Source of the DNA: Dyadobacter luticola
GTDB lineage: Bacteria; Bacteroidota; Bacteroidia; Cytophagales; Spirosomataceae
DNA: 64,000 nucleotides
Assembly (NCBI RefSeq): GCF_005860805.1
Contig: NZ_VCEJ01000005.1
Span: 62,001 to 126,000, forward strand
Direction of reading: 5' to 3'
Positions 1-64,000 of this stretch are shown one piece after another (within the stretch, counting starts at the first letter, position 1; each line of letters starts with the position of its first letter). Under the pieces are notes generated by a model that saw only the letters and a list, made by a program, of their open reading frames with translations, searched no databases and was not told the DNA's origin. A program made the position numbers and the translations under genes.

Positions 1-640
1 TGATCCCGGAAACACTGCCCATCACTTGCAGAAAATTGCCGAATGCGAAACCAAAGCCACCACCTAAACCGGCAAAAACTGCCAGCCTGATCGCTGAATG
101 TTGCTTGTGCCGGATCATGTACCAGAATAGCGCGACTGTCATGCCAACACCCGCCGCCCAGGCTTCGGAGCGTGGCGGCGTCATGAGCCAGCCGAGCTCC
201 TCAATCAGGAAATAATAAAAAAGGATTGCCCCGGTGGTCATTTCTGTGAGCAGCTGCGCCCATTTGACGGGTTTTTGGCGGCTTGAAGCTAAGGTTAACC
301 CAAACAATCCCCCTCCGACAAGTCCAAACAACCCGCCGATGATGAGCAACATTAAAAAGCCGTAATACACATTTTCGAAGTCCAATCCCCGGGCGTAACC
401 CACCACTTTTCCATAACTGATGATCCCGCCGATGCCCCAGCCAGCCGCCGAAGCCAATGTAAGCTGGAAGGCTTTGGCATACCAGTCGGTGCGTCTCGAG
501 AGCAGCACAATCGCCAATCCGCCGATGCCACCGGCCCAGGCAGCAGCCTGCTCGTGACCAAATTGTCCGCGGATCGCCCAGGCGGTCCCCAATGACATTC
601 CGGCGATCAGTAAATTGAAAAGCAGTGGCTTGTTATTCAT
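1..640 (-). CDS. Multi-pass membrane protein, unknown function (3' end beyond window)
   Basis: An open frame runs on the minus strand from an ATG at 638-640 to the window edge without a stop, so the C-terminus is missing. The visible 213 residues begin MNNKPLLFNLLIAG and consist of alternating hydrophobic glycine/alanine-rich stretches and short charged loops (for example AIRGQFGHEQAAAW, then LLIIGGLFGLVGGGLFGLTL), which predicts at least five or six membrane segments in the inner membrane. I do not recognise the family. The gene is divergent from the aminotransferase at 790. It could be a transporter-like or enzyme-like membrane protein; nothing visible decides this. Confidence 0.8.
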   Translation of the reverse strand, partial: MNNKPLLFNLLIAGMSLGTAWAIRGQFGHEQAAAWAGGIGGLAIVLLSRRTDWYAKAFQLTLASAAGWGIGGIISYGKVVGYARGLDFENVYYGFLMLLIIGGLFGLVGGGLFGLTLASSRQKPVKWAQLLTEMTTGAILFYYFLIEELGWLMTPPRSEAWAAGVGMTVALFWYMIRHKQHSAIRLAVFAGLGGGFGFAFGNFLQVMGSVSGI

Positions 641-789
641 GCATTTTCGGAATAAGGGTTTGTGCGATAAATACCTGCTTATGGTGAAAACGGACTATAA
701 AGCGGTTTTTGGGATAGAAAAATAGCCTGAAAGTCGGCCTTCGAAGTATGGAATGTGGAGGAGCACAATGTAAAATCGAGCAAGAAAGT

Positions 790-2004
790 ATGTCACAGGA
801 CCTGGCAATTAATGGTGGACCGAAAACGATCAGCAAAACATTCAACTGGCCGATTTATGATGAGCAGGAGGTAAATGCAGTGGCGGCCATCGTACAGAGT
901 GGCAAGTGGGGTAACCCGGACTGCGGGGATGAAGTTGAAAAATTCGAAAAGGAATTTGCGGCTTATTGCGGGAGTAAATATGCCATCACTTGTGTAAATG
1001 GTTCGGTTTCGCTCCGATTGGCGCTGATTGCATGCGGCGTAAAACCCGGCGACGAAGTGATCGTGCCACCATATACGTTTATCACCACGGCTTCCTCGGT
1101 AATCGAATGTAACTGCGTGCCGGTATTCGTGGACATCGATCCGGATACTTATAACATTAGCCCCGCCGCCATCGAAGCCGCGATTACCGACCGGACCAAA
1201 GTCATTATCCCGGTGCATTTCGGCGGGCTTTCCTGCGATATGGATGCGATTATGGAAATTGCCAATCGTCACGGATTAAAAGTAATCGAAGACGCCGCCC
1301 ACGGTCACGGCGCGGAATACAAAGGCAAAAAACTGGGCTCTATCGGTCACGTAGGTAGTTTTAGTTTCCAATCATCCAAAAACCTGACTTCCGGTGAAGG
1401 CGGTATTGTCATCACCGACGATGACGAATTGTATGCGATGATGCATTCCCTGCGCAATGTTGGCCGGATCGAAGGCGGGCAGTGGTATGATCATTACAAT
1501 CCGGGCTGTAATTATCGAATCACGCAAATGCAGGCGGTTTTGCTTTCCGCGCAGCTTAAAAGGTTGGAAGAGCAAACCAAAAAACGAAATGAAAATGGCC
1601 TCTACCTGAATGAGTTACTCACAAACGTAAAAGGCATCACGCCACTTTCGCGAAGCGAGTACATTACCCTACACTGCTACCACATCTACATTTTCAAATA
1701 TGACGCAGAGCATTTTGGAGGTCTGCCCAAAAACGAATTTGCCGAAATGCTGGCCGCCGAAGGCGTGCCGAGTTTCAGAGGCTACCCGCATCCGCTCTAC
1801 AAACAGCCTTTGTTTCAGAACAAGAACTGGATGTGCTACGCGATTCCAGAAACTGCGGATTACAGCCAGACTTTCTGCCCGGTAGCCGAACAGGCTTGCG
1901 CTACGGATGCGGTTTGGATTTTGCAGCATGCGATGCTGGGGGAGAAGGAGGATATGGAAGGGTTTGTGCGGGCGATTTTGAAAATTCAGGAGGCGGTGAG
2001 CTAA
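790..2004 (+). CDS. DegT/DnrJ/EryC1/StrS family PLP-dependent aminotransferase
   Basis: This is a fold-type I PLP enzyme of the sugar aminotransferase family, which normally transaminates keto-sugars or related keto compounds. The frame is open from an ATG at 748, but the ATG at 790 (MSQDLAINGGPK) fits the family start much better and gives 404 residues. Visible family marks are the substrate-side N-terminal region, the EVIVPPYTFITTASS segment, the PLP-phosphate/ring region VIEDAAHGHGAEY and the Schiff-base lysine at residue 197 in SFQSSKNLTSGEGG. Members starting with LAINGGPK often sit in Bacteroidota and Planctomycetota sugar loci without an assigned substrate. The last ~100 bases overlap the 3' end of the opposing RNA ligase gene. 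Confidence 0.9.
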   Translation: MSQDLAINGGPKTISKTFNWPIYDEQEVNAVAAIVQSGKWGNPDCGDEVEKFEKEFAAYCGSKYAITCVNGSVSLRLALIACGVKPGDEVIVPPYTFITTASSVIECNCVPVFVDIDPDTYNISPAAIEAAITDRTKVIIPVHFGGLSCDMDAIMEIANRHGLKVIEDAAHGHGAEYKGKKLGSIGHVGSFSFQSSKNLTSGEGGIVITDDDELYAMMHSLRNVGRIEGGQWYDHYNPGCNYRITQMQAVLLSAQLKRLEEQTKKRNENGLYLNELLTNVKGITPLSRSEYITLHCYHIYIFKYDAEHFGGLPKNEFAEMLAAEGVPSFRGYPHPLYKQPLFQNKNWMCYAIPETADYSQTFCPVAEQACATDAVWILQHAMLGEKEDMEGFVRAILKIQEAVS

Positions 2005-3046
2005 AATTGAAAGCTTGTTTTTTTGAAGAAAGCAGCTGCATAATTTCCGATTGAACCCGCTGTCTGATCCAGTGATTTTGTTCTGGTGTCAGTTCAGCAA
2101 GAATATTTTCATTGTTGATATTAAAATCTACCAAAACATCTTCCAAAAATTCCTGTATTACCTCCTGCAGTCTGGTTTGATTTTCTGAACGAAGGATTCC
2201 AATTTTTGATAAAACGCTGTTTAACCGGTTGTCATTTACATAATTTCTTAGTTCATCCATAAGGAAATTTAGATCTTCGGATAAAGACGATATGCTGGAT
2301 GAAAAAGACCAATTACGGGCCTCCAAATACTTTTTATCCTCCTCGAACTCCCGGTTTTTAATCTTGATAATCGGCCTGAACCCCAAGGTATCGGTAGAGA
2401 TGTCTCCAAACGGTTTAATCACAACACCCTCGATCAAATTGTCTTGAATAAGTGGAAGTTTCAGTTGTTTGGGAACTCGGCTGTCGATTCTCAGGTCAAA
2501 ATCCATGACCTCCGATAGTTTGCCAATTTTCAAGGGTTTGGCGTGGAGAATGTTGAATTTTTGGAAATAGGCTATCGCTATTTCGTAGCTGAGATAGTTC
2601 TTTGACGAGGTAAAATGATTTTCAATAGCAATATCAAACGCGCAAAACTCGATATCAGGCGAGTAATAAACACCCGTTTGAATAGCTTCGACTGTCGCGT
2701 TACTGTTCACATCCGGGTGCGGATAAATCCCTCCGAACAGCTCTCCATAGATAATTATTTTATCAGCATTAAGATCCAGTTTGATCTGCTCAAACAGCTG
2801 GGTAACTGCGGATTCCAATTTCGCAACCACTATTTGGAAGCCGAAAAAATCATCTTCCCATTTCAGAAATTCTTTTCTTTTTCCAAAATGCAGCCGGTTA
2901 TCCTGATAGATGAACCGGAAATTGGCCCCGTGAATTTTTTCGGTGACAACCCAGTCCAGCTTATTTAGCCGACTGCTGATTTTTTCGTCCGATACCAGGC
3001 TTTTCAGGCTGGAAGGGATTTTTTCGTATTCTGATAAATTATTCAT
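1901..3046 (-). CDS. Rnl2-family RNA ligase
   Basis: This is predicted to seal nicks in RNA (or RNA/DNA duplexes) by an ATP-dependent ligase-adenylate mechanism. The nucleotidyltransferase motifs are in order: motif I EKIHGANF with the adenylated Lys37 (phage T4 Rnl2 has Lys35 in EKIHGTNF), FGKRKEF, IYGELFGG, EFCAFDI, EGVVIKPF and IKIKN. The frame is open up to 3124, but the added residues resemble antisense of the neighbouring gene, so the ATG at 3044-3046 (MNNLSEYEKIP) is chosen, giving 381 residues. The upstream gene on the same strand ends only 22 bases away, so the two may be co-transcribed. Oddity: the final ~34 residues, rich in Pro and Ser, are antisense to the aminotransferase and are probably not part of the ligase fold (T4 Rnl2 is 334 residues). 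Confidence 0.9.
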   Translation of the reverse strand: MNNLSEYEKIPSSLKSLVSDEKISSRLNKLDWVVTEKIHGANFRFIYQDNRLHFGKRKEFLKWEDDFFGFQIVVAKLESAVTQLFEQIKLDLNADKIIIYGELFGGIYPHPDVNSNATVEAIQTGVYYSPDIEFCAFDIAIENHFTSSKNYLSYEIAIAYFQKFNILHAKPLKIGKLSEVMDFDLRIDSRVPKQLKLPLIQDNLIEGVVIKPFGDISTDTLGFRPIIKIKNREFEEDKKYLEARNWSFSSSISSLSEDLNFLMDELRNYVNDNRLNSVLSKIGILRSENQTRLQEVIQEFLEDVLVDFNINNENILAELTPEQNHWIRQRVQSEIMQLLSSKKQAFNFSSPPPEFSKSPAQTLPYPPSPPASHAAKSKPHP

Positions 3047-3068
3047 TAGTGTGTGAAAATGATACCAT

Positions 3069-6000
3069 TTACTTCCCAACCCGCACCCTAACCCCCTCAC
3101 TATGCGCCGTAAACTCCGGTGCATACATACATTGAATACTCGTCACCCCATTGCTAAAATCCCCTTCATGGGCTACAAAAAGTGGGTACTCGAAGACATA
3201 AGTGCCCTTTCGAATTGCACTAAAAAAGAAATTGGTGCTCGCGTCTTTGGTGGTTTCGTAGTAGCCGAGGCCGCCTTGCCATTTGTAGCTGCTTAAAACA
3301 TTCACAGGTTCCAGGCCTGACGCACGCATGTCTTTCATGTGCACATATTCCATATCGCGGTCGGCGCGGAGTTCTATGCGGACTGTGATTTTGTCGCCGA
3401 TATGTAGCTTATCGCCTTCGTTGATGGCGGTTAGTGTTGGGCCTTTGTCTGTGTTTCTTTCGATGAAAAGCTTTTTGGAAAGTTTCAGAGGTGTTTCGGC
3501 AAATATGATTTTGTCCAGATCTTCGAAATATTGCCAGTACACTGCGCCCCAGGATGGTGCGGAAGTTTGGGTTTCGCTCTTTGTTTCAATGTGCACATTA
3601 CCCATTGAAACTGAAATCTGGTCGCTTTCGAAGGATTTTTTGAAATAGCCGGTGCCCGCCTCCGGACTGTTCGCGTCCGATTGAATGGTAGTTTCTCCCA
3701 AATGTATCAGCGCAGTTTTGTCCTCGGTCAGCCAGTTGCTGCCCTGCATGAGCAATGCATAGCAAGCCTCGGCAGTGGCTTTTGTGCTTTCCCAGGCATT
3801 GGTCTGCTTGTTTTTCAAAAGCCAGGTTTTCAAAGCATCGACGGTCTTGGTGTCGTTTTCGATTTCCTGAAATGCCTCGATCAGTAGCGCCTGCCGCTCG
3901 ATCGGCGCCTCATACCACCACCAGCCGCGCTGGTTGCTTTTCCAGTACATCCCCATTTCTTCATTTACGACGGCAGTTTCCCGCAAAGATTTCAGGATGG
4001 CTTTTGCCGTGACTTTCTCGCGGCCGCGGTTCAATGTCAATGCAATCATTCCCTGCAAATATTTCGATTGAGTAACCCACGTTACACCAGCCCGCTCCCT
4101 GAAATATTGATAAGCCTTTTGCGAAGCTGAAGCGACCGGTTTATCAGCAAAAAAACTTCTGAGATAGAGATACTGCACCTGCACTGGCCCGGGAGCATAT
4201 TGTTTCAGGTCGGATTTATACTTGATTAGATTGTCATAGTCTTCTTTAATTTTTTTGTCGAGATAGCTCAGTGCTTTGTCTAAAATCGGTTCGATATTCC
4301 GGTTTTCCTTTGCCAAAAAGAAACCAGTTTTTGCCAGGTGCCCGATACCCGTCACAATGTATTGCGTAATATACCTGTCTTCGTATCCACCTTTAAACCA
4401 GGGAAAACTGCCGTTTTCGCTCTGCATTTGCAGCAATTTTTCCAGATTTCCGGTAAGCTCGCTTTTCATTTTTACGAGATCAAAAAGCAAAGCAATGTTC
4501 CTTTTTTGCCCCGATTCCGATTTGGCCTGTAACACCCACGGCGTTTCTTCCAGCAGCACAGATTTGAGCTCCTGGTTCTTTTCCAGATTACTCATCAGGG
4601 CGGTAGTGTCCGCATTTTTCCAGGTTTCAAAAACCTTCGCAATGCGGGGCGAAGTGCTCACAATTTGTGCAGCCAAAGCATTGGCATAGTAGCGGTTCCA
4701 GGTTTGCTCGGCACATTCGTACGGATATTCCATCAGGTACGGAAGCGCCTGCACAGCGTACCAGGCCGGGTTGCTGGTGTATTCAACCGTTAGTTTTTGG
4801 TGTGTTAATGTTTTGGAGTTGCCGGAACTAAGCAGTTTTTCAAACCTGAAATCCTTCGCAGCTGCACCTCGCACATTCAAAGTCAAACTTTCGGTAACCA
4901 GCATGCGGTTGGACAGCACAGGCAAAATGTTTTCCTCCCCATCCGACAAATTTCCCGCCTTAGCCACCGCCCGCCAGGTCAATGTTTTGGTAAAACCCTT
5001 CGGCACTTCCAGCGAAAAAGAAACATTGGTATTCTGTCCCGCCTGGATTGAAAAGGGTTGACTACCTGTTTGATTTTTAAATTGAACGTCAACCGGCTGA
5101 TTGGTTTCGGTATCAAAAAGCTGCAAAGAAACAGTCCCGGTAAGCGCTTGATCCGAAATATTGGCCACTTTCACCGGAAAATTGATCTGATCACCTTCCC
5201 GCAAAAACCGGGGCGCATTGGGCTGCACCATCAATTCCTTCCGGGTAATGATCTCTTTGGAGCTATACCCGAACGCCAAATCTTTCGTATGCACCAGCGC
5301 CTGGAATTTCCAGCGCGTCAATGCCTCGGGCAATGTGAAGGAGAATTCGATTTCACCGTCTTCATTTGTGCGCAATTCGGGAAGGAAGAAGGCGGTTTCG
5401 TTGAAATTTTTGCGAGGCGCAATGTCTGCTGCGGTGGGATTTTTTGATGATGCAGGGGTTTTTTGGACGCCATAACCCACGGTTACGACTTCCGCAAGAG
5501 CAGATGCATTTCCACCAATTGCCATGGACATTTCCTCTTCCGGCGCTGCCTGATTCATTTTGGTATTTGCCCCAACAATAGCTTTCTGAATCCGTCGGTT
5601 TCTGCCGGTTTTGTCAGCGATAACCGCACTTTTGATCTCATAAAAATCGTCCAGTAACAGCCTGTCGTAGATTTTATCGTTGGATCGGTATACGCCATTA
5701 TTCACATACCGGATGTAAGCTGCTTCTTCTTTAAAGTTTCGGTACGAATCCCAGTTCTGCTCTGGCAGCGATGATAAATGCAAATTCGGTTTCTGCCAAT
5801 GATGCAAGACAAACTGATCCAGCGAAGCGTCGTACATCGACGCGAGCATTTCAGCCGCTATCTTTTCTTTTTTGTATCCTGAAATTTTCACTTTCCACTG
5901 TTCCTTGCTTCCGGGCAGCGTTTTGTCCCGGAATGTCAGGTATTCAATTCGAAGTTCTTTATTGGTCCAAGGAACATGAATTGTTTCCTGGTGTTCGTAA

Positions 6001-9000
6001 ATGCGGTTATGTTTTACAAACAGATAAGAAACCACATATCCGCCGCGATCTTCCTCGGTGGCGGTGTGTCGGAAAGTTTGGACCTGATTATTTAATTGAG
6101 AAAATGAAAAAGGGGATGTTTGCTTCGCCTTTTGACCGGTTTTGCTGATTAAAAACAAATGATCCGCAGAAGAGCCGATTTGAATGCTGGCCGTTTCACC
6201 CGGCTCGATTGGCTTGCTCGCCGTAGTTGATAAATACACCGGTTGCGCGCTCTTATCGCTTTTAGATTTTATCAATTCCGTGTATTTAACCTCTTTAATT
6301 TCTTCGCCAGATTGGTCTTGGGTGACGACTTCTATCCTATAAAATCCAGCTGGCAGATTTGCTTCGGAAAGCGCAAAATCCTTATCATTTTGCAGCATTT
6401 GGCTTTTTTCTAACACAACATTCTTGACAACCCAGTTTGTCGGATCAGTTTCATCATTGTATTCGTCGTGAGGAAAATCCTGAATGTAGTCGGCTTTCGA
6501 TATAACAAACTGATCGGGACGCGCCCAGTAGCGTTCACGGATGAGTCGCGTTTCAGGAGTCAGACTTGAAATAATCACCTTTACCTCGGCCGGCAAAAAT
6601 TCACCATTTATATTCTCCGTCCGGATTGAAAGCGACTTTAAACTATCAGCAAAAATCTTATCAGGAATGTCGGCACGGAGCAAAATGGATTTATAACTAA
6701 CCGAAATTTTCGTGTATTCGCTGCGTGTCTCACCATTGCTATCGGTAATGTCCACCTTGACATCATAGTCAAAAACGGGATCCTGTTTTTTGTCGATTTT
6801 TAAATCCGGCAATGCTTCAAAAGTGATCAGGAATTTGCCGGTAACATCTGTTGTGGTTTCTCCGTGAGCAATTTCCAGCGGGGACACCGGTGGCAGCCAG
6901 CTCTTCGATCGCCACCGATAAATGTATCGTGGCACGCGGGTTACGCGGTAAGAAACTTTCGCTCCGTCGATTGCATTACCGGCATAGGCCCTGCTGACGC
7001 CAGTTATCCGGATGATATCATTCACTTTGTAAGCCACCTTCAAAGTGTCGAAACTGACTTCAAATTTTGGCCTCTTGTATTCTTCCACCTGAAAGGAAAT
7101 TTCGTCCAAATCGTCGGTAACAATTTTAAAGGTGCCGTTCAACGCATTTTTAGGCAACTGAAACGAACCTGAAAAGCTGCCATATTCATTGGTTCTAAAT
7201 TCCTTTTTCTCAACTTCTTCACCGTTGGCATTAGTGAGAACTACGCTTATACTATCCGTCGAACTGCTGCTTGTGGCCGTACTGTCGCAAACAATTCCTT
7301 TAAAAAAGACCGTTTGGCCAGGCCGATAAATGCTCCTGTCGGTAAATAAAAAGGTTTTATACTCTTCGACGTCTGCTTCCTCCCGATAATAGGTCCGGTT
7401 CGCCGCCGGAAGCGCTAGCTTATCCTTTGCTGTGGTAATTTCTACCTGTTCGGTCCAGTAATTTTTAATGGTATCCTCGCGCGCTGTTTTGATATGACCA
7501 TTTAAATCCGTGATATACTGGTCGCTTTTCAGCTTTTTGTTGATTCGCAGGTTGTAATCAAAAGCCATTTGCGAGATTTTGACAGTAGCGCTTGGTATCG
7601 GCTGACCATTATCCCTATTCAAAACAAACATATCCTGCCCGTTCCGGACATAACTAATGTTGGAAACAATCACCAGCCGGGCTCCCAGCAATGCTTTGGG
7701 ATTGGTAAAATCAGCGCCCGAGCTGGCAATCAGTATATATTCACCAATAGGCAGCGCGTCAATCTTGATTTCCACCAGATGTTCCTGATGATCTTTGGTG
7801 TCGGGCAATACCTGCTGCCAGCTTCGGATCGGTTTCGCGGCAACCAGATCATTCCAAAGTCCTTCGCCTTGTCTTTCCATTTTCTTTTTCACCTCGTCCG
7901 TCGCGGGAACAATCCGAAGGAAAACGCGGTCAATGTTGCGGTAGTTAAAAAGCGCCAGAAATGGTTTTTCAGGCACATTTACATTTTCCGTCTGGAACGA
8001 AATGCTTTTCTCCCGAATAGTATTTAGCAAGTTATGCGCATTGATGCCGCCTTCGGAATTTGGATTTTCACGGATTATCTTATCGCAAATTTCCGCAGCC
8101 TTTACCCGCTCAAAACGGGCAGTAGTATCACCAAAAGGTTCATATCCATTCCCGCGATCATTATGCCAGGCGGCAACCATACACCAAGCCTGAGCAGCAG
8201 CCGGGATAGATTCATACTGCTGCGCAATGTGGTTGACGGCCATATAATAAAGCTGCTCCTTATCCGGATGCACGGATTTTTGCCGGACGTACTGTAAGCG
8301 CTGTAAATCAATGTCTATCAGCGCATCCGGCTTCGGATCTTCGAGGTGAAAAGCGACTAGTTTCTGATATAAGGTCAGTGCAAAATATTCCAGCTCGGTC
8401 GAATCTTTGGATTCAAATTTTCGATGTGCAAAATCTGCGGCTGGGTCGAAAGCGGAGGCAGTACTGATTTCGAAGGCATAAGTTGGTTTTTTAATGTTCC
8501 GCTCATCCGATGAAAAGTATTGCAATGCTTCCTGGGCCAGCAGGTCGTATAAAGTTGGGCGCAGTTTGCGCACATTACCTTTTTGAATGATCTCGTCGAA
8601 AGGTGCCAGTAAGGTCTTTTTCAAATCAGCTTCAGGTTGAAGAGATTCAAGATAAAGTTGTGTTATTTTTTTGTGAAATTCTCCTGTTGACCAGGTTGTT
8701 ATGTCCTCGCTTTTCGCCCCTTCGACAGCAGTTCTTTCATAAAGCTGCCACCGATGTTGATAGTAGTAACTCAGATATTTTTTTGCCAGAAAGGATGTCA
8801 GTATTGCCTTCACAGCTCCCTGCGTTTCCGAAATTTCCTTTTTCAGTTCATCAATTGATTTCTGCTCAAAATTTTCCTGATTTTCCGCATTCAACCCGAT
8901 CATATGAGTGACGGCTTTGATAACCTGCGCATCCTGTTTTTCCGCTTTTGCCTGTTTGTAAATTTTGTTAACCTCCTCCAAAGCCGACTTGGGAAGCCCT

Positions 9001-9128
9001 TTTTGCATCGCTTCTTCCACAATTTTCCACTGCGGGCTGTAAGTTTTTGGCGCTAACTGAGCATTTGTTTTCATCGAAATAAAAAATAAGAATAGTGTGA
9101 GAAAAAGGAAAAGTGACTTTGTTTTCAT
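3069..9128 (-). CDS. Large secreted alpha-2-macroglobulin-like protein
   Basis: A 2019-residue exported protein of the bacterial alpha-2-macroglobulin family, thought to trap or inhibit foreign proteases in the periplasm. It starts with a cleavable signal peptide (MKTKSLFLFLTLFLFFISMKTNAQ) that has no lipobox, unlike the lipoprotein YfaS of E. coli. An N-terminal helical/TPR-like region is followed by macroglobulin beta domains (FLFTDRSIYRPGQTVFFKG marks the MG2 region near residues 595-620) and the A2M domain (NETAFFLPELRTNEDGEIEF). The thioester motif CxEQ is intact as Cys1472-Ala-Glu-Gln1475, followed by the alpha/alpha-barrel domain. Oddity: a segment near residues 1211-1223 reads LAEVVTVGYGVQKT, closely resembling the signature of SusC-type receptors. 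No penicillin-binding protein 1C, the usual partner in proteobacteria, is adjacent. Confidence 0.92.
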   Translation of the reverse strand: MKTKSLFLFLTLFLFFISMKTNAQLAPKTYSPQWKIVEEAMQKGLPKSALEEVNKIYKQAKAEKQDAQVIKAVTHMIGLNAENQENFEQKSIDELKKEISETQGAVKAILTSFLAKKYLSYYYQHRWQLYERTAVEGAKSEDITTWSTGEFHKKITQLYLESLQPEADLKKTLLAPFDEIIQKGNVRKLRPTLYDLLAQEALQYFSSDERNIKKPTYAFEISTASAFDPAADFAHRKFESKDSTELEYFALTLYQKLVAFHLEDPKPDALIDIDLQRLQYVRQKSVHPDKEQLYYMAVNHIAQQYESIPAAAQAWCMVAAWHNDRGNGYEPFGDTTARFERVKAAEICDKIIRENPNSEGGINAHNLLNTIREKSISFQTENVNVPEKPFLALFNYRNIDRVFLRIVPATDEVKKKMERQGEGLWNDLVAAKPIRSWQQVLPDTKDHQEHLVEIKIDALPIGEYILIASSGADFTNPKALLGARLVIVSNISYVRNGQDMFVLNRDNGQPIPSATVKISQMAFDYNLRINKKLKSDQYITDLNGHIKTAREDTIKNYWTEQVEITTAKDKLALPAANRTYYREEADVEEYKTFLFTDRSIYRPGQTVFFKGIVCDSTATSSSSTDSISVVLTNANGEEVEKKEFRTNEYGSFSGSFQLPKNALNGTFKIVTDDLDEISFQVEEYKRPKFEVSFDTLKVAYKVNDIIRITGVSRAYAGNAIDGAKVSYRVTRVPRYIYRWRSKSWLPPVSPLEIAHGETTTDVTGKFLITFEALPDLKIDKKQDPVFDYDVKVDITDSNGETRSEYTKISVSYKSILLRADIPDKIFADSLKSLSIRTENINGEFLPAEVKVIISSLTPETRLIRERYWARPDQFVISKADYIQDFPHDEYNDETDPTNWVVKNVVLEKSQMLQNDKDFALSEANLPAGFYRIEVVTQDQSGEEIKEVKYTELIKSKSDKSAQPVYLSTTASKPIEPGETASIQIGSSADHLFLISKTGQKAKQTSPFSFSQLNNQVQTFRHTATEEDRGGYVVSYLFVKHNRIYEHQETIHVPWTNKELRIEYLTFRDKTLPGSKEQWKVKISGYKKEKIAAEMLASMYDASLDQFVLHHWQKPNLHLSSLPEQNWDSYRNFKEEAAYIRYVNNGVYRSNDKIYDRLLLDDFYEIKSAVIADKTGRNRRIQKAIVGANTKMNQAAPEEEMSMAIGGNASALAEVVTVGYGVQKTPASSKNPTAADIAPRKNFNETAFFLPELRTNEDGEIEFSFTLPEALTRWKFQALVHTKDLAFGYSSKEIITRKELMVQPNAPRFLREGDQINFPVKVANISDQALTGTVSLQLFDTETNQPVDVQFKNQTGSQPFSIQAGQNTNVSFSLEVPKGFTKTLTWRAVAKAGNLSDGEENILPVLSNRMLVTESLTLNVRGAAAKDFRFEKLLSSGNSKTLTHQKLTVEYTSNPAWYAVQALPYLMEYPYECAEQTWNRYYANALAAQIVSTSPRIAKVFETWKNADTTALMSNLEKNQELKSVLLEETPWVLQAKSESGQKRNIALLFDLVKMKSELTGNLEKLLQMQSENGSFPWFKGGYEDRYITQYIVTGIGHLAKTGFFLAKENRNIEPILDKALSYLDKKIKEDYDNLIKYKSDLKQYAPGPVQVQYLYLRSFFADKPVASASQKAYQYFRERAGVTWVTQSKYLQGMIALTLNRGREKVTAKAILKSLRETAVVNEEMGMYWKSNQRGWWWYEAPIERQALLIEAFQEIENDTKTVDALKTWLLKNKQTNAWESTKATAEACYALLMQGSNWLTEDKTALIHLGETTIQSDANSPEAGTGYFKKSFESDQISVSMGNVHIETKSETQTSAPSWGAVYWQYFEDLDKIIFAETPLKLSKKLFIERNTDKGPTLTAINEGDKLHIGDKITVRIELRADRDMEYVHMKDMRASGLEPVNVLSSYKWQGGLGYYETTKDASTNFFFSAIRKGTYVFEYPLFVAHEGDFSNGVTSIQCMYAPEFTAHSEGVRVRVGK

Positions 9129-9290
9129 GGCTGAAAAAGAAGGATAAATGTGCTGTTAATGTAAGCAATCCTGTAACAAGCTCCCGCATTCATTGAACCT
9201 TCGGCTTCCGATCTTTTATTCTAAGGTAAGCGGTGCTTTGAAGTTTGCAGCCCAGAATAATGTTGACCTTGACGGTAAGAAAGTAACTCA

Positions 9291-9321
9291 TTGTCGCTTT
9301 CTACAATATGAAGTATCTTTA
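9291..9321 (+). promoter_or_regulatory. Weak Bacteroidota-type promoter candidate for the RND operon
   Basis: TTG at 9291-9293 is separated by 20 bases from TATCTTTA at 9314-9321, close to the TTTG/TAnnTTTG pattern of Bacteroidota housekeeping promoters, though the last base is A instead of G. It lies 70 bases upstream of the membrane fusion protein gene in a divergent intergenic region. It is only a pattern match and could be chance in AT-rich DNA. Confidence 0.25.
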
Positions 9322-9390
9322 AATAAGTCATTTAAAGAAATATAATTATCAAGCCTTCTTTTAAGACGAAATTTATTTTCAGTAAATATT

Positions 9391-10464
9391 ATGCGTACAA
9401 TAATACTGGTTGCAGTTGTCATCGTCGTGCTGGTTTTAGGGAAGCTCTTTGTGTTTTCCAAACCGGGAAATGATAAAGGTGCCGAAGGAAAAAAAGGCGG
9501 GGATAGCAAAAGCGCCAAGTCTTCGGGCGGTGGCGCTGTGCCTGTGGATGTATATGTTGTTGGAAAAGAAACGATTGAAAATCAAATATTTGCGGCGGGT
9601 ACCATTTTACCAAACGAAGAAGTAAACCTGATGGCCGAGGCAACTGGCAGGCTCGTCAAGCTGAGCATCCAGGAAGGAGCCAATGTTATCAAAGGTCAAT
9701 TGATTGGTAAAATCGACGATCGTGAATTGAAAGGTCAGCTGCAAAAAGTGATTTATAACCAGGATCTCAGCCGAAAAATTGAGGCGCGCCAGAAAAAGCT
9801 TTTGAATGTGGAAGCGATCAACCTGGAAGAGTACGACCTCACTACCAACAATATACGTGTGCTGGACGCCGAGAAGGAAATCCTCGAAGCGCAGCTGGCC
9901 AAAACTGAAATTCGTGCGCCTTTTAATGGTAAGATCGGTTTGAAATACATCAGTGAAGGCGCATATATGGCACCGGGTACGCCCGTCGTGACCATCGTGC
10001 AGAGCAATCCTGTCAAAATCGATTTTACAGTTCCTGAAAAATACACGCCGAATATCCGCGTCGGTAATGTGGTGAAATTCAACCTCGACGGCGATCCCTC
10101 CACCTTCAATGCCAAAATTCTGGCGATTGATCCTAAGGTGGATGAAAATCTGAGAACATTGCGGGTGAGGGCGATCGCGCAAAATCCGCAGTCGAGGTTT
10201 GTGCCGGGTATGTTCGTGAAAATCCTGGCGGATCTCGATGCCAACAAATCGGCCATGATGATCCCTACGGAGGCCATTGTGCCGGTTTTGAAGGGTAAAA
10301 AGGTATTTATTGTAAAAAATGGCAAGGCGCAGGAAGCGATGGTGACGACTGGTCTGCGTACCGATAAAAAGATACAGATTATAGAAGGGTTGCAGCCGGG
10401 CGACTCGCTGATCACTTCGGGGATCATCGCGATCAAACCGAATACAACTGTGAAAGTGAACTGA
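9391..10464 (+). CDS. RND efflux periplasmic adaptor (membrane fusion protein)
   Basis: This is the periplasmic adaptor of a tripartite RND pump, linking the inner-membrane permease to an outer-membrane channel. The 357-residue protein has a single N-terminal membrane/signal segment (MRTIILVAVVIVVLVLGKLF) followed by a Gly/Lys/Ser linker. The lipoyl-like half motifs are EEVNLMAEATGRLVKLSIQEG and AKTEIRAPFNGKIGLKYI, separated by a short coiled hairpin. Beta-barrel and membrane-proximal domains end at IKPNTTVKVN. The permease gene begins 24 bases downstream, so the two form an operon. The substrate cannot be read from the sequence. Confidence 0.93.
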   Translation: MRTIILVAVVIVVLVLGKLFVFSKPGNDKGAEGKKGGDSKSAKSSGGGAVPVDVYVVGKETIENQIFAAGTILPNEEVNLMAEATGRLVKLSIQEGANVIKGQLIGKIDDRELKGQLQKVIYNQDLSRKIEARQKKLLNVEAINLEEYDLTTNNIRVLDAEKEILEAQLAKTEIRAPFNGKIGLKYISEGAYMAPGTPVVTIVQSNPVKIDFTVPEKYTPNIRVGNVVKFNLDGDPSTFNAKILAIDPKVDENLRTLRVRAIAQNPQSRFVPGMFVKILADLDANKSAMMIPTEAIVPVLKGKKVFIVKNGKAQEAMVTTGLRTDKKIQIIEGLQPGDSLITSGIIAIKPNTTVKVN

Positions 10465-10488
10465 GAAAAAGCATTTTAATCCCCAGTT

Positions 10489-13400
10489 ATGAGTATTTCA
10501 ACCCTTTCCATCAAGCGGCCGGTCCTAGCGATTGTGATGAACCTGCTGATCATATTGTTTGGTTTTCTAGGCTATAAATTCCTGGGGATGAGGGAATTTC
10601 CTTCTATCGACCCACCAGTAGTTTCGATCCGGACCAGCTATACCGGCGCCAATGCCGACATTATCGAATCGCAAATCACCGAGCCACTCGAAAAGCAGCT
10701 GAATAGTATCGAGGGGATTAAATCCATCAACTCTACGAGCAGTCAGGGTACCAGCCAGATCACCGTCGAATTTGACATTGGGGTGGATATGGAGCGCGCC
10801 GCAAATGATGTGCGCGACAAAGTAGGCTCGGCTTCCAGAACATTGCCGCTCGATATCGACGGCCCGCCGGTGGTAGCCAAAGCCGACGCCAACTCGGAGC
10901 CGATCATCGTACTGACATTCAAAAGCGACACCCGCTCCCATTTGGAAGTGAGTGATTATGCCGAGAATGTGATCGCGCAGCGGCTGCAAACCATTGAGGG
11001 TGTGAGCGAAATCCGGATTTTCGGGCAGAAAAAATATGCGATGCGGATCTGGATGGATCCGATTAAGATGGCATCGCTAGGTATCACGACGCAGGATGTG
11101 AAGGTCGCGCTGGACAAGGAAAATGTGGAGCTGCCGAGTGGAAAACTGGCCGGAGATAACACAGAGCTGACGGTAAAAACGATCGGGCGCTTTCGTACGG
11201 AGAGTGATTTTAATGAGATGATCATTAAAAACTCCGCGACCCAAACCATCCACCTGAAAGATATTGGTTATGCCACATTAGGGCCTGAAAATGAAGAAAC
11301 TATTCTTCGTTTGGACAATGTGCCGATGATTGGTCTGGCGATATCCCCGATGCCCGGAGCCAACTATCTGAACATTGCGGAGGAAGTAAACAAGCGGATG
11401 GCCGCGATCAAAAAAGAGTTGCCAAAAGATTATACGCTGGATACATTGATCGATAACACCATTTTCGTAGAGCGATCAATCGAGGAAGTTGGCGAAACAT
11501 TGCTGATCGCAATCATTTTGGTGGTGATCATTATCTACCTCTTTTTCCGCGACTGGCTCATCGCCTTCCGCCCGCTGATCGACATTCCGGTGTCGCTGAT
11601 AGGGACGTTTTTCGTCATGTATATCATGGGTTTTTCCATCAATGTGCTCACGCTACTGGCGATTGTACTCGCGACGGGGCTGGTGGTGGATGACGGGATT
11701 GTGGTGACCGAGAACATTTTCAAGAAGATCGAGCAGGGTATGAGCCCGATCGAGGCCGCGATAAAAGGGGCAAATGAGATTATTTTCGCGGTTTTGTCTA
11801 CTTCCATCACATTGGCTTCGGTGTTTTTGCCGGTGATTTTTATGGAAGGTTTTGTCGGAAAACTGTTCCGGGAATTTGGTATCGTGATCTCCGCCGCGGT
11901 TTTGATCTCGGCATTTGTTTCCCTGACATTGACGCCGATGTTGAATGCATACCTGGTTCGTAAAACGCATAAAAAGAGCTGGTTTTATGAAAAAACAGAG
12001 CCTTTCTTTGAACGTATCACGGAAAATTATGGCAAGGCTTTGGGGCAATTTCTGAAAATGCGTTGGGTCGCAATTCCGCTGGTCGCGCTGACGATGGGCA
12101 TGATCTGGTTTTTTGGAAAAGGATTACAATCCGAACTCGCGCCACTGGACGACCGTAACTGGTTCCGTATCAACATGACGGCACCCGAAGGTTCCTCTTT
12201 TGAATTCACCGACCGCTATGTGCAGAACGTTGGAAATATGCTGATGGATTCGATGCCAGGCAGAAAGGGCCTTATGCTGATCACTTCTCCGGGAAATTCG
12301 GGCCTGGGAGCCGCTAATACAGGTAGTGGAAGGATCGCGCTCGTCGACAAGAAATTCCGTACGCAATCTCAGCAGGAAATCGCGGATTATATCAATCAAA
12401 AACTGAAACAAATGCCTGATGCTAAGTCATTTGTGGTGCAGCAACAGACGATTTCCGTTGATTCCCGCGGTGGCCTGCCGATCCAGTATGTAATCCAGGC
12501 GCCCGATTTTGAAAAGCTGCGTGAATACCTGCCGAAGTTCATGGAAGAAGTTTCCAATGATCCCACTTTCGCGATCAATGATGTGAACCTGAAATTCAGC
12601 AAGCCGGAAATCCAGATCGCGATTGACCGGGAAAAAGCGAAGTCCCTCGGAGTTTCCGTGCAGGACGTAGCACAAACGATGCAACTCGCATTTGCGGGTC
12701 AGCGTTTTGGGTACTTCACGATGAATGGCCGGCAATACCAGGTTATAGGCCAGTATGACCGTGTAAACCGCGACGAGCCGCTGGATTTGAAAAGTATGTT
12801 TGTGAAAACAAGTACGGGAAGTCTGGTGCAGCTCGACAACATTGTCCGCGCCGACGAAGAAAGCAGCCCGCCGCAGCTTTTTCACTACAACCGCTACACG
12901 AGTGCGACGGTGCAGGCAGCGCTGGCGCCCGGTAAGACGATCGGCGACGGTATCGCAGCCATGGATAAAATCCGCGACAAGCTGCACGATGAGAGCATTC
13001 AAACCGCATTGAGCGGCTCATCAAGGGATTATGCCGAGAGCTCTTCAAATACCATGTTCTCGTTTTTCCTGGCGCTGATTCTGATTTACTTTATCCTCGC
13101 CGGACAGTTCGAAAGTTTCGTCGATCCTTTCATCATCATGTTCACCGTGCCTCTGGCTATCGGAGGTGCTGTATTCTCGCTCTGGCTTTTTGATCAGACG
13201 CTGAACATTTTTAGTCAGATCGGTATGATCATGCTGATCGGTTTGGTAACCAAAAACGGAATCTTGATCGTAGAATTTGCCAACCAGCTGCGTGAGCAGG
13301 GCAGAAGTATTCAGGAGGCAGCATTGGAAGCCGCCACGCTGCGTTTCCGGCCCATTTTAATGACTAGTTTGGCAACAATTTTAGGTGCGCTTCCCATCGC

Positions 13401-13605
13401 GATGGCGCTGGGCTCAGCTGGGAAAAGCCGGATGTCGATGGGTATTGTCATTATGGGCGGCCTGCTTTTCTCGCTGGTACTAACATTATATGTAATCCCA
13501 GCGATCTACACATTCTTCTCCCGACCCAAAAACTTCGAGAAAATGAAAATGATCGACCGCGTCGCCCGTGAAAGCGAGTGGGAGGAGCAGCAGGCGCATA
13601 GTTAG
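10489..13605 (+). CDS. RND efflux permease, AcrB/HAE1 family
   Basis: This is an inner-membrane proton-driven drug or metabolite exporter of 1038 residues, the expected family length. It begins with the typical first membrane helix after SIKRPVLAIVMNLLIILFG and contains the porter-domain start REFPSIDPPVVSI, the central TM2-TM6 block, and the TM4 proton-relay aspartates Asp401-Asp402 in GLVVDDGIVVTEN (AcrB has VDDAIVVVEN). The second half repeats the topology (FFLALILIYFILAGQFESF, LIGLVTKNGILIVEFAN). It is the second gene of a two-gene operon with the adaptor. No outer-membrane TolC-like gene follows, so the channel must be encoded elsewhere. Confidence 0.95.
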   Translation: MSISTLSIKRPVLAIVMNLLIILFGFLGYKFLGMREFPSIDPPVVSIRTSYTGANADIIESQITEPLEKQLNSIEGIKSINSTSSQGTSQITVEFDIGVDMERAANDVRDKVGSASRTLPLDIDGPPVVAKADANSEPIIVLTFKSDTRSHLEVSDYAENVIAQRLQTIEGVSEIRIFGQKKYAMRIWMDPIKMASLGITTQDVKVALDKENVELPSGKLAGDNTELTVKTIGRFRTESDFNEMIIKNSATQTIHLKDIGYATLGPENEETILRLDNVPMIGLAISPMPGANYLNIAEEVNKRMAAIKKELPKDYTLDTLIDNTIFVERSIEEVGETLLIAIILVVIIIYLFFRDWLIAFRPLIDIPVSLIGTFFVMYIMGFSINVLTLLAIVLATGLVVDDGIVVTENIFKKIEQGMSPIEAAIKGANEIIFAVLSTSITLASVFLPVIFMEGFVGKLFREFGIVISAAVLISAFVSLTLTPMLNAYLVRKTHKKSWFYEKTEPFFERITENYGKALGQFLKMRWVAIPLVALTMGMIWFFGKGLQSELAPLDDRNWFRINMTAPEGSSFEFTDRYVQNVGNMLMDSMPGRKGLMLITSPGNSGLGAANTGSGRIALVDKKFRTQSQQEIADYINQKLKQMPDAKSFVVQQQTISVDSRGGLPIQYVIQAPDFEKLREYLPKFMEEVSNDPTFAINDVNLKFSKPEIQIAIDREKAKSLGVSVQDVAQTMQLAFAGQRFGYFTMNGRQYQVIGQYDRVNRDEPLDLKSMFVKTSTGSLVQLDNIVRADEESSPPQLFHYNRYTSATVQAALAPGKTIGDGIAAMDKIRDKLHDESIQTALSGSSRDYAESSSNTMFSFFLALILIYFILAGQFESFVDPFIIMFTVPLAIGGAVFSLWLFDQTLNIFSQIGMIMLIGLVTKNGILIVEFANQLREQGRSIQEAALEAATLRFRPILMTSLATILGALPIAMALGSAGKSRMSMGIVIMGGLLFSLVLTLYVIPAIYTFFSRPKNFEKMKMIDRVARESEWEEQQAHS

Positions 13606-13664
13606 CTTTGAATTAAACATACCTAACGATTTTGTTAACTTTACTTTAAACAAGTCATAGCCGT

Positions 13665-13880
13665 ATGCCATCAACATTGAAAATGCCTCTGACGAACTTG
13701 CAGCAGGAGCTGTTGCAACTTTACGCGCGTCAGGTGAGTGAGGACGATTTGACCAACATTAAAGAATTAATAGGAAGCTACTTCGCAAAGCGGCTTTCCC
13801 AGAGTGCAGATCTGGCTTGGGAGCGAAATGCCTGGACTGAGCAGGATATGGACGATATCCTCAATGATCCGGCGCAATGA
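13665..13880 (+). CDS. Putative antitoxin of a PIN-domain toxin pair
   Basis: A 71-residue soluble protein with a predicted mostly helical fold (LQQELLQLYARQVSEDDLTNIKELIGSYFAKRL) and an acidic C-terminus ending DMDDILNDPAQ. No membrane segment or signal peptide is seen. Its stop codon overlaps the start of the downstream PIN gene as ATGA, which implies translational coupling and is the usual layout of a type II antitoxin-toxin pair. Small proteins of this kind precede COG1569-type PIN toxins in many Bacteroidota. The antitoxin role is inferred from position and size; no known DNA-binding motif is evident. Confidence 0.75.
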   Translation: MPSTLKMPLTNLQQELLQLYARQVSEDDLTNIKELIGSYFAKRLSQSADLAWERNAWTEQDMDDILNDPAQ

Positions 13881-14287
13881 ATGTTGTTCTGGATACCAAT
13901 GTTTTGCTGGTTGCACTTCCCAGCCGATCGGTTTATCATCCTATTTTCACGGCACTTCTCGATAAAACTTTCGAGCTTTTCGTCACGAACGAAATCATTT
14001 CGGAATATGAAGAACAATTGAGTTACAGGTTGGGCATTTCCCGCACAGATTTGCATTTACAGGAATTGCTGCATCTTTCCAATGTTCACAAAATCGAATC
14101 TTACTATCTCTGGCAACTTATTGAGGCAGATAAAGACGACAATAAGTTTGTCGATTGCGCCGTAGCTTGTAACGCCGATTATCTTGTTTCTAATGACGGA
14201 CATTACAATATCCTCGCCAGCATTGATTTTCCCAAAGTCAATGTGATAAAAGCCGGCGCCTTCCTGGAAATTTTAATTAGACGTTAA
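13877..14287 (+). CDS. PIN-domain toxin (COG1569-type putative RNase)
   Basis: A 136-residue PIN-fold protein, predicted to be a Mg2+-dependent RNase acting as the toxin of a toxin-antitoxin pair. Acidic metal-site residues are visible in order: Asp6 in VVLDTNVLL, a Glu in NEIISEYEEQL, an Asp pair in DNKFVDCAVACNADYLVSNDGHY. The start ATG overlaps the antitoxin stop by the ATGA arrangement. The 3' end overlaps the stop of the convergent desaturase gene by four bases. All active-site positions appear intact, so the toxin is probably functional. Confidence 0.87.
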   Translation: MNVVLDTNVLLVALPSRSVYHPIFTALLDKTFELFVTNEIISEYEEQLSYRLGISRTDLHLQELLHLSNVHKIESYYLWQLIEADKDDNKFVDCAVACNADYLVSNDGHYNILASIDFPKVNVIKAGAFLEILIRR

Positions 14288-15366
14288 ACCGTCCCCATAT
14301 TCCTCAACATCCTGATGTGCGACCCAAGCGCATTTGAAAAACCAGCTTTGGCATTGTAATGCAGGCCGAATTCCAGTGCGGTAGCTCTGACGATTGGAGA
14401 CAGGGCGTTGTAGTGAATGTGGGAAATTGAAGGGAATAAATGGTGTTCGATCTGATAATCGAGGCCGCCGATGTACCAGGATAAGAAGCGGTTTTTGCCG
14501 GCGAAATTGGAGGTAGTTTGCAACTGGTGAACTGCCCAGGCATTTTCAATGCTGCCAGATTGTGTCGGCATGGGCTGGTCGACACCTTCTACTACGTGGG
14601 CCATTTGGAATACTGTGCTCAAAATCATTCCTGCCGCGCCGTGCATCGTCAGAAATCCGATCAACCACTGACCAAAAGTAAGTGAAGTGAAATAAAGTGG
14701 TATCACGCAGATAAACAGCACGTAAGCCAATTTGGTCAGGATCAATCGGATCAACTCCTTTTTCGGAAATGGCTTGGTCATACCCGATTTTGACATTTCA
14801 TTGAAAAGCGAAATTTCCTTGAAATCCTTCCACAAAAACGACAGCGTCATCAGGCTGTAAAGAAAAAAGGCGTAAATGTGCTGGAAACGGTGAATGTATT
14901 TTTGCTTTTCCTGATAAGAAAGACGGAGCAGAAATTTACCAGTAATATCCTCGTCCACTTCGTGAATGTTGGTATAAGTATGATGCAGCCGGTTGTGCTG
15001 CACTTCCCAGTTATAGGCATTTCCGCCCAAGAGATAGATGGATGCGCCGAAAAATTTATTCAGGATATTGGAGTTTGCCAGCGACCCGTGGATCGCATCG
15101 TGCATGACGGACATTCCGACACCAGCCACGCCGAAACCCATAATAATCGTCATTCCCCACATTATTAGATTGGAAAATTGACCTGTAAGGATCAATCCGT
15201 AGGGGATCAGGTAAAGGGCCAGCATGAAAAATGCTTTGTAAATGATTTTGGAACCTCCTGATTTGCAAAGATCATTGGCAACAAAATATTGGTCAACCCG
15301 CTGCCGGAGCGTTGGAAAAAACGTACTTTTTTCCAGGTTTGTAAACTTAATTTTTTGATACTGCAT
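14284..15366 (-). CDS. Membrane fatty acid (acyl-CoA/acyl-lipid) desaturase
   Basis: A di-iron membrane desaturase that introduces a double bond in an acyl chain, probably tuning membrane fluidity. The three histidine boxes are present: HDAIHGS, HNRLHHTYTN and QIEHHLFP, with membrane segments between them (ALYLIPYGLILTGQF, MTIIMGFGVAGVGMSV, LAYVLFICVIPLYF). The QxxHH third box is typical of front-end-type and related desaturases, but no fused cytochrome b5 is seen. The frame is open from a TTG at 15474; the ATG at 15364-15366 (MQYQKIKFTN) is preferred because relatives start near this point. The result is about 360 residues. Its 3' end touches the convergent PIN toxin gene. Confidence 0.9.
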   Translation of the reverse strand: MQYQKIKFTNLEKSTFFPTLRQRVDQYFVANDLCKSGGSKIIYKAFFMLALYLIPYGLILTGQFSNLIMWGMTIIMGFGVAGVGMSVMHDAIHGSLANSNILNKFFGASIYLLGGNAYNWEVQHNRLHHTYTNIHEVDEDITGKFLLRLSYQEKQKYIHRFQHIYAFFLYSLMTLSFLWKDFKEISLFNEMSKSGMTKPFPKKELIRLILTKLAYVLFICVIPLYFTSLTFGQWLIGFLTMHGAAGMILSTVFQMAHVVEGVDQPMPTQSGSIENAWAVHQLQTTSNFAGKNRFLSWYIGGLDYQIEHHLFPSISHIHYNALSPIVRATALEFGLHYNAKAGFSNALGSHIRMLRNMGTV

Positions 15367-15535
15367 GGGGAGCGGATGCCTTGAATTCTTTGAGGGCTTT
15401 ACATGTGAATAGTTCCCAAGAAACGGATTATTTTCATTATTATTAGTAATCGGTTCGATTAATTTCGTTGACAAATGATTCTTTGGCCTATATCAGAAAC
15501 ACGAAATTTTATCTATCGTGGATACATTTAACCAA

Positions 15536-15566
15536 ATAAAAAAAGGCCGACAGAACTGTCGGCCTT
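15536..15566 (-). terminator. Rho-independent terminator of metK
   Basis: An 11-base inverted repeat AAGGCCGACAG / CTGTCGGCCTT with a minimal central spacer is followed, reading the minus strand, by a run of seven T. It lies about 40 bases beyond the metK stop. Confidence 0.85.
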
Positions 15567-15607
15567 CCTACTCAATTTAATGTATCTTTTTCAAACTCAA
15601 TATATTC

Positions 15608-16888
15608 TCAAAGTGAAAACTCACTTTTGATAGCGTCTACGAAATCCAGTTTTTCCCAGGTAAACAATTCTACTTCCACCTCTTTCTCCTCGCCATTTGC
15701 ACCTTTGAATGATTTCTTCACCGTCTCATTTTTGCGACCCATGTGACCATACGCAGCAGTTTCTGAGTAGATCGGGTTACGCAATTTCAGACGCTGCTCG
15801 ATCGCGTAAGGACGTAGATCGAAGATCTGGCCGATTTTCTCAGCTATCGCTCCGTCGTTGTCAGCAACTTTCGAGGTGCCGTAAGTATTGATGTACAAGC
15901 CGCAAGGCTCTGCGACACCGATCGCGTAAGAAACCTGAACAAGTACTTCATCGCAAAGTCCGGAAGCCACCATATTTTTCGCAATGTGGCGGGTTGCGTA
16001 AGCTGCCGAGCGGTCTACTTTGGAAGGATCTTTTCCGGAGAATGCGCCACCACCGTGAGCACCTTTTCCACCGTAAGTATCTACGATGATTTTACGGCCA
16101 GTCAATCCGGTATCGCCGTGCGGCCCGCCAATTACGAACTTGCCAGTAGGGTTGATATGGAATGTGATATCACCGGTGAATAATTGTTGCAGCTCGGGAG
16201 TCAGTTTCGCTTTTACGCGGGGGATTACAATGTTGATAACGTCCTCTTTAATTTTCGCCAGCATGCTAGCCTCTGCATCAAAATCGTCGTGCTGTGTAGA
16301 AACTACGATGGTATCAATGCGCAAAGGAACATTTTCGTCGCTATACTCGATGGTTACCTGTGATTTGGCGTCCGGGCGCAGGTAAGGAATCAGGTCAGAT
16401 TCGTTATTGCGGATATAGGACATTTCCTGAAGAATCTTATGAGCCAGGTCTAGCGCCAGCGGCATGTAGTTTTCGGTTTCGCGGGTTGCGTAGCCAAACA
16501 TCATTCCCTGGTCACCAGCACCTTGTGCATTTGCTTTTTCCTCGAAGCTTTCCGATGCCACTGCACGGTCAACACCCTGGTTGATATCTGCGCTCTGATC
16601 ATGGATAGCCGACAAAATACCGCAGGAATTGGCTTCGAACATATATTCGCTTTTGGTATAGCCAATCCGCTTGATCACCTCGCGGGTAATTTTCTGTACG
16701 TCAAGATATGTGTTCGTCTTAACCTCTCCCGCCAAAACCACCTGACCGGTCGTTACCAGCGTTTCGCATGCTACTTTACTGTTGGTATCCCAAGCTAAAA
16801 AATTGTCGATCAGCGCATCTGATATTTGATCTGCTACCTTGTCCGGATGTCCTTCAGATACGGATTCCGAGGTGAATAAGTATGGCAT
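15608..16888 (-). CDS. metK: S-adenosylmethionine synthase
   Basis: Makes S-adenosylmethionine from methionine and ATP in the cytosol. The 426-residue protein carries the family marks: [20 protein letters not shown] at the N-terminus (ATP/methionine site), the [12 protein letters not shown] hexapeptide region, the [14 protein letters not shown] phosphate-binding loop and [18 protein letters not shown]. It is slightly longer than E. coli MetK (384 residues), with small insertions and an acidic tail typical of Bacteroidota orthologues. It appears monocistronic, with a promoter candidate at 16953-16984 and a strong terminator at 15536-15566. No SAM riboswitch was recognised in the ~160-base leader region. 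Confidence 0.97.
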
Positions 16889-16952
16889 AAAATTTAAAAT
16901 GTTAGAAGTTAATTCCTGCTGGAACTCTGCTTTAAGTGTATGATTTAAAAAA

Positions 16953-16984
16953 CAAAATTGAATTTTTTTAAGTCATTAACCAAA
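16953..16984 (-). promoter_or_regulatory. Promoter candidate for metK
   Basis: On the minus strand TTTG (complement of 16981-16984) is followed after 20 bases by CAATTTTG (complement of 16953-16960), one mismatch from TAnnTTTG. Transcription would start about 60 bases upstream of the metK ATG. Confidence 0.4.
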
Positions 16985-17044
16985 TAAAAAACACTCGAAA
17001 AGTTGGTCAATATAACAAACGGGCGTATCTGTGATTCAACGGTC

Positions 17045-17089
17045 AAAATAAAAACCCTGCCTAACCAGGTTAAGCAGGGTTTTTATTTT
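17045..17089. terminator. Terminator downstream of lipA
   Basis: A perfect 16-base inverted repeat (AAAATAAAAACCCTGC and its complement) surrounds a 13-base loop. The GC-rich inner stem and flanking A/T runs make it a terminator on either strand; it lies 15 bases past the lipA stop. Confidence 0.88.
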
Positions 17090-17103
17090 GAATTCCAAAA
17101 TAT

Positions 17104-17982
17104 TTAAATCGGAACATTCACGTGACGCTCAGCGTGGTAGCTCGAACGTACCAGCGGACCCGACTCCACATATTTCAAACCTCTCCGAAGTCCTTCTTCC
17201 CGGTAGTTATCAAACATTTCAGGAGTGATCCACTCGATCACTTCGTGATGCATTTTGGTAGGCTGCAGATACTGTCCCAATGTCAGAATATCCAGTCCGT
17301 TTTCGGCCAGATCGTCCATGGCTTTGTGCACCTCATCCTGCGTCTCGCCAAGTCCAAGCATAATGCCGGATTTGGTACGCTGACCAAATTCCTTCGTCCG
17401 CTTGATCTGTTCCAAACTCCTCGCATACTTGGCCTGAGGACGTACCGCACGGTATAAACGTTCCACGGTTTCCATGTTGTGGGAAACCACTTCCTGACCG
17501 GCTTCGATCATGTGGATCAGCGCTTCCCAGTTGTTTTTTACGTCCGGGATCAATGTTTCAATGGTCGTTTCAGGCGTGTTTTCTTTCACCTGGCGTACAG
17601 TCTGGTACCAAATTTCAGCGCCCCGGTCTTTCAATTCATCCCGGTTTACCGAAGTGATCACGGCATGTTTTACCTGCATCAATTTGATGGCCTCCGCTAC
17701 ACGGCGTGGCTCGTCGGCATCGTATTCGTTGGGGCGGCCCGTAGCTACTGCACAAAAGCTGCAGCTTCTGGTACACACATTCCCAAGGATCATAAAGGTA
17801 GCGGTACCTGCACCCCAGCATTCGCCCATATTTGGACAATTCCCACTTTCACAGATCGTATGCAGCTTATAATTATCGACCAGCTGTCGCACTTTACGAA
17901 ACTCTGGTCCTGCGGGAAGTTTCACTCTCAACCAATCGGGCCGCTTTCTGCGCTCCGATGGAATAACTGGCAATTCAATCAT
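17104..17982 (-). CDS. lipA: Lipoyl synthase
   Basis: A radical-SAM enzyme that inserts two sulfur atoms into protein-bound octanoyl groups, making the lipoyl cofactor of 2-oxoacid dehydrogenases and the glycine cleavage system. Both iron-sulfur cluster motifs are intact: the auxiliary [12 protein letters not shown] (CX4CX5C) and the radical-SAM CTRSCSFC (CX3CX2C). The C-terminal SSYHAERH carries the conserved serine that ligates the auxiliary cluster. At 292 residues it has the usual length. It follows a hypothetical outer-membrane-type gene on the same strand by about 58 bases and ends in a strong terminator. No lipB is adjacent. Confidence 0.97.
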
Positions 17983-18040
17983 ATTCGTTTGTAATCTCTG
18001 ACTGTGGCAGTAAAATGCTGAAAGTCAATTAGTAATAGGA

Positions 18041-18814
18041 TTATCTTTTCTTGCTTCCGAAATATAAGGTAAGATATCCGGAAGTATAGAAGGCCCTGTT
18101 ATCGGCAAATGCCATGATCTGGATCTGGCGGGTAAATGCTTCAGCAATAAAGCCAATTTCAACACCGGTAACATTCTCTCTGAATGCGCTCAGCTCAAAA
18201 CTCATGGCGGTTTTAATGTGCAGACCCGGTACAATTTTAGTTTGCCCAAAACCAGAAAAGAAACTTCCGGCACCCACAATTCCAGTTGTTTGTGAACTTC
18301 CGGCATGTTTTACAGGATCAAAAGGCTCGGTAACTACCCGCCCGTCGGACGTTTGAAACTGTACCATATAAGGTTTTTCCAAACCTAATGTCGGACCCGC
18401 AGCGACAATCGCGCTGATAGAAATTCCTTCGTCTTCATGCCGGTTAAACAATGTCAGCTCGCGGCCGTACTCCGGTCTTAATGCAAATAAATAATTCTGT
18501 TTGCCATAAACCAGACGTGCCCCCGTCACAAAATCCTGCGTGGAAAGCTCTTTCGGATGCTTCACATTCACCAGCTCGACAGCCAGGTAACGATATTGGT
18601 TTTTGCCAAACAGCTTGGAATTCAATGCAGAAGACTGGCGGAAAACCGCGCCGCCCAAAATACCGGAGTTCGTATTGGTGGAAATACCTACTGAGGTGAA
18701 AGATTTATAGCTCTCCTCACTGTCCTCGTTCTTTGCCGCTTTGCGTTGAGCGTATATATCTGTTGATAGCGTAAACAGGATAGATACTGATAGTAAAAGT
18801 TTTATACGCATCAT
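18041..18814 (-). CDS. Predicted exported beta-barrel-like protein, unknown function
   Basis: A 257-residue exported protein. It has an N-terminal signal peptide (MMRIKLLLSVSILFTLSTDIYAQ), then a short charged stretch and amphipathic beta-rich repeats such as TSVGISTNTNSGILGGAVF, YLAVELVNVKHP and SGYLTLYFGSKKR. The terminal aromatic/basic strand is in keeping with an outer-membrane beta barrel. A second ATG one codon later could be the start. I do not recognise the family beyond a conserved Bacteroidota outer-membrane-type protein. It lies just upstream of lipA and may share its transcript. Confidence 0.75.
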   Translation of the reverse strand: MMRIKLLLSVSILFTLSTDIYAQRKAAKNEDSEESYKSFTSVGISTNTNSGILGGAVFRQSSALNSKLFGKNQYRYLAVELVNVKHPKELSTQDFVTGARLVYGKQNYLFALRPEYGRELTLFNRHEDEGISISAIVAAGPTLGLEKPYMVQFQTSDGRVVTEPFDPVKHAGSSQTTGIVGAGSFFSGFGQTKIVPGLHIKTAMSFELSAFRENVTGVEIGFIAEAFTRQIQIMAFADNRAFYTSGYLTLYFGSKKR

Positions 18815-19032
18815 TATTGTAAAATAAACTCAGTGATCAGGTATGTGTTATTGTAACGAGTGAAAGTACAAAATAATCGTGTAGGTTTTGTATATCAACT
18901 TCACTTTAACGGTTTTTTGTACATTTATGTTTCTTTAATAAAAAAAGTAGCAAAAAAGCCTGCCAAAGATCCCGTTTCCGGGTGATTTTGAAAAACTATT
19001 TTTTCTCATAACATCCTTTTAATCAGATTCCT

Positions 19033-20283
19033 TTGATTGAATTCGTATATCAAATTGCTATAAGTCTTTTCGCTTCACTGATCAAGTTCGTTGCACCGTT
19101 TAATGCCAAAATAAAACAGACTGTCGACGGTAGAAAAGGGCTGATCGAGGAATTGGAACGCTCGTTCCCGGCACTGGCCGCGGGGAGGCCAGTAGCCTGG
19201 TTTCATGCCGCTTCCCTGGGTGAATTTGAGCAGGGCCGGCCGGTGATTGAGGCCTATAAAAACCAGTATCCGGAACATTTTATTCTTGTCACTTTTTTCT
19301 CTCCCTCGGGTTACGAAGTCCGGAAAAACTATAATGGCGCGGATTACATTTGCTACCTGCCTTTTGATACCGCATCCAATGCCCGCAGGTTTGTGGCCGC
19401 AGTTCAGCCCAGCACTGCCTTTTTTATTAAATACGAATTCTGGAACAACTACCTCCGCGAGCTAAAAAAGAACGGCAGCCACATTCTCTCATTTTCCTCG
19501 ATTTTTCGCGAGGAGCAGATTTTCTTCAAATCTTATGGCGGATTTTTCAGGGATATGCTGCGCTACTTCGACCATATTTTTGTTCAAAATGAAAAATCCG
19601 TCGCGCTGCTGAAAGGTGTCGGCATTAAAGCGACCGTAGCCGGAGATACCCGTTTCGACCGCGTGAAAAGTATTGCCGCCAATGCCCGCGATTTGCCGGT
19701 GATCGCTGGTTTTCGCAGAGAAAAGTTGTGTTTGATCGCCGGGTCGGTGTGGGAAGAAGATATGCAGGTTTTGTTTCCGGTTTTGAATGGTTTTCAAGGA
19801 AAATTCAAGGCGATTATCGCGCCGCATGAAATTAAAAAAGAGCAGATACGTGGCTGGCGGGAGAAGCTGAAAGGGATTGTGATCCTGTTTTCCGAGATCG
19901 GCGAAAGGAACATTGAAAACGCTGATTACCTGATCATTGACAATGTGGGCATGTTATCGTCTTTATATAAGTATGGAGATATGGCCTACATTGGCGGCTC
20001 TTTTGGTGTCGGGCTGCATAACATTCTCGAAGCGGCCACATTTGGGTTACCGGTTCTTTTTGGGAATAAAAGCTATCACCGTTTTCAGGAAGCTATTGAT
20101 CTGATCAGTTTGGGAGGAGCTTTTCCGGTGGCGGATGCGGCTGCTACTTCGGCGATCATTGAAAAATGGCTTCAAAATGCTGTTGCGAGGACTGACGCTG
20201 GGAATGTGAGTAGGGAGTATGTCGAAACCGGGACCGGCGCGACGGAGATGATTATGCGTAAGGTGCAGGAATTGGCAGACTGA
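19033..20283 (+). CDS. waaA: 3-deoxy-D-manno-octulosonic acid (Kdo) transferase
   Basis: A glycosyltransferase that adds Kdo to lipid A precursor at the inner membrane, an essential step of lipopolysaccharide core synthesis. Recognisable features are the N-terminal membrane anchor (IAISLFASLIKFVAPFNAKI), the GRKGL segment, the catalytic glutamate in HAASLGEFEQGRP, the second-domain SGRE-equivalent SVWEEDMQVL and the nucleotide-sugar-binding region YIGGSFGVGLHNILEAATFG. Length is 416 residues. The best start is a TTG at 19033 (MIEFVYQ), since no in-frame ATG lies nearby that keeps the membrane anchor. It stands alone, followed by a hairpin without a T-run and then the convergent ROK gene. Confidence 0.93.
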   Translation: MIEFVYQIAISLFASLIKFVAPFNAKIKQTVDGRKGLIEELERSFPALAAGRPVAWFHAASLGEFEQGRPVIEAYKNQYPEHFILVTFFSPSGYEVRKNYNGADYICYLPFDTASNARRFVAAVQPSTAFFIKYEFWNNYLRELKKNGSHILSFSSIFREEQIFFKSYGGFFRDMLRYFDHIFVQNEKSVALLKGVGIKATVAGDTRFDRVKSIAANARDLPVIAGFRREKLCLIAGSVWEEDMQVLFPVLNGFQGKFKAIIAPHEIKKEQIRGWREKLKGIVILFSEIGERNIENADYLIIDNVGMLSSLYKYGDMAYIGGSFGVGLHNILEAATFGLPVLFGNKSYHRFQEAIDLISLGGAFPVADAAATSAIIEKWLQNAVARTDAGNVSREYVETGTGATEMIMRKVQELAD

Positions 20284-20309
20284 CCGGCCAGAGGCCCATG
20301 AATCTTAAT

Positions 20310-20328
20310 CGCGAAGCAGAACTTCGCG
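20310..20328. repeat. Short hairpin between converging genes
   Basis: CGCGAAG and CTTCGCG form a seven-base perfect stem with loop CAGAA between waaA and the ROK gene. No T-run follows, so terminator function is uncertain. Confidence 0.45.
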
Positions 20329-20363
20329 CTAACTAACCGGACAGCCAGCCTGCCAAATTCATT

Positions 20364-21587
20364 TCAGGGAAATTCCTTTTGTATCAAATGCTCGAATAAA
20401 TGGGCTTGCGTGCCCAGCAAACGTGCTTTTGCACCCAGCTTCGAAATGTGGATCGAAAGCGGGTTTTTGAAATCAGAGAGACAGTATTTGTTGATCGCCT
20501 GCTCAATCGGGTTGGAAATAAAAGGCCCGGCTTCGGCCAGCAAACCGCCGACAATGATCACTTCGGGATTGAACAAATGCACCGCCGTAGCCAGTCCTTT
20601 ACCCAGCTCCGTACCGACTTTACTTAAAAGATCGATTGAAAATTCATCTCCTGCATGCACGGCTTCGATGATGTGCGAAGTTTCGAGCAGGTTCAGATCG
20701 TTGTTTACAATTTGAGTCAAAATCGTGGCTCGGCCGCTGTGAATACCTTCTTTGGCTTGGCGGATCAAAGCGATGGCGGAGGTAATGGTATCCAGGCAAC
20801 CCACTTTTCCGCAGTGACAAAGCATGCCGTCGGGCTTCACCTGAATGTGCCCCAGCTCGCCCGCAAAACCGGATGCGCCATTAAAAACCTCACCATTAAT
20901 GATAATCCCTAAACCGACACCCCAGTCAATGTTGATTGTCAATACCTGGCTTTTTTCAACCGCAAAACCGAAACGGTGCTCGCCGATGGTCGTGGCTTTG
21001 GTATCATTAAAAAGGCATACCGGCAGCTGGAAATGATTTTTGAGATAAGTTACCAGCGGTACCCCGGGAGGCGTGAGGTTCAGATAAGTGAGGTTAATTC
21101 CCTTGGAAGTATTGATCAGTCCCGGCATGGAAACGCCGATTCCCCAAAGCTTGCCAAGACTAATGTTATTGGATTTCAGAAAATCGTCTGTCGCTGCGAA
21201 AAGAATTTCAAGAAAATTTGCCGAATCGTCCAGCCGGATATCCACTTTTCGCTTCACTACCAGCTGGTTATGCAAGTCAAATATGACCAGCTGCGTATCG
21301 TGACGGTTGATGTCCATGATCAATGTCAGATACTTCTTCGCATTCAAACCGTAGAGTACAGGCGGCCTTCCAGCGCGCGCCGGGCCGGTCCCAGTTTCAG
21401 TGATCCAGCCTTCACGGATCAGGTCGTTCACAATACCGGTGGCAGAGGGAATGCTGGCGTGAAAGAGCCGCGCCATGCGATTAATGGAAGTGTCCCCGGA
21501 CTGATATAAATGGAGCAAAAGGTTACTTCGGATGCGATTTTTACGAATATCAATGACCGAATTCGGTTCTTCAGCGACTAAATCCAT
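20364..21587 (-). CDS. ROK family transcriptional regulator (NagC/Mlc/XylR-type)
   Basis: A sugar-responsive repressor-type protein. An N-terminal winged helix-turn-helix (residues ~15-75: SNLLLHLYQSGDTSINRMARLF, then ATGIVNDLIREGWITETG and the wing GRPPVLYGL) precedes a ROK actin-like ATPase/sugar-binding domain with GIGVSMPGLI, NIDWGVGLGIIINGE and the zinc-binding consensus GHIQVKPDGMLCHCGKVGCLDT. The EVIIVGGLLAEAG segment is the usual C-terminal mark. All zinc ligands (His, three Cys) are present. No sugar gene is adjacent, so the target is unknown. The 270-base region upstream is AT-rich and probably holds promoters of both this gene and rsgA, but I could not define an operator. Confidence 0.9.
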   Translation of the reverse strand: MDLVAEEPNSVIDIRKNRIRSNLLLHLYQSGDTSINRMARLFHASIPSATGIVNDLIREGWITETGTGPARAGRPPVLYGLNAKKYLTLIMDINRHDTQLVIFDLHNQLVVKRKVDIRLDDSANFLEILFAATDDFLKSNNISLGKLWGIGVSMPGLINTSKGINLTYLNLTPPGVPLVTYLKNHFQLPVCLFNDTKATTIGEHRFGFAVEKSQVLTINIDWGVGLGIIINGEVFNGASGFAGELGHIQVKPDGMLCHCGKVGCLDTITSAIALIRQAKEGIHSGRATILTQIVNNDLNLLETSHIIEAVHAGDEFSIDLLSKVGTELGKGLATAVHLFNPEVIIVGGLLAEAGPFISNPIEQAINKYCLSDFKNPLSIHISKLGAKARLLGTQAHLFEHLIQKEFP

Positions 21588-21858
21588 TATGGGGAGTGAG
21601 GTAATTTTTGTGGCGTAATTTTGATTTTTTTTATTATCTGAGGTTACTAATGTATGAAGAAAGTATTAAAATGGCGTAACATATTAAAATATATTATTAT
21701 ACGTCAAATCTTTCATTAATACTAAATCTTCATGTAAAACCACACGCTCAAAAAAACTACTTTAAAATATTGACAGCATTTTAGCTCAAAGTCATTAATT
21801 ATTGACCATATCTGCGAAACTCCTTTAAATTTCACTACTTGCAACAAAATAAGAAAGA

Positions 21859-22794
21859 ATGAGCTTGATTAAAGGGTTGGTACTCAGGTCTACCGGATCG
21901 TGGTACGAGGTTAGGGACAGTCGCGACGGGCATATCTGGCAGTGCCGGTTGAAGGGGAAATTTAAGGCTTTGGGATTGAAAGTGACCAATCCGATTGCAG
22001 TCGGCGACTACGTAAATTTTGAGGTTGAAAATGAAACTGAAAACTTCGGAATTATCCACGAAATACTCCCGCGCGAAAATTATGTGATCCGCCAGTCGGT
22101 GCACAAAACTGCCCACGCACATTTGATCGCCGCGAATGTAGACCAGGCGATCCTGATCGCAACATTGGTTTTTCCACGAACTTCTTTGGGATTTATCGAC
22201 CGGTTTCTGGTCGCAATCGAATCCTTCCGCATTCCCGGCGTGCTGGTTTTTAATAAGCAGGATTTGCTGAATGATGATATGAAGGAATTTCAGTCGGAGC
22301 TGATGGACATGTACAGCAGCCTGGGTTACCAATGTCTGGCGGTGACAGCAGTGGCAGAGGAAGGTGTCGGGGATGTCGCCGAGTTGCTCAACGGAAAGGT
22401 TTCCTTGTTATCCGGACATTCGGGGGTTGGCAAATCAACATTGGTAAATGCCATCGCGCCGGACCTGGACATAAAAACGCAGGAAGTTTCCTCATTTGCA
22501 AACAAAGGTGTACATACCACTACATTCGCCGAAATGTTCGAGCTCGCGCCGGGGACGTTTATCATTGACTCGCCGGGTATCAAAGAACTGGGTCTGGCAG
22601 ATATGAAACCCGAAGAAATCAGCCACTACTTCCCCGAAATGCGCGATTTGCTAAATCAATGCCGGTTTAATAACTGCCAGCACATTAACGAGCCGGGCTG
22701 CGCCGTAAAGTCGGCCGTCGAAGAAGGAGAAATTGCTTTAAGCCGCTATGAGAGTTATCTGAGCATGGTAGGAGGTCAGGATAACCGCAAATAA
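21859..22794 (+). CDS. rsgA: Ribosome small subunit-dependent GTPase A
   Basis: A circularly permuted GTPase that assists late maturation of the 30S subunit. An N-terminal OB-fold (VLRSTGSWYEVRDSRDGHIWQC) is followed by the permuted GTPase order: G4 VFNKQDLL comes before G1 GHSGVGKSTL, then G2 GVHTTTF and G3 DSPGIKEL. The C-terminal zinc knuckle is complete as CRFNNCQHINEPGC (C-x4-C-x-H-x5-C). At 311 residues the protein has family length. The next gene starts nine bases beyond the stop, so the two are likely co-transcribed. Confidence 0.96.
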   Translation: MSLIKGLVLRSTGSWYEVRDSRDGHIWQCRLKGKFKALGLKVTNPIAVGDYVNFEVENETENFGIIHEILPRENYVIRQSVHKTAHAHLIAANVDQAILIATLVFPRTSLGFIDRFLVAIESFRIPGVLVFNKQDLLNDDMKEFQSELMDMYSSLGYQCLAVTAVAEEGVGDVAELLNGKVSLLSGHSGVGKSTLVNAIAPDLDIKTQEVSSFANKGVHTTTFAEMFELAPGTFIIDSPGIKELGLADMKPEEISHYFPEMRDLLNQCRFNNCQHINEPGCAVKSAVEEGEIALSRYESYLSMVGGQDNRK

Positions 22795-22803
22795 CCAGGA
22801 TTT

Positions 22804-23205
22804 ATGCTGAATGTCGAACATATCGGTATCGCCGTAAAGGAGCTGGAAAAATCTGAAAAGTTGTTTTCCGCACTTTTCAACGTCGCCCCCTACAAACGCG
22901 AAACCGTACAATCGGAGAAAGTTTCCACTTCTTTTTTTCAAATCAACCAAACCAAAATCGAGCTCCTCGAAGCCACCTCTCCCGATAGTGTGATCGCTGG
23001 CTTCATCGAAAAAAAGGGCGAAGGTTTTCACCACATCGCCTTTGAAGTTGAAGATATCGAATCCGAAATGCTGCGCCTGCAAAATGAAGGGTTTACACTT
23101 CTAAATAATGTTCCCAAAATAGGGGCGGATAACAAGCTGGTTTGCTTCCTGCACCCGAAGTCTACAAATGGGATTTTGATTGAGCTTTGTCAGGAAATCA
23201 GGTAA
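22804..23205 (+). CDS. mce: Methylmalonyl-CoA epimerase
   Basis: Interconverts the (R)- and (S)-epimers of methylmalonyl-CoA, linking propionyl-CoA metabolism to succinyl-CoA. The 133-residue protein is a vicinal-oxygen-chelate fold with paired beta-alpha-beta modules. Metal-ligand regions are visible in VEHIGIAVKEL, KIELLEATS, GFHHIAFEVEDI and ILIELCQE, and the PKIGADNKLVCFLHPKSTNG loop is typical of the family. It follows rsgA in an apparent operon. The methylmalonyl-CoA mutase genes are not in this window. Confidence 0.93.
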   Translation: MLNVEHIGIAVKELEKSEKLFSALFNVAPYKRETVQSEKVSTSFFQINQTKIELLEATSPDSVIAGFIEKKGEGFHHIAFEVEDIESEMLRLQNEGFTLLNNVPKIGADNKLVCFLHPKSTNGILIELCQEIR

Positions 23206-23253
23206 GTTACTTGCCGTTTACTAAGAAAGTAACAAACTTGGTCGTTAAGATCT

Positions 23254-23300
23254 TTTAGGACAGCCTGCCGCTTGTTAGTTTTGTTTTAAACTAAAACTAA
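23254..23300 (+). promoter_or_regulatory. Promoter candidate overlapped by a hairpin, upstream of orphan lipoprotein
   Basis: TTTA at 23254-23257 and TAGTTTTG at 23276-23283, 18 bases apart, match the Bacteroidota promoter pattern, with a perfect -7 box. The -7 box lies inside an 8-base inverted repeat, TTAGTTTT (23275-23282) and AAAACTAA (23293-23300). The GTG start of the lipoprotein gene is at 23308, so any 5' leader would be very short. Confidence 0.4.
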
Positions 23301-23307
23301 TTTTATC

Positions 23308-24003
23308 GTGAGAAAGGTCTTTGCTTTTGTGATTACGTTAACATTGTTCAGTTATTCTTGTAAAGAAGTTGAAAACGATGTTGTTGATGCGTCGAACGGC
23401 CTTGGAAAGTCGGCGTACCTTGGTCAAAAATCCGCAGCGCAAGTTTCACGAGATTTACCACCTGAAGATCCCGGTAGTCAAGGCGGCGGCGGCGGAGACT
23501 TTACTTTTGTTATGCCACAGTCGCCAACTGTATCTAACGCAAGCCCACTTATTCCAGTAGGTCAGCCAAGCTCTTCATATACGCCAACTGGTACATTATA
23601 TGGCCCTGATATTGTTGCATTTGGGCCAGCCGCCGCTAACACAGTATTCCCATTTCCCGTAGCACCTACGGCTGCACGTTTATGGATGGGAGTAATATTT
23701 AAATCAGCTCCATACCAATTTGTAGTGAGGGGTTATCCATTGGCAATTTCGAATGGATCAATTGCATGGAATTCGTCGCCTGTATCTGTGCAGGTCGTTG
23801 GAGGCGCTCCGAATGGTAATAGTTATAATTTTACGCCATGCCAATCTAATTGTGGAACTTATAACGTAACACAAGGTCAAATGGAAGTTTCTCAATTGAG
23901 TATTGATGCCCAAGGCAAATTAACATTGAAAGCGAAGGTTACTCCGTTTCCTGGTGGGGCAGTGATCCAAGTCGATAAAGTGGGCTATTTACGGTGGCAT
24001 TGA
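23308..24003 (+). CDS. Orphan lipoprotein of unknown function
   Basis: A 231-residue predicted lipoprotein starting with GTG. The signal peptide MRKVFAFVITLTLFSYSC ends in a lipobox-like cysteine at residue 18. A low-complexity linker (SQGGGGGDFTF) follows, then a proline- and serine-rich region and a beta-rich C-terminal part with a close cysteine pair in TPCQSNCGTYNV, ending in VDKVGYLRWH. I do not recognise a family. Base composition is visibly more AT-rich and codon use differs from the flanking housekeeping genes (many ATA/TTA/CAA-type codons), which hints at recent acquisition. It has its own promoter candidate and no operon partners. Surface or adhesin-like roles are possible but unsupported. 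Confidence 0.7.
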   Translation: MRKVFAFVITLTLFSYSCKEVENDVVDASNGLGKSAYLGQKSAAQVSRDLPPEDPGSQGGGGGDFTFVMPQSPTVSNASPLIPVGQPSSSYTPTGTLYGPDIVAFGPAAANTVFPFPVAPTAARLWMGVIFKSAPYQFVVRGYPLAISNGSIAWNSSPVSVQVVGGAPNGNSYNFTPCQSNCGTYNVTQGQMEVSQLSIDAQGKLTLKAKVTPFPGGAVIQVDKVGYLRWH

Positions 24004-24042
24004 ATGCGATAACTCGTTGTTAATAAATGCATTACAAACGTT

Positions 24043-26481
24043 TTAAAACGGAAGCCCAACCGCAATATTCAAAATCAAATTCTCCTTCCGCCAGGCTTTG
24101 CTGCCAAAATTGACTTCGTTGAACACCCACGGACTTTTGTTTTTTGTTGGATCGTCCGGGTTGTCAGGATCGGCTAAACCTTTGTACCAGGGCTTTCTGA
24201 ATGGTGTTGCAAGGTCAAGCCGGAAAATCAGGAAAGAGAAATCCAGTCGGAGGCCGATACCACCTCCAACTGCCAGTTGACGAAGAAAGCCTCGGCTGAT
24301 TAAACCCCGGGAATCGTAGCCTGCACGCAAACTATCTCCAAACGCCCAAATGTTTCCTGCATCCATGAATGCGGCGATATTGATCAGTTTGGTTAGTTGA
24401 AAGCGCAGCTCGCTATTGAATTCCATTCTGATATCAGCAAATTGCTGGTAGCCTAGCAGATTGATTCTCGCCGTATCTGGTGGGTAGGCGCCCGGTCCCA
24501 GTGCCCGTGCTCTGAATGCCCGGATTCCTGTACTTCCGCCGCCGAAATACTGCTTGAACAAAGGTGTCTGCATGGTTTTCGAATTGCCATAAGGTCTTAT
24601 GGCACCGAGTAACAAGCGGTTTGCCCATTTGATACCTGGCGTGATTGTGCGGTAATATCTCGCATCGCCATCCAGTTTTACATACTGGAAAACAGGCACG
24701 TGAAGAAATTCCTTCGGCAAAGTATCATTTGGAGCAGCGGGCCGTTTGGCAAGAAGACTTAGCAAGTTTCCGCCATAATCAATCCCTGCAGAAAATGCGA
24801 ACTGGTTGCGACTGAACGGTCGGGGAATAGGGCGATAAGAAATCGTATAATTAGACCCCGCTATGAAATATTTCTGATCTACTGTCTTGTAAATCCTGTC
24901 AAGGTCGAGCGGATTTACATTTGGATCGTCAGCAATGTCAGATAAAAGTTCCAAGTTGACATTGCGCGGTTCAACGAAGTTGATAGAAATCGGCGTTAAT
25001 GTATGTTCAACCTCCTGGTTTTTACGCCAGTTGTATGACCAGTCTCCACGTATTGACCTCAACGTATAAAAATTCCGTTGGATCCTGTTTTCATAAGTTA
25101 AGGTTAAGATAGTTTTCGGTAGCGCCTGACTTTTTTCCGGGCGTATCCTTGTAAACGGAACAATAAATCTTGGAAAAGAAAGGCTAGCTTTCAAACCGTA
25201 ACGAATGTATTCATTTCCGGTACGGCGTGCCTCCGATGTTCCGCCACCCAGCTGCACGTCGAAACCGACATAAGGATTGATTGTTAACAATTCGGCGCCT
25301 TTAAAAGAATTCCTGTTCCGCCAGGTAACGTCCAGCTGCGAGCCACCCAGGTTATTCGATTTCGTACTTGCCGTCAATTGCGTCTGCAAAGATTTCTTTT
25401 TCAAAGGAGATAAATCATAATAAACATCCAACAATGCTGAGTCAGAGCGCGGTACGATTTCAAAACGATTTCTGACAAACTTAAAATTTTGCAAGTTGAC
25501 CAGCCTTTGCAGCGACACATCGTGCATCGTGTTGGTATACATATTACCTCTTCTAAACCCGATCGCATCGTAGAAAATACGTCTTTTATAAAGCTTGCCA
25601 GGATCCGTGATACTCAATCCGCGACGAACCGGACCCCGGTTGGTAGCTGAGTCGGTTTCAGCCTTGGAAGCATCTGTGCCTGTATTGACATATATCTGAT
25701 TGATAAAATATTGTTTCAAATAATTCTGCGCAGTTTCTGGTTTTACTTCTAAAAAGAGATTCACCTGCTGCGGGCCAAGCGTCGAATCTACCTTACCAAT
25801 CGTAGTATCTACTTTAATGATCAGATAGTCAGGGTTAAAATAATAATATCCCTTTCCTTTCAACTCGTTGTCAATCCGGTTTCTTTCTGATGAAATAACA
25901 TCAAGCCTTATCGGGTCGCCTTTTTTCAGGTAAGTATCCTTTTTGGCAAAAACCAGGTCTTTATTAAAGGTAGAGCTATCAGGAACAACGTAGCTGATTT
26001 CATTAATTACATACCGCGGCATGACATACGCATCGAACACCATGGTAGCCGTCCTGCGCGACTTTTTAGCCGATTCAACCACATCCCCTTTTACCGACGA
26101 GCGATAATACCCCTCATTATCCAGGAAAGATTCCATGTTTTTGGCATTGATATCCGCCACACGCTGCGTTGCAAATCTGGGCGCTTCTCCTAGTTTATTC
26201 CGGAACCAGGCTTTCAAACCTTTCTCCTTTTTTGGCTCACCGATCCAATAATAGAACCACACTTTCCAGGGGAAACCGAGAAGTGTTTTGTTTGGTGGGG
26301 GTTTTACGATTCCTTCCAACTGGCTCGCCAAGCCGGAAACACTTGGCTTGGAAACACTGTCCGCCTGCACATTAACTTTGGCGCCCACGTACAAACTTTG
26401 CCCCTCGGGAATGTATTTATTGACGGAGCAACCCGACAATATGAAACAAAATACCAGTATCGCTAATAAACTATTCTTCAT
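24043..26481 (-). CDS. tamL: TamL: lipoprotein TamA-like outer-membrane barrel of the Omp85 family
   Basis: An outer-membrane assembly factor with POTRA-like domains and a C-terminal Omp85 barrel. The ATG at 26479-26481 gives MKNSLLAILVFCFILSGCSVNKY, a clear lipoprotein signal with lipobox LSGC; the frame is open eight codons further but that would bury the signal. The barrel ends in NLILNIAVGLPF with terminal Phe. The internal segment FGGGSTGIRAFRARALGPGAYPP contains the conserved Omp85 RGF-type loop region (here RAFRAR). Lipoprotein TamA-like proteins paired with TamB are known in Bacteroidota as TamL. The start codon overlaps the end of the tamB gene by 11 bases, implying coupled translation. 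Confidence 0.88.
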   Translation of the reverse strand: MKNSLLAILVFCFILSGCSVNKYIPEGQSLYVGAKVNVQADSVSKPSVSGLASQLEGIVKPPPNKTLLGFPWKVWFYYWIGEPKKEKGLKAWFRNKLGEAPRFATQRVADINAKNMESFLDNEGYYRSSVKGDVVESAKKSRRTATMVFDAYVMPRYVINEISYVVPDSSTFNKDLVFAKKDTYLKKGDPIRLDVISSERNRIDNELKGKGYYYFNPDYLIIKVDTTIGKVDSTLGPQQVNLFLEVKPETAQNYLKQYFINQIYVNTGTDASKAETDSATNRGPVRRGLSITDPGKLYKRRIFYDAIGFRRGNMYTNTMHDVSLQRLVNLQNFKFVRNRFEIVPRSDSALLDVYYDLSPLKKKSLQTQLTASTKSNNLGGSQLDVTWRNRNSFKGAELLTINPYVGFDVQLGGGTSEARRTGNEYIRYGLKASLSFPRFIVPFTRIRPEKSQALPKTILTLTYENRIQRNFYTLRSIRGDWSYNWRKNQEVEHTLTPISINFVEPRNVNLELLSDIADDPNVNPLDLDRIYKTVDQKYFIAGSNYTISYRPIPRPFSRNQFAFSAGIDYGGNLLSLLAKRPAAPNDTLPKEFLHVPVFQYVKLDGDARYYRTITPGIKWANRLLLGAIRPYGNSKTMQTPLFKQYFGGGSTGIRAFRARALGPGAYPPDTARINLLGYQQFADIRMEFNSELRFQLTKLINIAAFMDAGNIWAFGDSLRAGYDSRGLISRGFLRQLAVGGGIGLRLDFSFLIFRLDLATPFRKPWYKGLADPDNPDDPTKNKSPWVFNEVNFGSKAWRKENLILNIAVGLPF

Positions 26482-29400
26482 TTCGCTGCCTTTGAAAAAT
26501 TTCACGGAACAAATCGTAATCCGCTGTAATAATGAAGCTTACCCCGGTTTCAATGATAAAACCTTCCAAAATCGATTGATATTGGTTTTTCCGGTATCCC
26601 CTGAAAAGGTATCTGCCGTCTCTGGTGATCGAGTAATCGAGCGCAATGTTGTCAAATACCTCCGTTGAGCTGGCGGAATTGCTCTGACTTTCCAACTCAA
26701 AGTTTTTACCCACAGACACTTTCAGACGGTTATTCAAAAATGCTTTGCTCAGTCCCACATTCAAATCTGTACGCGCGCCGGTAGTCTGATCAGCCGTGGA
26801 ATTCAAACCAATGTTTAAATCCACACCCTTGATTAAGTCTGATGCAAGGTTGTTCAACTGATCACTCAGTAACTGGCTTACGCTTTGACGTGCTACTGCT
26901 TCGGCACTTGAACCTAAATTAAAGCCCGGAGAAGATTGATCAGTGATAAATTTATTGGTGATCAAAAGGGCAAATGCCTGCTTGTTCATTTCTGATGGGT
27001 TATTCTGCATATCATTCCAGAATATCTGGTTCGATATGTCGCTGCGAATCTGCTCATCGATCTCATTTTGCGGGAGAACAATGTTGAAAGTAATGTTCGG
27101 TGTAGTTAAATTTCCTGTAATCACAATCTGTACTTCCACCGGAATCTTACTGGCACCCTGAAACTTAGCCGAGATAGAACCCGGATCAACCATCACCGGA
27201 TAAGCTGCTGTGATGTTCAGGTCAGCCTTCATCGGGTCGCCGGTCCAGAGCAAGGTGCTGCCTTTTTGTATTTCAAACTGGCGTTTCAGGATCTGCAACG
27301 TCAGGTCGTAAGAACCTTCCGTCAAATCATAGGTACCCAGCAGGAAAAGCTGGCCGTTTGGCGAGATACCGGTATTCAGCTGCGCATTTCCTTTCAGACG
27401 AATGTTATCGCCATTCAATTCGTCGATCACGACTTTAAACTCCGACTTGTCGTCCACCGAAATGTCCAGGTCTATCTGCGAAGCAAAATCTACAATGATA
27501 TCCTGTTTCTTTTCGAGTGAATCCTCCTGCGCAATATTGGTAGAGTCGCTCATATCCACAAACTCGATGATGCCTTTCGAAGCGTCGCCGGTTTCGGTAG
27601 CATCATTCGGCAGTACCACGGTAATGTTACTTTCCGGATCAACTTTAATGCTTCCGCCCACGACCGATTTGCTTCCCTGTCCTTTCACGCTCAGATTTGC
27701 ATCAATGTTGGCTTTTCCGAAAAAGAGCTCGTTTTGTTTTTGGGTTGAATTCAAAACATTAAAATTCTTTCCTGCGATCGTCAGGTTATAACCTACATTC
27801 GGAATGTTGGCGATGCTCACATTTCCGTCAATCTTCATCTGCTGGTTCAGCGAATCCGTAATGATGAAGTTGTTGAAGTTGATATTTTGGTTATTGAACT
27901 GTATTTTTTGATTGGCAAGAGAATACCTGGATCCGAGCTGCGTCGGTGTAAAAATGAAGTTGTTAAAATTCAGCGCGCCATTCAATTTTGGACTGTCGGT
28001 GGCGCCGGTGATGGCCACATTTCCGGTCAGGTTACCTTCGGCTCTTTTCAACTGTCCCATACTGAAAGCCTCCACGGTCTGCGCGCTCAGGTTTTTCAGG
28101 TCAAGCTGAAAATCCATCGGGCTATCCGATTTCAGGTTATAGCTGCCATTCAGCGTCATATTGTTCTGTCCGTTCACCAGCGACATCGCTACACGGATCA
28201 GGTTTTCAGTTTCGTTGGTTGATTTGATAGATAGGTTGCCGACCGGAATTTTGGTCACCGCAAGGCTATCAATGGTCAGTTCACCTGTGTAAACCGGCGC
28301 GACCATATAATTACTTAGCATCACTTTGCCATTCAAAATCCCGGTTGCCATCGTCGAGTCGCGGGTGGCGATTTCAATCAGCGGACCGATCGAAATGTTG
28401 GTCATCGCAATATCCAGCGGGCTGTTTGGAGCCTGGGTAGTACTGTTGATTTTTAGTGACTGACCTTTGTTACTGATCACAAAATCCTTCACATACAAGC
28501 TATCCGTCGCGTATTGAATGTAACCCGCAGTATCTGTCGCCCAGTTATCATAATTCAACATTAAATCGTCGCGCAGGTTGAGGCGGTACTGGTTGTTGGC
28601 AATCGCCAAATCCCCTTTCACAATGTGCCGCTCGGTCTGCACCGAATCCTTCACCACGAAATCAAACTTTACATCATTATCCTGGATTTTGCTGTCCAGG
28701 GAAGCATTTTGTATCCGGAAGCTGCCGGTATTAACCAGCCCCACATTCGCATTCAAAATCGCATTTTCTTCCAGCGTAGCAAAGTTGACCGACACGCGCT
28801 CGGTGCGGATACTGTCATAATCCACCATCGGAATACTCAGTTTCGCCACGATCGACGAATCCTTCTGATTGTCCATCTGCGCGTGGAACTGGATATCATT
28901 CATTTCCTTCAACCCCGGCGCAAACATCTGGAACATCGGGTGGTTGGTCACCGTCGCGTCGAGCGTGAAGTTTACCGGCTTGGTAACTTCCTTATATGTC
29001 AGGTTCGGCGCTTTAAAATGTTTTCCTACCTCCGTCAGCATGGCGTCAGCCAGCTCGGTATAAGTATAGTTACCTTCCATTTTTGCTTTCAAAAACGGCG
29101 CATAAATGTTCGCCTGCCGCTCGCCGCTCGAATCCGTCAGCGCCATGCCGATACTATCTATTGCGATCGGCTTGCGGTGGTGGGTCATCACAAAATTATT
29201 GATATCAACCGTTCCAAGCGGATTTTCCGGGTTGGTAGAAGGCATATCCACCTTAATGTTACCTTTAATCTGCATCGAATCTGCATAGAGTTTCAATGCT
29301 GTCAGATCCAGGTTATCAATGTTTACATCTGCTTTTACGGAAGGATATTCTTTGGAAAGATCAGCCTGCGCGGTCAGTTTTACATCAATGTTCGGATCAT

Positions 29401-31405
29401 TCATATCCGCCGAAATGTTGGCAAATCCGTGATCGACGTCGCCTTTCAAATTCAGGTTTTTGTAAACATAACCTTTGATATCCGCACTTTCGACGCTGCC
29501 ATCCAGCCGCGCTTTCATGGTTTTCGGTGCATATCCTACACCTTCCAAATCGGTATGCAATGTCAGCTTGCCCATTTCTTCTGGCGGCTGTTTCGTCAGT
29601 TTTCCTAAATCAAACTCATTGAAAGCCAGCGTACCATTATACTGCGCGCGAATGCTGTCGGTAATGTTTTTCAGATTTCCCGAGAATGTGCCCGTACCAA
29701 AAGAAGTATTGATGGTCGTCGTCAGCGTCACGTTTTCCATCGAACCTTTCACCTTGCCGGTGATCTTGATGTTTTCAGGAAGCTCAATCGAAGCCGGTAC
29801 CGCGCTGTCGGGCAGCATTTTCATCAGGTCCGCTTTGGTCGACGATATTTCGTTGATATTTAAGTCCAGCGACATCTTCTCCGCATCCGGCAATCCTTTT
29901 ACGCGTCCATCTGCGTTCAAAACTGTCCCGCCAAGCATCGAAAACTGCGCTTTCGAAATCAGCATATCATCCACCGAGCCGGAAATATCGCCGGAGCCTT
30001 TCACGACGCCGTTCGGTTCTGAATCAAATGGTGGAGTTTTAGCCAGATCAGGCGCAAGCAGCAGAATGTCTGAAAATGCGATGCGGCTATCGGTGAGCCG
30101 TACCTTCAATTTTACTTTCGCGATATCCTTGGTCAGCTGATCAAGGCTGGCGTATTTCAGGATCAGCTGGTCGCGCAATGTGGTGTTTGGCGTACGTACC
30201 AGCAGGTTTTTCAGGAATGTTTCTTTCTCGCCATAGGCAAAATCCGTGTGGAGTTCCTGCAACTTAAATCCGCTTTTCTCATTGAATGAACCGGATTTTA
30301 GCGCGCCTGAAATCACTTCGGGCGAAAAGAGGAAGTTTTGCAGATCAATGTTAAGTTTATCAATATCCAAGTGCGCAAAGTCCATGCCTTTCGGCTGGGC
30401 AGGCGTATTGAAGTCTTCGTATCGAATTTTGTTATCCACCAGCCTGATCTCGCCCACTTTTACACGCCAGCCGGTCGTATCCGCCACGGCCACAATGGTA
30501 TCCTTTACAGCTTCTGCCTTTGGTTTTTTAGCGAATTCCGCATACACCGACATTTTTTCCAGCAAAACATTTTTCACATCCACTTGCTGGCTGTTCATGT
30601 AAATGCTGTTCACGTGACCCGCAAACTTGCCGACCGTCACGCCATTTTTCAGCCCGGAAGTTTCATCATTAAACTCCCATTTGAATTGCTGAATGTCGAT
30701 ATCGCCTACTTTCAAATCCAAAGAATCGGCCGGATCAGGTCGAGGGCTGGCGGCCGCGGTTTTCAAAGCCGGATACATTCTCAGCTTCACCTGGCTATTG
30801 AGCAGCGCAACATTGGAAGGATGATATTGGGAAAGTGAAGGATTGAATTTGTCGAATTTAACGGTCGCCGTATCAATGTTGGCGTTTGCGTCCATGCCTG
30901 TGACGGCGTCGCGGTATGAAAGCCGGACCTGTTTCAGCGCGATCTGGTCGAGGCGCATTTCCATCGGCTTGGAACTGGTATCGGTTTCCACTGCAGCGGT
31001 ATCGGAGCCTGCAAAAGCATCGATGATAAACTGGAAATTGAAGGTGGTATCCGGAAGCACTCGATTAATGTTGGCATTGACGCCTTCGAGCTCGATTTTG
31101 TTGATACCAATATTGCCTTTGATCAGGCTGTACATATCAAGATCCACATAAAGCCTTTTTCCTGCTACCAACGTATCGCCGTGGGTATCTTCAAAATAAA
31201 CACCTTCCAGCAACACCCAGTCCGGAATGTCGAACCGGACTTTCTCAATATTGACTTTGGTTTTGAGTTTTTTGCGTAAAAAGGAATTGGCCTGTGTTGT
31301 CAGAAAATTCTGCCCGAACTCTGTTTGTAATCCCCAAATTAAAACCCCGACCAGGATCAGTACGGTCAGGATAATTATCGCCAATACTTTTAGTGCTTTC
31401 CTCAT
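26471..31405 (-). CDS. tamB: TamB-like translocation and assembly module protein
   Basis: A 1644-residue inner-membrane-anchored periplasmic protein that bridges to the outer membrane; the family is implicated in outer-membrane protein insertion and lipid transport. One N-terminal membrane helix (LKVLAIIILTVLILVGVLIWGL) is followed by an AsmA-like start (FGQNFLTTQANSFLRKKLKT) and then very long beta-taco repeats rich in Asn, Asp and hydrophobic alternation. The TamB/DUF490 C-terminal domain carries NPSEMNKQAFALLITNKF and GLSKAFLNNRLKVSVG. It is translationally coupled to tamL downstream. Bacteroidota TamB proteins are longer than E. coli TamB (1259 residues), as here. Confidence 0.93.
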   Translation of the reverse strand: MRKALKVLAIIILTVLILVGVLIWGLQTEFGQNFLTTQANSFLRKKLKTKVNIEKVRFDIPDWVLLEGVYFEDTHGDTLVAGKRLYVDLDMYSLIKGNIGINKIELEGVNANINRVLPDTTFNFQFIIDAFAGSDTAAVETDTSSKPMEMRLDQIALKQVRLSYRDAVTGMDANANIDTATVKFDKFNPSLSQYHPSNVALLNSQVKLRMYPALKTAAASPRPDPADSLDLKVGDIDIQQFKWEFNDETSGLKNGVTVGKFAGHVNSIYMNSQQVDVKNVLLEKMSVYAEFAKKPKAEAVKDTIVAVADTTGWRVKVGEIRLVDNKIRYEDFNTPAQPKGMDFAHLDIDKLNIDLQNFLFSPEVISGALKSGSFNEKSGFKLQELHTDFAYGEKETFLKNLLVRTPNTTLRDQLILKYASLDQLTKDIAKVKLKVRLTDSRIAFSDILLLAPDLAKTPPFDSEPNGVVKGSGDISGSVDDMLISKAQFSMLGGTVLNADGRVKGLPDAEKMSLDLNINEISSTKADLMKMLPDSAVPASIELPENIKITGKVKGSMENVTLTTTINTSFGTGTFSGNLKNITDSIRAQYNGTLAFNEFDLGKLTKQPPEEMGKLTLHTDLEGVGYAPKTMKARLDGSVESADIKGYVYKNLNLKGDVDHGFANISADMNDPNIDVKLTAQADLSKEYPSVKADVNIDNLDLTALKLYADSMQIKGNIKVDMPSTNPENPLGTVDINNFVMTHHRKPIAIDSIGMALTDSSGERQANIYAPFLKAKMEGNYTYTELADAMLTEVGKHFKAPNLTYKEVTKPVNFTLDATVTNHPMFQMFAPGLKEMNDIQFHAQMDNQKDSSIVAKLSIPMVDYDSIRTERVSVNFATLEENAILNANVGLVNTGSFRIQNASLDSKIQDNDVKFDFVVKDSVQTERHIVKGDLAIANNQYRLNLRDDLMLNYDNWATDTAGYIQYATDSLYVKDFVISNKGQSLKINSTTQAPNSPLDIAMTNISIGPLIEIATRDSTMATGILNGKVMLSNYMVAPVYTGELTIDSLAVTKIPVGNLSIKSTNETENLIRVAMSLVNGQNNMTLNGSYNLKSDSPMDFQLDLKNLSAQTVEAFSMGQLKRAEGNLTGNVAITGATDSPKLNGALNFNNFIFTPTQLGSRYSLANQKIQFNNQNINFNNFIITDSLNQQMKIDGNVSIANIPNVGYNLTIAGKNFNVLNSTQKQNELFFGKANIDANLSVKGQGSKSVVGGSIKVDPESNITVVLPNDATETGDASKGIIEFVDMSDSTNIAQEDSLEKKQDIIVDFASQIDLDISVDDKSEFKVVIDELNGDNIRLKGNAQLNTGISPNGQLFLLGTYDLTEGSYDLTLQILKRQFEIQKGSTLLWTGDPMKADLNITAAYPVMVDPGSISAKFQGASKIPVEVQIVITGNLTTPNITFNIVLPQNEIDEQIRSDISNQIFWNDMQNNPSEMNKQAFALLITNKFITDQSSPGFNLGSSAEAVARQSVSQLLSDQLNNLASDLIKGVDLNIGLNSTADQTTGARTDLNVGLSKAFLNNRLKVSVGKNFELESQSNSASSTEVFDNIALDYSITRDGRYLFRGYRKNQYQSILEGFIIETGVSFIITADYDLFREIFQRQRNEE

Positions 31406-31528
31406 GCGTTGCTTTTAGTCCTGCGCTGGTTTTGCAGGGGATTTTTCGCCTGACAGATAAAAAATCTGGACGGTCAAACTTTTGAAAATTCAACCATCCA
31501 GTGAACTGTTCAGAGAAGGCTTACCGTG

Positions 31529-32242
31529 TTATCTCTTGAATAACTCCGTATTCACCGACTGATTAATACTCACTTCCGATTTAATGTTGACAGGTTTTTT
31601 ATCCTGTGTATTGATCTCCACCAGTTTCGATGGATAAGAAATCCCGTAGGCAGATTTTACATAATCCGACATATCCGTTGTCGTCTCAACACCCGCCTGT
31701 GTTTCTTTCTGACGCACCATCAAGCCGGTTTTTGCATCGAAATAAAGGTTATACTTGATCCCTTTTCCCTGCAACTCTACCTGGTTGACCTGCGCACCAT
31801 TTAAAGATTCCGTGCCAACCGTCGTGGCGATCAAACTGCGGTCCTTATATTTCAAAAATGGGGCCAGGATATCATACATTTCGAAGCGCATATTCTGCTG
31901 CTCGGCCTGGCTGAGGTCTTTTACATCCATTTTTTGTCCGATAGGCACTTTGATCCAGCCCTCATTACCTTTTACGGTATACACAAAGCTGCGTCGCATA
32001 ATGGTTTTGGACTTATAGATCGACTGGTCGGGTAGCGAAACAGTCACGGTGGCATCATAAGGTGTTGCCGAAGCCGCTGAATATGATCTTTTTAATGTAT
32101 AGGATTTCACGCCGTCCCAAAGCGCTTTGCCCCCGGTTGCTTTATAGAAATTGTTGAAAATAGAGTCTGCTGGCATTTTTTGACCAAAAGAAGCGGTTGA
32201 CACAAGCAGCAGCGCAACCCAGATCATTGATGATTTTTTCAT
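31529..32242 (-). CDS. LolA-like exported protein (outer-membrane lipoprotein-sorting type)
   Basis: A 237-residue periplasmic protein with a signal peptide (MKKSSMIWVALLLVSTASFGQ). The rest is beta-rich and resembles the half-barrel LolA/LolB-like family: repeated strands in LKRSYSAASATPYDATVTVSL, NEGWIKVPIGQKMD and KYNLYFDAKTGLMVRQKE. The typical DxxTGL-like turn (DAKTGLMV) is visible. Relatives often occur as accessory proteins with peptidases, but here it lies between a receptor gene and tamB on the same strand. A role in lipoprotein or lipid handling is inferred from fold only. Confidence 0.75.
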   Translation of the reverse strand: MKKSSMIWVALLLVSTASFGQKMPADSIFNNFYKATGGKALWDGVKSYTLKRSYSAASATPYDATVTVSLPDQSIYKSKTIMRRSFVYTVKGNEGWIKVPIGQKMDVKDLSQAEQQNMRFEMYDILAPFLKYKDRSLIATTVGTESLNGAQVNQVELQGKGIKYNLYFDAKTGLMVRQKETQAGVETTTDMSDYVKSAYGISYPSKLVEINTQDKKPVNIKSEVSINQSVNTELFKR

Positions 32243-32466
32243 ATTCTTTGAATGTTATTTGATTTAAACTTCATTACAGATTTCCGAAGAAATATACATT
32301 ACTTCATTTTAGATCTGCAAAATGGGTTTTTGTTTAAATAAGCAAGGTAAATTAGGCACTGCTTAACATTCATTTGCAAAAACCATTCCATAAAAGCCTA
32401 TTACGGCGTTTCTGGTAGGGTTGTGGATGTAATCTGGAAAATCACCATTCTAATATCCTGAAAATG

Positions 32467-32500
32467 AAAAAGGAAGAGCGAAATGATCACCCTTCCTTTT
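32467..32500 (-). terminator. Probable terminator of the TonB-type receptor gene
   Basis: AAAAGGAAG and CTTCCTTTT flank a ~15-base loop. On the minus strand the second arm runs into TTTTTCATT. It lies 25 bases past the receptor stop. Confidence 0.6.
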
Positions 32501-32524
32501 CTGAAATGCCTGTAACGATAGGTA

Positions 32525-34948
32525 TTAGGCGTCGTCCCCACCACCCGAAATCTTCCCGAACCGGTACTGAAACGTCAGGTTAACAAGTCTGTTGGTCTGA
32601 TGCCAGTACGAATCCTGGGAGTAAGTGGCCGTGTTCAACTGACTTTTGTAGGCGCGGGACAAAAAGATGTCCTGCACATTAAATGAAATTGTTGCTTTTT
32701 TTTCCAGCAAGTCTTTTCTAATACCCATATTGGCGATAAAAACACCCTGCCTTGTTCCCTGCGCAATCGCCCGCGGGCCCTCATAATTCACATAAGCCGA
32801 GGCGCGGAAGTCGGCGGGTAATGTTACAAAAGCATTCAGGTTACCCGAGTAGCTCCACGTCCGGTTGTCGATCTGCGCCAGTGCGGATACTACCTCGTTG
32901 CGGAAGAAGCGGCCGCTGCCATTGATCTTCAAAACATCGCCAAACTTTTGAGAAAAATCGGTTTCAAAACCGTAAGAAAGCTCACGGCCCACATTATCGT
33001 ACCGCGTTAGAGAAACGCCAGCTTCATCCACGGTGCGGATCTGGGTGATGGCATTGTTGGAATAATTCATAAACAAGGAAGGCCCGAAACCACCCGACTC
33101 TTCATAATTGGAATAACCCAGCTCCGCATTGTGCGTGAACTCGGGACGCAGGTTCGGGTTACCCGATTTTACGTTTCTTGGATCGGATACGTCGGTGTAG
33201 GGATTAAGCCAGTCGGCTTCCGGACGCTGTACGCGGCGGCTGTAATTCAGTTTCAGCTGCGAAGTTTCGTTCAGCTTGCGGGTCAGTGCCAGCGACGGTA
33301 CCAATGTTAAAAATTGTACGCCAAATTCCCGGCCGATGCTTACCTGATCAATATTCTGATTGTAATCGGTCACCCGCAAACCAGCCCGCATGCCCCAGAG
33401 ATCGGTTTTTTGGGAGAATGTCATGAAGCCCGTGTAAGTCGCATCGCTATAACTAAATACGTTACTAATGTTGGGGTCAAATTCGTAGGAGCTCGTTTCG
33501 CGGTTTAAATTGTAAAACGAATTGGTATTATCATTCGAGCTGGTCCGCGTCCGCAAACCTACCTCCAGTGTTGATTTCGGCGTGATCGGCCAGGTGTAAT
33601 CCGTGTTCAGGAAAAGCGATCTGCGGTTGTTATTACGCAGGTTTTGCTGGTTTTTGATCAAACTGTCGATCTTGCTATCCTGCAAAAAGTACGATTCTCC
33701 ATCCGACCCGCCCAGCGAGTAGCTCGACTGGAAATTAAACTGGTGGTCTTTGTCCGCAAATTTCTTCCGGTAATCGAGACTGAAATTCACGTTGTTACCA
33801 TTTCCCTTACTGTTATTAATCCGGTTGAAATTCCCGCTCGAAACACTGCCAGCGAGGTTTTCATTAAAAATGTTGCTGTTATTCCGGTTGTTGTCCAGCG
33901 AATAATTGATCCCGGCTTCCAGTGAATTTTTATCATTGATATCGTAATTGACACCTACGCGGCCAAAGGCATTTTTCCCTTTATTCGTGCCGGTCCCCGA
34001 TTGTTTCAGAGTAGAAACGGTTTCCGAAATAAAATTCTCGCGGGTCAGGTTACGCTCCCAGCCCATGCCGCGGGTATTGCCGCTGAGCGAAGCATTCACG
34101 CCCACTTTTCCGGCTCGGTAGCTGATGTTACCGGATGCATTGTTGTTATTTTTATTTCCGAGACTCAGCCGCATGCCGCCATTCATGCCGTGGATCTTAT
34201 TTTTCTTGGTAATAATGTCGATCACCCCTGATGCACCTTCGCCTTCATATTTCGCCGACGGCGTCGTCATTACATCGATACGCTCGATGAGGTTGGCCGG
34301 AAATGATTGCAGGATGGTCGGAAGATCGGCGCCATAGAGGTTGGACGGTTTTCCGTCGATCAGCACCACTACATTTCCTTTGCCGCGCACCTGCGGGTTA
34401 CCATTTTCGTCCAGCGAAACCGCCGGTACTTTTTCCAGCAAGTCGCTTACATTGTTACTGTTAGCCAGCAAATCCTTCCCGATCGTGATCATTTTTTTAT
34501 CAATGTCATCCACGATCATGCTCTTCTCGCCTTTTACGACTACTTCGTTAAGCTTCTGCGCTTCCGCCAGCACCGTAATGTTTCCGAGGTCGACCATATT
34601 TCCCTCGGCCGCCATTTTTACATTCGCGACAAATTTGGTCTGGTAGCCCAGGTTGGTAATTTTCAGGATATAGCTGCCGGGAGGCACATTGGTAATTGTA
34701 AAAACCCCGTTTTCATCCGCCACGACACCATTGGCCAGTGTAGAATCCTTCGAAGCCAGAAGCGCCACCGTCGCGAAGCTTACGCCAGCATTAGCAGGCG
34801 ATTCTACGATTTTCCCGACCAGCTTGCCGCCATCAGCCCGGAAGTTTTTAGAAATATTTACGGGATTTTTATAACTTTTCGTAAAAGCAAGAAGAGGCAG
34901 GTGAAGCGCTAATAAGGCCACAATGCCAGCAAAACGGGTATTTTTCAC
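32525..34948 (-). CDS. TonB-dependent-receptor-like outer-membrane beta-barrel protein
   Basis: An outer-membrane receptor/barrel of about 807 residues. A signal peptide (KNTRFAGIVALLALHLPLLAF) is followed by a carboxypeptidase-regulatory-like beta-sandwich (GKLVGKIVESPANAGVSFAT through PPGSYILKI). A plug domain comes next, with SNNVSDLLEKVPAVSLDENG and the RIDVMTTPSAKYEGEGASGVI segment, then a long Asn-rich barrel ending LVNLTFQYRFGKISGGGDDA. The frame stays open from a TTG at 35086, but the GTG at 34946-34948 places the signal peptide at the very N-terminus and is preferred. It is not SusC-like: it is shorter, lacks the SusC signature, and has no SusD neighbour. The ligand is unknown; siderophore, metal or peptide are all possible. 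Confidence 0.88.
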   Translation of the reverse strand: MKNTRFAGIVALLALHLPLLAFTKSYKNPVNISKNFRADGGKLVGKIVESPANAGVSFATVALLASKDSTLANGVVADENGVFTITNVPPGSYILKITNLGYQTKFVANVKMAAEGNMVDLGNITVLAEAQKLNEVVVKGEKSMIVDDIDKKMITIGKDLLANSNNVSDLLEKVPAVSLDENGNPQVRGKGNVVVLIDGKPSNLYGADLPTILQSFPANLIERIDVMTTPSAKYEGEGASGVIDIITKKNKIHGMNGGMRLSLGNKNNNNASGNISYRAGKVGVNASLSGNTRGMGWERNLTRENFISETVSTLKQSGTGTNKGKNAFGRVGVNYDINDKNSLEAGINYSLDNNRNNSNIFNENLAGSVSSGNFNRINNSKGNGNNVNFSLDYRKKFADKDHQFNFQSSYSLGGSDGESYFLQDSKIDSLIKNQQNLRNNNRRSLFLNTDYTWPITPKSTLEVGLRTRTSSNDNTNSFYNLNRETSSYEFDPNISNVFSYSDATYTGFMTFSQKTDLWGMRAGLRVTDYNQNIDQVSIGREFGVQFLTLVPSLALTRKLNETSQLKLNYSRRVQRPEADWLNPYTDVSDPRNVKSGNPNLRPEFTHNAELGYSNYEESGGFGPSLFMNYSNNAITQIRTVDEAGVSLTRYDNVGRELSYGFETDFSQKFGDVLKINGSGRFFRNEVVSALAQIDNRTWSYSGNLNAFVTLPADFRASAYVNYEGPRAIAQGTRQGVFIANMGIRKDLLEKKATISFNVQDIFLSRAYKSQLNTATYSQDSYWHQTNRLVNLTFQYRFGKISGGGDDA

Positions 34949-35209
34949 AGGTTTAGGATTTTGATTTTTATTAGGAGTTAAGCGGATTCTGCTGAGTAAG
35001 TGCGTGCTAAAATAGTACAAATCCGTTTTTGCCACATGCTTTGCAAATCGGAAGAACCATAGAATTGGTAACGCACCCGGTCGCAAAACAATTATATAAA
35101 AGTATGAAAAAATCGAGATTAGAGATATAAAATGTGGCTTCCCTAAGTGCGTATAACGAAGCTGGAAGCTAAATGCGTTTTGTATATTTGTCTACCAAAA
35201 GTGGACCAT

Positions 35210-35422
35210 ATGAAAAACAAGCGAATACAGTTTTATAGTTCTTTTGAAGAAATGAACAGAGACGAGATTCAAAGGAATATCAATATGTCTTTGCAGGAGC
35301 GTTGGGAGACTTTCTGGAAGCTTAAGAAATTTTATAAGGAATTTTTTGGCAGACCTGAAAATGAGGTGTCTGAGGAACCGCGTAAAAAACGAATTATCAT
35401 TTTGAAGCCAGAATGGATTTAG
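35210..35422 (+). CDS. Small helical protein, partner of a broken nucleotidyltransferase
   Basis: A 70-residue charged protein starting MKNKRIQFYSSFEEMNRDEI. The start at 35210 is preferred over an upstream in-frame one at 35147 because relatives begin with this sequence. It is basic and helical (QERWETFWKLKKFYKEFFG) with a strand-like end (KKRIIILKPEWI). Proteins of this kind precede a nucleotidyltransferase-fold gene in Bacteroidota, and the next frame overlaps its stop by 10 bases, exactly as in such pairs. Because the partner is broken here, this gene is probably a relic. The pair resembles a toxin-antitoxin or MNT-like module, but that role is inference. Confidence 0.65.
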   Translation: MKNKRIQFYSSFEEMNRDEIQRNINMSLQERWETFWKLKKFYKEFFGRPENEVSEEPRKKRIIILKPEWI

Positions 35423-35557
35423 AGAATCAGGATTTTCTCGATTTTGTCAGAGCAGCCAGAGAAATTGAAAATTTTAGCACGGCGTCCAAAAGATCTGCGT
35501 GATGTCGTACTCATTGATGAAATTTTAGAAGAATTATCCAGGAAAAATAACGAGTAA
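35413..35557 (+). pseudogene. Nucleotidyltransferase-fold gene with internal deletion
   Basis: The ATG at 35413 opens MDLENQDFLDFV, the usual N-terminus of small nucleotidyltransferase-fold proteins in Bacteroidota, but the frame stops after 29 codons. In another frame, from about 35446, the DNA encodes SEQPEKLKILARRPKDLRDV followed by a helical tail to the stop at 35555-35557, which reads like the C-terminus of the same family (the RPKDLxDV block). The catalytic middle, with the GGxAxxxHG-type and DxD-type motifs, is absent. The simplest reading is a deletion that joined about 11 N-terminal codons out of frame to about 32 C-terminal codons. Confidence 0.65.
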
Positions 35558-35593
35558 CCTTCCCCTTCCTGCCAAACATGGTACATTTGTAGC

Positions 35594-36625
35594 ATGTACA
35601 AAATCCTGATCTCACCTTTACTCTTCCTGTTTGATGCCGAGCGGATCCACTATTTTGTGGCGGAGGTATTGCACATTGCGTTCAAAATCCCCTTTCTTCC
35701 CAACATTCTTAAAAGTATCTACACATTCGAGCACCCCGATCTGGTGCAGGAAGTGGCTGGATTGAAATTCAGAAATCCGGTAGGACTTGCTGCGGGTTTT
35801 GATAAGAATGCGGAAATGGTAGACCAGCTCGAAGCGCTGGGTTTCGGATTTATTGAGATTGGTACCGTGACGCCGCGGCCGCAGCCGGGCAATGATAAGC
35901 CCCGACTTTTCAGGTTGAAAAAGGATAAAGCCCTGATCAACAGGATGGGCTTTAATAACAAAGGCGCTGGCGTAGCAGCCGGGAAGCTTTCAAAACGGAA
36001 ATCAAAAATTCTGGTCGGCGGTAATATTGGGAAAAATAAGGATACCCCAAATGAAAATGCACTGGACGATTACCTGATCTGTTTCCGGGAGTTATTTGAC
36101 GTCGTCGATTATTTTGTCGTCAATGTAAGCTCGCCAAATACGCCTGGTTTGCGCGATTTGCAGGAAAAAGGGCCGCTTACTGCGTTACTCCGCGAATTGC
36201 AGAAAAAGAATCAGGAAAAAATTAATCCAAAACCCATATTTTTAAAGATTGCGCCTGATTTGACTTGGAGCCAGCTGGACGATATCATTGATATTGTAAA
36301 ACAAACAGGTATCGCTGGCGTTATCGCAACGAACACAACCATAAGCCGGGAAAACCTGAAAACGGACCGGGCGGAAGTAGAGAAACTGGGTGCAGGCGGT
36401 CTCAGCGGAGCCCCGCTCACGCACCGGTCAACGGAAGTAATTCGTTACCTTTGCGATCAATCCAATCATGCTTTTCCAGTCATCGGTGTAGGCGGTATCT
36501 CCTCACCGGGTGACGCTTTGGAAAAAATCAAAGCCGGTGCCGGACTTGTCCAGGTTTATACCAGCTTCATTTATGAAGGACCCGGATTGGCCAGCCGGAT
36601 TTGTAAGGCGCTGGTTAATAAATAG
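35594..36625 (+). CDS. pyrD: Dihydroorotate dehydrogenase (quinone), class 2
   Basis: Oxidises dihydroorotate to orotate in pyrimidine synthesis, passing electrons to membrane quinone. The N-terminal membrane-binding extension ([23 protein letters not shown]) identifies class 2. FMN-site and catalytic segments are visible: [57 protein letters not shown] with the catalytic serine, [19 protein letters not shown] and [16 protein letters not shown]. Length is 343 residues. It lies 40 bases upstream of ftsK and may share its transcript. Confidence 0.96.
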
Positions 36626-36664
36626 CATCTGAAAACAGCATTCACGCATTCCCAGAGTCGAATA

Positions 36665-39205
36665 ATGTCAGTTAATAAGCCAAGAGGAAACACTCAGCGT
36701 CAAAAGGCAGAGGACGCGCCACGTTCCCGTTTTAGTTTATCTTTCGATTGGGAACAGATATTTTCCAGTCCGAAAAATACCCTCGCCTGGGGTATTTTCT
36801 TCATTTTGCTCGGGATCATTCTCGAAATTTCATTCATATCCTACGTCGTCACCGGCATCTCTGATCAGAGTGTTATAGATGGTCTCGGGCAGCTTTCGGT
36901 CCGTGACGCGGGGAATCAAACACGCAACTTTTTCGGTGTGCTCGGCGCCGTCGTTTCCCACTTTTTTGTCTATCGCTGGTTTGGCGTGGGTTCATTATTG
37001 CTCCCGCTGGTGCCGATTGTAGCGGGTTGGAAACTGGCGTTCGGAAGAGAATTTCTGCCTTTATCACGCACCACCAAAGAAGTGATTTTCTTCACGCTCT
37101 GGGTAAGCGTGCTCATGGGATACATTATTTTAATGAGCAATACCGAGAATGATCTGAGCTTCGTGTCGGGTGGTTTTGGATATCTCGTGAATGTGATTTT
37201 GTTCGACTGGCTGAAATGGGGAAGTGTCATCCCAATCATTTTTGCCCTTTTTGTGTTTGCCGTCTTTTTCTACGATGCGCGCTCGGCTTATGAGGCCTGG
37301 CAGCTGAAAAATGCGAAACCTGAGGAGCCGCTGGAAGTCAAAGAAGATATTCTGGCGCAATCGCTCAATGGTACTGCTATCGCAAAACCGGCTGCAAAAG
37401 CGAGCACTTTCTCGGTAGTAGATGATACGTATGATGATTATGGCGCAGGTGAAGAAGAAGCAGATATTTTGGAAGAACTGGAAGAAGCGGTTGCTGCGGA
37501 AGAACCTGTATTGGAAGTGAAAAACGGGCAGCCGACTGCAATACCTGTCGCCCCACCGATCCCGACGCCCGTCGTCACTCCCGACGCCAGGCTGGAATTG
37601 GAGGTGGAAGATACGACCCAGGTTGCGCCGGAGCCGGAAGAAGATTTGGAGGAAGAGGACATTAATATATCTATTTTACGGGAATTCGGGCAATATGATC
37701 CGATGCTCGACCTGCCGACCTACAAATTCCCGAACATTGATTTGCTGAATGAAGTGCATGAAAACCAGCATGAAAAGGTAAGTCAGGAGGAATTGGAAAG
37801 TAACAAAACCAAAATTGTAGATACGCTGGGGAGTTACGGGATCAACATTTCCAAGATCAAGGCGACCATCGGGCCGACGGTAACATTGTATGAGATCATC
37901 CCGGAAGCCGGTGTCCGTATTTCGAAGATCAAAAACCTGGAAGGTGACATTGCGCTGAGTTTGGCGGCACTGGGAATCCGGATCATTGCGCCGATGCCGG
38001 GACGTGGTACCATCGGTATTGAAGTGCCGAATAAGAACCGGGAGACTGTTTTTGCCAGATCCGTACTTGCTAATGAGCGCTTTCAAAAGTCTAATTTTGA
38101 TCTGCCGATTGTTTTGGGAAAAACCATTTCCAACGACATTCACATTGTGGATCTCGCTAAAATGCCGCACTTACTCATGGCCGGTGCGACAGGTCAGGGA
38201 AAGTCGGTGGGGTTGAATGTGATCCTGGCATCATTGATCTATAAAAAACACCCGGCCGAGCTGAAATTTGTCCTCGTCGATCCAAAAAAAGTGGAGTTAA
38301 CCCTCTTCAACAAGCTGGAAAGGCACTTTTTAGCGAAGCTGCCGAATGCAGAAGAGGCGATTATTACCGATACGAAAAAGGTGATTTTTACATTGAACTC
38401 ACTTTGTATCGAGATGGATTCACGCTACGATTTGCTCAAAGAAGGCGCCGTGCGGAACCTTAAAGAATACAATGCCAAATTTGCCCAGCGACGCCTGAAC
38501 CCTGAAAAAGGCCATCGGTTCCTGCCATATATCGTGCTCGTGATCGATGAGTTGGCAGATTTAATGATGACCGCCGGCAAAGAAGTGGAAACACCGATTG
38601 CACGTCTGGCACAGCTGGCCCGTGCCGTGGGGATTCACCTCGTGGTTGCAACGCAAAGACCTTCGGTAAAAGTGATTACCGGTTTGATCAAAGCCAACTT
38701 CCCGGCCCGGCTATCATTTCGGGTAACTTCCAGCATTGACTCCCGTACCATTCTAGACATGGGCGGTGCCGAGCAGCTGGTAGGGCAGGGCGATATGCTG
38801 CTGGCCATCAACTCCGAAGTGATCCGTCTGCAATGTCCGTTTATCGATACCCGTGAAGTGGAGGATGTATGTGAATATATTGGTTCGCAGCGAGGTTACG
38901 ACGAAGCTTATGCATTGCCGGAATATGAAGGCGAGGATGCTTCCGAAGGAAAAGCAGACCTCAATCCGGATGATTTCGACGGCCTGCTGCCGGATGCAGC
39001 ACGGTTGATCGTAACCCACCAGCAGGGCAGTACTTCCCTTATCCAGCGGAAAATGAAGCTGGGCTACAACCGTGCAGGCCGCATTATGGACCAGCTCGAA
39101 ACCCTCGGCGTAGTCGGTCCGTTCACCGGCAGCAAAGCCCGTGATGTGATGTTCCACGACCTCAATATGTTGGAAGAACATTTGCGGGTGATGGGGATCC
39201 ATTAA
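36665..39205 (+). CDS. ftsK: FtsK/SpoIIIE DNA translocase
   Basis: A septal DNA pump that clears and aligns chromosome ends during division. Four membrane helices lie in residues ~40-200 (LAWGIFFILLGIILEISFI, FFTLWVSVLMGYIILM and others), then an acidic proline-rich linker (residues ~220-340), then the motor: Walker A GATGQGKSVGLN, Walker B YIVLVIDELADLMM, and the FtsK signature VATQRPSVKVITGLIKANFPAR. The C-terminal gamma winged helix (LIVTHQQGSTSLIQRKMKLGYNRAG) should recognise KOPS-like sites and activate XerCD. At 846 residues it has a short linker compared with E. coli FtsK (1329). Confidence 0.96.
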   Translation: MSVNKPRGNTQRQKAEDAPRSRFSLSFDWEQIFSSPKNTLAWGIFFILLGIILEISFISYVVTGISDQSVIDGLGQLSVRDAGNQTRNFFGVLGAVVSHFFVYRWFGVGSLLLPLVPIVAGWKLAFGREFLPLSRTTKEVIFFTLWVSVLMGYIILMSNTENDLSFVSGGFGYLVNVILFDWLKWGSVIPIIFALFVFAVFFYDARSAYEAWQLKNAKPEEPLEVKEDILAQSLNGTAIAKPAAKASTFSVVDDTYDDYGAGEEEADILEELEEAVAAEEPVLEVKNGQPTAIPVAPPIPTPVVTPDARLELEVEDTTQVAPEPEEDLEEEDINISILREFGQYDPMLDLPTYKFPNIDLLNEVHENQHEKVSQEELESNKTKIVDTLGSYGINISKIKATIGPTVTLYEIIPEAGVRISKIKNLEGDIALSLAALGIRIIAPMPGRGTIGIEVPNKNRETVFARSVLANERFQKSNFDLPIVLGKTISNDIHIVDLAKMPHLLMAGATGQGKSVGLNVILASLIYKKHPAELKFVLVDPKKVELTLFNKLERHFLAKLPNAEEAIITDTKKVIFTLNSLCIEMDSRYDLLKEGAVRNLKEYNAKFAQRRLNPEKGHRFLPYIVLVIDELADLMMTAGKEVETPIARLAQLARAVGIHLVVATQRPSVKVITGLIKANFPARLSFRVTSSIDSRTILDMGGAEQLVGQGDMLLAINSEVIRLQCPFIDTREVEDVCEYIGSQRGYDEAYALPEYEGEDASEGKADLNPDDFDGLLPDAARLIVTHQQGSTSLIQRKMKLGYNRAGRIMDQLETLGVVGPFTGSKARDVMFHDLNMLEEHLRVMGIH

Positions 39206-39292
39206 ACCTTCTCGTGGATCGCTGGTCTAAATTTTATACATATATCATTCAACATCTTCTTTATTTAACTTACTAGAAACCAAATCTTTAAT

Positions 39293-39943
39293 ATGCGAAA
39301 TTCAAAAATCAAGGTTTTCACGATTGCATTTACGCTGATTTTCCTGCTGGGCTCACTCTCAACATTTGCGCAAGGAGATAAAAAATCATCGGCGATCCTG
39401 GAAGCGATGAGCAAGAAATACCAGCAGATCAAGTCGTTTAAGGCAGTTTTTACCTACACACCGAAAGGAGAAAAACCATTGAAAGGTGAGGCGACGGTAA
39501 AAGGCATGAAGTTCAGGCTGAAAATGGCTGGTCAAGAGATTTTTAATGATGGCAAGCTGATGGCGACCTACATTAAGGAAACCAACGAGGTGAATTTGCA
39601 GGATGCCGACCCGACTGCGGGCGGAGATCTTGATCCGACAAAAATTTACTCGGCTTATAAAAAGGGTTTTAAATACGTTTACCTGAAAGAAAAGAAAGAA
39701 GGTACCAAGGCCCTGGACGTAGTGGAGCTGACTTCTACGAACAAAAGCAGCCAGGTAGATAAAGTGGAAATTGAGGTTAACAAAGCAGATAAGTCGATCA
39801 ATGCCTGGAAGATTTTCCAGAAAAATGGCCAGGAAGTAGTTTACAAAGTGGAACAGTTCCAGCCTGATGTAAATGTGGCCGACAGCTTTTTTGCATTTAA
39901 TACCAAGCAATATCCAGGCGTAGAAGTGGTCGATCTTCGGTAA
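39293..39943 (+). CDS. lolA: LolA-type outer-membrane lipoprotein carrier protein
   Basis: A periplasmic carrier that shuttles lipoproteins toward the outer membrane. The 216-residue protein has a signal peptide (KIKVFTIAFTLIFLLGSLSTFAQ), then SAILEAMSKKYQQIKSFKAVFTY, the characteristic LolA opening, and beta strands FRLKMAGQEIFNDGKLMATYI and KEVNLQDADP. The conserved WxIF-like segment is INAWKIFQKNGQEV. It follows ftsK by about 87 bases, an arrangement I recall as common in Bacteroidota. A strong bidirectional terminator follows. Confidence 0.88.
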   Translation: MRNSKIKVFTIAFTLIFLLGSLSTFAQGDKKSSAILEAMSKKYQQIKSFKAVFTYTPKGEKPLKGEATVKGMKFRLKMAGQEIFNDGKLMATYIKETNEVNLQDADPTAGGDLDPTKIYSAYKKGFKYVYLKEKKEGTKALDVVELTSTNKSSQVDKVEIEVNKADKSINAWKIFQKNGQEVVYKVEQFQPDVNVADSFFAFNTKQYPGVEVVDLR

Positions 39944-39970
39944 TCTGAAACACTTAGCTGGAAAAGAGAA

Positions 39971-39999
39971 AAGGGGGAATTCGCTACGAATTCCCCCTT
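39971..39999. terminator. Bidirectional terminator between lolA and the DUF2383 gene
   Basis: AAGGGGGAATTCG and CGAATTCCCCCTT form a 13-base perfect stem around a three-base loop, with A/T runs outside on both sides. It lies between two converging genes. Confidence 0.85.
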
Positions 40000-40028
40000 C
40001 TTTGATAGTATGCCTAGTGTACTTCTGA

Positions 40029-40496
40029 TCAGTTTACTGCTTCGTGCAAGTCGCGGTATTTTTTGATCAGGTTATGCGATTCGAGCAATTCTGCTTTCTG
40101 GTTCGCAATGATCTGACGAATGTTTACAGGCAGATCTGCATCTGTTGCCAGCGCATCGTCATAGGCTTCCTGAGCAGCATCTTCGCCATATTCGCAGCTT
40201 TCAAGAACAGAAGTTCTGTCGTGACCAGTGAATGTTGCTTTAATGTCCATCCAAACACGGTAGATTTTACCAGAGTTGGTAGTACCAGTTGCTACGTCGC
40301 CGCCCAGATTTCTAACTTCTGCGCTCAGTTCGTTAATATTTTCACGGCTTTCGTTTGCCATTTTTTGGAAAATACCTCTCAGGTCTACATCAATATCTTC
40401 TACTTCGCTAATTGCTTTTTCATAACCGTCAATACGGTCGTTATTGATCCTGATCAGGTCGTTTAATACTTCGGTGAGATTTTCGTTGGTTTCCAT
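40029..40496 (-). CDS. PA2169/DUF2383-type ferritin-like four-helix protein
   Basis: A 155-residue soluble helical protein of the PA2169 family. The pattern is four long amphipathic helices: LTEVLNDLIRINNDRIDGYEKA, LRGIFQKMANESRENINELSAEV, SVLESCEYGEDAAQEAYDDAL and VNIRQIIANQKAELLESHNL. Acidic and histidine residues are spaced as in ferritin-like folds. Members are often stress-induced; their biochemical role is not established. Transcription is probably monocistronic, ending at the shared terminator. Confidence 0.85.
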   Translation of the reverse strand: METNENLTEVLNDLIRINNDRIDGYEKAISEVEDIDVDLRGIFQKMANESRENINELSAEVRNLGGDVATGTTNSGKIYRVWMDIKATFTGHDRTSVLESCEYGEDAAQEAYDDALATDADLPVNIRQIIANQKAELLESHNLIKKYRDLHEAVN

Positions 40497-40656
40497 GATG
40501 TTGAAAGTTATAGTTTGTGATAAATTTTCATTGTTTGCTAGGGATGGTTAAAATCCTGTGCCATTTAGCTGACAGGCAGAATTTTAAGGGTTTTGAGTAA
40601 CGATCGCAATACGTATATGTTGCCGATTTTACCCGCAGTTACTTACCTCCCCGATG

Positions 40657-41754
40657 CTACACCTGGTGGCCCAGCAGATACTTTACACGCTGCTCGCTCG
40701 CTGAAAAAAGCTTTGTTTCTTCCGCTTCCCGGTTCACAAATCGCTGGATTTTACCGTTTTCATAAGCCCTGAAAACTGCCGGGTGCACATAATATTTTTT
40801 GCAAACTGCCCGCGTATTTCCCAAATGCGCCGCCACCACATCCAGACAGGTATTCACTGTGCGCGTGTACTGCCGCTGCGAGGTATAAGGTTCCTGCATG
40901 CTCAGGTATTCGAATGCAGTAACCGTACCCATCCACGTGCGGAAGTCCTTTGCGGAAAAATGAGACCCGGTATGTTCGCGGATGTAATCATTGACCTGTC
41001 GTGCATTCAATGAGCAGCGGCCGTTTTCCGTCACGTATTGAAATAATCGCTTGCCGGGCATCTGCTTGTAAATCTGTACGAGCCGCGCCAGCTGCGTGTC
41101 CCGCAGGGTAATATCCTGTTTAACGCCTTTTTTTCCTGTAAACATAAACCGGATCCTGCTTCCGGTTACCGTAGCGCAGCGGGCGTCGAGCGTGGTAATG
41201 CCCGAGGATCCGTGCTTCAACTTGTACCGCTGGTTTCCTACGCGGATGCAGGTTTTGTCCATGAGCTTAATGACCAAAGCGATGGATTTTTGTAAATCCA
41301 GATCACGTTTTCTCAGATCATGCTCCACCTGCTCCCGGAGAAGCGGCAATGCTTCCGAGAATGTCAGCAGCTTGTAGTATTTGGTTTGATTCCGGATCAG
41401 GTTCCAGTGCGGGTGATAGCGATATTGCTTCCGGCCCGCATCGTCGATGCCCGTGGCCTGCAAGTGTGACTCAGTATCCGCGCTGATCCATACATCCTTC
41501 CAGGCCGGCGGCAGCACCAGCGACTTGATCCGCTTAATGATCTGCTGGTCTTTGACCCGGTTATTCTGATGATCGACATAAAAAAAGCGGGGTGATTTGC
41601 CCTTCCTGGTAAATCCTGGCGCTCCGCTGGACTGAACATAATTGAGTCCGGCAGCTGCTGCGGTGAGGGCGGGGTCTTTTCTTAATTTCTTGAATTGTCT
41701 TGCGGTGATAACAGGTTCTCCTGTTAAGGTACCAACGGCTACGGCTACCGACAT
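40657..41754 (-). CDS. DNA topoisomerase IB (poxvirus/eukaryote type)
   Basis: Relaxes supercoils of both signs through a 3'-phosphotyrosyl intermediate, without ATP. The ATG at 41752-41754 (MSVAVAVGTLTG) is preferred over the track-open start at 41817, giving 365 residues. Marks of the family are GKSPRFFYVDHQNNRV, KDVWISADTESHLQATGIDDAGRKQYRYHP (split here by function: N-terminal clamp end), KLMDKTCIRVGNQRYK, TTLDARCATVTGSRIRFMF with catalytic Arg/Lys, the Arg-containing HFSAKDFRTWMGT, and the tyrosine in CKKYYVHPAVF. All catalytic elements seem present. Confidence 0.92.
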   Translation of the reverse strand: MSVAVAVGTLTGEPVITARQFKKLRKDPALTAAAAGLNYVQSSGAPGFTRKGKSPRFFYVDHQNNRVKDQQIIKRIKSLVLPPAWKDVWISADTESHLQATGIDDAGRKQYRYHPHWNLIRNQTKYYKLLTFSEALPLLREQVEHDLRKRDLDLQKSIALVIKLMDKTCIRVGNQRYKLKHGSSGITTLDARCATVTGSRIRFMFTGKKGVKQDITLRDTQLARLVQIYKQMPGKRLFQYVTENGRCSLNARQVNDYIREHTGSHFSAKDFRTWMGTVTAFEYLSMQEPYTSQRQYTRTVNTCLDVVAAHLGNTRAVCKKYYVHPAVFRAYENGKIQRFVNREAEETKLFSASEQRVKYLLGHQV

Positions 41755-41815
41755 TTTGGCTATTTTAAACTTTGTCCCACAGTTATAATAAAGTGATACC
41801 AGTTTGAAAGCCCAC

Positions 41816-41857
41816 AAAAAATCCTCAGCAGATTTCGTTTTGAAATTTTGCTGAGGA
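41816..41857 (-). terminator. Terminator of the phytochrome operon
   Basis: TCCTCAGCA (41822-41830) and TGCTGAGGA (41849-41857) pair, with further A/T pairing inside. On the minus strand a run of six T follows. It lies 32 bases past the phytochrome kinase stop. Confidence 0.85.
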
Positions 41858-41888
41858 AGTATCTACTCAGTTGGGATCAGCCAACGTG

Positions 41889-44186
41889 CTATATCACCGG
41901 GAAATAAATTTGAAAAACAGAACCTTCTCCCGGCTCGGAATCGGCGAAGATAAAGCCCTGGTGGTTTTCCATGATCTTCTTGCAAATAGCAAGACCAATG
42001 CCGGTGCCAGGATATTTGTGCGCCGGGTGAAGCCGCTGGAAAACATCAAAAATCCTGTTTTTATATTCCTCTTCAAACCCGATACCATTATCCTGGAAAG
42101 CGATCCGGTAATATTCCGTATTACGCAGCGCTTTTTCATGGTCGATCTGCTCGCCGGCGAGCATGTCCACTTTTACCTGAATTGAAGGTTCCACACCGGG
42201 TTTGGTGAACTTGATGGCATTGTTGAGCAGGTTGATGAAAAGCTGGCGTATCTGGAAGCTAATTACGTCCAGCTCGGGCAGCTTATCGGAAACGATTACG
42301 GCATTTTTTTCCGCGATCACATCCTGCAATTCTTCCAGCGCTTCTGCCAGGATTTCATTAAGGTCTGTTTTTTCAAAAACCTTGTCCATGTTTCCGGCTT
42401 TTGAATAAGCGAGGATATCTTCGATCAGCAGCTGCATTTTCTCCGCGGCAAAGCGCATACGCTCCACTGAATCCTTCACCTGCACCGAAAGATCGGGATC
42501 TTCGCGGTCGAGTACCTTGGAGGCAAAAATCTGAATTTTCCGCAGCGGTTCTTTCAAATCGTGTGTGCTGATCCAGTTGATGTTGGCCAGCTCCTTGTTG
42601 GCCGTGCGCAGTTCCTCATTCAGGATGCGGTTTTTATCTTCCTGCTTTTGGATCAGCTGAAAGTTCATGTGCTTCTGCAAAGCGTACGAAAAGCTCGTAG
42701 CTGCATTGATCTCGGATTTCCGCCAGGGGATGCTTTTGTTTTTTACCACTTCCATCCATAGCTCGAAAGATTTTCGGGGCGAAAGGCGGAAGCCGTCCTC
42801 ATTTTGCAGCACGGCCTTGTCCGGATTTCCTGCCCAGCTGATGGTATCGACCTGCTCCCTGCGGAGCCACATGATGCCGTCGGTATTGGATAATGAATGA
42901 TAAATAACTCCCGACGCATATTTCGCGACGGATTCTGCCTTCGGATATACATTCAGCAGAGACCGGGTATGAAAACTTTTGGCAGGATAACGTTCGCCAA
43001 GGAAATGCAGCAGTTCCAGAATGTCCTCATCCTCGGGCACCAATCCGTTTTTATATAAAATCCCATCATGCAGGACTACCGCACCGGTAGCATTGGCCAG
43101 GTCCAGGAGGGATTTTGATTGAAAGCTTTGCTCAACAAAATTTTCACGCTCGTGAAGCGAAGTCAGCGAGGCCACCAGCGCTTTGTCGAGTTGCTGGCTC
43201 ACGTCAAACTCTTCCGCTACCTCTCTTACAGAAATCTGCGAGGTAAGAAAATTACCTTGCAGCAATGCCGAAAGCCGCGAGTAATAGGGCAGCACCAGCG
43301 GTGAATAATGGTGGCAGGCGATGAGCCCCCACAGCTTCTGGTTATGCAATAGCGAAATCGTCAGGGTAGCGCCCACGCCCATGTTTCGGAGGTACTCGAT
43401 GTGGATCGGCGAGACGCTTCTTAAAATGGACATGCCCAGATCCAGCGATTGATTGCTTTTTTCGGCCCCGTCTCCGGTTGTGGAATCGTCGAGCGTGAGC
43501 AGTGGCACCGGGACATAATTAATGTCGGCGATCATGCGCAGCGGATTCTTGATATAGAGCTCGCGCGCCTGAACAGGAATATCGGTATGCGGGTATTTTT
43601 GTCCGGCAAAGGAAACAAGGTCTTCGCGCCGGCTTTCCGCAATCACCTCGCCATTATAATCTTCGTCGAATTTATAGATCATCACCCGGTCGTATCCGGT
43701 GATGGAGCGGGTTTCGGTCGCCATTTCCTGGCAGAGCTCCGTCAGGTAGGCCGATTTTTCCATGATCGACACAAATTTCCTGGTCTGATTGTACAGGTTC
43801 GGAAGGTTAATCGTACCGTCGGGGAAAGGTTCGAGTTCAAGGATCAGGTTATCGCCGCTTGTGTGAACCGTCGTATTGTATGAAATATCGTGTAGGGTAA
43901 ACACAAACGGATGTGCCGAGTCGATGGTGCCGCTGTTCGCGTAGAGGTCAAACGCGCGGGAATCTTCCTCGGAAAATATCTCACCCAGCGATTTGCCCAG
44001 CACTTTTTCAGGCGTAAGGCCAATGTATGTTGTTGTATTCTGGCTGCAATATTCGACGCGGGAAGTACCTGCTTTTACCGCAAGTAAAAAACCGTGAGGC
44101 TGAATGCTCCCCGGAATGTGTATTGGCTCACTTTCGCAATTTGTCAGGTTTACGATATCCCTGTTAACGATGTCTTTAATATTCAT
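41889..44186 (-). CDS. bphP: Bacteriophytochrome histidine kinase
   Basis: A red/far-red light sensor kinase of 765 residues. PAS (1-120), GAF (~140-300), PHY (~320-500), HisKA (~530-600) and HATPase (~635-765) domains can be followed. The biliverdin-attachment cysteine is Cys17 in NCESEPIHIPGSIQPHG, the same motif as Cys24 of Deinococcus BphP. The GAF motif reads YPHTDIPVQAR with Asp202 intact. The phosphorylation site is His542 in STHDLKEPLRKI, and the ATPase has NLLNNAIKF and the glycine box GTGIGLAICKKI. It is the last gene of an operon with a response regulator and heme oxygenase, which supplies the chromophore. No output domain is fused. Confidence 0.96.
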   Translation of the reverse strand: MNIKDIVNRDIVNLTNCESEPIHIPGSIQPHGFLLAVKAGTSRVEYCSQNTTTYIGLTPEKVLGKSLGEIFSEEDSRAFDLYANSGTIDSAHPFVFTLHDISYNTTVHTSGDNLILELEPFPDGTINLPNLYNQTRKFVSIMEKSAYLTELCQEMATETRSITGYDRVMIYKFDEDYNGEVIAESRREDLVSFAGQKYPHTDIPVQARELYIKNPLRMIADINYVPVPLLTLDDSTTGDGAEKSNQSLDLGMSILRSVSPIHIEYLRNMGVGATLTISLLHNQKLWGLIACHHYSPLVLPYYSRLSALLQGNFLTSQISVREVAEEFDVSQQLDKALVASLTSLHERENFVEQSFQSKSLLDLANATGAVVLHDGILYKNGLVPEDEDILELLHFLGERYPAKSFHTRSLLNVYPKAESVAKYASGVIYHSLSNTDGIMWLRREQVDTISWAGNPDKAVLQNEDGFRLSPRKSFELWMEVVKNKSIPWRKSEINAATSFSYALQKHMNFQLIQKQEDKNRILNEELRTANKELANINWISTHDLKEPLRKIQIFASKVLDREDPDLSVQVKDSVERMRFAAEKMQLLIEDILAYSKAGNMDKVFEKTDLNEILAEALEELQDVIAEKNAVIVSDKLPELDVISFQIRQLFINLLNNAIKFTKPGVEPSIQVKVDMLAGEQIDHEKALRNTEYYRIAFQDNGIGFEEEYKNRIFDVFQRLHPAHKYPGTGIGLAICKKIMENHQGFIFADSEPGEGSVFQIYFPVI

Positions 44187-44192
44187 TATCCT

Positions 44193-44801
44193 TCAATTGC
44201 TGCCGCTGAGCCAATGATCTATGTGAGTGAATGTTCTTTTTGCGCTTTCTATAATTTTCTTGGCCGCGCCGTCGCTTTCAGCCTGTTGGCCAAGCGCAGC
44301 CATAAATGACTTCCACCGTGGCCCGGTTTCTGCGCCGTAACCCCAGAAATACGAAGCGCCGCTTTCCGAATCCAGTCCGAGCGTTTCGTGAATGTGCTTG
44401 TATAAAATCCTTCCTCCCAGGGTAGAACCTTCCAGCACATACATAATGCCCATCGCTTCGGAGGTATCTTCAAAATGAAATTGAAAAACAGGTATTGCAT
44501 CAATTTCAACGTCGCTCATGCCGGTAGAAGAAAGATCCTCAATGATCTGGCCTGATTTATAACGTCCGCTGAGATCAGGCAAATGCTGGCTGACGGCCGG
44601 AAAAACCTGGTCCTCGCAGGCAATCGTAACCCCGTAAAGTTTTGAAAGATAAGCCTGATAATCTGCTAATGTGACGCCCGGGTCCAGTATGGCTTTGGAA
44701 AGCGGATTTTCTTCCAGTTTCTGATGACTTTCTGAGGTTTCCTGCCTTAAACTTTTAACGAAATAGTCCTGATCCTTGCTGAATAGAGTTGGTTCACCCA
44801 T
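44193..44801 (-). CDS. bphO: Heme oxygenase (biliverdin-producing, BphO type)
   Basis: Cleaves heme to biliverdin, CO and iron, and so supplies the chromophore for the neighbouring phytochrome. The 202-residue helical protein has the proximal heme ligand His26 in TSESHQKLEENPL and the distal-helix segment MYVLEGSTLGGRILYKHI with the flexible glycines. It ends six bases before the phytochrome start and begins 29 bases after the response regulator, so the three genes are one operon. This type resembles Pseudomonas BphO more than the HmuO/PigA iron-acquisition enzymes, as judged by context. Confidence 0.93.
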   Translation of the reverse strand: MGEPTLFSKDQDYFVKSLRQETSESHQKLEENPLSKAILDPGVTLADYQAYLSKLYGVTIACEDQVFPAVSQHLPDLSGRYKSGQIIEDLSSTGMSDVEIDAIPVFQFHFEDTSEAMGIMYVLEGSTLGGRILYKHIHETLGLDSESGASYFWGYGAETGPRWKSFMAALGQQAESDGAAKKIIESAKRTFTHIDHWLSGSN

Positions 44802-44830
44802 GAGGTTAGAGAGGTCGGTATCGATTAAGC

Positions 44831-45274
44831 CTAGTTGGTTATCAAAAATTGTTCCACAATGAAATCCGCGCTTCTCTTATGACCCTCTGACAGGCATTTT
44901 TTCAGAATTTCCACCAATCCGTCAAAGCTCGTTGGTTTTTGAATGTAGAGGTTTGCGCCACCTTTATAAGCCGATTCCCACAGGTACTGTGCAATAGAAG
45001 TGGACAGAATTATGATGGGTGTTTCTTCAAATCCCGGGGTCGACCGGATCTCCGTAAGGCATTCCAGGCCATTTTTGACCGGCATATTCATATCGAGAAA
45101 TATAACATCTGGCTTTACATCCCCGTCTTCAAGAATATTCATCAACTCCATACCATTGTCCGCAATCAGCAGTTCCATCGGGCTTGGCAGCTGTTGCAAC
45201 GCCTCCTGAAATAAAAAGGTATCGTCGTCGTCGTCGTCCGCAAGAAGAATTCGAAAAGGTTTAACGTAACTCAT
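44831..45274 (-). CDS. Single-domain response regulator (Rcp1-like)
   Basis: A CheY-like receiver of 147 residues with no output domain, expected to accept phosphate from the phytochrome kinase. The acidic pocket is in ILLADDDDDDTF, the phospho-acceptor is Asp61 in VIFLDMNMPVKNG, the switch Ser/Thr is at 91-92 (LSTS) and the conserved lysine is Lys113 in YIQKPTS. Oddity: a run of six aspartates after the first strand is encoded by a repeated trinucleotide (GTC on the plus strand). The C-terminal extension (KRSADFIVEQFLITN) resembles the extra helix of Rcp1 proteins. First gene of the operon. Confidence 0.93.
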   Translation of the reverse strand: MSYVKPFRILLADDDDDDTFLFQEALQQLPSPMELLIADNGMELMNILEDGDVKPDVIFLDMNMPVKNGLECLTEIRSTPGFEETPIIILSTSIAQYLWESAYKGGANLYIQKPTSFDGLVEILKKCLSEGHKRSADFIVEQFLITN

Positions 45275-45345
45275 TATAGGTATTAAAACAGCGGGGTCAA
45301 GTATTCTTTGTGAAAGCTAATTTAAAAGTATAGCGAATGCTATTT

Positions 45346-45376
45346 CAAAATTAACACATCTTTTGCGAAGAATAAA
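45346..45376 (-). promoter_or_regulatory. Promoter candidate of the phytochrome operon
   Basis: On the minus strand TTTA (complement of 45373-45376) is followed after 19 bases by a perfect TAATTTTG (complement of 45346-45353), the Bacteroidota TAnnTTTG -7 box. It lies about 70 bases upstream of the response regulator start. Confidence 0.5.
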
Positions 45377-45461
45377 TACCCTAAGTGACCTCGTGTTTCG
45401 CAAACTGCTTTGGTCGATTGGCATGCTTTTTTGAGCTAGCAAGTTGTTAAGTCACAAAAAA

Positions 45462-46037
45462 ATGAAAATAATTATGAAAAAGATGACACTTAGCTGTATG
45501 GTATTGGCCACAATGATGGCTTTCTCAGCTTGTACCAGTAATAAATCAGAAGATTCGAAAGAAGTTGCGGAAGAGCAAAATGACCAAAAATTGGATGATA
45601 CCAAACTCGAAGACGATTCTGAATTTGCGGTGGAAGCTGCGGATGGCGGAATGATCGAGGTGAAGCTTGGTGAGCTGGCACAAACCAATGGAACCAGCGA
45701 TGCAGTGAAAAAATTTGGTGCGCAAATGGTGAAAGACCATAGTGCGGCAGGCGAGGAATTGAAAAAACTGGCGAGCCAGAAGAACATTACTTTGCCGACT
45801 GTATTGAGCGATGACAAACAAAAAACGTATGATGACCTGGCCGAGAAAAAAGGCAAGGATTTCGATAAAGCTTATGTGTCCCTGATGGTGGACGACCACA
45901 AAAAGGATATCAGGGAATTTGAAAAAGCCGCAAGCGATGCCAAAGATCCGGATGTAAAATCCTGGGCGTCTGGCAAGTTGCCAACATTGAAACATCACCT
46001 GGAAATGATCGAGGCGATCCATGATGCTGAAAAATAA
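45462..46037 (+). CDS. DUF4142 lipoprotein
   Basis: A lipoprotein of 191 residues with a ferritin-like helical DUF4142 domain. The ATG at 45462 (MKIIMKKMTLSCMVLATMMAFSAC) gives a signal peptide ending in lipobox FSAC; an upstream TTG at 45444 and a second ATG at 45474 are alternatives. An acidic, lysine-rich linker is followed by EFAVEAADGGMIEVKLGELAQ, FGAQMVKDHSAAGEELKKLA and YVSLMVDDHKKDIREFEKA, the repeated H-containing helices typical of the family. The function of DUF4142 proteins is unknown; stress-linked expression has been suggested. A terminator follows. Confidence 0.87.
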   Translation: MKIIMKKMTLSCMVLATMMAFSACTSNKSEDSKEVAEEQNDQKLDDTKLEDDSEFAVEAADGGMIEVKLGELAQTNGTSDAVKKFGAQMVKDHSAAGEELKKLASQKNITLPTVLSDDKQKTYDDLAEKKGKDFDKAYVSLMVDDHKKDIREFEKAASDAKDPDVKSWASGKLPTLKHHLEMIEAIHDAEK

Positions 46038-46068
46038 GCGATTGGATTAATGCTTAAAATGGTCCCGG

Positions 46069-46106
46069 GGCCGGATTCTGCTTGTCAGTTTCCGGCCTTT
46101 TCTTTT
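46069..46106 (+). terminator. Terminator of the DUF4142 gene
   Basis: GGCCGGA (46069-46075) and TCCGGCC (46091-46097) form a stem followed by TTTTCTTTT. It lies 32 bases past the DUF4142 stop. Confidence 0.82.
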
Positions 46107-46203
46107 AAATACATCTCCGCTATCTTCACAAGTTATCGTCCCAAATGCTTGCTTAATAGTTTTCGATAAGTTTATTTTGTCTACCAATTTAATAGAGTAT
46201 TGT

Positions 46204-47772
46204 ATGGATGCCTTTTTTACCAAAACCTTATCCTGGAAGCGCATCGGCTTTTTGAGCCTTGCAATCACCCTTTTTTCAATCTGCTCTTTTGGACAAAACA
46301 CCCAGCGTCCCAACATTATTTTTATTTTTTCGGATGATCATGCCTACCAGGGGATCGGGGCGTACGGTAATAAAATTGTAAAAACACCCAACATTGACCG
46401 CATAGCCAGAGAAGGCGCACTTTTAACCAATAACCTGGTAACCAATTCCATCTGCGGACCAAGCCGCGCTACATTACTGACTGGAAAATATAGCCACCTC
46501 AACGGATACAAACGCAACGATAATACCCGGTTCGATACCAGCCAGACTTTGCTTTCGGAAACATTACGAAAGAATGGTTACCAAACAGCGTGGATCGGAA
46601 AAATGCATTTAAACAGTCTCCCGGCCGGTTTCGATTACTGGAATGTGCTGCCAGGTCAGGGAAATTATTATAATCCGGATTTTATCGGTCAGCCCAATGA
46701 TACCACGCGGCATACCGGCTATGTTTCCGATTTGATCACAAAATTTTCCACCGAGTGGCTTGCAAAAAGGGACGATTCCAAACCTTTTTTCCTGATTGTC
46801 GGACATAAAGCAACCCACCGCGAGTGGCTGCCGGACTTGCAGGATTTGGGTGCTTATGATAATGTTACTTTTCTTCTGCCTTCCAATTTTTATGATGATT
46901 ACAAAGGCAGGGCTGCGGCGAAAGACCAGGATATGACCATCAATAAAACCATGCGCCTGAAAGAAGACCTTAAAGTGGATGTCGATTATGAAAAAGACTG
47001 GACTTACAGGCGGCTCAATCCGGAGCAGAAAAAGGTTTTCAAAGGTTATTATGATAAAATTTCAAAAGAATACCACGATAGAAAGCTGACCGGAAAGGCA
47101 CTGATTGAGTGGAAATACCAGCGCTATCTCCGCGATTATTTTTCGGTGGCCAACTCGCTGGACAGGAACATTGGTAAGCTGCTGGATTATCTGGACAAAA
47201 GTGGTTTGGCAAAGAATACCGTCGTGATTTACGCTTCCGACCAGGGATTTTATCTGGGAGAGCACGGCTGGTTCGACAAACGTTTTATCTATGAGGAATC
47301 CCTGAAAACGCCTTTTGTGATCCGGTATCCGGGCGTGATCAAGCCGGGTTCGAAAGTATCCGACCTGATCCTGAACATTGACTGGGCGCCGACGGTCCTC
47401 AACATTGCCGGAGTAAAAACGCCGGCCGATATGCAGGGAAAATCGTTTTTGCCTTTGTTAAAATCTGATCGGGTTGCGCAGGTTCCGTGGCGCAAAGAAG
47501 CCTACTATCATTATTACGAATTTCCGGAGCCGCACCACGTTTACCCTCATTTCGGGCTGAGGACCAGCCGGTATAAGCTGGCGTATTTCTATGGCGGCGC
47601 GGATTCGTGGGAGTTATTTGACCTGCAAAAAGACCCGACGGAAGTTTCGAACATTTATGGAACAAAAGGTACCGAGCGCATTACAGCAGACCTGAAAGCA
47701 AAGCTGAAAGTGCTGATGACGGAGTACAAGGACGACGAGGCGTTGAAAATCCTGGCCACGGCAAAAAATTAA
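46204..47772 (+). CDS. Cys-type sulfatase, exported
   Basis: A type I sulfatase that hydrolyses sulfate esters, probably on a carbohydrate. From the ATG at 46204 the protein is 522 residues with a signal peptide (GFLSLAITLFSICSFGQ). The alkaline-phosphatase-fold metal site is seen in NIIFIFSDDHAYQ, and the formylglycine site is Cys84 in SICGPSRATLLTGKYSH (C-x-P-S-R). Later motifs include WIGKMHLN, GHKATHREW, IYASDQGFYLGEHGWFDKRF with the metal and catalytic residues, and a C-terminal sub-domain. An upstream TTG at 46177 is less likely. A formylglycine-generating enzyme lies two genes downstream in the same direction. Confidence 0.93.
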   Translation: MDAFFTKTLSWKRIGFLSLAITLFSICSFGQNTQRPNIIFIFSDDHAYQGIGAYGNKIVKTPNIDRIAREGALLTNNLVTNSICGPSRATLLTGKYSHLNGYKRNDNTRFDTSQTLLSETLRKNGYQTAWIGKMHLNSLPAGFDYWNVLPGQGNYYNPDFIGQPNDTTRHTGYVSDLITKFSTEWLAKRDDSKPFFLIVGHKATHREWLPDLQDLGAYDNVTFLLPSNFYDDYKGRAAAKDQDMTINKTMRLKEDLKVDVDYEKDWTYRRLNPEQKKVFKGYYDKISKEYHDRKLTGKALIEWKYQRYLRDYFSVANSLDRNIGKLLDYLDKSGLAKNTVVIYASDQGFYLGEHGWFDKRFIYEESLKTPFVIRYPGVIKPGSKVSDLILNIDWAPTVLNIAGVKTPADMQGKSFLPLLKSDRVAQVPWRKEAYYHYYEFPEPHHVYPHFGLRTSRYKLAYFYGGADSWELFDLQKDPTEVSNIYGTKGTERITADLKAKLKVLMTEYKDDEALKILATAKN

Positions 47773-47775
47773 ACG

Positions 47776-49215
47776 GTGCAAAAAACAGCATACGACGCAG
47801 TAGTGATCGGCTCGGGCCCAAACGGGCTGGCGGCGGGCATTACCTTGCAGCGTGCCGGATTTACTGTTTTGATCGTGGAGGCAAAACTGACAGTCGGTGG
47901 AGGAATGCGCTCGCAGGAGCTGACATGGCCTGGATATGTGCACGACGTTTGTTCGGCGGTGCATCCGATGGCGCTGCTTTCGCCATTTTTCAAGTCGCTG
48001 CCTTTGAAGGATTTTGGGCTGGAATTTATTGATCCAAAGTGGGCAGCCGCGCATCCTTTTGATGATGGCAGTGCAGCTATTTTGGAACAATCGCTGGAAG
48101 GTACAGCCGACAGACTGGGACGCGATGGATCGGCTTACCGAAATTTCATGGAGCCGCTGCTGGAAGATATTCCGGATTTGCTGCCAGAATTATTAGGTCC
48201 ATTTCACTGGCCGAAAAAGCCAATCGCGATGGCGAAGTTTGGCATAAAAGCATTGCCCTCTGCGAAACACACGGCTAAAAATTTTAAAACAAAAGAAGCA
48301 AGAGGACTCTGGGCCGCAATGGCCGCGCATAGCATTCAGCCGCTGCAAAATGTAGCAACCTCTGCATTTGGGATCATGTTGATGGCGGCGGCACATTTAA
48401 ACAACTGGCCCATTCCAAAAGGTGGGAGCCAGTCGATTGCTGATGCGCTGACAGCTTATTTCAAATCATTGGGCGGCGAAATACAAACCGGTTTTGAAGT
48501 GAAAACATTAACCCAGCTGCCTGCTGCGAAGGTAATCCTGGCCGACATTACGCCGCGGCAGCTGATCAAAATTGCTGGCGATACATTGAGCGCATCTTAC
48601 CGGGCAAAGCTGGAAAAATACCGGTACGGGCCGGGTGTCTTTAAGATTGACTGGGCTCTGGACGATATGATCCCGTTTTCAGCCGCGGAATGTAGGCAGG
48701 CCGGGACGATACATTTGGGGAATACATTGGAGGAAATCGCGCACTACGAAAAATGTATTGCAGCCGGCAAAGAAGCCGACCGCCCTTTTGTCTTGCTCAC
48801 CCAACCCAGTGTTTTTGACTGTACCCGCGCTCCCGGGTTAAGGCATACAGCCTGGGCGTACTGCCACATACCGCACGGTTCGACGCGGGATATGACCGCG
48901 GCGATCGAAAATCAGGTGGAGCGGTTTGCGCCGGGGTTTAAGAATTTGATTAAAGCAAAACACACATTCAATTCTGCTGAAATGGAGGCCTATAATCCGA
49001 ATTACATTGGCGGCGACATTAATGGTGGGATCCAGGATATTTTCCAGTTGTATACCCGGCCGGTTTTGAGCGTATCGCCTTACCGGACTTCGGCCAGGAA
49101 CATTTACCTCTGTTCGTCCTCGACACCTCCCGGCGGTGGAGTACACGGAATGTGCGGCTACAACGCCGCACGGCAGGTTTTAAAGGATGTTTTCAACGTA
49201 AAGTCACAAGCATAG
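47776..49215 (+). CDS. CrtI/COG1233-type FAD-dependent oxidoreductase
   Basis: A flavin amine-oxidase/phytoene-desaturase-like enzyme of 479 residues. The GTG start lies three bases after the sulfatase stop. The dinucleotide fold is clear: YDAVVIGSGPNGLAAGITLQRAGF followed by VLIVEAKLTVGGGMRSQE. The C-terminal FAD segment is SSTPPGGGVHGMCGYNAA. The substrate is unknown: members of this COG1233 group include carotenoid and retinoid oxidoreductases, but no carotenoid genes lie here. Its place between the sulfatase and the FGE-like gene implies a joint transcript, though not necessarily a joint pathway. Confidence 0.9.
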   Translation: MQKTAYDAVVIGSGPNGLAAGITLQRAGFTVLIVEAKLTVGGGMRSQELTWPGYVHDVCSAVHPMALLSPFFKSLPLKDFGLEFIDPKWAAAHPFDDGSAAILEQSLEGTADRLGRDGSAYRNFMEPLLEDIPDLLPELLGPFHWPKKPIAMAKFGIKALPSAKHTAKNFKTKEARGLWAAMAAHSIQPLQNVATSAFGIMLMAAAHLNNWPIPKGGSQSIADALTAYFKSLGGEIQTGFEVKTLTQLPAAKVILADITPRQLIKIAGDTLSASYRAKLEKYRYGPGVFKIDWALDDMIPFSAAECRQAGTIHLGNTLEEIAHYEKCIAAGKEADRPFVLLTQPSVFDCTRAPGLRHTAWAYCHIPHGSTRDMTAAIENQVERFAPGFKNLIKAKHTFNSAEMEAYNPNYIGGDINGGIQDIFQLYTRPVLSVSPYRTSARNIYLCSSSTPPGGGVHGMCGYNAARQVLKDVFNVKSQA

Positions 49216-49234
49216 CATCATTAATAATTGATAT

Positions 49235-50326
49235 ATGAAGGTTTTGGTGAAAGAATTTTCAGTTTTATGTTTTTTAGGCCTAATCGCGCTGGCGTCACTC
49301 AGCTGCGAGAAAAAGCAGACGGCGGAAGAAAAGAGAAAGGCGGACAGTCTCGCGCATTGCATCGCAGATGGGATGCCGTCGAGGGCTTCGGCGATCCGGA
49401 ATGCCAGTAATGTGACGGCTGGAAAGGGAGATACAACCGGGATGGTTTGGATTAATGGCGGTAAATTTCTGATGGGCGCCGATGAATTCCCAGATTCCCG
49501 GCCCATGCACGAAGTTTCGGTAGACGGTTTTTATATGGATAAAACCGAAGTGACCAATGCTGAATTTGCGGCATTTGTAAAAGCAACCAACTACAAAACC
49601 GTCGCCGAGCGCCCGCTCAATCCTGCTGATTATCCCGGCGTACCTGCCGACAAACTGGTACCCGGCTCGGCGGTTTTCACACCAACCCCGACGCGCGTTT
49701 CTTTGGATAACCCGTTACAATGGTGGAATTACGTGCCGGGCGCCAACTGGGCGCATCCGGAAGGTCCTTCGAGCTCGACCAAGGGCCGTGAGAATTATCC
49801 TGTCGTACATATTTCATACGAAGATGCCGCCGCCTACGCCAAGTGGGCCGGAAAAAGATTGCCGACCGAGGCTGAGTGGGAATTTGCAGCCCAGGGCGGC
49901 CGCGGAAACCATACTTACTATTGGGGCGACGAATTGAAACCCGGAAACAAGTGGGTAGCCAACATTTACCAGGGCAGTTTTCCAGATAAAAACACCAAGG
50001 AAGACGGCTTCCTGGCCACCGCCCCTGTAAAAACTTTTCCTGCAAATCCTTATGGAATTTATGACTTGGACGGTAATGTATGGGAATGGTGTGAAGACCT
50101 TTACCGTCCCGACTATTACGCAAAAAGTGAAAAAAGTAACCCCCAAGGCCCCTCCGACAGCTACGATCCCGACGAACCCGGCGCAGTAAAACGCGTCCAG
50201 CGCGGCGGCTCATTTTTATGCAGCGACGATTATTGCATTCGTTACAAGGCGGGAAGTCGGGGAAAAGGGGAAGTTACGAGCGGGAGTAATAATTTGGGTT
50301 TTCGGTGCGTGATGGCGAAGAAGTGA
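49235..50326 (+). CDS. Formylglycine-generating enzyme-like lipoprotein (SUMF1 family)
   Basis: A 363-residue SUMF1/FGE-fold protein. The signal peptide has a lipobox at Cys24 (LASLSC), so it is predicted to be membrane-anchored outside the cytoplasm. The FGE fold is seen in GMVWINGGKFLMGADE, FYMDKTEVTNAEFAAFV, HISYEDAAAYAKWAGKRLPTEAEWEFAAQGG and YDLDGNVWEWCEDLY. Both catalytic cysteines are kept: Cys329 and Cys334 in GGSFLCSDDYCIRY match Cys336/Cys341 of human FGE (spacing C-x4-C). Many bacterial SUMF1-fold proteins lack them. With the Cys-type sulfatase two genes upstream, the likely job is to oxidise its active-site cysteine to formylglycine. Confidence 0.9.
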   Translation: MKVLVKEFSVLCFLGLIALASLSCEKKQTAEEKRKADSLAHCIADGMPSRASAIRNASNVTAGKGDTTGMVWINGGKFLMGADEFPDSRPMHEVSVDGFYMDKTEVTNAEFAAFVKATNYKTVAERPLNPADYPGVPADKLVPGSAVFTPTPTRVSLDNPLQWWNYVPGANWAHPEGPSSSTKGRENYPVVHISYEDAAAYAKWAGKRLPTEAEWEFAAQGGRGNHTYYWGDELKPGNKWVANIYQGSFPDKNTKEDGFLATAPVKTFPANPYGIYDLDGNVWEWCEDLYRPDYYAKSEKSNPQGPSDSYDPDEPGAVKRVQRGGSFLCSDDYCIRYKAGSRGKGEVTSGSNNLGFRCVMAKK

Positions 50327-50332
50327 AATCAA

Positions 50333-50812
50333 TTACAATTCTAGACTGACATTGAATTGAACTTTGGTATCATCCGAAATTTTCGGGATCACCGCATAGT
50401 AATAAGCTGTGCCGGTCACGGTCGCCGAACCGGATTTGAGTTTAACACGATATTCAATCATTTTCTTGCCGCAGTCGCTTGTTACTTCCTGGCTGACCAC
50501 AAAAGGTTGTTGGCCATTATATCTTCTTCCGACCAGAAGCGTTTTGGAATCAAAGTCGATTTGAGGTGAGTTGCCAAAGCTTGTCGGGTCAAGATAGGAG
50601 TCAAATTCAATTTGAGATTGAATGACTGCCGATCGTTCCTTCATCTTTTCAGGGGCATCATCTTTAAACCTGAAAGTTTTATTAAAACCGCCGGTTTCGG
50701 AGTAGGGTATGATGCCGTCAGTACATGTAATTACGTAGGGTTCGGGCTCCTTACAATGCATTATTATTAAAGTGATAAGTGCGGTGCTCAGTAGTTTCTT
50801 GAAAACTTTCAT
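50333..50812 (-). CDS. Small lipoprotein, unknown function
   Basis: A 159-residue predicted lipoprotein with signal MKVFKKLLSTALITLIIMHC and lipobox-like IMHC at the end. The mature part is polar and beta-rich (SQIEFDSYLDPTSFG, SKTLLVGRRYNGQQ, KMIEYRVKLKSGSATVTGTAYYYAVI). It has three cysteines, one of them the lipidated one, so a disulfide (TCTDG with SDCGKK) is possible. I do not recognise a family. It is convergent with the FGE-like gene, six bases away. Confidence 0.75.
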   Translation of the reverse strand: MKVFKKLLSTALITLIIMHCKEPEPYVITCTDGIIPYSETGGFNKTFRFKDDAPEKMKERSAVIQSQIEFDSYLDPTSFGNSPQIDFDSKTLLVGRRYNGQQPFVVSQEVTSDCGKKMIEYRVKLKSGSATVTGTAYYYAVIPKISDDTKVQFNVSLEL

Positions 50813-50993
50813 AAATACCGAAGTTGAGAGGTGATTATTTTTTTGTTAAACGTGAAAGTCACCGATTATCGATAAACCGCTGAGCAGAAGTGAAAAACAT
50901 TCTTTAAAAGTTTAATCTACTAACTTAGTAGGATAATTAAATGCCGGTTAATATCTTTATTCTTGCAATTCAGCATCAACAATTTTTAATCGT

Positions 50994-51563
50994 ATGAGTA
51001 CGCATTTTCTGACTGTTCCGGGGCTGGCGAGTTCTGGGCCGATGCACTGGCAGACGATCTGGGAAGAGCAATATCCGCACATTTTCAGCAGGGTGATGCA
51101 GGATAATTGGGACTGGCCGGTGAAAACGGATTGGGTGACGCAGCTGCAAAAACAAATCAGTGAACTTACACAGCCGACGATCCTGGTGGCGCATAGTCTG
51201 GGCTGCATTACCGTGGCACATTGGGCGCAGGAACATCATTCGGATCTGATCCAAGGTGCATTACTGGTTGCGCCGGCGGATGCGGAACTTTCCAAGCGGC
51301 TTAATTTTGTGGTGGGTTTCAAACCGATCCCCGTGAAGCCGATTTCCTTTAAAACCATCGTCGTAGCGAGTACCAATGATATTTATGCCACCATCAGCCG
51401 GTCGAAACATTTCGCCGAAACCTGGGGCAGTGAATTTATTAATGTTGGCAAAAAAGGCCATATCAACGCAGTTTCCGGACTTGGCGACTGGACGGAGGGG
51501 AAAGAGATATTGGAAAAGCTAGGGAATTACAAATTGCTCGCAGAAGAGGCAACGAGATCCTGA
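50994..51563 (+). CDS. RBBP9/YdeN-family alpha/beta hydrolase
   Basis: A small serine hydrolase of 189 residues. The opening FLTVPGLASSGPMHWQTIWE with a WPV-containing segment is typical of the RBBP9/YdeN family. The nucleophile serine lies in VAHSLGCITVAHW, the acid is likely in VVASTNDIYAT, and the histidine in GKKGHINAVSGLGDW. Natural substrates of the family are not known. A 15-base palindrome CTACTAACTTAGTAG at 50917-50931 lies upstream and might be an operator, though it could be chance. Confidence 0.9.
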   Translation: MSTHFLTVPGLASSGPMHWQTIWEEQYPHIFSRVMQDNWDWPVKTDWVTQLQKQISELTQPTILVAHSLGCITVAHWAQEHHSDLIQGALLVAPADAELSKRLNFVVGFKPIPVKPISFKTIVVASTNDIYATISRSKHFAETWGSEFINVGKKGHINAVSGLGDWTEGKEILEKLGNYKLLAEEATRS

Positions 51564-51645
51564 AAAAACACGTATTAACGTTTGTTGTGATTTATTATTA
51601 AACTATCTCTTTATATTTCTAAAAATTCTTTCTACACTTTAAACA

Positions 51646-52263
51646 ATGAAAATGATCATGAAGAAAATGTTTGTATTCGTAGTAGCTGGCTTGTTGATGA
51701 ATGCTGCTGCTATCGCGGGCGGTCCTGGCAAGGTAAAAGACAAATCGCTGGCGGTTGATACAAAAAGCAGCACCATCACCTGGGGCGCCAAAAAAGTAAC
51801 CGGAACACACGCCGGAACAGTACCGGTAGAAAGCGGAACATTGATCGTTGACGGGGATAAATTGAAAGGCGGAAGTTTTACAGCTGATGTTAAATCACTG
51901 GTTGTGACGGATGTTACAGATAAAGAAATGAATGGTAAGCTGACAGGTCACCTTAAAAGCGATGACTTTTTCTCGGTTGAAAAACACCCACAAGCGAAAC
52001 TGGTGATCTCTTCGGTAACTCCAAAAGGTGGCGATGCTTACGACGTGACCGGCAAGCTGACGATTAAAGGAATTACCCAGGAAGTGAAGTTTCCTGCAAC
52101 GGTAAAATCGGACGCAAGCAAAGTGACGGCTACTGCGAAAGTAACTGTGGACCGTACCAAATATGACATTAAATTCCGCTCGACCAACTTCTTCGAAAAC
52201 TTGGGCGACAAAGCGATTGACAACGATTTTACTTTGGATGTGAACCTGGTTGCTAACAAATAA
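51646..52263 (+). CDS. YceI family periplasmic protein
   Basis: A 205-residue lipocalin-like protein of the YceI family, which binds long polyisoprenoid or lipid ligands in the periplasm. A signal peptide is present (MKKMFVFVVAGLLMNAAAIAG). The beta-barrel shows AVDTKSSTITWGAKKVTGTHAG, KLKGGSFTADVKSLVV, MNGKLTGHLKSDDFFSVEKHPQAK (a family hallmark) and IKFRSTNFFENLGDKAIDNDF. It is probably monocistronic and followed by a strong terminator. Confidence 0.93.
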   Translation: MKMIMKKMFVFVVAGLLMNAAAIAGGPGKVKDKSLAVDTKSSTITWGAKKVTGTHAGTVPVESGTLIVDGDKLKGGSFTADVKSLVVTDVTDKEMNGKLTGHLKSDDFFSVEKHPQAKLVISSVTPKGGDAYDVTGKLTIKGITQEVKFPATVKSDASKVTATAKVTVDRTKYDIKFRSTNFFENLGDKAIDNDFTLDVNLVANK

Positions 52264-52287
52264 TCCAGGAATCACTGCTATTTTTTG

Positions 52288-52319
52288 ATCCGGTCTGAAT
52301 GTTCAGACCGGATTTTTTT
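52288..52319 (+). terminator. Terminator of the YceI gene
   Basis: ATCCGGTCTGA and TCAGACCGGAT flank a four-base loop, followed by seven T. It sits 25 bases past the YceI stop, and marks the left boundary of the sugar gene run. Confidence 0.9.
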
Positions 52320-52364
52320 GTGCCTATATTTGGAAAAACCTATTCGATAACTCAAAATATATCT

Positions 52365-53510
52365 ATGAAAAATTTTATTGCGCGGGTGCTGCTCGCTGCC
52401 ACGCTATTTTTTCCCGAGGCCTTTTCCCAAACCGAAAACAAGCTTCCCGACTGGACTTTTGGCGGTTTTAAACGTCCGACAGGCGTAAACCCGGTGATCT
52501 CGCCAGACACTACTTCCAGCTTTTTTTGTCCGATGAACAAGAGAAAGATCGACTGGGAATCCAATGATACATTCAACCCGGCGGCTACGATTAAAAACGG
52601 AAAGATCGTTGTGCTTTATCGGGCAGAAGATAAAGCCGGGAAAGCGATCGGGAAACGTACTTCGCGGCTGGGATATGCTGAAAGTGAGGATGGTATCACA
52701 TTCAAGAGACGCAAAGAGCCGGTTTTGTTTCCAGCCGAAGATGGCCAGAAAGCCAACGAGTGGCCGGGTGGCTGCGAAGACCCGCGCGTGGCAGTGACCG
52801 AAGATGGTTTATATGTTATTTTTTATACCCAGTGGAACCAGGATAAAGCACGGATCGGCGTGGCTACTTCGCGGGACCTTATTAAATGGGAAAAACATGG
52901 ACCTGCATTTGCGAAAGCTTATGGTGGAAAATTCAACCAGATCTGGACAAAATCAGCGTCGATTTTGACGAAACTGGTGGGCGATAAGCAGGTGATTGCC
53001 AAGGTTAATGGTAAGTACTGGCTGTATTTTGGTGAAAACAATGTGAATGTGGCTACTTCGACAGACCTCACAAACTGGGAGCCGGTAGTTGACAAAAACC
53101 AGGACATTGTCAATCTGATCTCGCCGCGAAAAGGCTTTTTCGATAGTAACCTCACCGAATGCGGCCCTCCTGCAATATTGACCGACAAGGGAATTGTGCT
53201 GCTTTATAATGGTAAGAACGACAAAGGCGAAGACGGGGACAAACGTTTTACACCCAACAGCTACTGCGCCGGACAAGTACTTTTTGACAAAAACGATCCG
53301 ACCAAAGTCCTGGCCCGGCTTGACGTACCGTTTTTCCGCCCGATGGAATCCTTCGAAAAAAGCGGCCAGTATGTAGCAGGGACTGTTTTTATTGAAGGAA
53401 TGGTATATTTCAAAAAGAAGTGGCTGCTGTATTATGGCTGCGCAGATTCGCGGGTTGGCGTAGCGGTTTATGATCCAAAGCAAAAAACTTCCGGTGATCC
53501 GTTGCCGTAG
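52365..53510 (+). CDS. GH130-like glycosidase or phosphorylase, exported
   Basis: A five-bladed beta-propeller enzyme of the GH130 type, whose members are mannoside phosphorylases or hydrolases. The start at 52365 (MKNFIARVLLAATLFFPEAFSQ) gives a signal peptide; the longer frame from 52299 would begin inside the preceding terminator. Family segments are NPAATIKNGKIVVLYRAED, WPGGCEDPRVAVTEDGLYVI with the EDPR motif, TSRDLIKWEKHGP, GPPAILTDKGIVLLYNG and WLLYYGCADSRVGVAVYD. The export signal favours a hydrolase over a cytosolic phosphorylase, but this is inference. It heads the plus-strand run of sugar genes. Confidence 0.85.
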   Translation: MKNFIARVLLAATLFFPEAFSQTENKLPDWTFGGFKRPTGVNPVISPDTTSSFFCPMNKRKIDWESNDTFNPAATIKNGKIVVLYRAEDKAGKAIGKRTSRLGYAESEDGITFKRRKEPVLFPAEDGQKANEWPGGCEDPRVAVTEDGLYVIFYTQWNQDKARIGVATSRDLIKWEKHGPAFAKAYGGKFNQIWTKSASILTKLVGDKQVIAKVNGKYWLYFGENNVNVATSTDLTNWEPVVDKNQDIVNLISPRKGFFDSNLTECGPPAILTDKGIVLLYNGKNDKGEDGDKRFTPNSYCAGQVLFDKNDPTKVLARLDVPFFRPMESFEKSGQYVAGTVFIEGMVYFKKKWLLYYGCADSRVGVAVYDPKQKTSGDPLP

Positions 53511-53658
53511 CAGGTTAGTACAGGATAGTCGCGCGGATATTTTTAGGAATTTTTGGATATTATTTTCTGCTTTTTTAAGAGTATTAAGCCGGAAAAAAGC
53601 CCTTGTGGTAAGGGTAACATGTACCTCGTAAGTCACTAAACCAATAACCAAAAATACA

Positions 53659-54426
53659 ATGAATTCCAGATTCATCAAGGCCGGATTTGTCCTGGCCGCC
53701 ATGCTGACATTAGGCACCCGGATCGACAGTATCGCTCAAAAATCAGAAAAAGGTTTTGTGTCCATTTTCGACGGCAAGACATTAAAAGGCTGGGACGGCG
53801 ACCCCAAATATTGGCGCGTTGAAAATGGAAATCTGGTAGGCGAGATCACCCCGGAAACCTTATTAAAAACCAATTCTTTTATCATCTGGAAAGGCGGCGA
53901 GCCAGCGGACTTTGAATTAAAAGGTTCATTTAAAATCGCCAAAGACGGAAATTCTGGCATTAATTACCGTAGCGAGCAGCTTACCGATGTTCCTTTTGCA
54001 TTGAAAGGCTACCAGGCCGATATTGACGGAAAAGTAAACTACACCGGGCAAAACTACGAAGAGCGCAAAAGAACCACCTTGGCTTACCGCGGCCAGAAAA
54101 CGGTCATCAAACCATACACTGGCGAAAAAACACCCGAGGCACTTCGTGCAGGCATTAAAGCCAATGCATGGACCGGCTTTGAAGTGGTAGGCTCCCTCGG
54201 CAGCTCCGATTCTTTGAAAACCCTGATCAAGAGTGAGGATTGGAATACTTTCCACCTGGTTATCAAGGGAAATCATCTTCAACATTATATCAATGACGTC
54301 CTGATGAGCGATGTTACCGACAATGACACGGTAAATGGCGCTAAAAAAGGCCTTTTAGGTGTACAGGTCCACGTGGGCCCGCCTATGAAGGTGGAATACA
54401 AGGACCTGCGCATCAAGCAACTTTGA
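53659..54426 (+). CDS. DUF1080 protein (3-keto-disaccharide hydrolase-like), exported
   Basis: A 255-residue secreted protein of the DUF1080 family, a concanavalin-like beta-sandwich now linked to hydrolysis of 3-keto glycosides. The signal peptide is SRFIKAGFVLAAMLTLGTRI. The family opening FVSIFDGKTLKGWDGDPKYW, the central VENGNLVGEITPE, SFKIAKDGNSGINYRSEQ and the end GLLGVQVHVGPPMKVEYKDLRIKQL are all present. It is the second gene of the sugar run, with an epimerase gene starting 56 bases downstream. The 150 bases upstream may hold a promoter; I could not define one. Confidence 0.9.
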   Translation: MNSRFIKAGFVLAAMLTLGTRIDSIAQKSEKGFVSIFDGKTLKGWDGDPKYWRVENGNLVGEITPETLLKTNSFIIWKGGEPADFELKGSFKIAKDGNSGINYRSEQLTDVPFALKGYQADIDGKVNYTGQNYEERKRTTLAYRGQKTVIKPYTGEKTPEALRAGIKANAWTGFEVVGSLGSSDSLKTLIKSEDWNTFHLVIKGNHLQHYINDVLMSDVTDNDTVNGAKKGLLGVQVHVGPPMKVEYKDLRIKQL

Positions 54427-54482
54427 GTTTTCTGAGAAAAGCTAATTGGTAATCGCCGGCAGCTTTTTAAAAACCAGCAATA

Positions 54483-55334
54483 ATGAATAAAATTGGATTT
54501 AATGTGCTTGCCTGGACGGCAGCGGTTTCGGACGATTTGTTTCCGGTGATCGAAAGGTTGAAAGGGATTGGTTATGACGGTGTTGAGTTTTACCTCGGCC
54601 CGCAGGAGTCCGCCACTTATCAGCGGATGGGAGATTTTACCAAAGACCTCGGCCTGGAAACGACCGCGGTAATGACACTGGGAAACGATGATAATCCGAT
54701 CAGCGAGTCGGTGGACGTGCGCCAGAAGGCTTTGGATAAAATCAAATGGGCAGTGGACCGTGCGCACGAACTGAATGCGAAGATTATCTGCGGACCATTT
54801 CACTCGGGACATACCATTTTTGTAAACCGCCCAGCTGAGGATCAGGAATATGCGCTGGCGGGCGAGGTACTCAGCGCCGCTGGTGACTATGCCGCGCAAG
54901 CCAACATCACTTTCGCGATGGAAGCGCTAAACCGTTTTGAATGCTACCTCTGCAATACGATGGAGCAGCTTTTGAAATTGGTAAAGGCAGCCAATCACCC
55001 GAATGTGCGGGCGATGTTTGATACCCATCATTCCAACATCGAAGAAAAAAGTTACGGAGCTGCGCTTCAAACGATTGCGCCGGTTTTAGCCCACGTACAC
55101 ATCAGCGAAAACGACCGCGGTACCCCGGGAACCGGACAGGTAAAGTGGGATGATGCATTTGCGGGACTTGCGGCGATCAATTACCAGGGCTGGCTGACGA
55201 TAGAGGCTTTTTCAAGAAATGATCCGGGTTTTGCGAACGCGATCGGTGTTTGGCGGGAGTTTAACGAACCGTGGGACATTGCTGAAAACGGCTACAAATT
55301 CATCCGCGAAATGAGCATGAAACACGGTCTTTGA
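54483..55334 (+). CDS. TIM-barrel sugar isomerase, tagatose/allulose 3-epimerase-like
   Basis: A 283-residue cytosolic TIM-barrel enzyme of the xylose-isomerase-like superfamily. Segments match the D-tagatose/D-allulose 3-epimerase branch: the metal and catalytic glutamate region FAMEALNRFECYLCNT, the metal aspartate in AMFDTHHSNIEEKSYG, the metal histidine in AHVHISENDRGTPGTG, and the final glutamate in WLTIEAFSR. It probably epimerises an unphosphorylated ketose, with a divalent metal. It stands between the DUF1080 and ThuA genes, with spacing of about 25 bases to the latter. Confidence 0.88.
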   Translation: MNKIGFNVLAWTAAVSDDLFPVIERLKGIGYDGVEFYLGPQESATYQRMGDFTKDLGLETTAVMTLGNDDNPISESVDVRQKALDKIKWAVDRAHELNAKIICGPFHSGHTIFVNRPAEDQEYALAGEVLSAAGDYAAQANITFAMEALNRFECYLCNTMEQLLKLVKAANHPNVRAMFDTHHSNIEEKSYGAALQTIAPVLAHVHISENDRGTPGTGQVKWDDAFAGLAAINYQGWLTIEAFSRNDPGFANAIGVWREFNEPWDIAENGYKFIREMSMKHGL

Positions 55335-55358
55335 TCCAAACAAAAACATTCCTGAACC

Positions 55359-56426
55359 ATGCATAAAATCCTTAAATCGCTGCTGCTGACCAGCATTGTT
55401 GCTTTTATTTTCTGTTTTAAAACAGCAAATGTAAGTGCGCAAGACTTTGATGCTTCCATGCATCGTGTCGTTTACAAAGGTGATAAAGGTCCGGGGGTAG
55501 GCAAGAACATTATTTTTATTGCGACCGATCATGAATACAGAGGGGAGGAATCACTTCCTGCACTGGCCAAAATCCTCGCCAAAAAGTACGGCTTCACATG
55601 CACGGTGGTGTATGCACTCGATTCTGCCGGAAACATTTTACCGGGTGGTTCCAATCTTAGGGGCCTTAGTATCCTGGATAAAGCTGATCTGCTGGTTATG
55701 TTCATGCGCTTTGCCCATTTCAATGACGAGGAAATGGATTATATCGACGACTATATTAAAAGAGGCGGCCCGATCGTGGCTTTCCGTACTTCCACCCATG
55801 CTTTTGAAATAAAAAATGATCCGAAATGGGAGCATTATTCCTGGGACTACAAAGGCCCGAAAACGGAATGGAAGGACGGTTTCGGCGAATATGTGCTGGG
55901 CGAAACCTGGGTGTCACATTATGGTACCAACCACAAACAATCATCCAGAATTATCATTGAGCCTTCTGAAAAAAATCACCCGATCATGCGCGGCGTGAAG
56001 GATATGTGGGTGCAATCGGGAGGTTATACTGCCGAGCCGAAAGGTACGGTACTGGCGCGGGGCGAAGTTTTGAATGGTATGACGGCCACTTCGGAGCCCG
56101 ACAAAACCAAGAAATTGCTGCCGGTTGCCTGGATCCGTGATTACAAAGTGGGTTCGGGTAAACCGGGACGTGCATTCACCACCACCCACGGCGCGGCGGA
56201 AGATATTCTCAATGAAGGTTTCCGAAGAATGGTGATCAATGCCATGTTTTGGGGAATGGGGATGGAAAAGGAAATCAAACCCAATAATGACATTGCATTT
56301 GTGGGGCCTTACAAGCCCACAACATTCAATTTTGATGGATATAAAGCGAATGTGAAACCGGCTGATCTGGCGGGTTTTGAGTCGCTGATTATGCCGGGTG
56401 AGATTGTTAAAAAGAAGATGAAATAG
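55359..56426 (+). CDS. ThuA-domain protein, exported
   Basis: A 355-residue secreted protein with a ThuA-like, class I glutamine-amidotransferase-type fold. A signal peptide (KSLLLTSIVAFIFCFKTANVSAQ) is followed by IIFIATDHEYRGEESLPALAKIL, then ADLLVMFMRFAHFNDEEMDYI and GPIVAFRTSTHAFEI, which replaces the GATase nucleophile elbow, and GRAFTTTHGAAEDILNEGFRRMVINAMFWGMG. ThuA proteins occur in trehalose and disaccharide catabolic loci with 3-keto sugar formation. The biochemical role is not firmly known. Neighbours on both sides are epimerase genes spaced about 25 bases away. Confidence 0.88.
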   Translation: MHKILKSLLLTSIVAFIFCFKTANVSAQDFDASMHRVVYKGDKGPGVGKNIIFIATDHEYRGEESLPALAKILAKKYGFTCTVVYALDSAGNILPGGSNLRGLSILDKADLLVMFMRFAHFNDEEMDYIDDYIKRGGPIVAFRTSTHAFEIKNDPKWEHYSWDYKGPKTEWKDGFGEYVLGETWVSHYGTNHKQSSRIIIEPSEKNHPIMRGVKDMWVQSGGYTAEPKGTVLARGEVLNGMTATSEPDKTKKLLPVAWIRDYKVGSGKPGRAFTTTHGAAEDILNEGFRRMVINAMFWGMGMEKEIKPNNDIAFVGPYKPTTFNFDGYKANVKPADLAGFESLIMPGEIVKKKMK

Positions 56427-56450
56427 ATTTTTTCAAAAACTAAAAAATAG

Positions 56451-57278
56451 ATGTCGGTACAACTTCCATTTCGTTTTGGCTCAGAGGTTTACACCTGGTT
56501 TATGAGCGGCAACGGACAAACGCACCAGGGCCGCCTCGGTCACATGGTCGAGATCATTTCAAAAGCCGGTTTCACAGGGATACAACCCATTTTTACCTGG
56601 ATGGGCGACCTGATCGATCCGGACAAGCTGGAAGCGAAACTCAAAGAACAAGGCATCGAGCTCGCCGCACTGGCCCTCGCGCTGGACTGGAACGAAAAGG
56701 AAGAAACCGAGCGCGAGCGCGAAGTAGCCGATCATGCAATTAAAGTTTTGCAAAGATTTCCGGGGGCGGTTTTAAACACCGTACAAATCCCGACCGGCCG
56801 GCATGACCTGGCGGAGCGTCAGAAACGTCTGGTGAACATTGTGAATACGGTTTCCAGAAGAGCGGCAGACAAAGGTGTGGCATGTAGCTACCACCCGAAT
56901 TCGCCGCATACCTCGATCATCCGCACCGAAGAAGATTACAAAATCGTACTTGAATCGCTGGATTCGACGGTTACCGGCTGGACGCCCGACGTGGGCCACA
57001 TTATCAACGGCGGCATGGACCCGCTTGCGAAAATGAAGGAATACCAGTCGCTGATCAATCACGTACATTATAAAGACTGGAACGGCGAGCCCGAATTTAC
57101 CTTGATGGGCAAGGGAAAAGTAGACCTGCTGGGCGTGACGCAGTGGCTGAAAGATATCAATTACAGCGGCTGGATCATTTGCGAAGATGAAGGTGAGGAA
57201 GCATTGGAAGATCCGGATTTTGTGACATTGCATGATGGCAATTGGATTCAGCAGGATTTAATCCCGGCGTTGAAATAA
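56451..57278 (+). CDS. TIM-barrel sugar isomerase/epimerase, IolE-like
   Basis: A 275-residue cytosolic TIM-barrel protein of the IolE/xylose-isomerase-like superfamily. It shows FRFGSEVYTWFMSGNGQTHQG, the histidine-containing ACSYHPNSPHTSII, the metal aspartate and histidine in GWTPDVGHIINGG, NHVHYKDWNGEPEFTLMGKGKVD and the terminal glutamate in WIICEDEGEE. This pattern is like inosose dehydratases and related keto-sugar isomerases. It follows the ThuA gene by 24 bases and precedes the alpha/beta hydrolase gene by six, so it is in the middle of one operon. Substrate unknown. Confidence 0.87.
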   Translation: MSVQLPFRFGSEVYTWFMSGNGQTHQGRLGHMVEIISKAGFTGIQPIFTWMGDLIDPDKLEAKLKEQGIELAALALALDWNEKEETEREREVADHAIKVLQRFPGAVLNTVQIPTGRHDLAERQKRLVNIVNTVSRRAADKGVACSYHPNSPHTSIIRTEEDYKIVLESLDSTVTGWTPDVGHIINGGMDPLAKMKEYQSLINHVHYKDWNGEPEFTLMGKGKVDLLGVTQWLKDINYSGWIICEDEGEEALEDPDFVTLHDGNWIQQDLIPALK

Positions 57279-57284
57279 GTTCCT

Positions 57285-58088
57285 ATGCCGACGATCAAAA
57301 CAAACGGGATCAACATGTACTATGAAGAGCGCGGCTCCGGCGAGCCACTGCTTTTGATCATGGGCATCACCGCAGCCGGCTCGGTGTGGAATGTGCATGT
57401 AGCCGACTGGAAGCAGCATTTCCGCTGCATCATGGGAGACAACCGGGGCGTAGGCCAAACGGATAAGCCAGCCGGCGCGTACTCCTCAGAGCAAATGGCC
57501 GATGATTATGCCGGGCTGCTGGACTCTCTGGGTTTGGAAAATGTGAGTGTTGTGGGATGCTCGATGGGAAGTACCATCGCACAGCAACTCGCGATCCGCC
57601 ACCCGAATAAAGTAAAATCATTGGTATTAATGTGTCCCTGGGCGAGATGCGATCACTACGCAAAATCGCTTTTCCAGCACATTATGAGTAGCAAAGCGCG
57701 TTTCCGGCCCGAGGAATTCAGCCTGTACATACAGCTTTTGATTTTTTCAAAATCATCGTGGGATAATGCTGAAAAACATGAGGAACTGGAATTAGGAAGG
57801 AAGCAGGATGCGGTAAATCCGTTTCCACAGCCCTTGCATGGATTGGAAGGTCAGGCGGCGGCTTGTATCAACCATAATGCATTGCCGGATCTTGGAAAAA
57901 TTAACAAACCAACATTGGTCATCGGCGGTCGCGAAGACATTTTCACGCCGGTTTGGATGGCGGAAGAAGTGGCGAACGGTATCCCGGGGGCGGAGTTGTT
58001 TTTATATGAGAAATTGGGGCATGCGTTTCACTTTGAGGATACGGGGGATTTTAATGGAAGGGTAAGGGAGTGGTTGCAGCATTTATAA
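57285..58088 (+). CDS. Alpha/beta hydrolase
   Basis: A 267-residue alpha/beta-hydrolase-fold enzyme. It begins MPTIKTNGINMYYEERGSGE, then the oxyanion region LLLIMGITAAGSVWNVH, a nucleophile elbow VVGCSMGSTIAQQLA with the catalytic serine, the acid in VIGGREDIFTPVW and the histidine in EKLGHAFHFED. The catalytic triad is complete. It is cytosolic and tightly spaced behind the IolE-like gene. The type suggests an esterase or lactonase; a lactone hydrolase would suit a pathway oxidising sugars, but that is inference. A long hairpin element follows. Confidence 0.87.
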   Translation: MPTIKTNGINMYYEERGSGEPLLLIMGITAAGSVWNVHVADWKQHFRCIMGDNRGVGQTDKPAGAYSSEQMADDYAGLLDSLGLENVSVVGCSMGSTIAQQLAIRHPNKVKSLVLMCPWARCDHYAKSLFQHIMSSKARFRPEEFSLYIQLLIFSKSSWDNAEKHEELELGRKQDAVNPFPQPLHGLEGQAAACINHNALPDLGKINKPTLVIGGREDIFTPVWMAEEVANGIPGAELFLYEKLGHAFHFEDTGDFNGRVREWLQHL

Positions 58089-58120
58089 ATTTAGTATGCT
58101 AGCACCTTGTCAACATGAGC

Positions 58121-58266
58121 GAGATTAATGACGTCATCCTGAAATTAATGACGTCATCCTGAGCGGAGTCGAAGGACGTCACTGGCTTGGCGCAACGCCT
58201 TCTTGCACTCTGCCGAGCCAGTAGCAGCCCTTCGACCGCCCGGCGGCCCGGTCCGCTCAGGGTGAC
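58121..58266. repeat. MITE-like long hairpin element with tandem 20-base repeat
   Basis: Two 20-base tandem units at 58121-58140 and 58141-58160 (GARATTAATGACGTCATCCT) lead into a large inverted repeat. The outer arms are 58153-58175 and 58229-58266, the second carrying a 15-base GC-rich insert at 58237-58251. The inner arms are ACTGGCTTGGC (58181-58191) and GCCGAGCCAGT (58212-58222). The whole can fold into one hairpin of about 115 bases. No open frame or transposase is present. Confidence 0.75.
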
Positions 58267-58326
58267 AACGTCAAATAGGCTCAGGTGACCAAATGGAGAT
58301 TACAAAACATTTGTAAAAAATAAATA

Positions 58327-59394
58327 ATGGAGAGTGCTGATTCAATAAACCCCGACTGGAAAAAGAAAGTATCCAACCACATTCAATTGGGCGGGATTGA
58401 AACTTCGGTGCTAGATAATGGTGCGGGACGGGGGACTCGCATTGCCTGGCTGAACACCGGCGCGGGTTTGAGGATTAAGATTGTGATTGACCGGGCGATG
58501 GACATTGCGGAGGCGTTTTACAATCAGCATAGTCTTGCGTGGATTAGTCATGGAGGCATTACTTACCCGCAGCCATTTTCGGATAAAGGCATTGATTGGC
58601 TGAGAACATTCGGCGGGGGATTGCTTACAACCTGCGGACTTTCGCACGCAGGCGGACCGGAGTCGGATGAGTTTGGGGATAGGGGATTGCATGGGTTGAT
58701 CAGTAACTCGCCTGCGGAAGTGGTGTCCATCATTCAGCCGGATTTAAGGGCTGGGAAACTCGACATGAGCATTACCGGCATTGTGCGCGAGACAAAACCT
58801 TTCGGCCCGAGCTTCGAATTGAAAAGGACAATTTCCGCGACATTGGGTCAGCCCGGAATCCGCATTCATGATGAGGTGATCAATAAGGCCAATACTCCGG
58901 CGCCGCATATGCTATTGTACCATTTCAATTTCGGCTGGCCGCTGGCTGATGAGGGGGCGGACATTCTCTGGAAAGGCAAGTGGTACCCGCGTCATGGCGA
59001 TGAAAATGCTAAGATTTTTAAAGAAGGAAATGAATTCAAAAAATGCCCTGCGCCGCTCGATGATCATTTGGGAAGCGGAGAGGAAGTAGCATTGGTGGAC
59101 ATTGAATCGGATATTTTTGGCGATAGCATTTGCGGGATACACAATCCGAAAATCGGGTTCGCGGTTGCATTGAAATTTAAGAAAGAGCAGCTTCCCTGGA
59201 TGGCTAACTGGCAGCATTGGGGGAAAGGGGAATATGTGACGGGCTTGGAGCCAAGTACGCATCCGCTGTCTGGGCAAGCGAAGGCGCGGAAGGATGGGAC
59301 ATTGATTTTCATCGAGCCGGAAGAAGTTAAATCTTATGATTTGGAATTGAATATTTTGACTGATAAAGAAGAGATTGAAGAAGCTTTTATTTAA
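58327..59394 (+). CDS. DUF4432 aldose-1-epimerase-like protein
   Basis: A 355-residue galactose-mutarotase-fold protein of the DUF4432 family. It has HIQLGGIETSVLDNGAGRGTRI, LRIKIVIDRAMDIAEAFYN (DRxMDI-type motif), GFGWPL-like FNFGWPLADEGA after LLYHF, and GLHGLISNSPAEVVSI, where histidines suitable for mutarotation lie. The C-terminal YVTGLEPSTHPLSGQAKARKDGT includes the conserved catalytic-glutamate region. DUF4432 genes co-occur with sugar dehydrogenases and ABC importers in other bacteria. The start ATG at 58327 follows the hairpin element by 60 bases, so this gene may begin a second transcript. Confidence 0.87.
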   Translation: MESADSINPDWKKKVSNHIQLGGIETSVLDNGAGRGTRIAWLNTGAGLRIKIVIDRAMDIAEAFYNQHSLAWISHGGITYPQPFSDKGIDWLRTFGGGLLTTCGLSHAGGPESDEFGDRGLHGLISNSPAEVVSIIQPDLRAGKLDMSITGIVRETKPFGPSFELKRTISATLGQPGIRIHDEVINKANTPAPHMLLYHFNFGWPLADEGADILWKGKWYPRHGDENAKIFKEGNEFKKCPAPLDDHLGSGEEVALVDIESDIFGDSICGIHNPKIGFAVALKFKKEQLPWMANWQHWGKGEYVTGLEPSTHPLSGQAKARKDGTLIFIEPEEVKSYDLELNILTDKEEIEEAFI

Positions 59395-59440
59395 TAGCTA
59401 AAAAATAACAACTAATACTAAACCAATTTTTAAACCAACA

Positions 59441-60655
59441 ATGGGACTTTCAAGTATAGCTGAGAAGGCATTAGAGCAGGGAAAAGGGATTTTGCGTTTG
59501 GCACCTACGTGGGTGCCGCGTTCATTCTGCGTTCCAGGCCGCAGGATCAAATTGCACCCGGACGATTATTATATACTGGGTGGAGAGCGTGGCGGTATCG
59601 ATGAGCGCTGGTTATCTTCCACTACTCCCGCGGAGAACGGGCCACTGACAGGCGAGAATGAAGGTTTGAGTCAGATTGTTCTGGAAGACGAATCAGGGGT
59701 TCAAAAAGTGACATTGCGGGATGCGGTGGAAGAGCTGAAAGGTGAAATTATTGGTGACAGACTTTGGGATCAATACAAAAGCTGGCCAATGTATTCCAAG
59801 TTTTTTGATAATATGGGCCCGCTGCCACACCATATCCACCACAGAGACGAGCACGCTGCCATGGTGGGCCAGAACGGAAAGCCGGAAGCATACTATTTCC
59901 CGCCTCAACTCAACAACCACGGCGGCGATTTTCCTTATACATTCATTGGAATTGCTCCCGGTACTTCCAAAGAGCAGATCAAGGAGTGTCTGATGAATTT
60001 CACCAAGGGTGATAACAAAATTACGAACTACTCTCAGGCATTTCGTCTGGAACCGGGAACGGGCTGGGATGTGCCTCCAGGCATGTTGCACGCGCCCGGT
60101 AGCTTATGTACTTATGAGCCGCAGAAAGCATCGGACATTTTTGCGATGTACCAATCGCTTGTGAACGAGGCCGTTATTCCAGAGGAGCTGCTTTGGAAAG
60201 GTACCCCACCAGACAGAATTGGTGATTACGACTTGTTGATGGAAGTAATCGATTGGGATTTGAATGTCAATCCTAATTTGATGGAGAAACATTTCATGCG
60301 TCCGAAACCGGTGAAAGGTGTTGCCGAGATGGAAGCGGAAGGATATAGTGAAAACTGGATTTGCTACAAGAACGAAGCTTACAGTGCCAAAGAATTGACC
60401 GTGTTCCCTGGGCAAACCGTAACAATCAAAGACGGTGGCGCCTACGGAATGATCGTGATGCAGGGCCATGGAAAACTGGGCGAGTGGGACATTGAAACGC
60501 CTGCATTGATCCGCTACGGACAATTGACAAATGATGAGTTTTTTGTAACTGAAAAAGCGGCTGTGGAAGGTGTTGTGATCAGCAATCCATCTAAAACAGA
60601 CCCGATCGTGATTTTGAAACATTTTGGTCCGGGTAACCCTGACCTTGTTCTTTAA
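59441..60655 (+). CDS. Phosphomannose-isomerase-like cupin protein
   Basis: A 404-residue double-cupin-like protein resembling class I mannose-6-phosphate isomerase. The metal site shows PLPHHIHHRDEHAAM (paired His, Glu) followed by a further histidine in VPPGMLHAPGSLCTY. A second cupin-like barrel is seen in KELTVFPGQTVTIKDGGAYG and MQGHGKLGEWDIETP. The substrate may be an unphosphorylated sugar; no phosphate-binding signature was identified. It lies 46 bases after the DUF4432 gene and 21 before the next epimerase gene, so it is in an operon. Function is inferred from fold and context. Confidence 0.8.
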   Translation: MGLSSIAEKALEQGKGILRLAPTWVPRSFCVPGRRIKLHPDDYYILGGERGGIDERWLSSTTPAENGPLTGENEGLSQIVLEDESGVQKVTLRDAVEELKGEIIGDRLWDQYKSWPMYSKFFDNMGPLPHHIHHRDEHAAMVGQNGKPEAYYFPPQLNNHGGDFPYTFIGIAPGTSKEQIKECLMNFTKGDNKITNYSQAFRLEPGTGWDVPPGMLHAPGSLCTYEPQKASDIFAMYQSLVNEAVIPEELLWKGTPPDRIGDYDLLMEVIDWDLNVNPNLMEKHFMRPKPVKGVAEMEAEGYSENWICYKNEAYSAKELTVFPGQTVTIKDGGAYGMIVMQGHGKLGEWDIETPALIRYGQLTNDEFFVTEKAAVEGVVISNPSKTDPIVILKHFGPGNPDLVL

Positions 60656-60676
60656 ACCCAAATAAATTCTTAAACC

Positions 60677-61717
60677 ATGCCTGAAAATAATTATCCCAAA
60701 CTTCACAATGCCACCTGGCCTGGGATTGTGGGGAAAGGTTCTGATTCTGAACCAATTATTGCTTTTGATACTATGCTCGAAAAAACCGCTGCTGCTGAGG
60801 TGGACGGTGTTCGGTTCGACGGTATCGATTTAGGCCTTTTTGAACCGCACGTCGGAATTTATATGGCCGATGCCGACGGTCCGGCACGTTTGGCCGACAA
60901 GCTGCGCGGGTATAACCTGGAAGTAGGAAGTCTGGTTGCCAACATTTGGGCCGGCTCTGCGATGGGCACCCAGGAGGCGCGCGACGAATTCATCGAGCAG
61001 GTACGTCAGGCTTGTGTTTTTGGTCAAAAACTGCGTGAGCTGGGCATCCGCGAAGGTGGCGTGATCCGTGTTGACTCGGCATCTTCGCCAGAAGCATGGT
61101 CTGCCGATCCAGCCGGAAATACGAAACAGATTGCTGAGACATTCAGAAGAGCCTGTGATGTCGCTGCTGACTACGGCGAGAGGATTGCTGCAGAAGGCGA
61201 AATTTGCTGGGGTGCGATGCACAGCTGGAAAACCATGCTGGAAACATTGGAAGCTGTGGACCGCCCGAATATGGGTTTCCAGGCCGATATGTCGCATACA
61301 TTCCTTTATCTGCTGGGGTACAATGCTCCTGAGCACCGCGTATTACCGGTTGATTTTCAGTGGGATGACCGTGCTGCTTTGGATGAAGGATTGAAAACCA
61401 TGACTGCGGCGCTTCGTCCATGGACATTTGATTTTCACGTTGCGCAGAACGACGGAACAGTTCATGGAACTGGTTCTCATGATAAAACCGGTCGCCACTG
61501 TCTGGCTACCGATCCAAACGGCAGGCTGGATATCGTACACGATGCGGGCTACTGGATGAGGGACGAAAATGGCAACATTACCAAAGCCTTCCGTCACATT
61601 TGCTGGGACGGCTGTATGTTCCCGAACGACGTGATGTACAACCAGCAAACCTGGAATGACATTCTGCGCGCGCTCGTAAATGTTCGTAAAGCGCACGGCT
61701 GGTACCAGGAATCATAA
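60677..61717 (+). CDS. TIM-barrel sugar isomerase/epimerase (third copy)
   Basis: A 346-residue protein, longer than the other two TIM-barrel enzymes here. Features include [41 protein letters not shown]-like acidic region ([13 protein letters not shown]), the metal aspartate and histidine in [16 protein letters not shown], a [18 protein letters not shown] segment with metal histidine, and [13 protein letters not shown]. The metal-ligand set of the xylose-isomerase-like superfamily appears complete. The spacing implies cotranscription with the cupin gene upstream and the Gfo/Idh gene downstream. Substrate unknown. Confidence 0.83.
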
Positions 61718-61735
61718 AATCATCAAACCCTTTTG

Positions 61736-61755
61736 CCGTCGGATTAAGCCGACGG
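61736..61755. repeat. Palindromic REP-like element, copy 1
   Basis: CCGTCGGATTAAGCCGACGG, a 20-base near-perfect palindrome (one central mismatch) in the short gap before the Gfo/Idh gene. A second copy, perfect, lies at 63000. Both are followed by GAAA-rich sequence. Confidence 0.8.
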
Positions 61756-61775
61756 AAATTGAGATAATAGAAATT

Positions 61776-62936
61776 ATGGCAGAGAAAAAAGAAATCAGAA
61801 TTGCGCTCATTGGCACCGGATTGATGGGCCGTACGCATTCCAATGGATATAACAGAATTGCAAACTTTTTTCCGGAACTGGAATATACACCGGTACTAAA
61901 AGTGGCATGTTCCCGGAACGCAGAAAAAGTAAAGGCTTTTGCAGAGCAATGGGGCTACGAGTCGTATGAAACGGACTGGAAAAAAGTAATCGCCCGCGAC
62001 GATGTAGACGCTGTGGATATTTGTACCGCGAATGATACGCACGCCGAAATCGCCATAGCAGCAGCGGAGGCGGGCAAAATGATCCTTTGCGAAAAACCGC
62101 TTGCGCGTACCTTGGCCGAGGCTAAAACCATGGTCGATGCCATCGAAAAAGCGGGTGTCCAAAATACAGTTTGGTACAACTATCGCCGCGTACCGGCGGT
62201 AACATTGGCGAAACAAATCGTCGATTCCGGTAAGCTGGGACGTATTTTTCACTATCGTGCCAACTTTTTGCAGGACTGGACAATCAACCCGGACGTTCCG
62301 CAAGGAGGTACTGCTACCTGGCGTCTGGATGTGGACGCAGCTGGTTCCGGCGTGACCGGTGACCTTTTGGCGCACTGCATTGATACCGCGATGTGGATCA
62401 ATGGTGGTATCAAAGATGTATCTGCCGTGACTGAAACATTCATCAAAGAACGTGTTCACTCGGAAAGTGGGCAGGTGCAAAAGGTAGGTATCGACGATGC
62501 CTGTATTTTCCACTGTCATTTTGATAACGGATCATTAGGTCTCTTTGAATCAACACGTTATGCCCGCGGTCACAAAGCGCTTTATACTTTTGAAATCAAC
62601 GGCGAGCACGCTTCTATCAAGTGGGACTTGCACGATCTGAACCGTCTGGAATATTTCGATCACAGCGACGAGTCGATTGTCCGCGGATGGAGATCGGTCC
62701 TGGTAACGGACGGCGACCAGCCTTATATGAAAAGATGGTGGATTCCCGGAACCAGCATTGGTTACGAACATTCATTCATCCACCAGGTGGCCGATTTCTT
62801 CGAAAGTCTGCAAACCGGCAAACCTTGCCAGCCCACATTCCGGGATGCTTATGAGACGCAAAAGGTTTGCGAAGCAGTGCTGGATTCCGCAGCAGCGAAA
62901 GCGTGGAAAGATACAGGAGTAGTTTGGGAAGGATAG
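61776..62936 (+). CDS. Gfo/Idh/MocA family oxidoreductase
   Basis: An NAD(P)-dependent sugar or cyclitol dehydrogenase of 386 residues. The start at 61776 ([18 protein letters not shown]) is preferred; the longer frame from 61680 would overlap the previous gene and include the palindrome. The Rossmann motif [13 protein letters not shown] is followed by [19 protein letters not shown] and the EKPLA motif in [14 protein letters not shown], whose lysine is catalytic in the family. The C-terminal domain carries [19 protein letters not shown] with the conserved Asp/His pair. In the 3-keto-glycoside pathways such enzymes oxidise the sugar at C3; here the substrate is unknown. Confidence 0.92.
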
Positions 62937-62938
62937 GC

Positions 62939-62977
62939 ATTGGATTGCCATCGGCACGTGCCACAGCCCAATCCAAT
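62939..62977. repeat. Hairpin after the Gfo/Idh gene, with nested palindrome
   Basis: ATTGGATTG (62939-62947) and CAATCCAAT (62969-62977) pair around GGCACGTGCC (62953-62962), itself a perfect palindrome. No T-run follows. Confidence 0.5.
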
Positions 62978-62999
62978 CTGGCTGATGCCGCATCCCTTG

Positions 63000-63019
63000 C
63001 CGTCGGCTTAAGCCGACGG
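63000..63019. repeat. Palindromic REP-like element, copy 2
   Basis: CCGTCGGCTTAAGCCGACGG, a perfect 20-base palindrome, almost identical to the copy at 61736. Confidence 0.82.
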
Positions 63020-63042
63020 AAAATGAAAAAATAAGAAAATGG

Positions 63043-63089
63043 AAAAAAGGCTTTGGCTGATTCTGAAAGGATATGCCAAGGCCTTTTTT
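63043..63089 (+). terminator. Terminator-like hairpin just upstream of the sugar ABC ATPase gene
   Basis: AAAAAAGGCTTTGGC (63043-63057) and GCCAAGGCCTTTTTT (63075-63089) pair along 15 bases with one G-U, followed directly by a T-run. It separates the Gfo/Idh gene from the importer ATPase gene and also shows that the importer start is likely the ATG at 63102, not the in-frame ATG at 63039 inside the hairpin. Confidence 0.75.
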
Positions 63090-63101
63090 GAAAAACATGG
63101 T

Positions 63102-64000
63102 ATGTCCGATTCCATCCTGACTGTCACTAACCTATCCAAATCCTTTTCCGGTGTGAAAGCGCTGGATAACATTCAGTTTGATCTGAAAAGGGGAGAGGTA
63201 CATGCTTTGATGGGCGAAAATGGGGCAGGGAAGTCGACTTTCATGAAAACCCTGATCGGCTTGCTGACGCCGGATTCTGGGGAAATTACATTTAAGGGAC
63301 AAAACTACAAACATACGAATGTGAGCAAAACGCTCAGAAGTGGCATTTCCATGATCCACCAGGAAATACTCATCATTCCTGAGCTGACGGTGGCGCAGAA
63401 TATTTTTTTAGGCAGAGAAAAAGAGGTGTCTGGTAAAAGTGGGTTGTTTTCAGGCTGGCTGAATGATTTTAACATGAATCAGCAAGCGGGCGAGCTGATG
63501 GAAAAGCTCGGCGTGAACATTGCGCCGGAAGCAAAAATGAAACACCTGAGCGTGGCCCAGATGCAGATGGTGGAAATTGCCAAAGCGATTTCAAATAATG
63601 CCAAAGTGGTAATCATGGACGAGCCCACTTCTGCGATTTCGGACAAGGAAGTCGCGACACTTTTCAGCATTATCCGAAGTCTGCGCGAAAGTGGTGTCAG
63701 CATCATTTATATCTCTCACAAAATGGACGAGATCTTTGAGATTTCGGATCGGATCACGGTTTTCAGGGATGGTAAATACATTGGTACGAAAACAGCTGTC
63801 GAGCTGGACAAAAATTCGCTGATCGCGATGATGGTGGGGAGAGAAATTGACCAAATGTTCCCTGAGTCGGCGAATGATTTTGGTGAAGAGTTGCTGGCAG
63901 TGAAAGACTTATCAAGAAAAGGAGCTTTTTCAAATATTAGTTTTCAGGTAAAAGCAGGGGAGGTCTTAGGGATAGCCGGATTGATGGGGGCGGGGAGGAC
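63102..64000 (+). CDS. Sugar ABC importer, double ATPase subunit (RbsA/MglA/XylG type), 3' end beyond window
   Basis: The first ~300 residues of a sugar ABC importer ATP-binding protein with two fused nucleotide-binding domains. The start MSDSILTVTNLSKSF is chosen; an in-frame ATG 21 codons earlier lies in a terminator hairpin. The first ATPase domain is complete: Walker A GENGAGKSTFMKT, the Q-loop region ISMIHQEILIIPELTVAQNIFLGRE, signature LSVAQMQMVEIAKAI, Walker B VVIMDEPTSAI and the switch histidine in IYISHKMDEI. The second domain begins with GVL-like EVLGIAGLMGAGR at the window edge. Such importers carry monosaccharides or polyols; permease and binding-protein genes are expected just downstream. 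Confidence 0.9.
   Translation, partial: MSDSILTVTNLSKSFSGVKALDNIQFDLKRGEVHALMGENGAGKSTFMKTLIGLLTPDSGEITFKGQNYKHTNVSKTLRSGISMIHQEILIIPELTVAQNIFLGREKEVSGKSGLFSGWLNDFNMNQQAGELMEKLGVNIAPEAKMKHLSVAQMQMVEIAKAISNNAKVVIMDEPTSAISDKEVATLFSIIRSLRESGVSIIYISHKMDEIFEISDRITVFRDGKYIGTKTAVELDKNSLIAMMVGREIDQMFPESANDFGEELLAVKDLSRKGAFSNISFQVKAGEVLGIAGLMGAGR

Follow-up and report, generated by a model that had tools for sequence, protein, structure and literature searches.

The window, i.e. the whole stretch of 64,000 nucleotides that was analysed, carries on its forward strand a small intact gene followed by the two ends of a nucleotidyltransferase (NTase) gene that has lost its middle part (Table 1). The NTase start codon at 35413 opens a frame of 29 codons, which is closed by a stop at 35500-35502. 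About 15-17 N-terminal NTase codons are left, followed in another frame by a tail of 30 codons at 35465-35554 (LKILARRPKDLRDVVLIDEILEELSRKNNE). This genuine tail begins at the TTG at 35465, and its stop ends at 35557. It retains the conserved K and the RRPKDLxDV motif and matches residues 122-161 of an intact NTase query with an E-value of 2.2e-5. Compared to the intact copy in genome G035, codons ~18-130 are lost, which amounts to a net loss of ~338 bases (hand count) that is not a multiple of three. The missing codons span the GG motif, both aspartates of the T-x-D-x-D motif and D91. The ORF downstream of the remnant is, judging from its sequence, presumably pyrD.

Table 1. Features of the locus, with positions in the window
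Feature	Position	Strand	Remarks
Intact partner gene, 70 aa, putative antitoxin	35210..35422	+	ATG 35210, stop 35420-35422
Putative promoter element TATATTTG, match to TAnnTTTG	35183..35190	+	at -27 from the partner start
10-base overlap of partner stop and NTase start	35413..35422	+	kept in intact unfused congeneric pairs
NTase N-terminal remnant, codons 1-15, MDLENQDFLDFVRAA	35413..35457	+	comparison with intact congeners
Deletion junction, AGAGAA plus one A	35458..35464	+	compared with both sides of the intact congeneric gene
NTase C-terminal remnant, different frame, 30 codons plus stop	35465..35557	+	NTase search and conserved residues
pyrD, dihydroorotate dehydrogenase, syntenic anchor	35594..36625	+	present in 48/48 genus genomes, own included

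An earlier note on this DNA had read the locus as the fossil of a two-gene module, in which an internally deleted NTase stands behind a partner that keeps its frame and the 10-base overlap. All of this is borne out, as the partner ORF runs past the NTase start codon and congeners carry intact partner-NTase pairs at the equivalent syntenic site 5' of pyrD, of which the unfused ones retain the same overlap. In these relatives, the two peptides of the window are the ends of one ~160-aa NTase and not separate short proteins, the alternative that the note itself had raised. The N-terminal start and the C-terminal block in another frame were also recognised correctly, except that SEQPEK does not belong to this block. 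These residues are N-terminal coding DNA read out of frame and precede the genuine tail, and the junction therefore has to be moved from around 35446 to 35458-35464, as the alignment of both ends to congeners indicates. The origin of the junction bases is ambiguous, since AGAGAA is compatible with either side (...A-x-E or ...L-R-E). A short microhomology at this junction is therefore possible, if unproven.

A short intergenic stretch (35087-35209) that holds TATATTTG lies between the partner and a divergent minus-strand neighbour, which by eye was named a large outer-membrane-type gene. TAnnTTTG is the consensus of the -7 element of Bacteroidota promoters. It was found within 70 bases upstream in 16 of 61 partners, compared to 5.5 % of shuffled upstream sequences, and is absent in the other 45. 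With such an element 27 bases before its start, the orphan partner may therefore still be transcribed.

Intact relatives at the site 5' of pyrD

The comparison with an intact copy elsewhere in the genome, as proposed in the earlier note, gave no result, and relatives supplied the intact copies instead. In the window's own genome (G000, 6.4 Mb, 14 contigs), neither the DNA search nor the partner search detected another copy of this subfamily, and the locus alone was above E 0.01. The NTase search of this genome returned the remnant plus two distant NTases with 33 % and 28 % identity, and nothing else. The genome also contains a distant intact two-gene module (L167:879-1606), in which an NTase ORF directly follows a small ORF that carries a TPQER motif.

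The genus sample comprised 48 genomes including the window's own, and 4.5 kb 5' of pyrD were taken from each, or less in G045 and G016 at contig ends. These flanks were surveyed with tblastn over all 48 genomes, and the frames near pyrD were then read by eye. The partner as query gave matches in 16 of the 48 genomes, the window's own included, and the module or its remains were seen by eye 5' of pyrD in 34. In intact pairs, the partner has a length of 63-72 aa and the NTase of ~160 aa. In G011, G026 and G037 (L084, L094, L090), a single ORF of 228-232 codons runs through partner and NTase, which suggests a physical association of the two proteins. Two subfamilies of the module occur at the pyrD site within one well-supported pyrD clade.

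With the intact G035 NTase as the single query, no match was found in phages, and four distant plasmid records matched, all with less than 60 % identity. The partner search of genome contigs yielded one distant Ruminococcus locus (L019), among whose ORFs no NTase was seen by eye.

Nature of the NTase and its partner

The residues G26, G27, T39, D41, D43, D91, K132 and D148 are invariant in all 36 aligned intact NTases. A MenT1-type active-site pattern (GG...T-x-D-x-D, later K and D) is present in each of these 36 relatives, and its core is deleted in the window copy. For MenT1 itself, PMC10435456 gives T39, D41, K137 and D152 as active-site residues. In a search of PDB sequences with the NTase profile A4, MenT1 (8an4) was the sole significant match (E 5.8e-4, the next at 0.15), with an alignment that spans profile positions 21-118 and superimposes the T-x-D-x-D stretches. 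The deep joint alignment of partner and NTase (A6) looked misaligned and was left unused, and the 34-row alignment A3 was taken instead. A predicted model of a fused protein, of middling quality (pLDDT 74.6), resembled TM1012 (Z 6.5), MenT1 (Z 6.3; 120 residues, 4.0 A) and ANT(2'') (Z 5.8). As nearest folds, these three are tied, each with a Z below 8, and the modelled similarity is supportive at most.

The partner is less easily placed. In the 57-row alignment A5, I6, R31 and W69 are nearly invariant, and the predicted model shows a pair of helices with extended termini (pLDDT 78.9, pTM 0.45). Annotation by Pfam, NCBIfam, PADLOC, PDB sequence search and Foldseek gave nothing usable and no known antitoxin homologue. 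A BRCT match with an E-value of 0.01 did not reach its cut-off and was regarded as a chance hit. The partner showed no sequence match to MenA1 at E 10, and Foldseek returned nothing for the partner model. Short length and helical structure are common to the partner and MenA1.

Among known systems, MenAT1 (Rv0078B-Rv0078A) is the closest in layout. In systems of this kind, the NTase is toxic through the addition of nucleotides to tRNA, and the antitoxin blocks it through induced phosphorylation at T39. According to PMC10435456, MenA1 is a 68-aa inhibitor encoded upstream of MenT1, and PMC11375011 states that it induces auto-phosphorylation at T39 of MenT1. The module described here likewise places a small putative antitoxin gene before a small NTase, which shares with MenT1 the T39-x-D41-x-D43 stretch, a K and a D further on, and a similar predicted fold. 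It differs from MenAT1 in that no match of its partner to MenA1 was detected in sequence or fold, the genes overlap and natural fusions occur; moreover, the window copy is dead. AbiE type IV systems (AbiEi/AbiEii) are similar in that one of four intact congeneric NTases passes the Pfam AbiEii cut-off, with a match covering positions 14-73 of 238, and PADLOC AbiEii matched weakly in one of two intact proteins (best E 0.0015). In contrast to AbiEi, the partner has only 70 aa and matched no AbiEi-type winged-helix model in Pfam, NCBIfam or PADLOC. Two of the same four NTases exceed the cut-off of DUF6036, a Pfam family without assigned function, with partial matches, so that three of four pass one or the other. 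HEPN-MNT modules also consist of two genes with a minimal NTase, but the partner here has no HEPN match in Pfam at E 10, and it is the partner and not the NTase that is left behind.

Order of gene loss in the family

The family sample comprised 222 genomes including the genus, with a threshold of E 1e-6 for the NTase profile. The partner profile matched 71 genomes and the NTase profile 125, distant NTases among them. All 44 NTase matches above 170 bits have an adjoining partner match, as found by reading the two lists against each other. A total of 72 loci were classified by hand, with the states assigned by eye. G168 and G205, where a gene is cut by a contig end, and the chance match G096 were dropped before the counts. 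G014 with a divergent partner, G004, in which only the final ~20 codons of the NTase are shifted, and G032b with a partner two residues short were counted as partner-only. The partner tree and the pN/pS sets leave out G032 and the broken partners.

Both genes are intact at 36 of the 72 loci. An intact partner stands beside a broken or missing NTase at 27 loci, 14 of them in the genus, including G000, and 13 outside. The reverse state, an intact NTase behind a partner whose start is out of frame, was found once (G032), and both genes are broken at eight loci (G033, G018, G133, G163, G170, G107, G215, G184). The out-of-frame start in G032 (L112:2932) lies in an A-rich stretch, where an assembly error or slippage is possible. 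While the single fossil in the window is minor, its family makes a clear comparative case, with 63 classified loci that retain the partner, among which 27 have a broken or missing NTase.

Among the loci with a single broken gene, the NTase is the broken one in 27 of 28, compared to 70 % expected by gene length (binomial 7e-4), and in 25 of 26 once two shared losses are merged (binomial 1.3e-3), where the binomial is a guide only since the loci are related. If the five ambiguous loci with both genes broken (G033, G018, G107, G215, G184) are counted as partner-first, the NTase comes first in 27 of 33 and the skew loses its significance (p 0.10). On the partner tree, which is a guide only since it was built on 67 columns, the partner-only state requires at least 22 changes, nine of them forced by well-supported branches, and it is not clustered. 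The NTase losses are scattered and apparently mostly young.

Explanations for the orphan partners

The best explanation, which we consider probable, is a MenAT1-like toxin-antitoxin module whose NTase toxin was repeatedly inactivated first, leaving orphan putative antitoxins. The site 5' of pyrD would have held such a module, with the upstream partner as antitoxin and the overlapping minimal NTase of ~160 aa as toxin. The NTase would probably add nucleotides to RNA or tRNA ends and thereby stop growth, and the partner would bind it and keep it inactive. In G000, the internal deletion of ~338 bases with its frameshift would have removed the catalytic core and orphaned the partner. Losing the NTase would be harmless and losing the partner first harmful, so that the NTase would break first. 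We infer the toxicity of the NTase, the antitoxin role of the partner and the tRNA target, and likewise that NTase-first loss prevails since partner-first loss is harmful. Many NTase breaks beside intact partners are what is expected of an enzyme that does harm when its partner is missing.

A less likely alternative is the neutral decay of an accessory, non-toxic two-gene module, in which the NTase is hit first as the longer gene and the partner survives as the loss is recent. The broken NTases show no relaxed constraint, with a median pN/pS of 0.18 in the 11 broken loci that offer 60 or more comparable codons versus 0.17 in 24 intact comparisons, and for this reason most losses seem recent, as neutral decay would have it. 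The partner is, if anything, looser in the same 11 loci (median 0.30 versus 0.23, p 0.10), which speaks against special selection on partners. Both remnants in the window also retain conserved residues, and in the clade of G160, G166, G163 and G170 the orphan partners are breaking as well. However, youth and gene length together predict ~30 % partner-first cases among the single hits and only one in 28 was observed. Translational coupling alone would still leave visible loci with a broken partner and an intact NTase. Relaxed constraint in broken NTases had itself been tried as proof that partners outlive them and was rejected: the one-sided test gave p 0.99, and the ratio of NTase to partner pN/pS in the 11 broken loci deviates in the opposite direction, being lower (two-sided p 0.014). 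As the broken NTases lack relaxed constraint, the idea that orphan partners are maintained as a rule was dropped. The useful conclusion from young losses is the order, as they show which gene breaks first.

A toxin that breaks first is compatible with a further, unlikely explanation, namely that the orphan partner serves an independent function, such as regulation or immunity against NTase toxins that arrive on mobile elements, and that selection retains it. Whether the partner is selected or decaying had been asked in the earlier note, and the answer is partial. The window partner keeps 13 of the 15 residues conserved in type-A paired partners, as paired ones do. Since both partner and tail keep conserved residues, the loss in the window looks recent, and it is too recent to judge selection on this orphan. 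Across the family, orphan and paired partners are equal in median pN/pS against the nearest paired relative (0.20 at 27 loci and 0.22 at 36, p 0.51), as a function of their own would predict, but with recent losses this comparison says little about selection on orphans.

Two cases of shared loss go further and point in different directions. The orphans of G030b and G038b, which share a junction as read, differ at 27 of 34 synonymous and 13 of 166 nonsynonymous sites, and this apparently older orphan looks constrained. Its descent is not simple because the synonymous divergence of 0.79 exceeds the 0.39 of pyrD. The orphans of G160 and G166, which have a common loss, differ by three nonsynonymous and two synonymous changes and are thus near neutral, and the partners of their relatives G163 and G170 are broken. 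In this clade, the partner looks as if it is decaying. Orphans are also broken in G033, G018 and G133, which speaks against retention by selection.

The positions of the deletions can be read in favour of a retained partner, as the 5' end lies within the first 25 NTase codons, short of the partner, in 14 of the 16 core-deleted loci that could be placed by eye. At the other end, four separate deletions in G000, G003, G009 and G018 have their 3' ends within about six codons of NDLRE, with no cause found. The start of the NTase (MDLEN) resembles this 3' region. Microhomology as a general cause of the recurrent deletions was rejected, since the junctions that can be read against close relatives, those of G003 and G009, share only 0-1 bases by eye. 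In G009 (L082:1128-1433), the partner continues in frame into the NTase tail after a similar deletion, and this 102-aa ORF is possibly a new protein born from the loss of the NTase. In G139 and G140 (L146, L152), the NTase deletions seem to reach the downstream gene, whose frame comes after the first NTase codons.

That the remnant still yields a product, either a short tail peptide or a partner-tail fusion as in G009, would fit these neighbouring 3' ends and the open tail frames in G000, G003 and G018, but it is very improbable. The deletion has taken the catalytic core, a deletion that is recent can be expected to leave a short frame open, and the G000 tail could start only at the TTG at 35444, upstream of the junction, or at 35465.

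Orphan antitoxins are a known phenomenon. Antitoxin genes without a toxin are reported to be abundant in Klebsiella (PMC7192599) and in E. coli (PMC10790755), where many orphan toxins were reported as well. In contrast to the orphans described there, which belong to other families, those described here still have remnants of the broken putative toxin gene next to them. A literature search limited to PMC, which is not proof of absence, found no paper describing a MenAT1-like module with this type of partner.

A broader reading of the MenAT1-like explanation can be put forward tentatively. The loci may belong to a hitherto undescribed NTase toxin-antitoxin family in Bacteroidota that turns over quickly. 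Its antitoxin would be of a new type, and breakage would nearly always begin with the toxin gene. The scattered young losses in this family would then be a natural experiment that reveals the toxin gene without an assay, and the leftover partners would confer a standing immunity should the toxin re-enter a site at which related modules take each other's place. The family offers a sequence-only hint as to which gene is toxin and which antitoxin, its partners are candidates for a new antitoxin family beside MenT-like NTases, and the three natural fusions are useful for structural work.

The chromosomal site 5' of pyrD is a place where small toxin-antitoxin-like modules come and go. It also carries RelE-like/RelB-like pairs in several congeners and RelB-like genes alone in G001 and G030 (L089, L085, L106, L108, L110, L125; L105, L119). 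For three of these proteins, from G012 and G005, Pfam gave weak matches that stayed below the cut-offs, and the rest were assigned by likeness.
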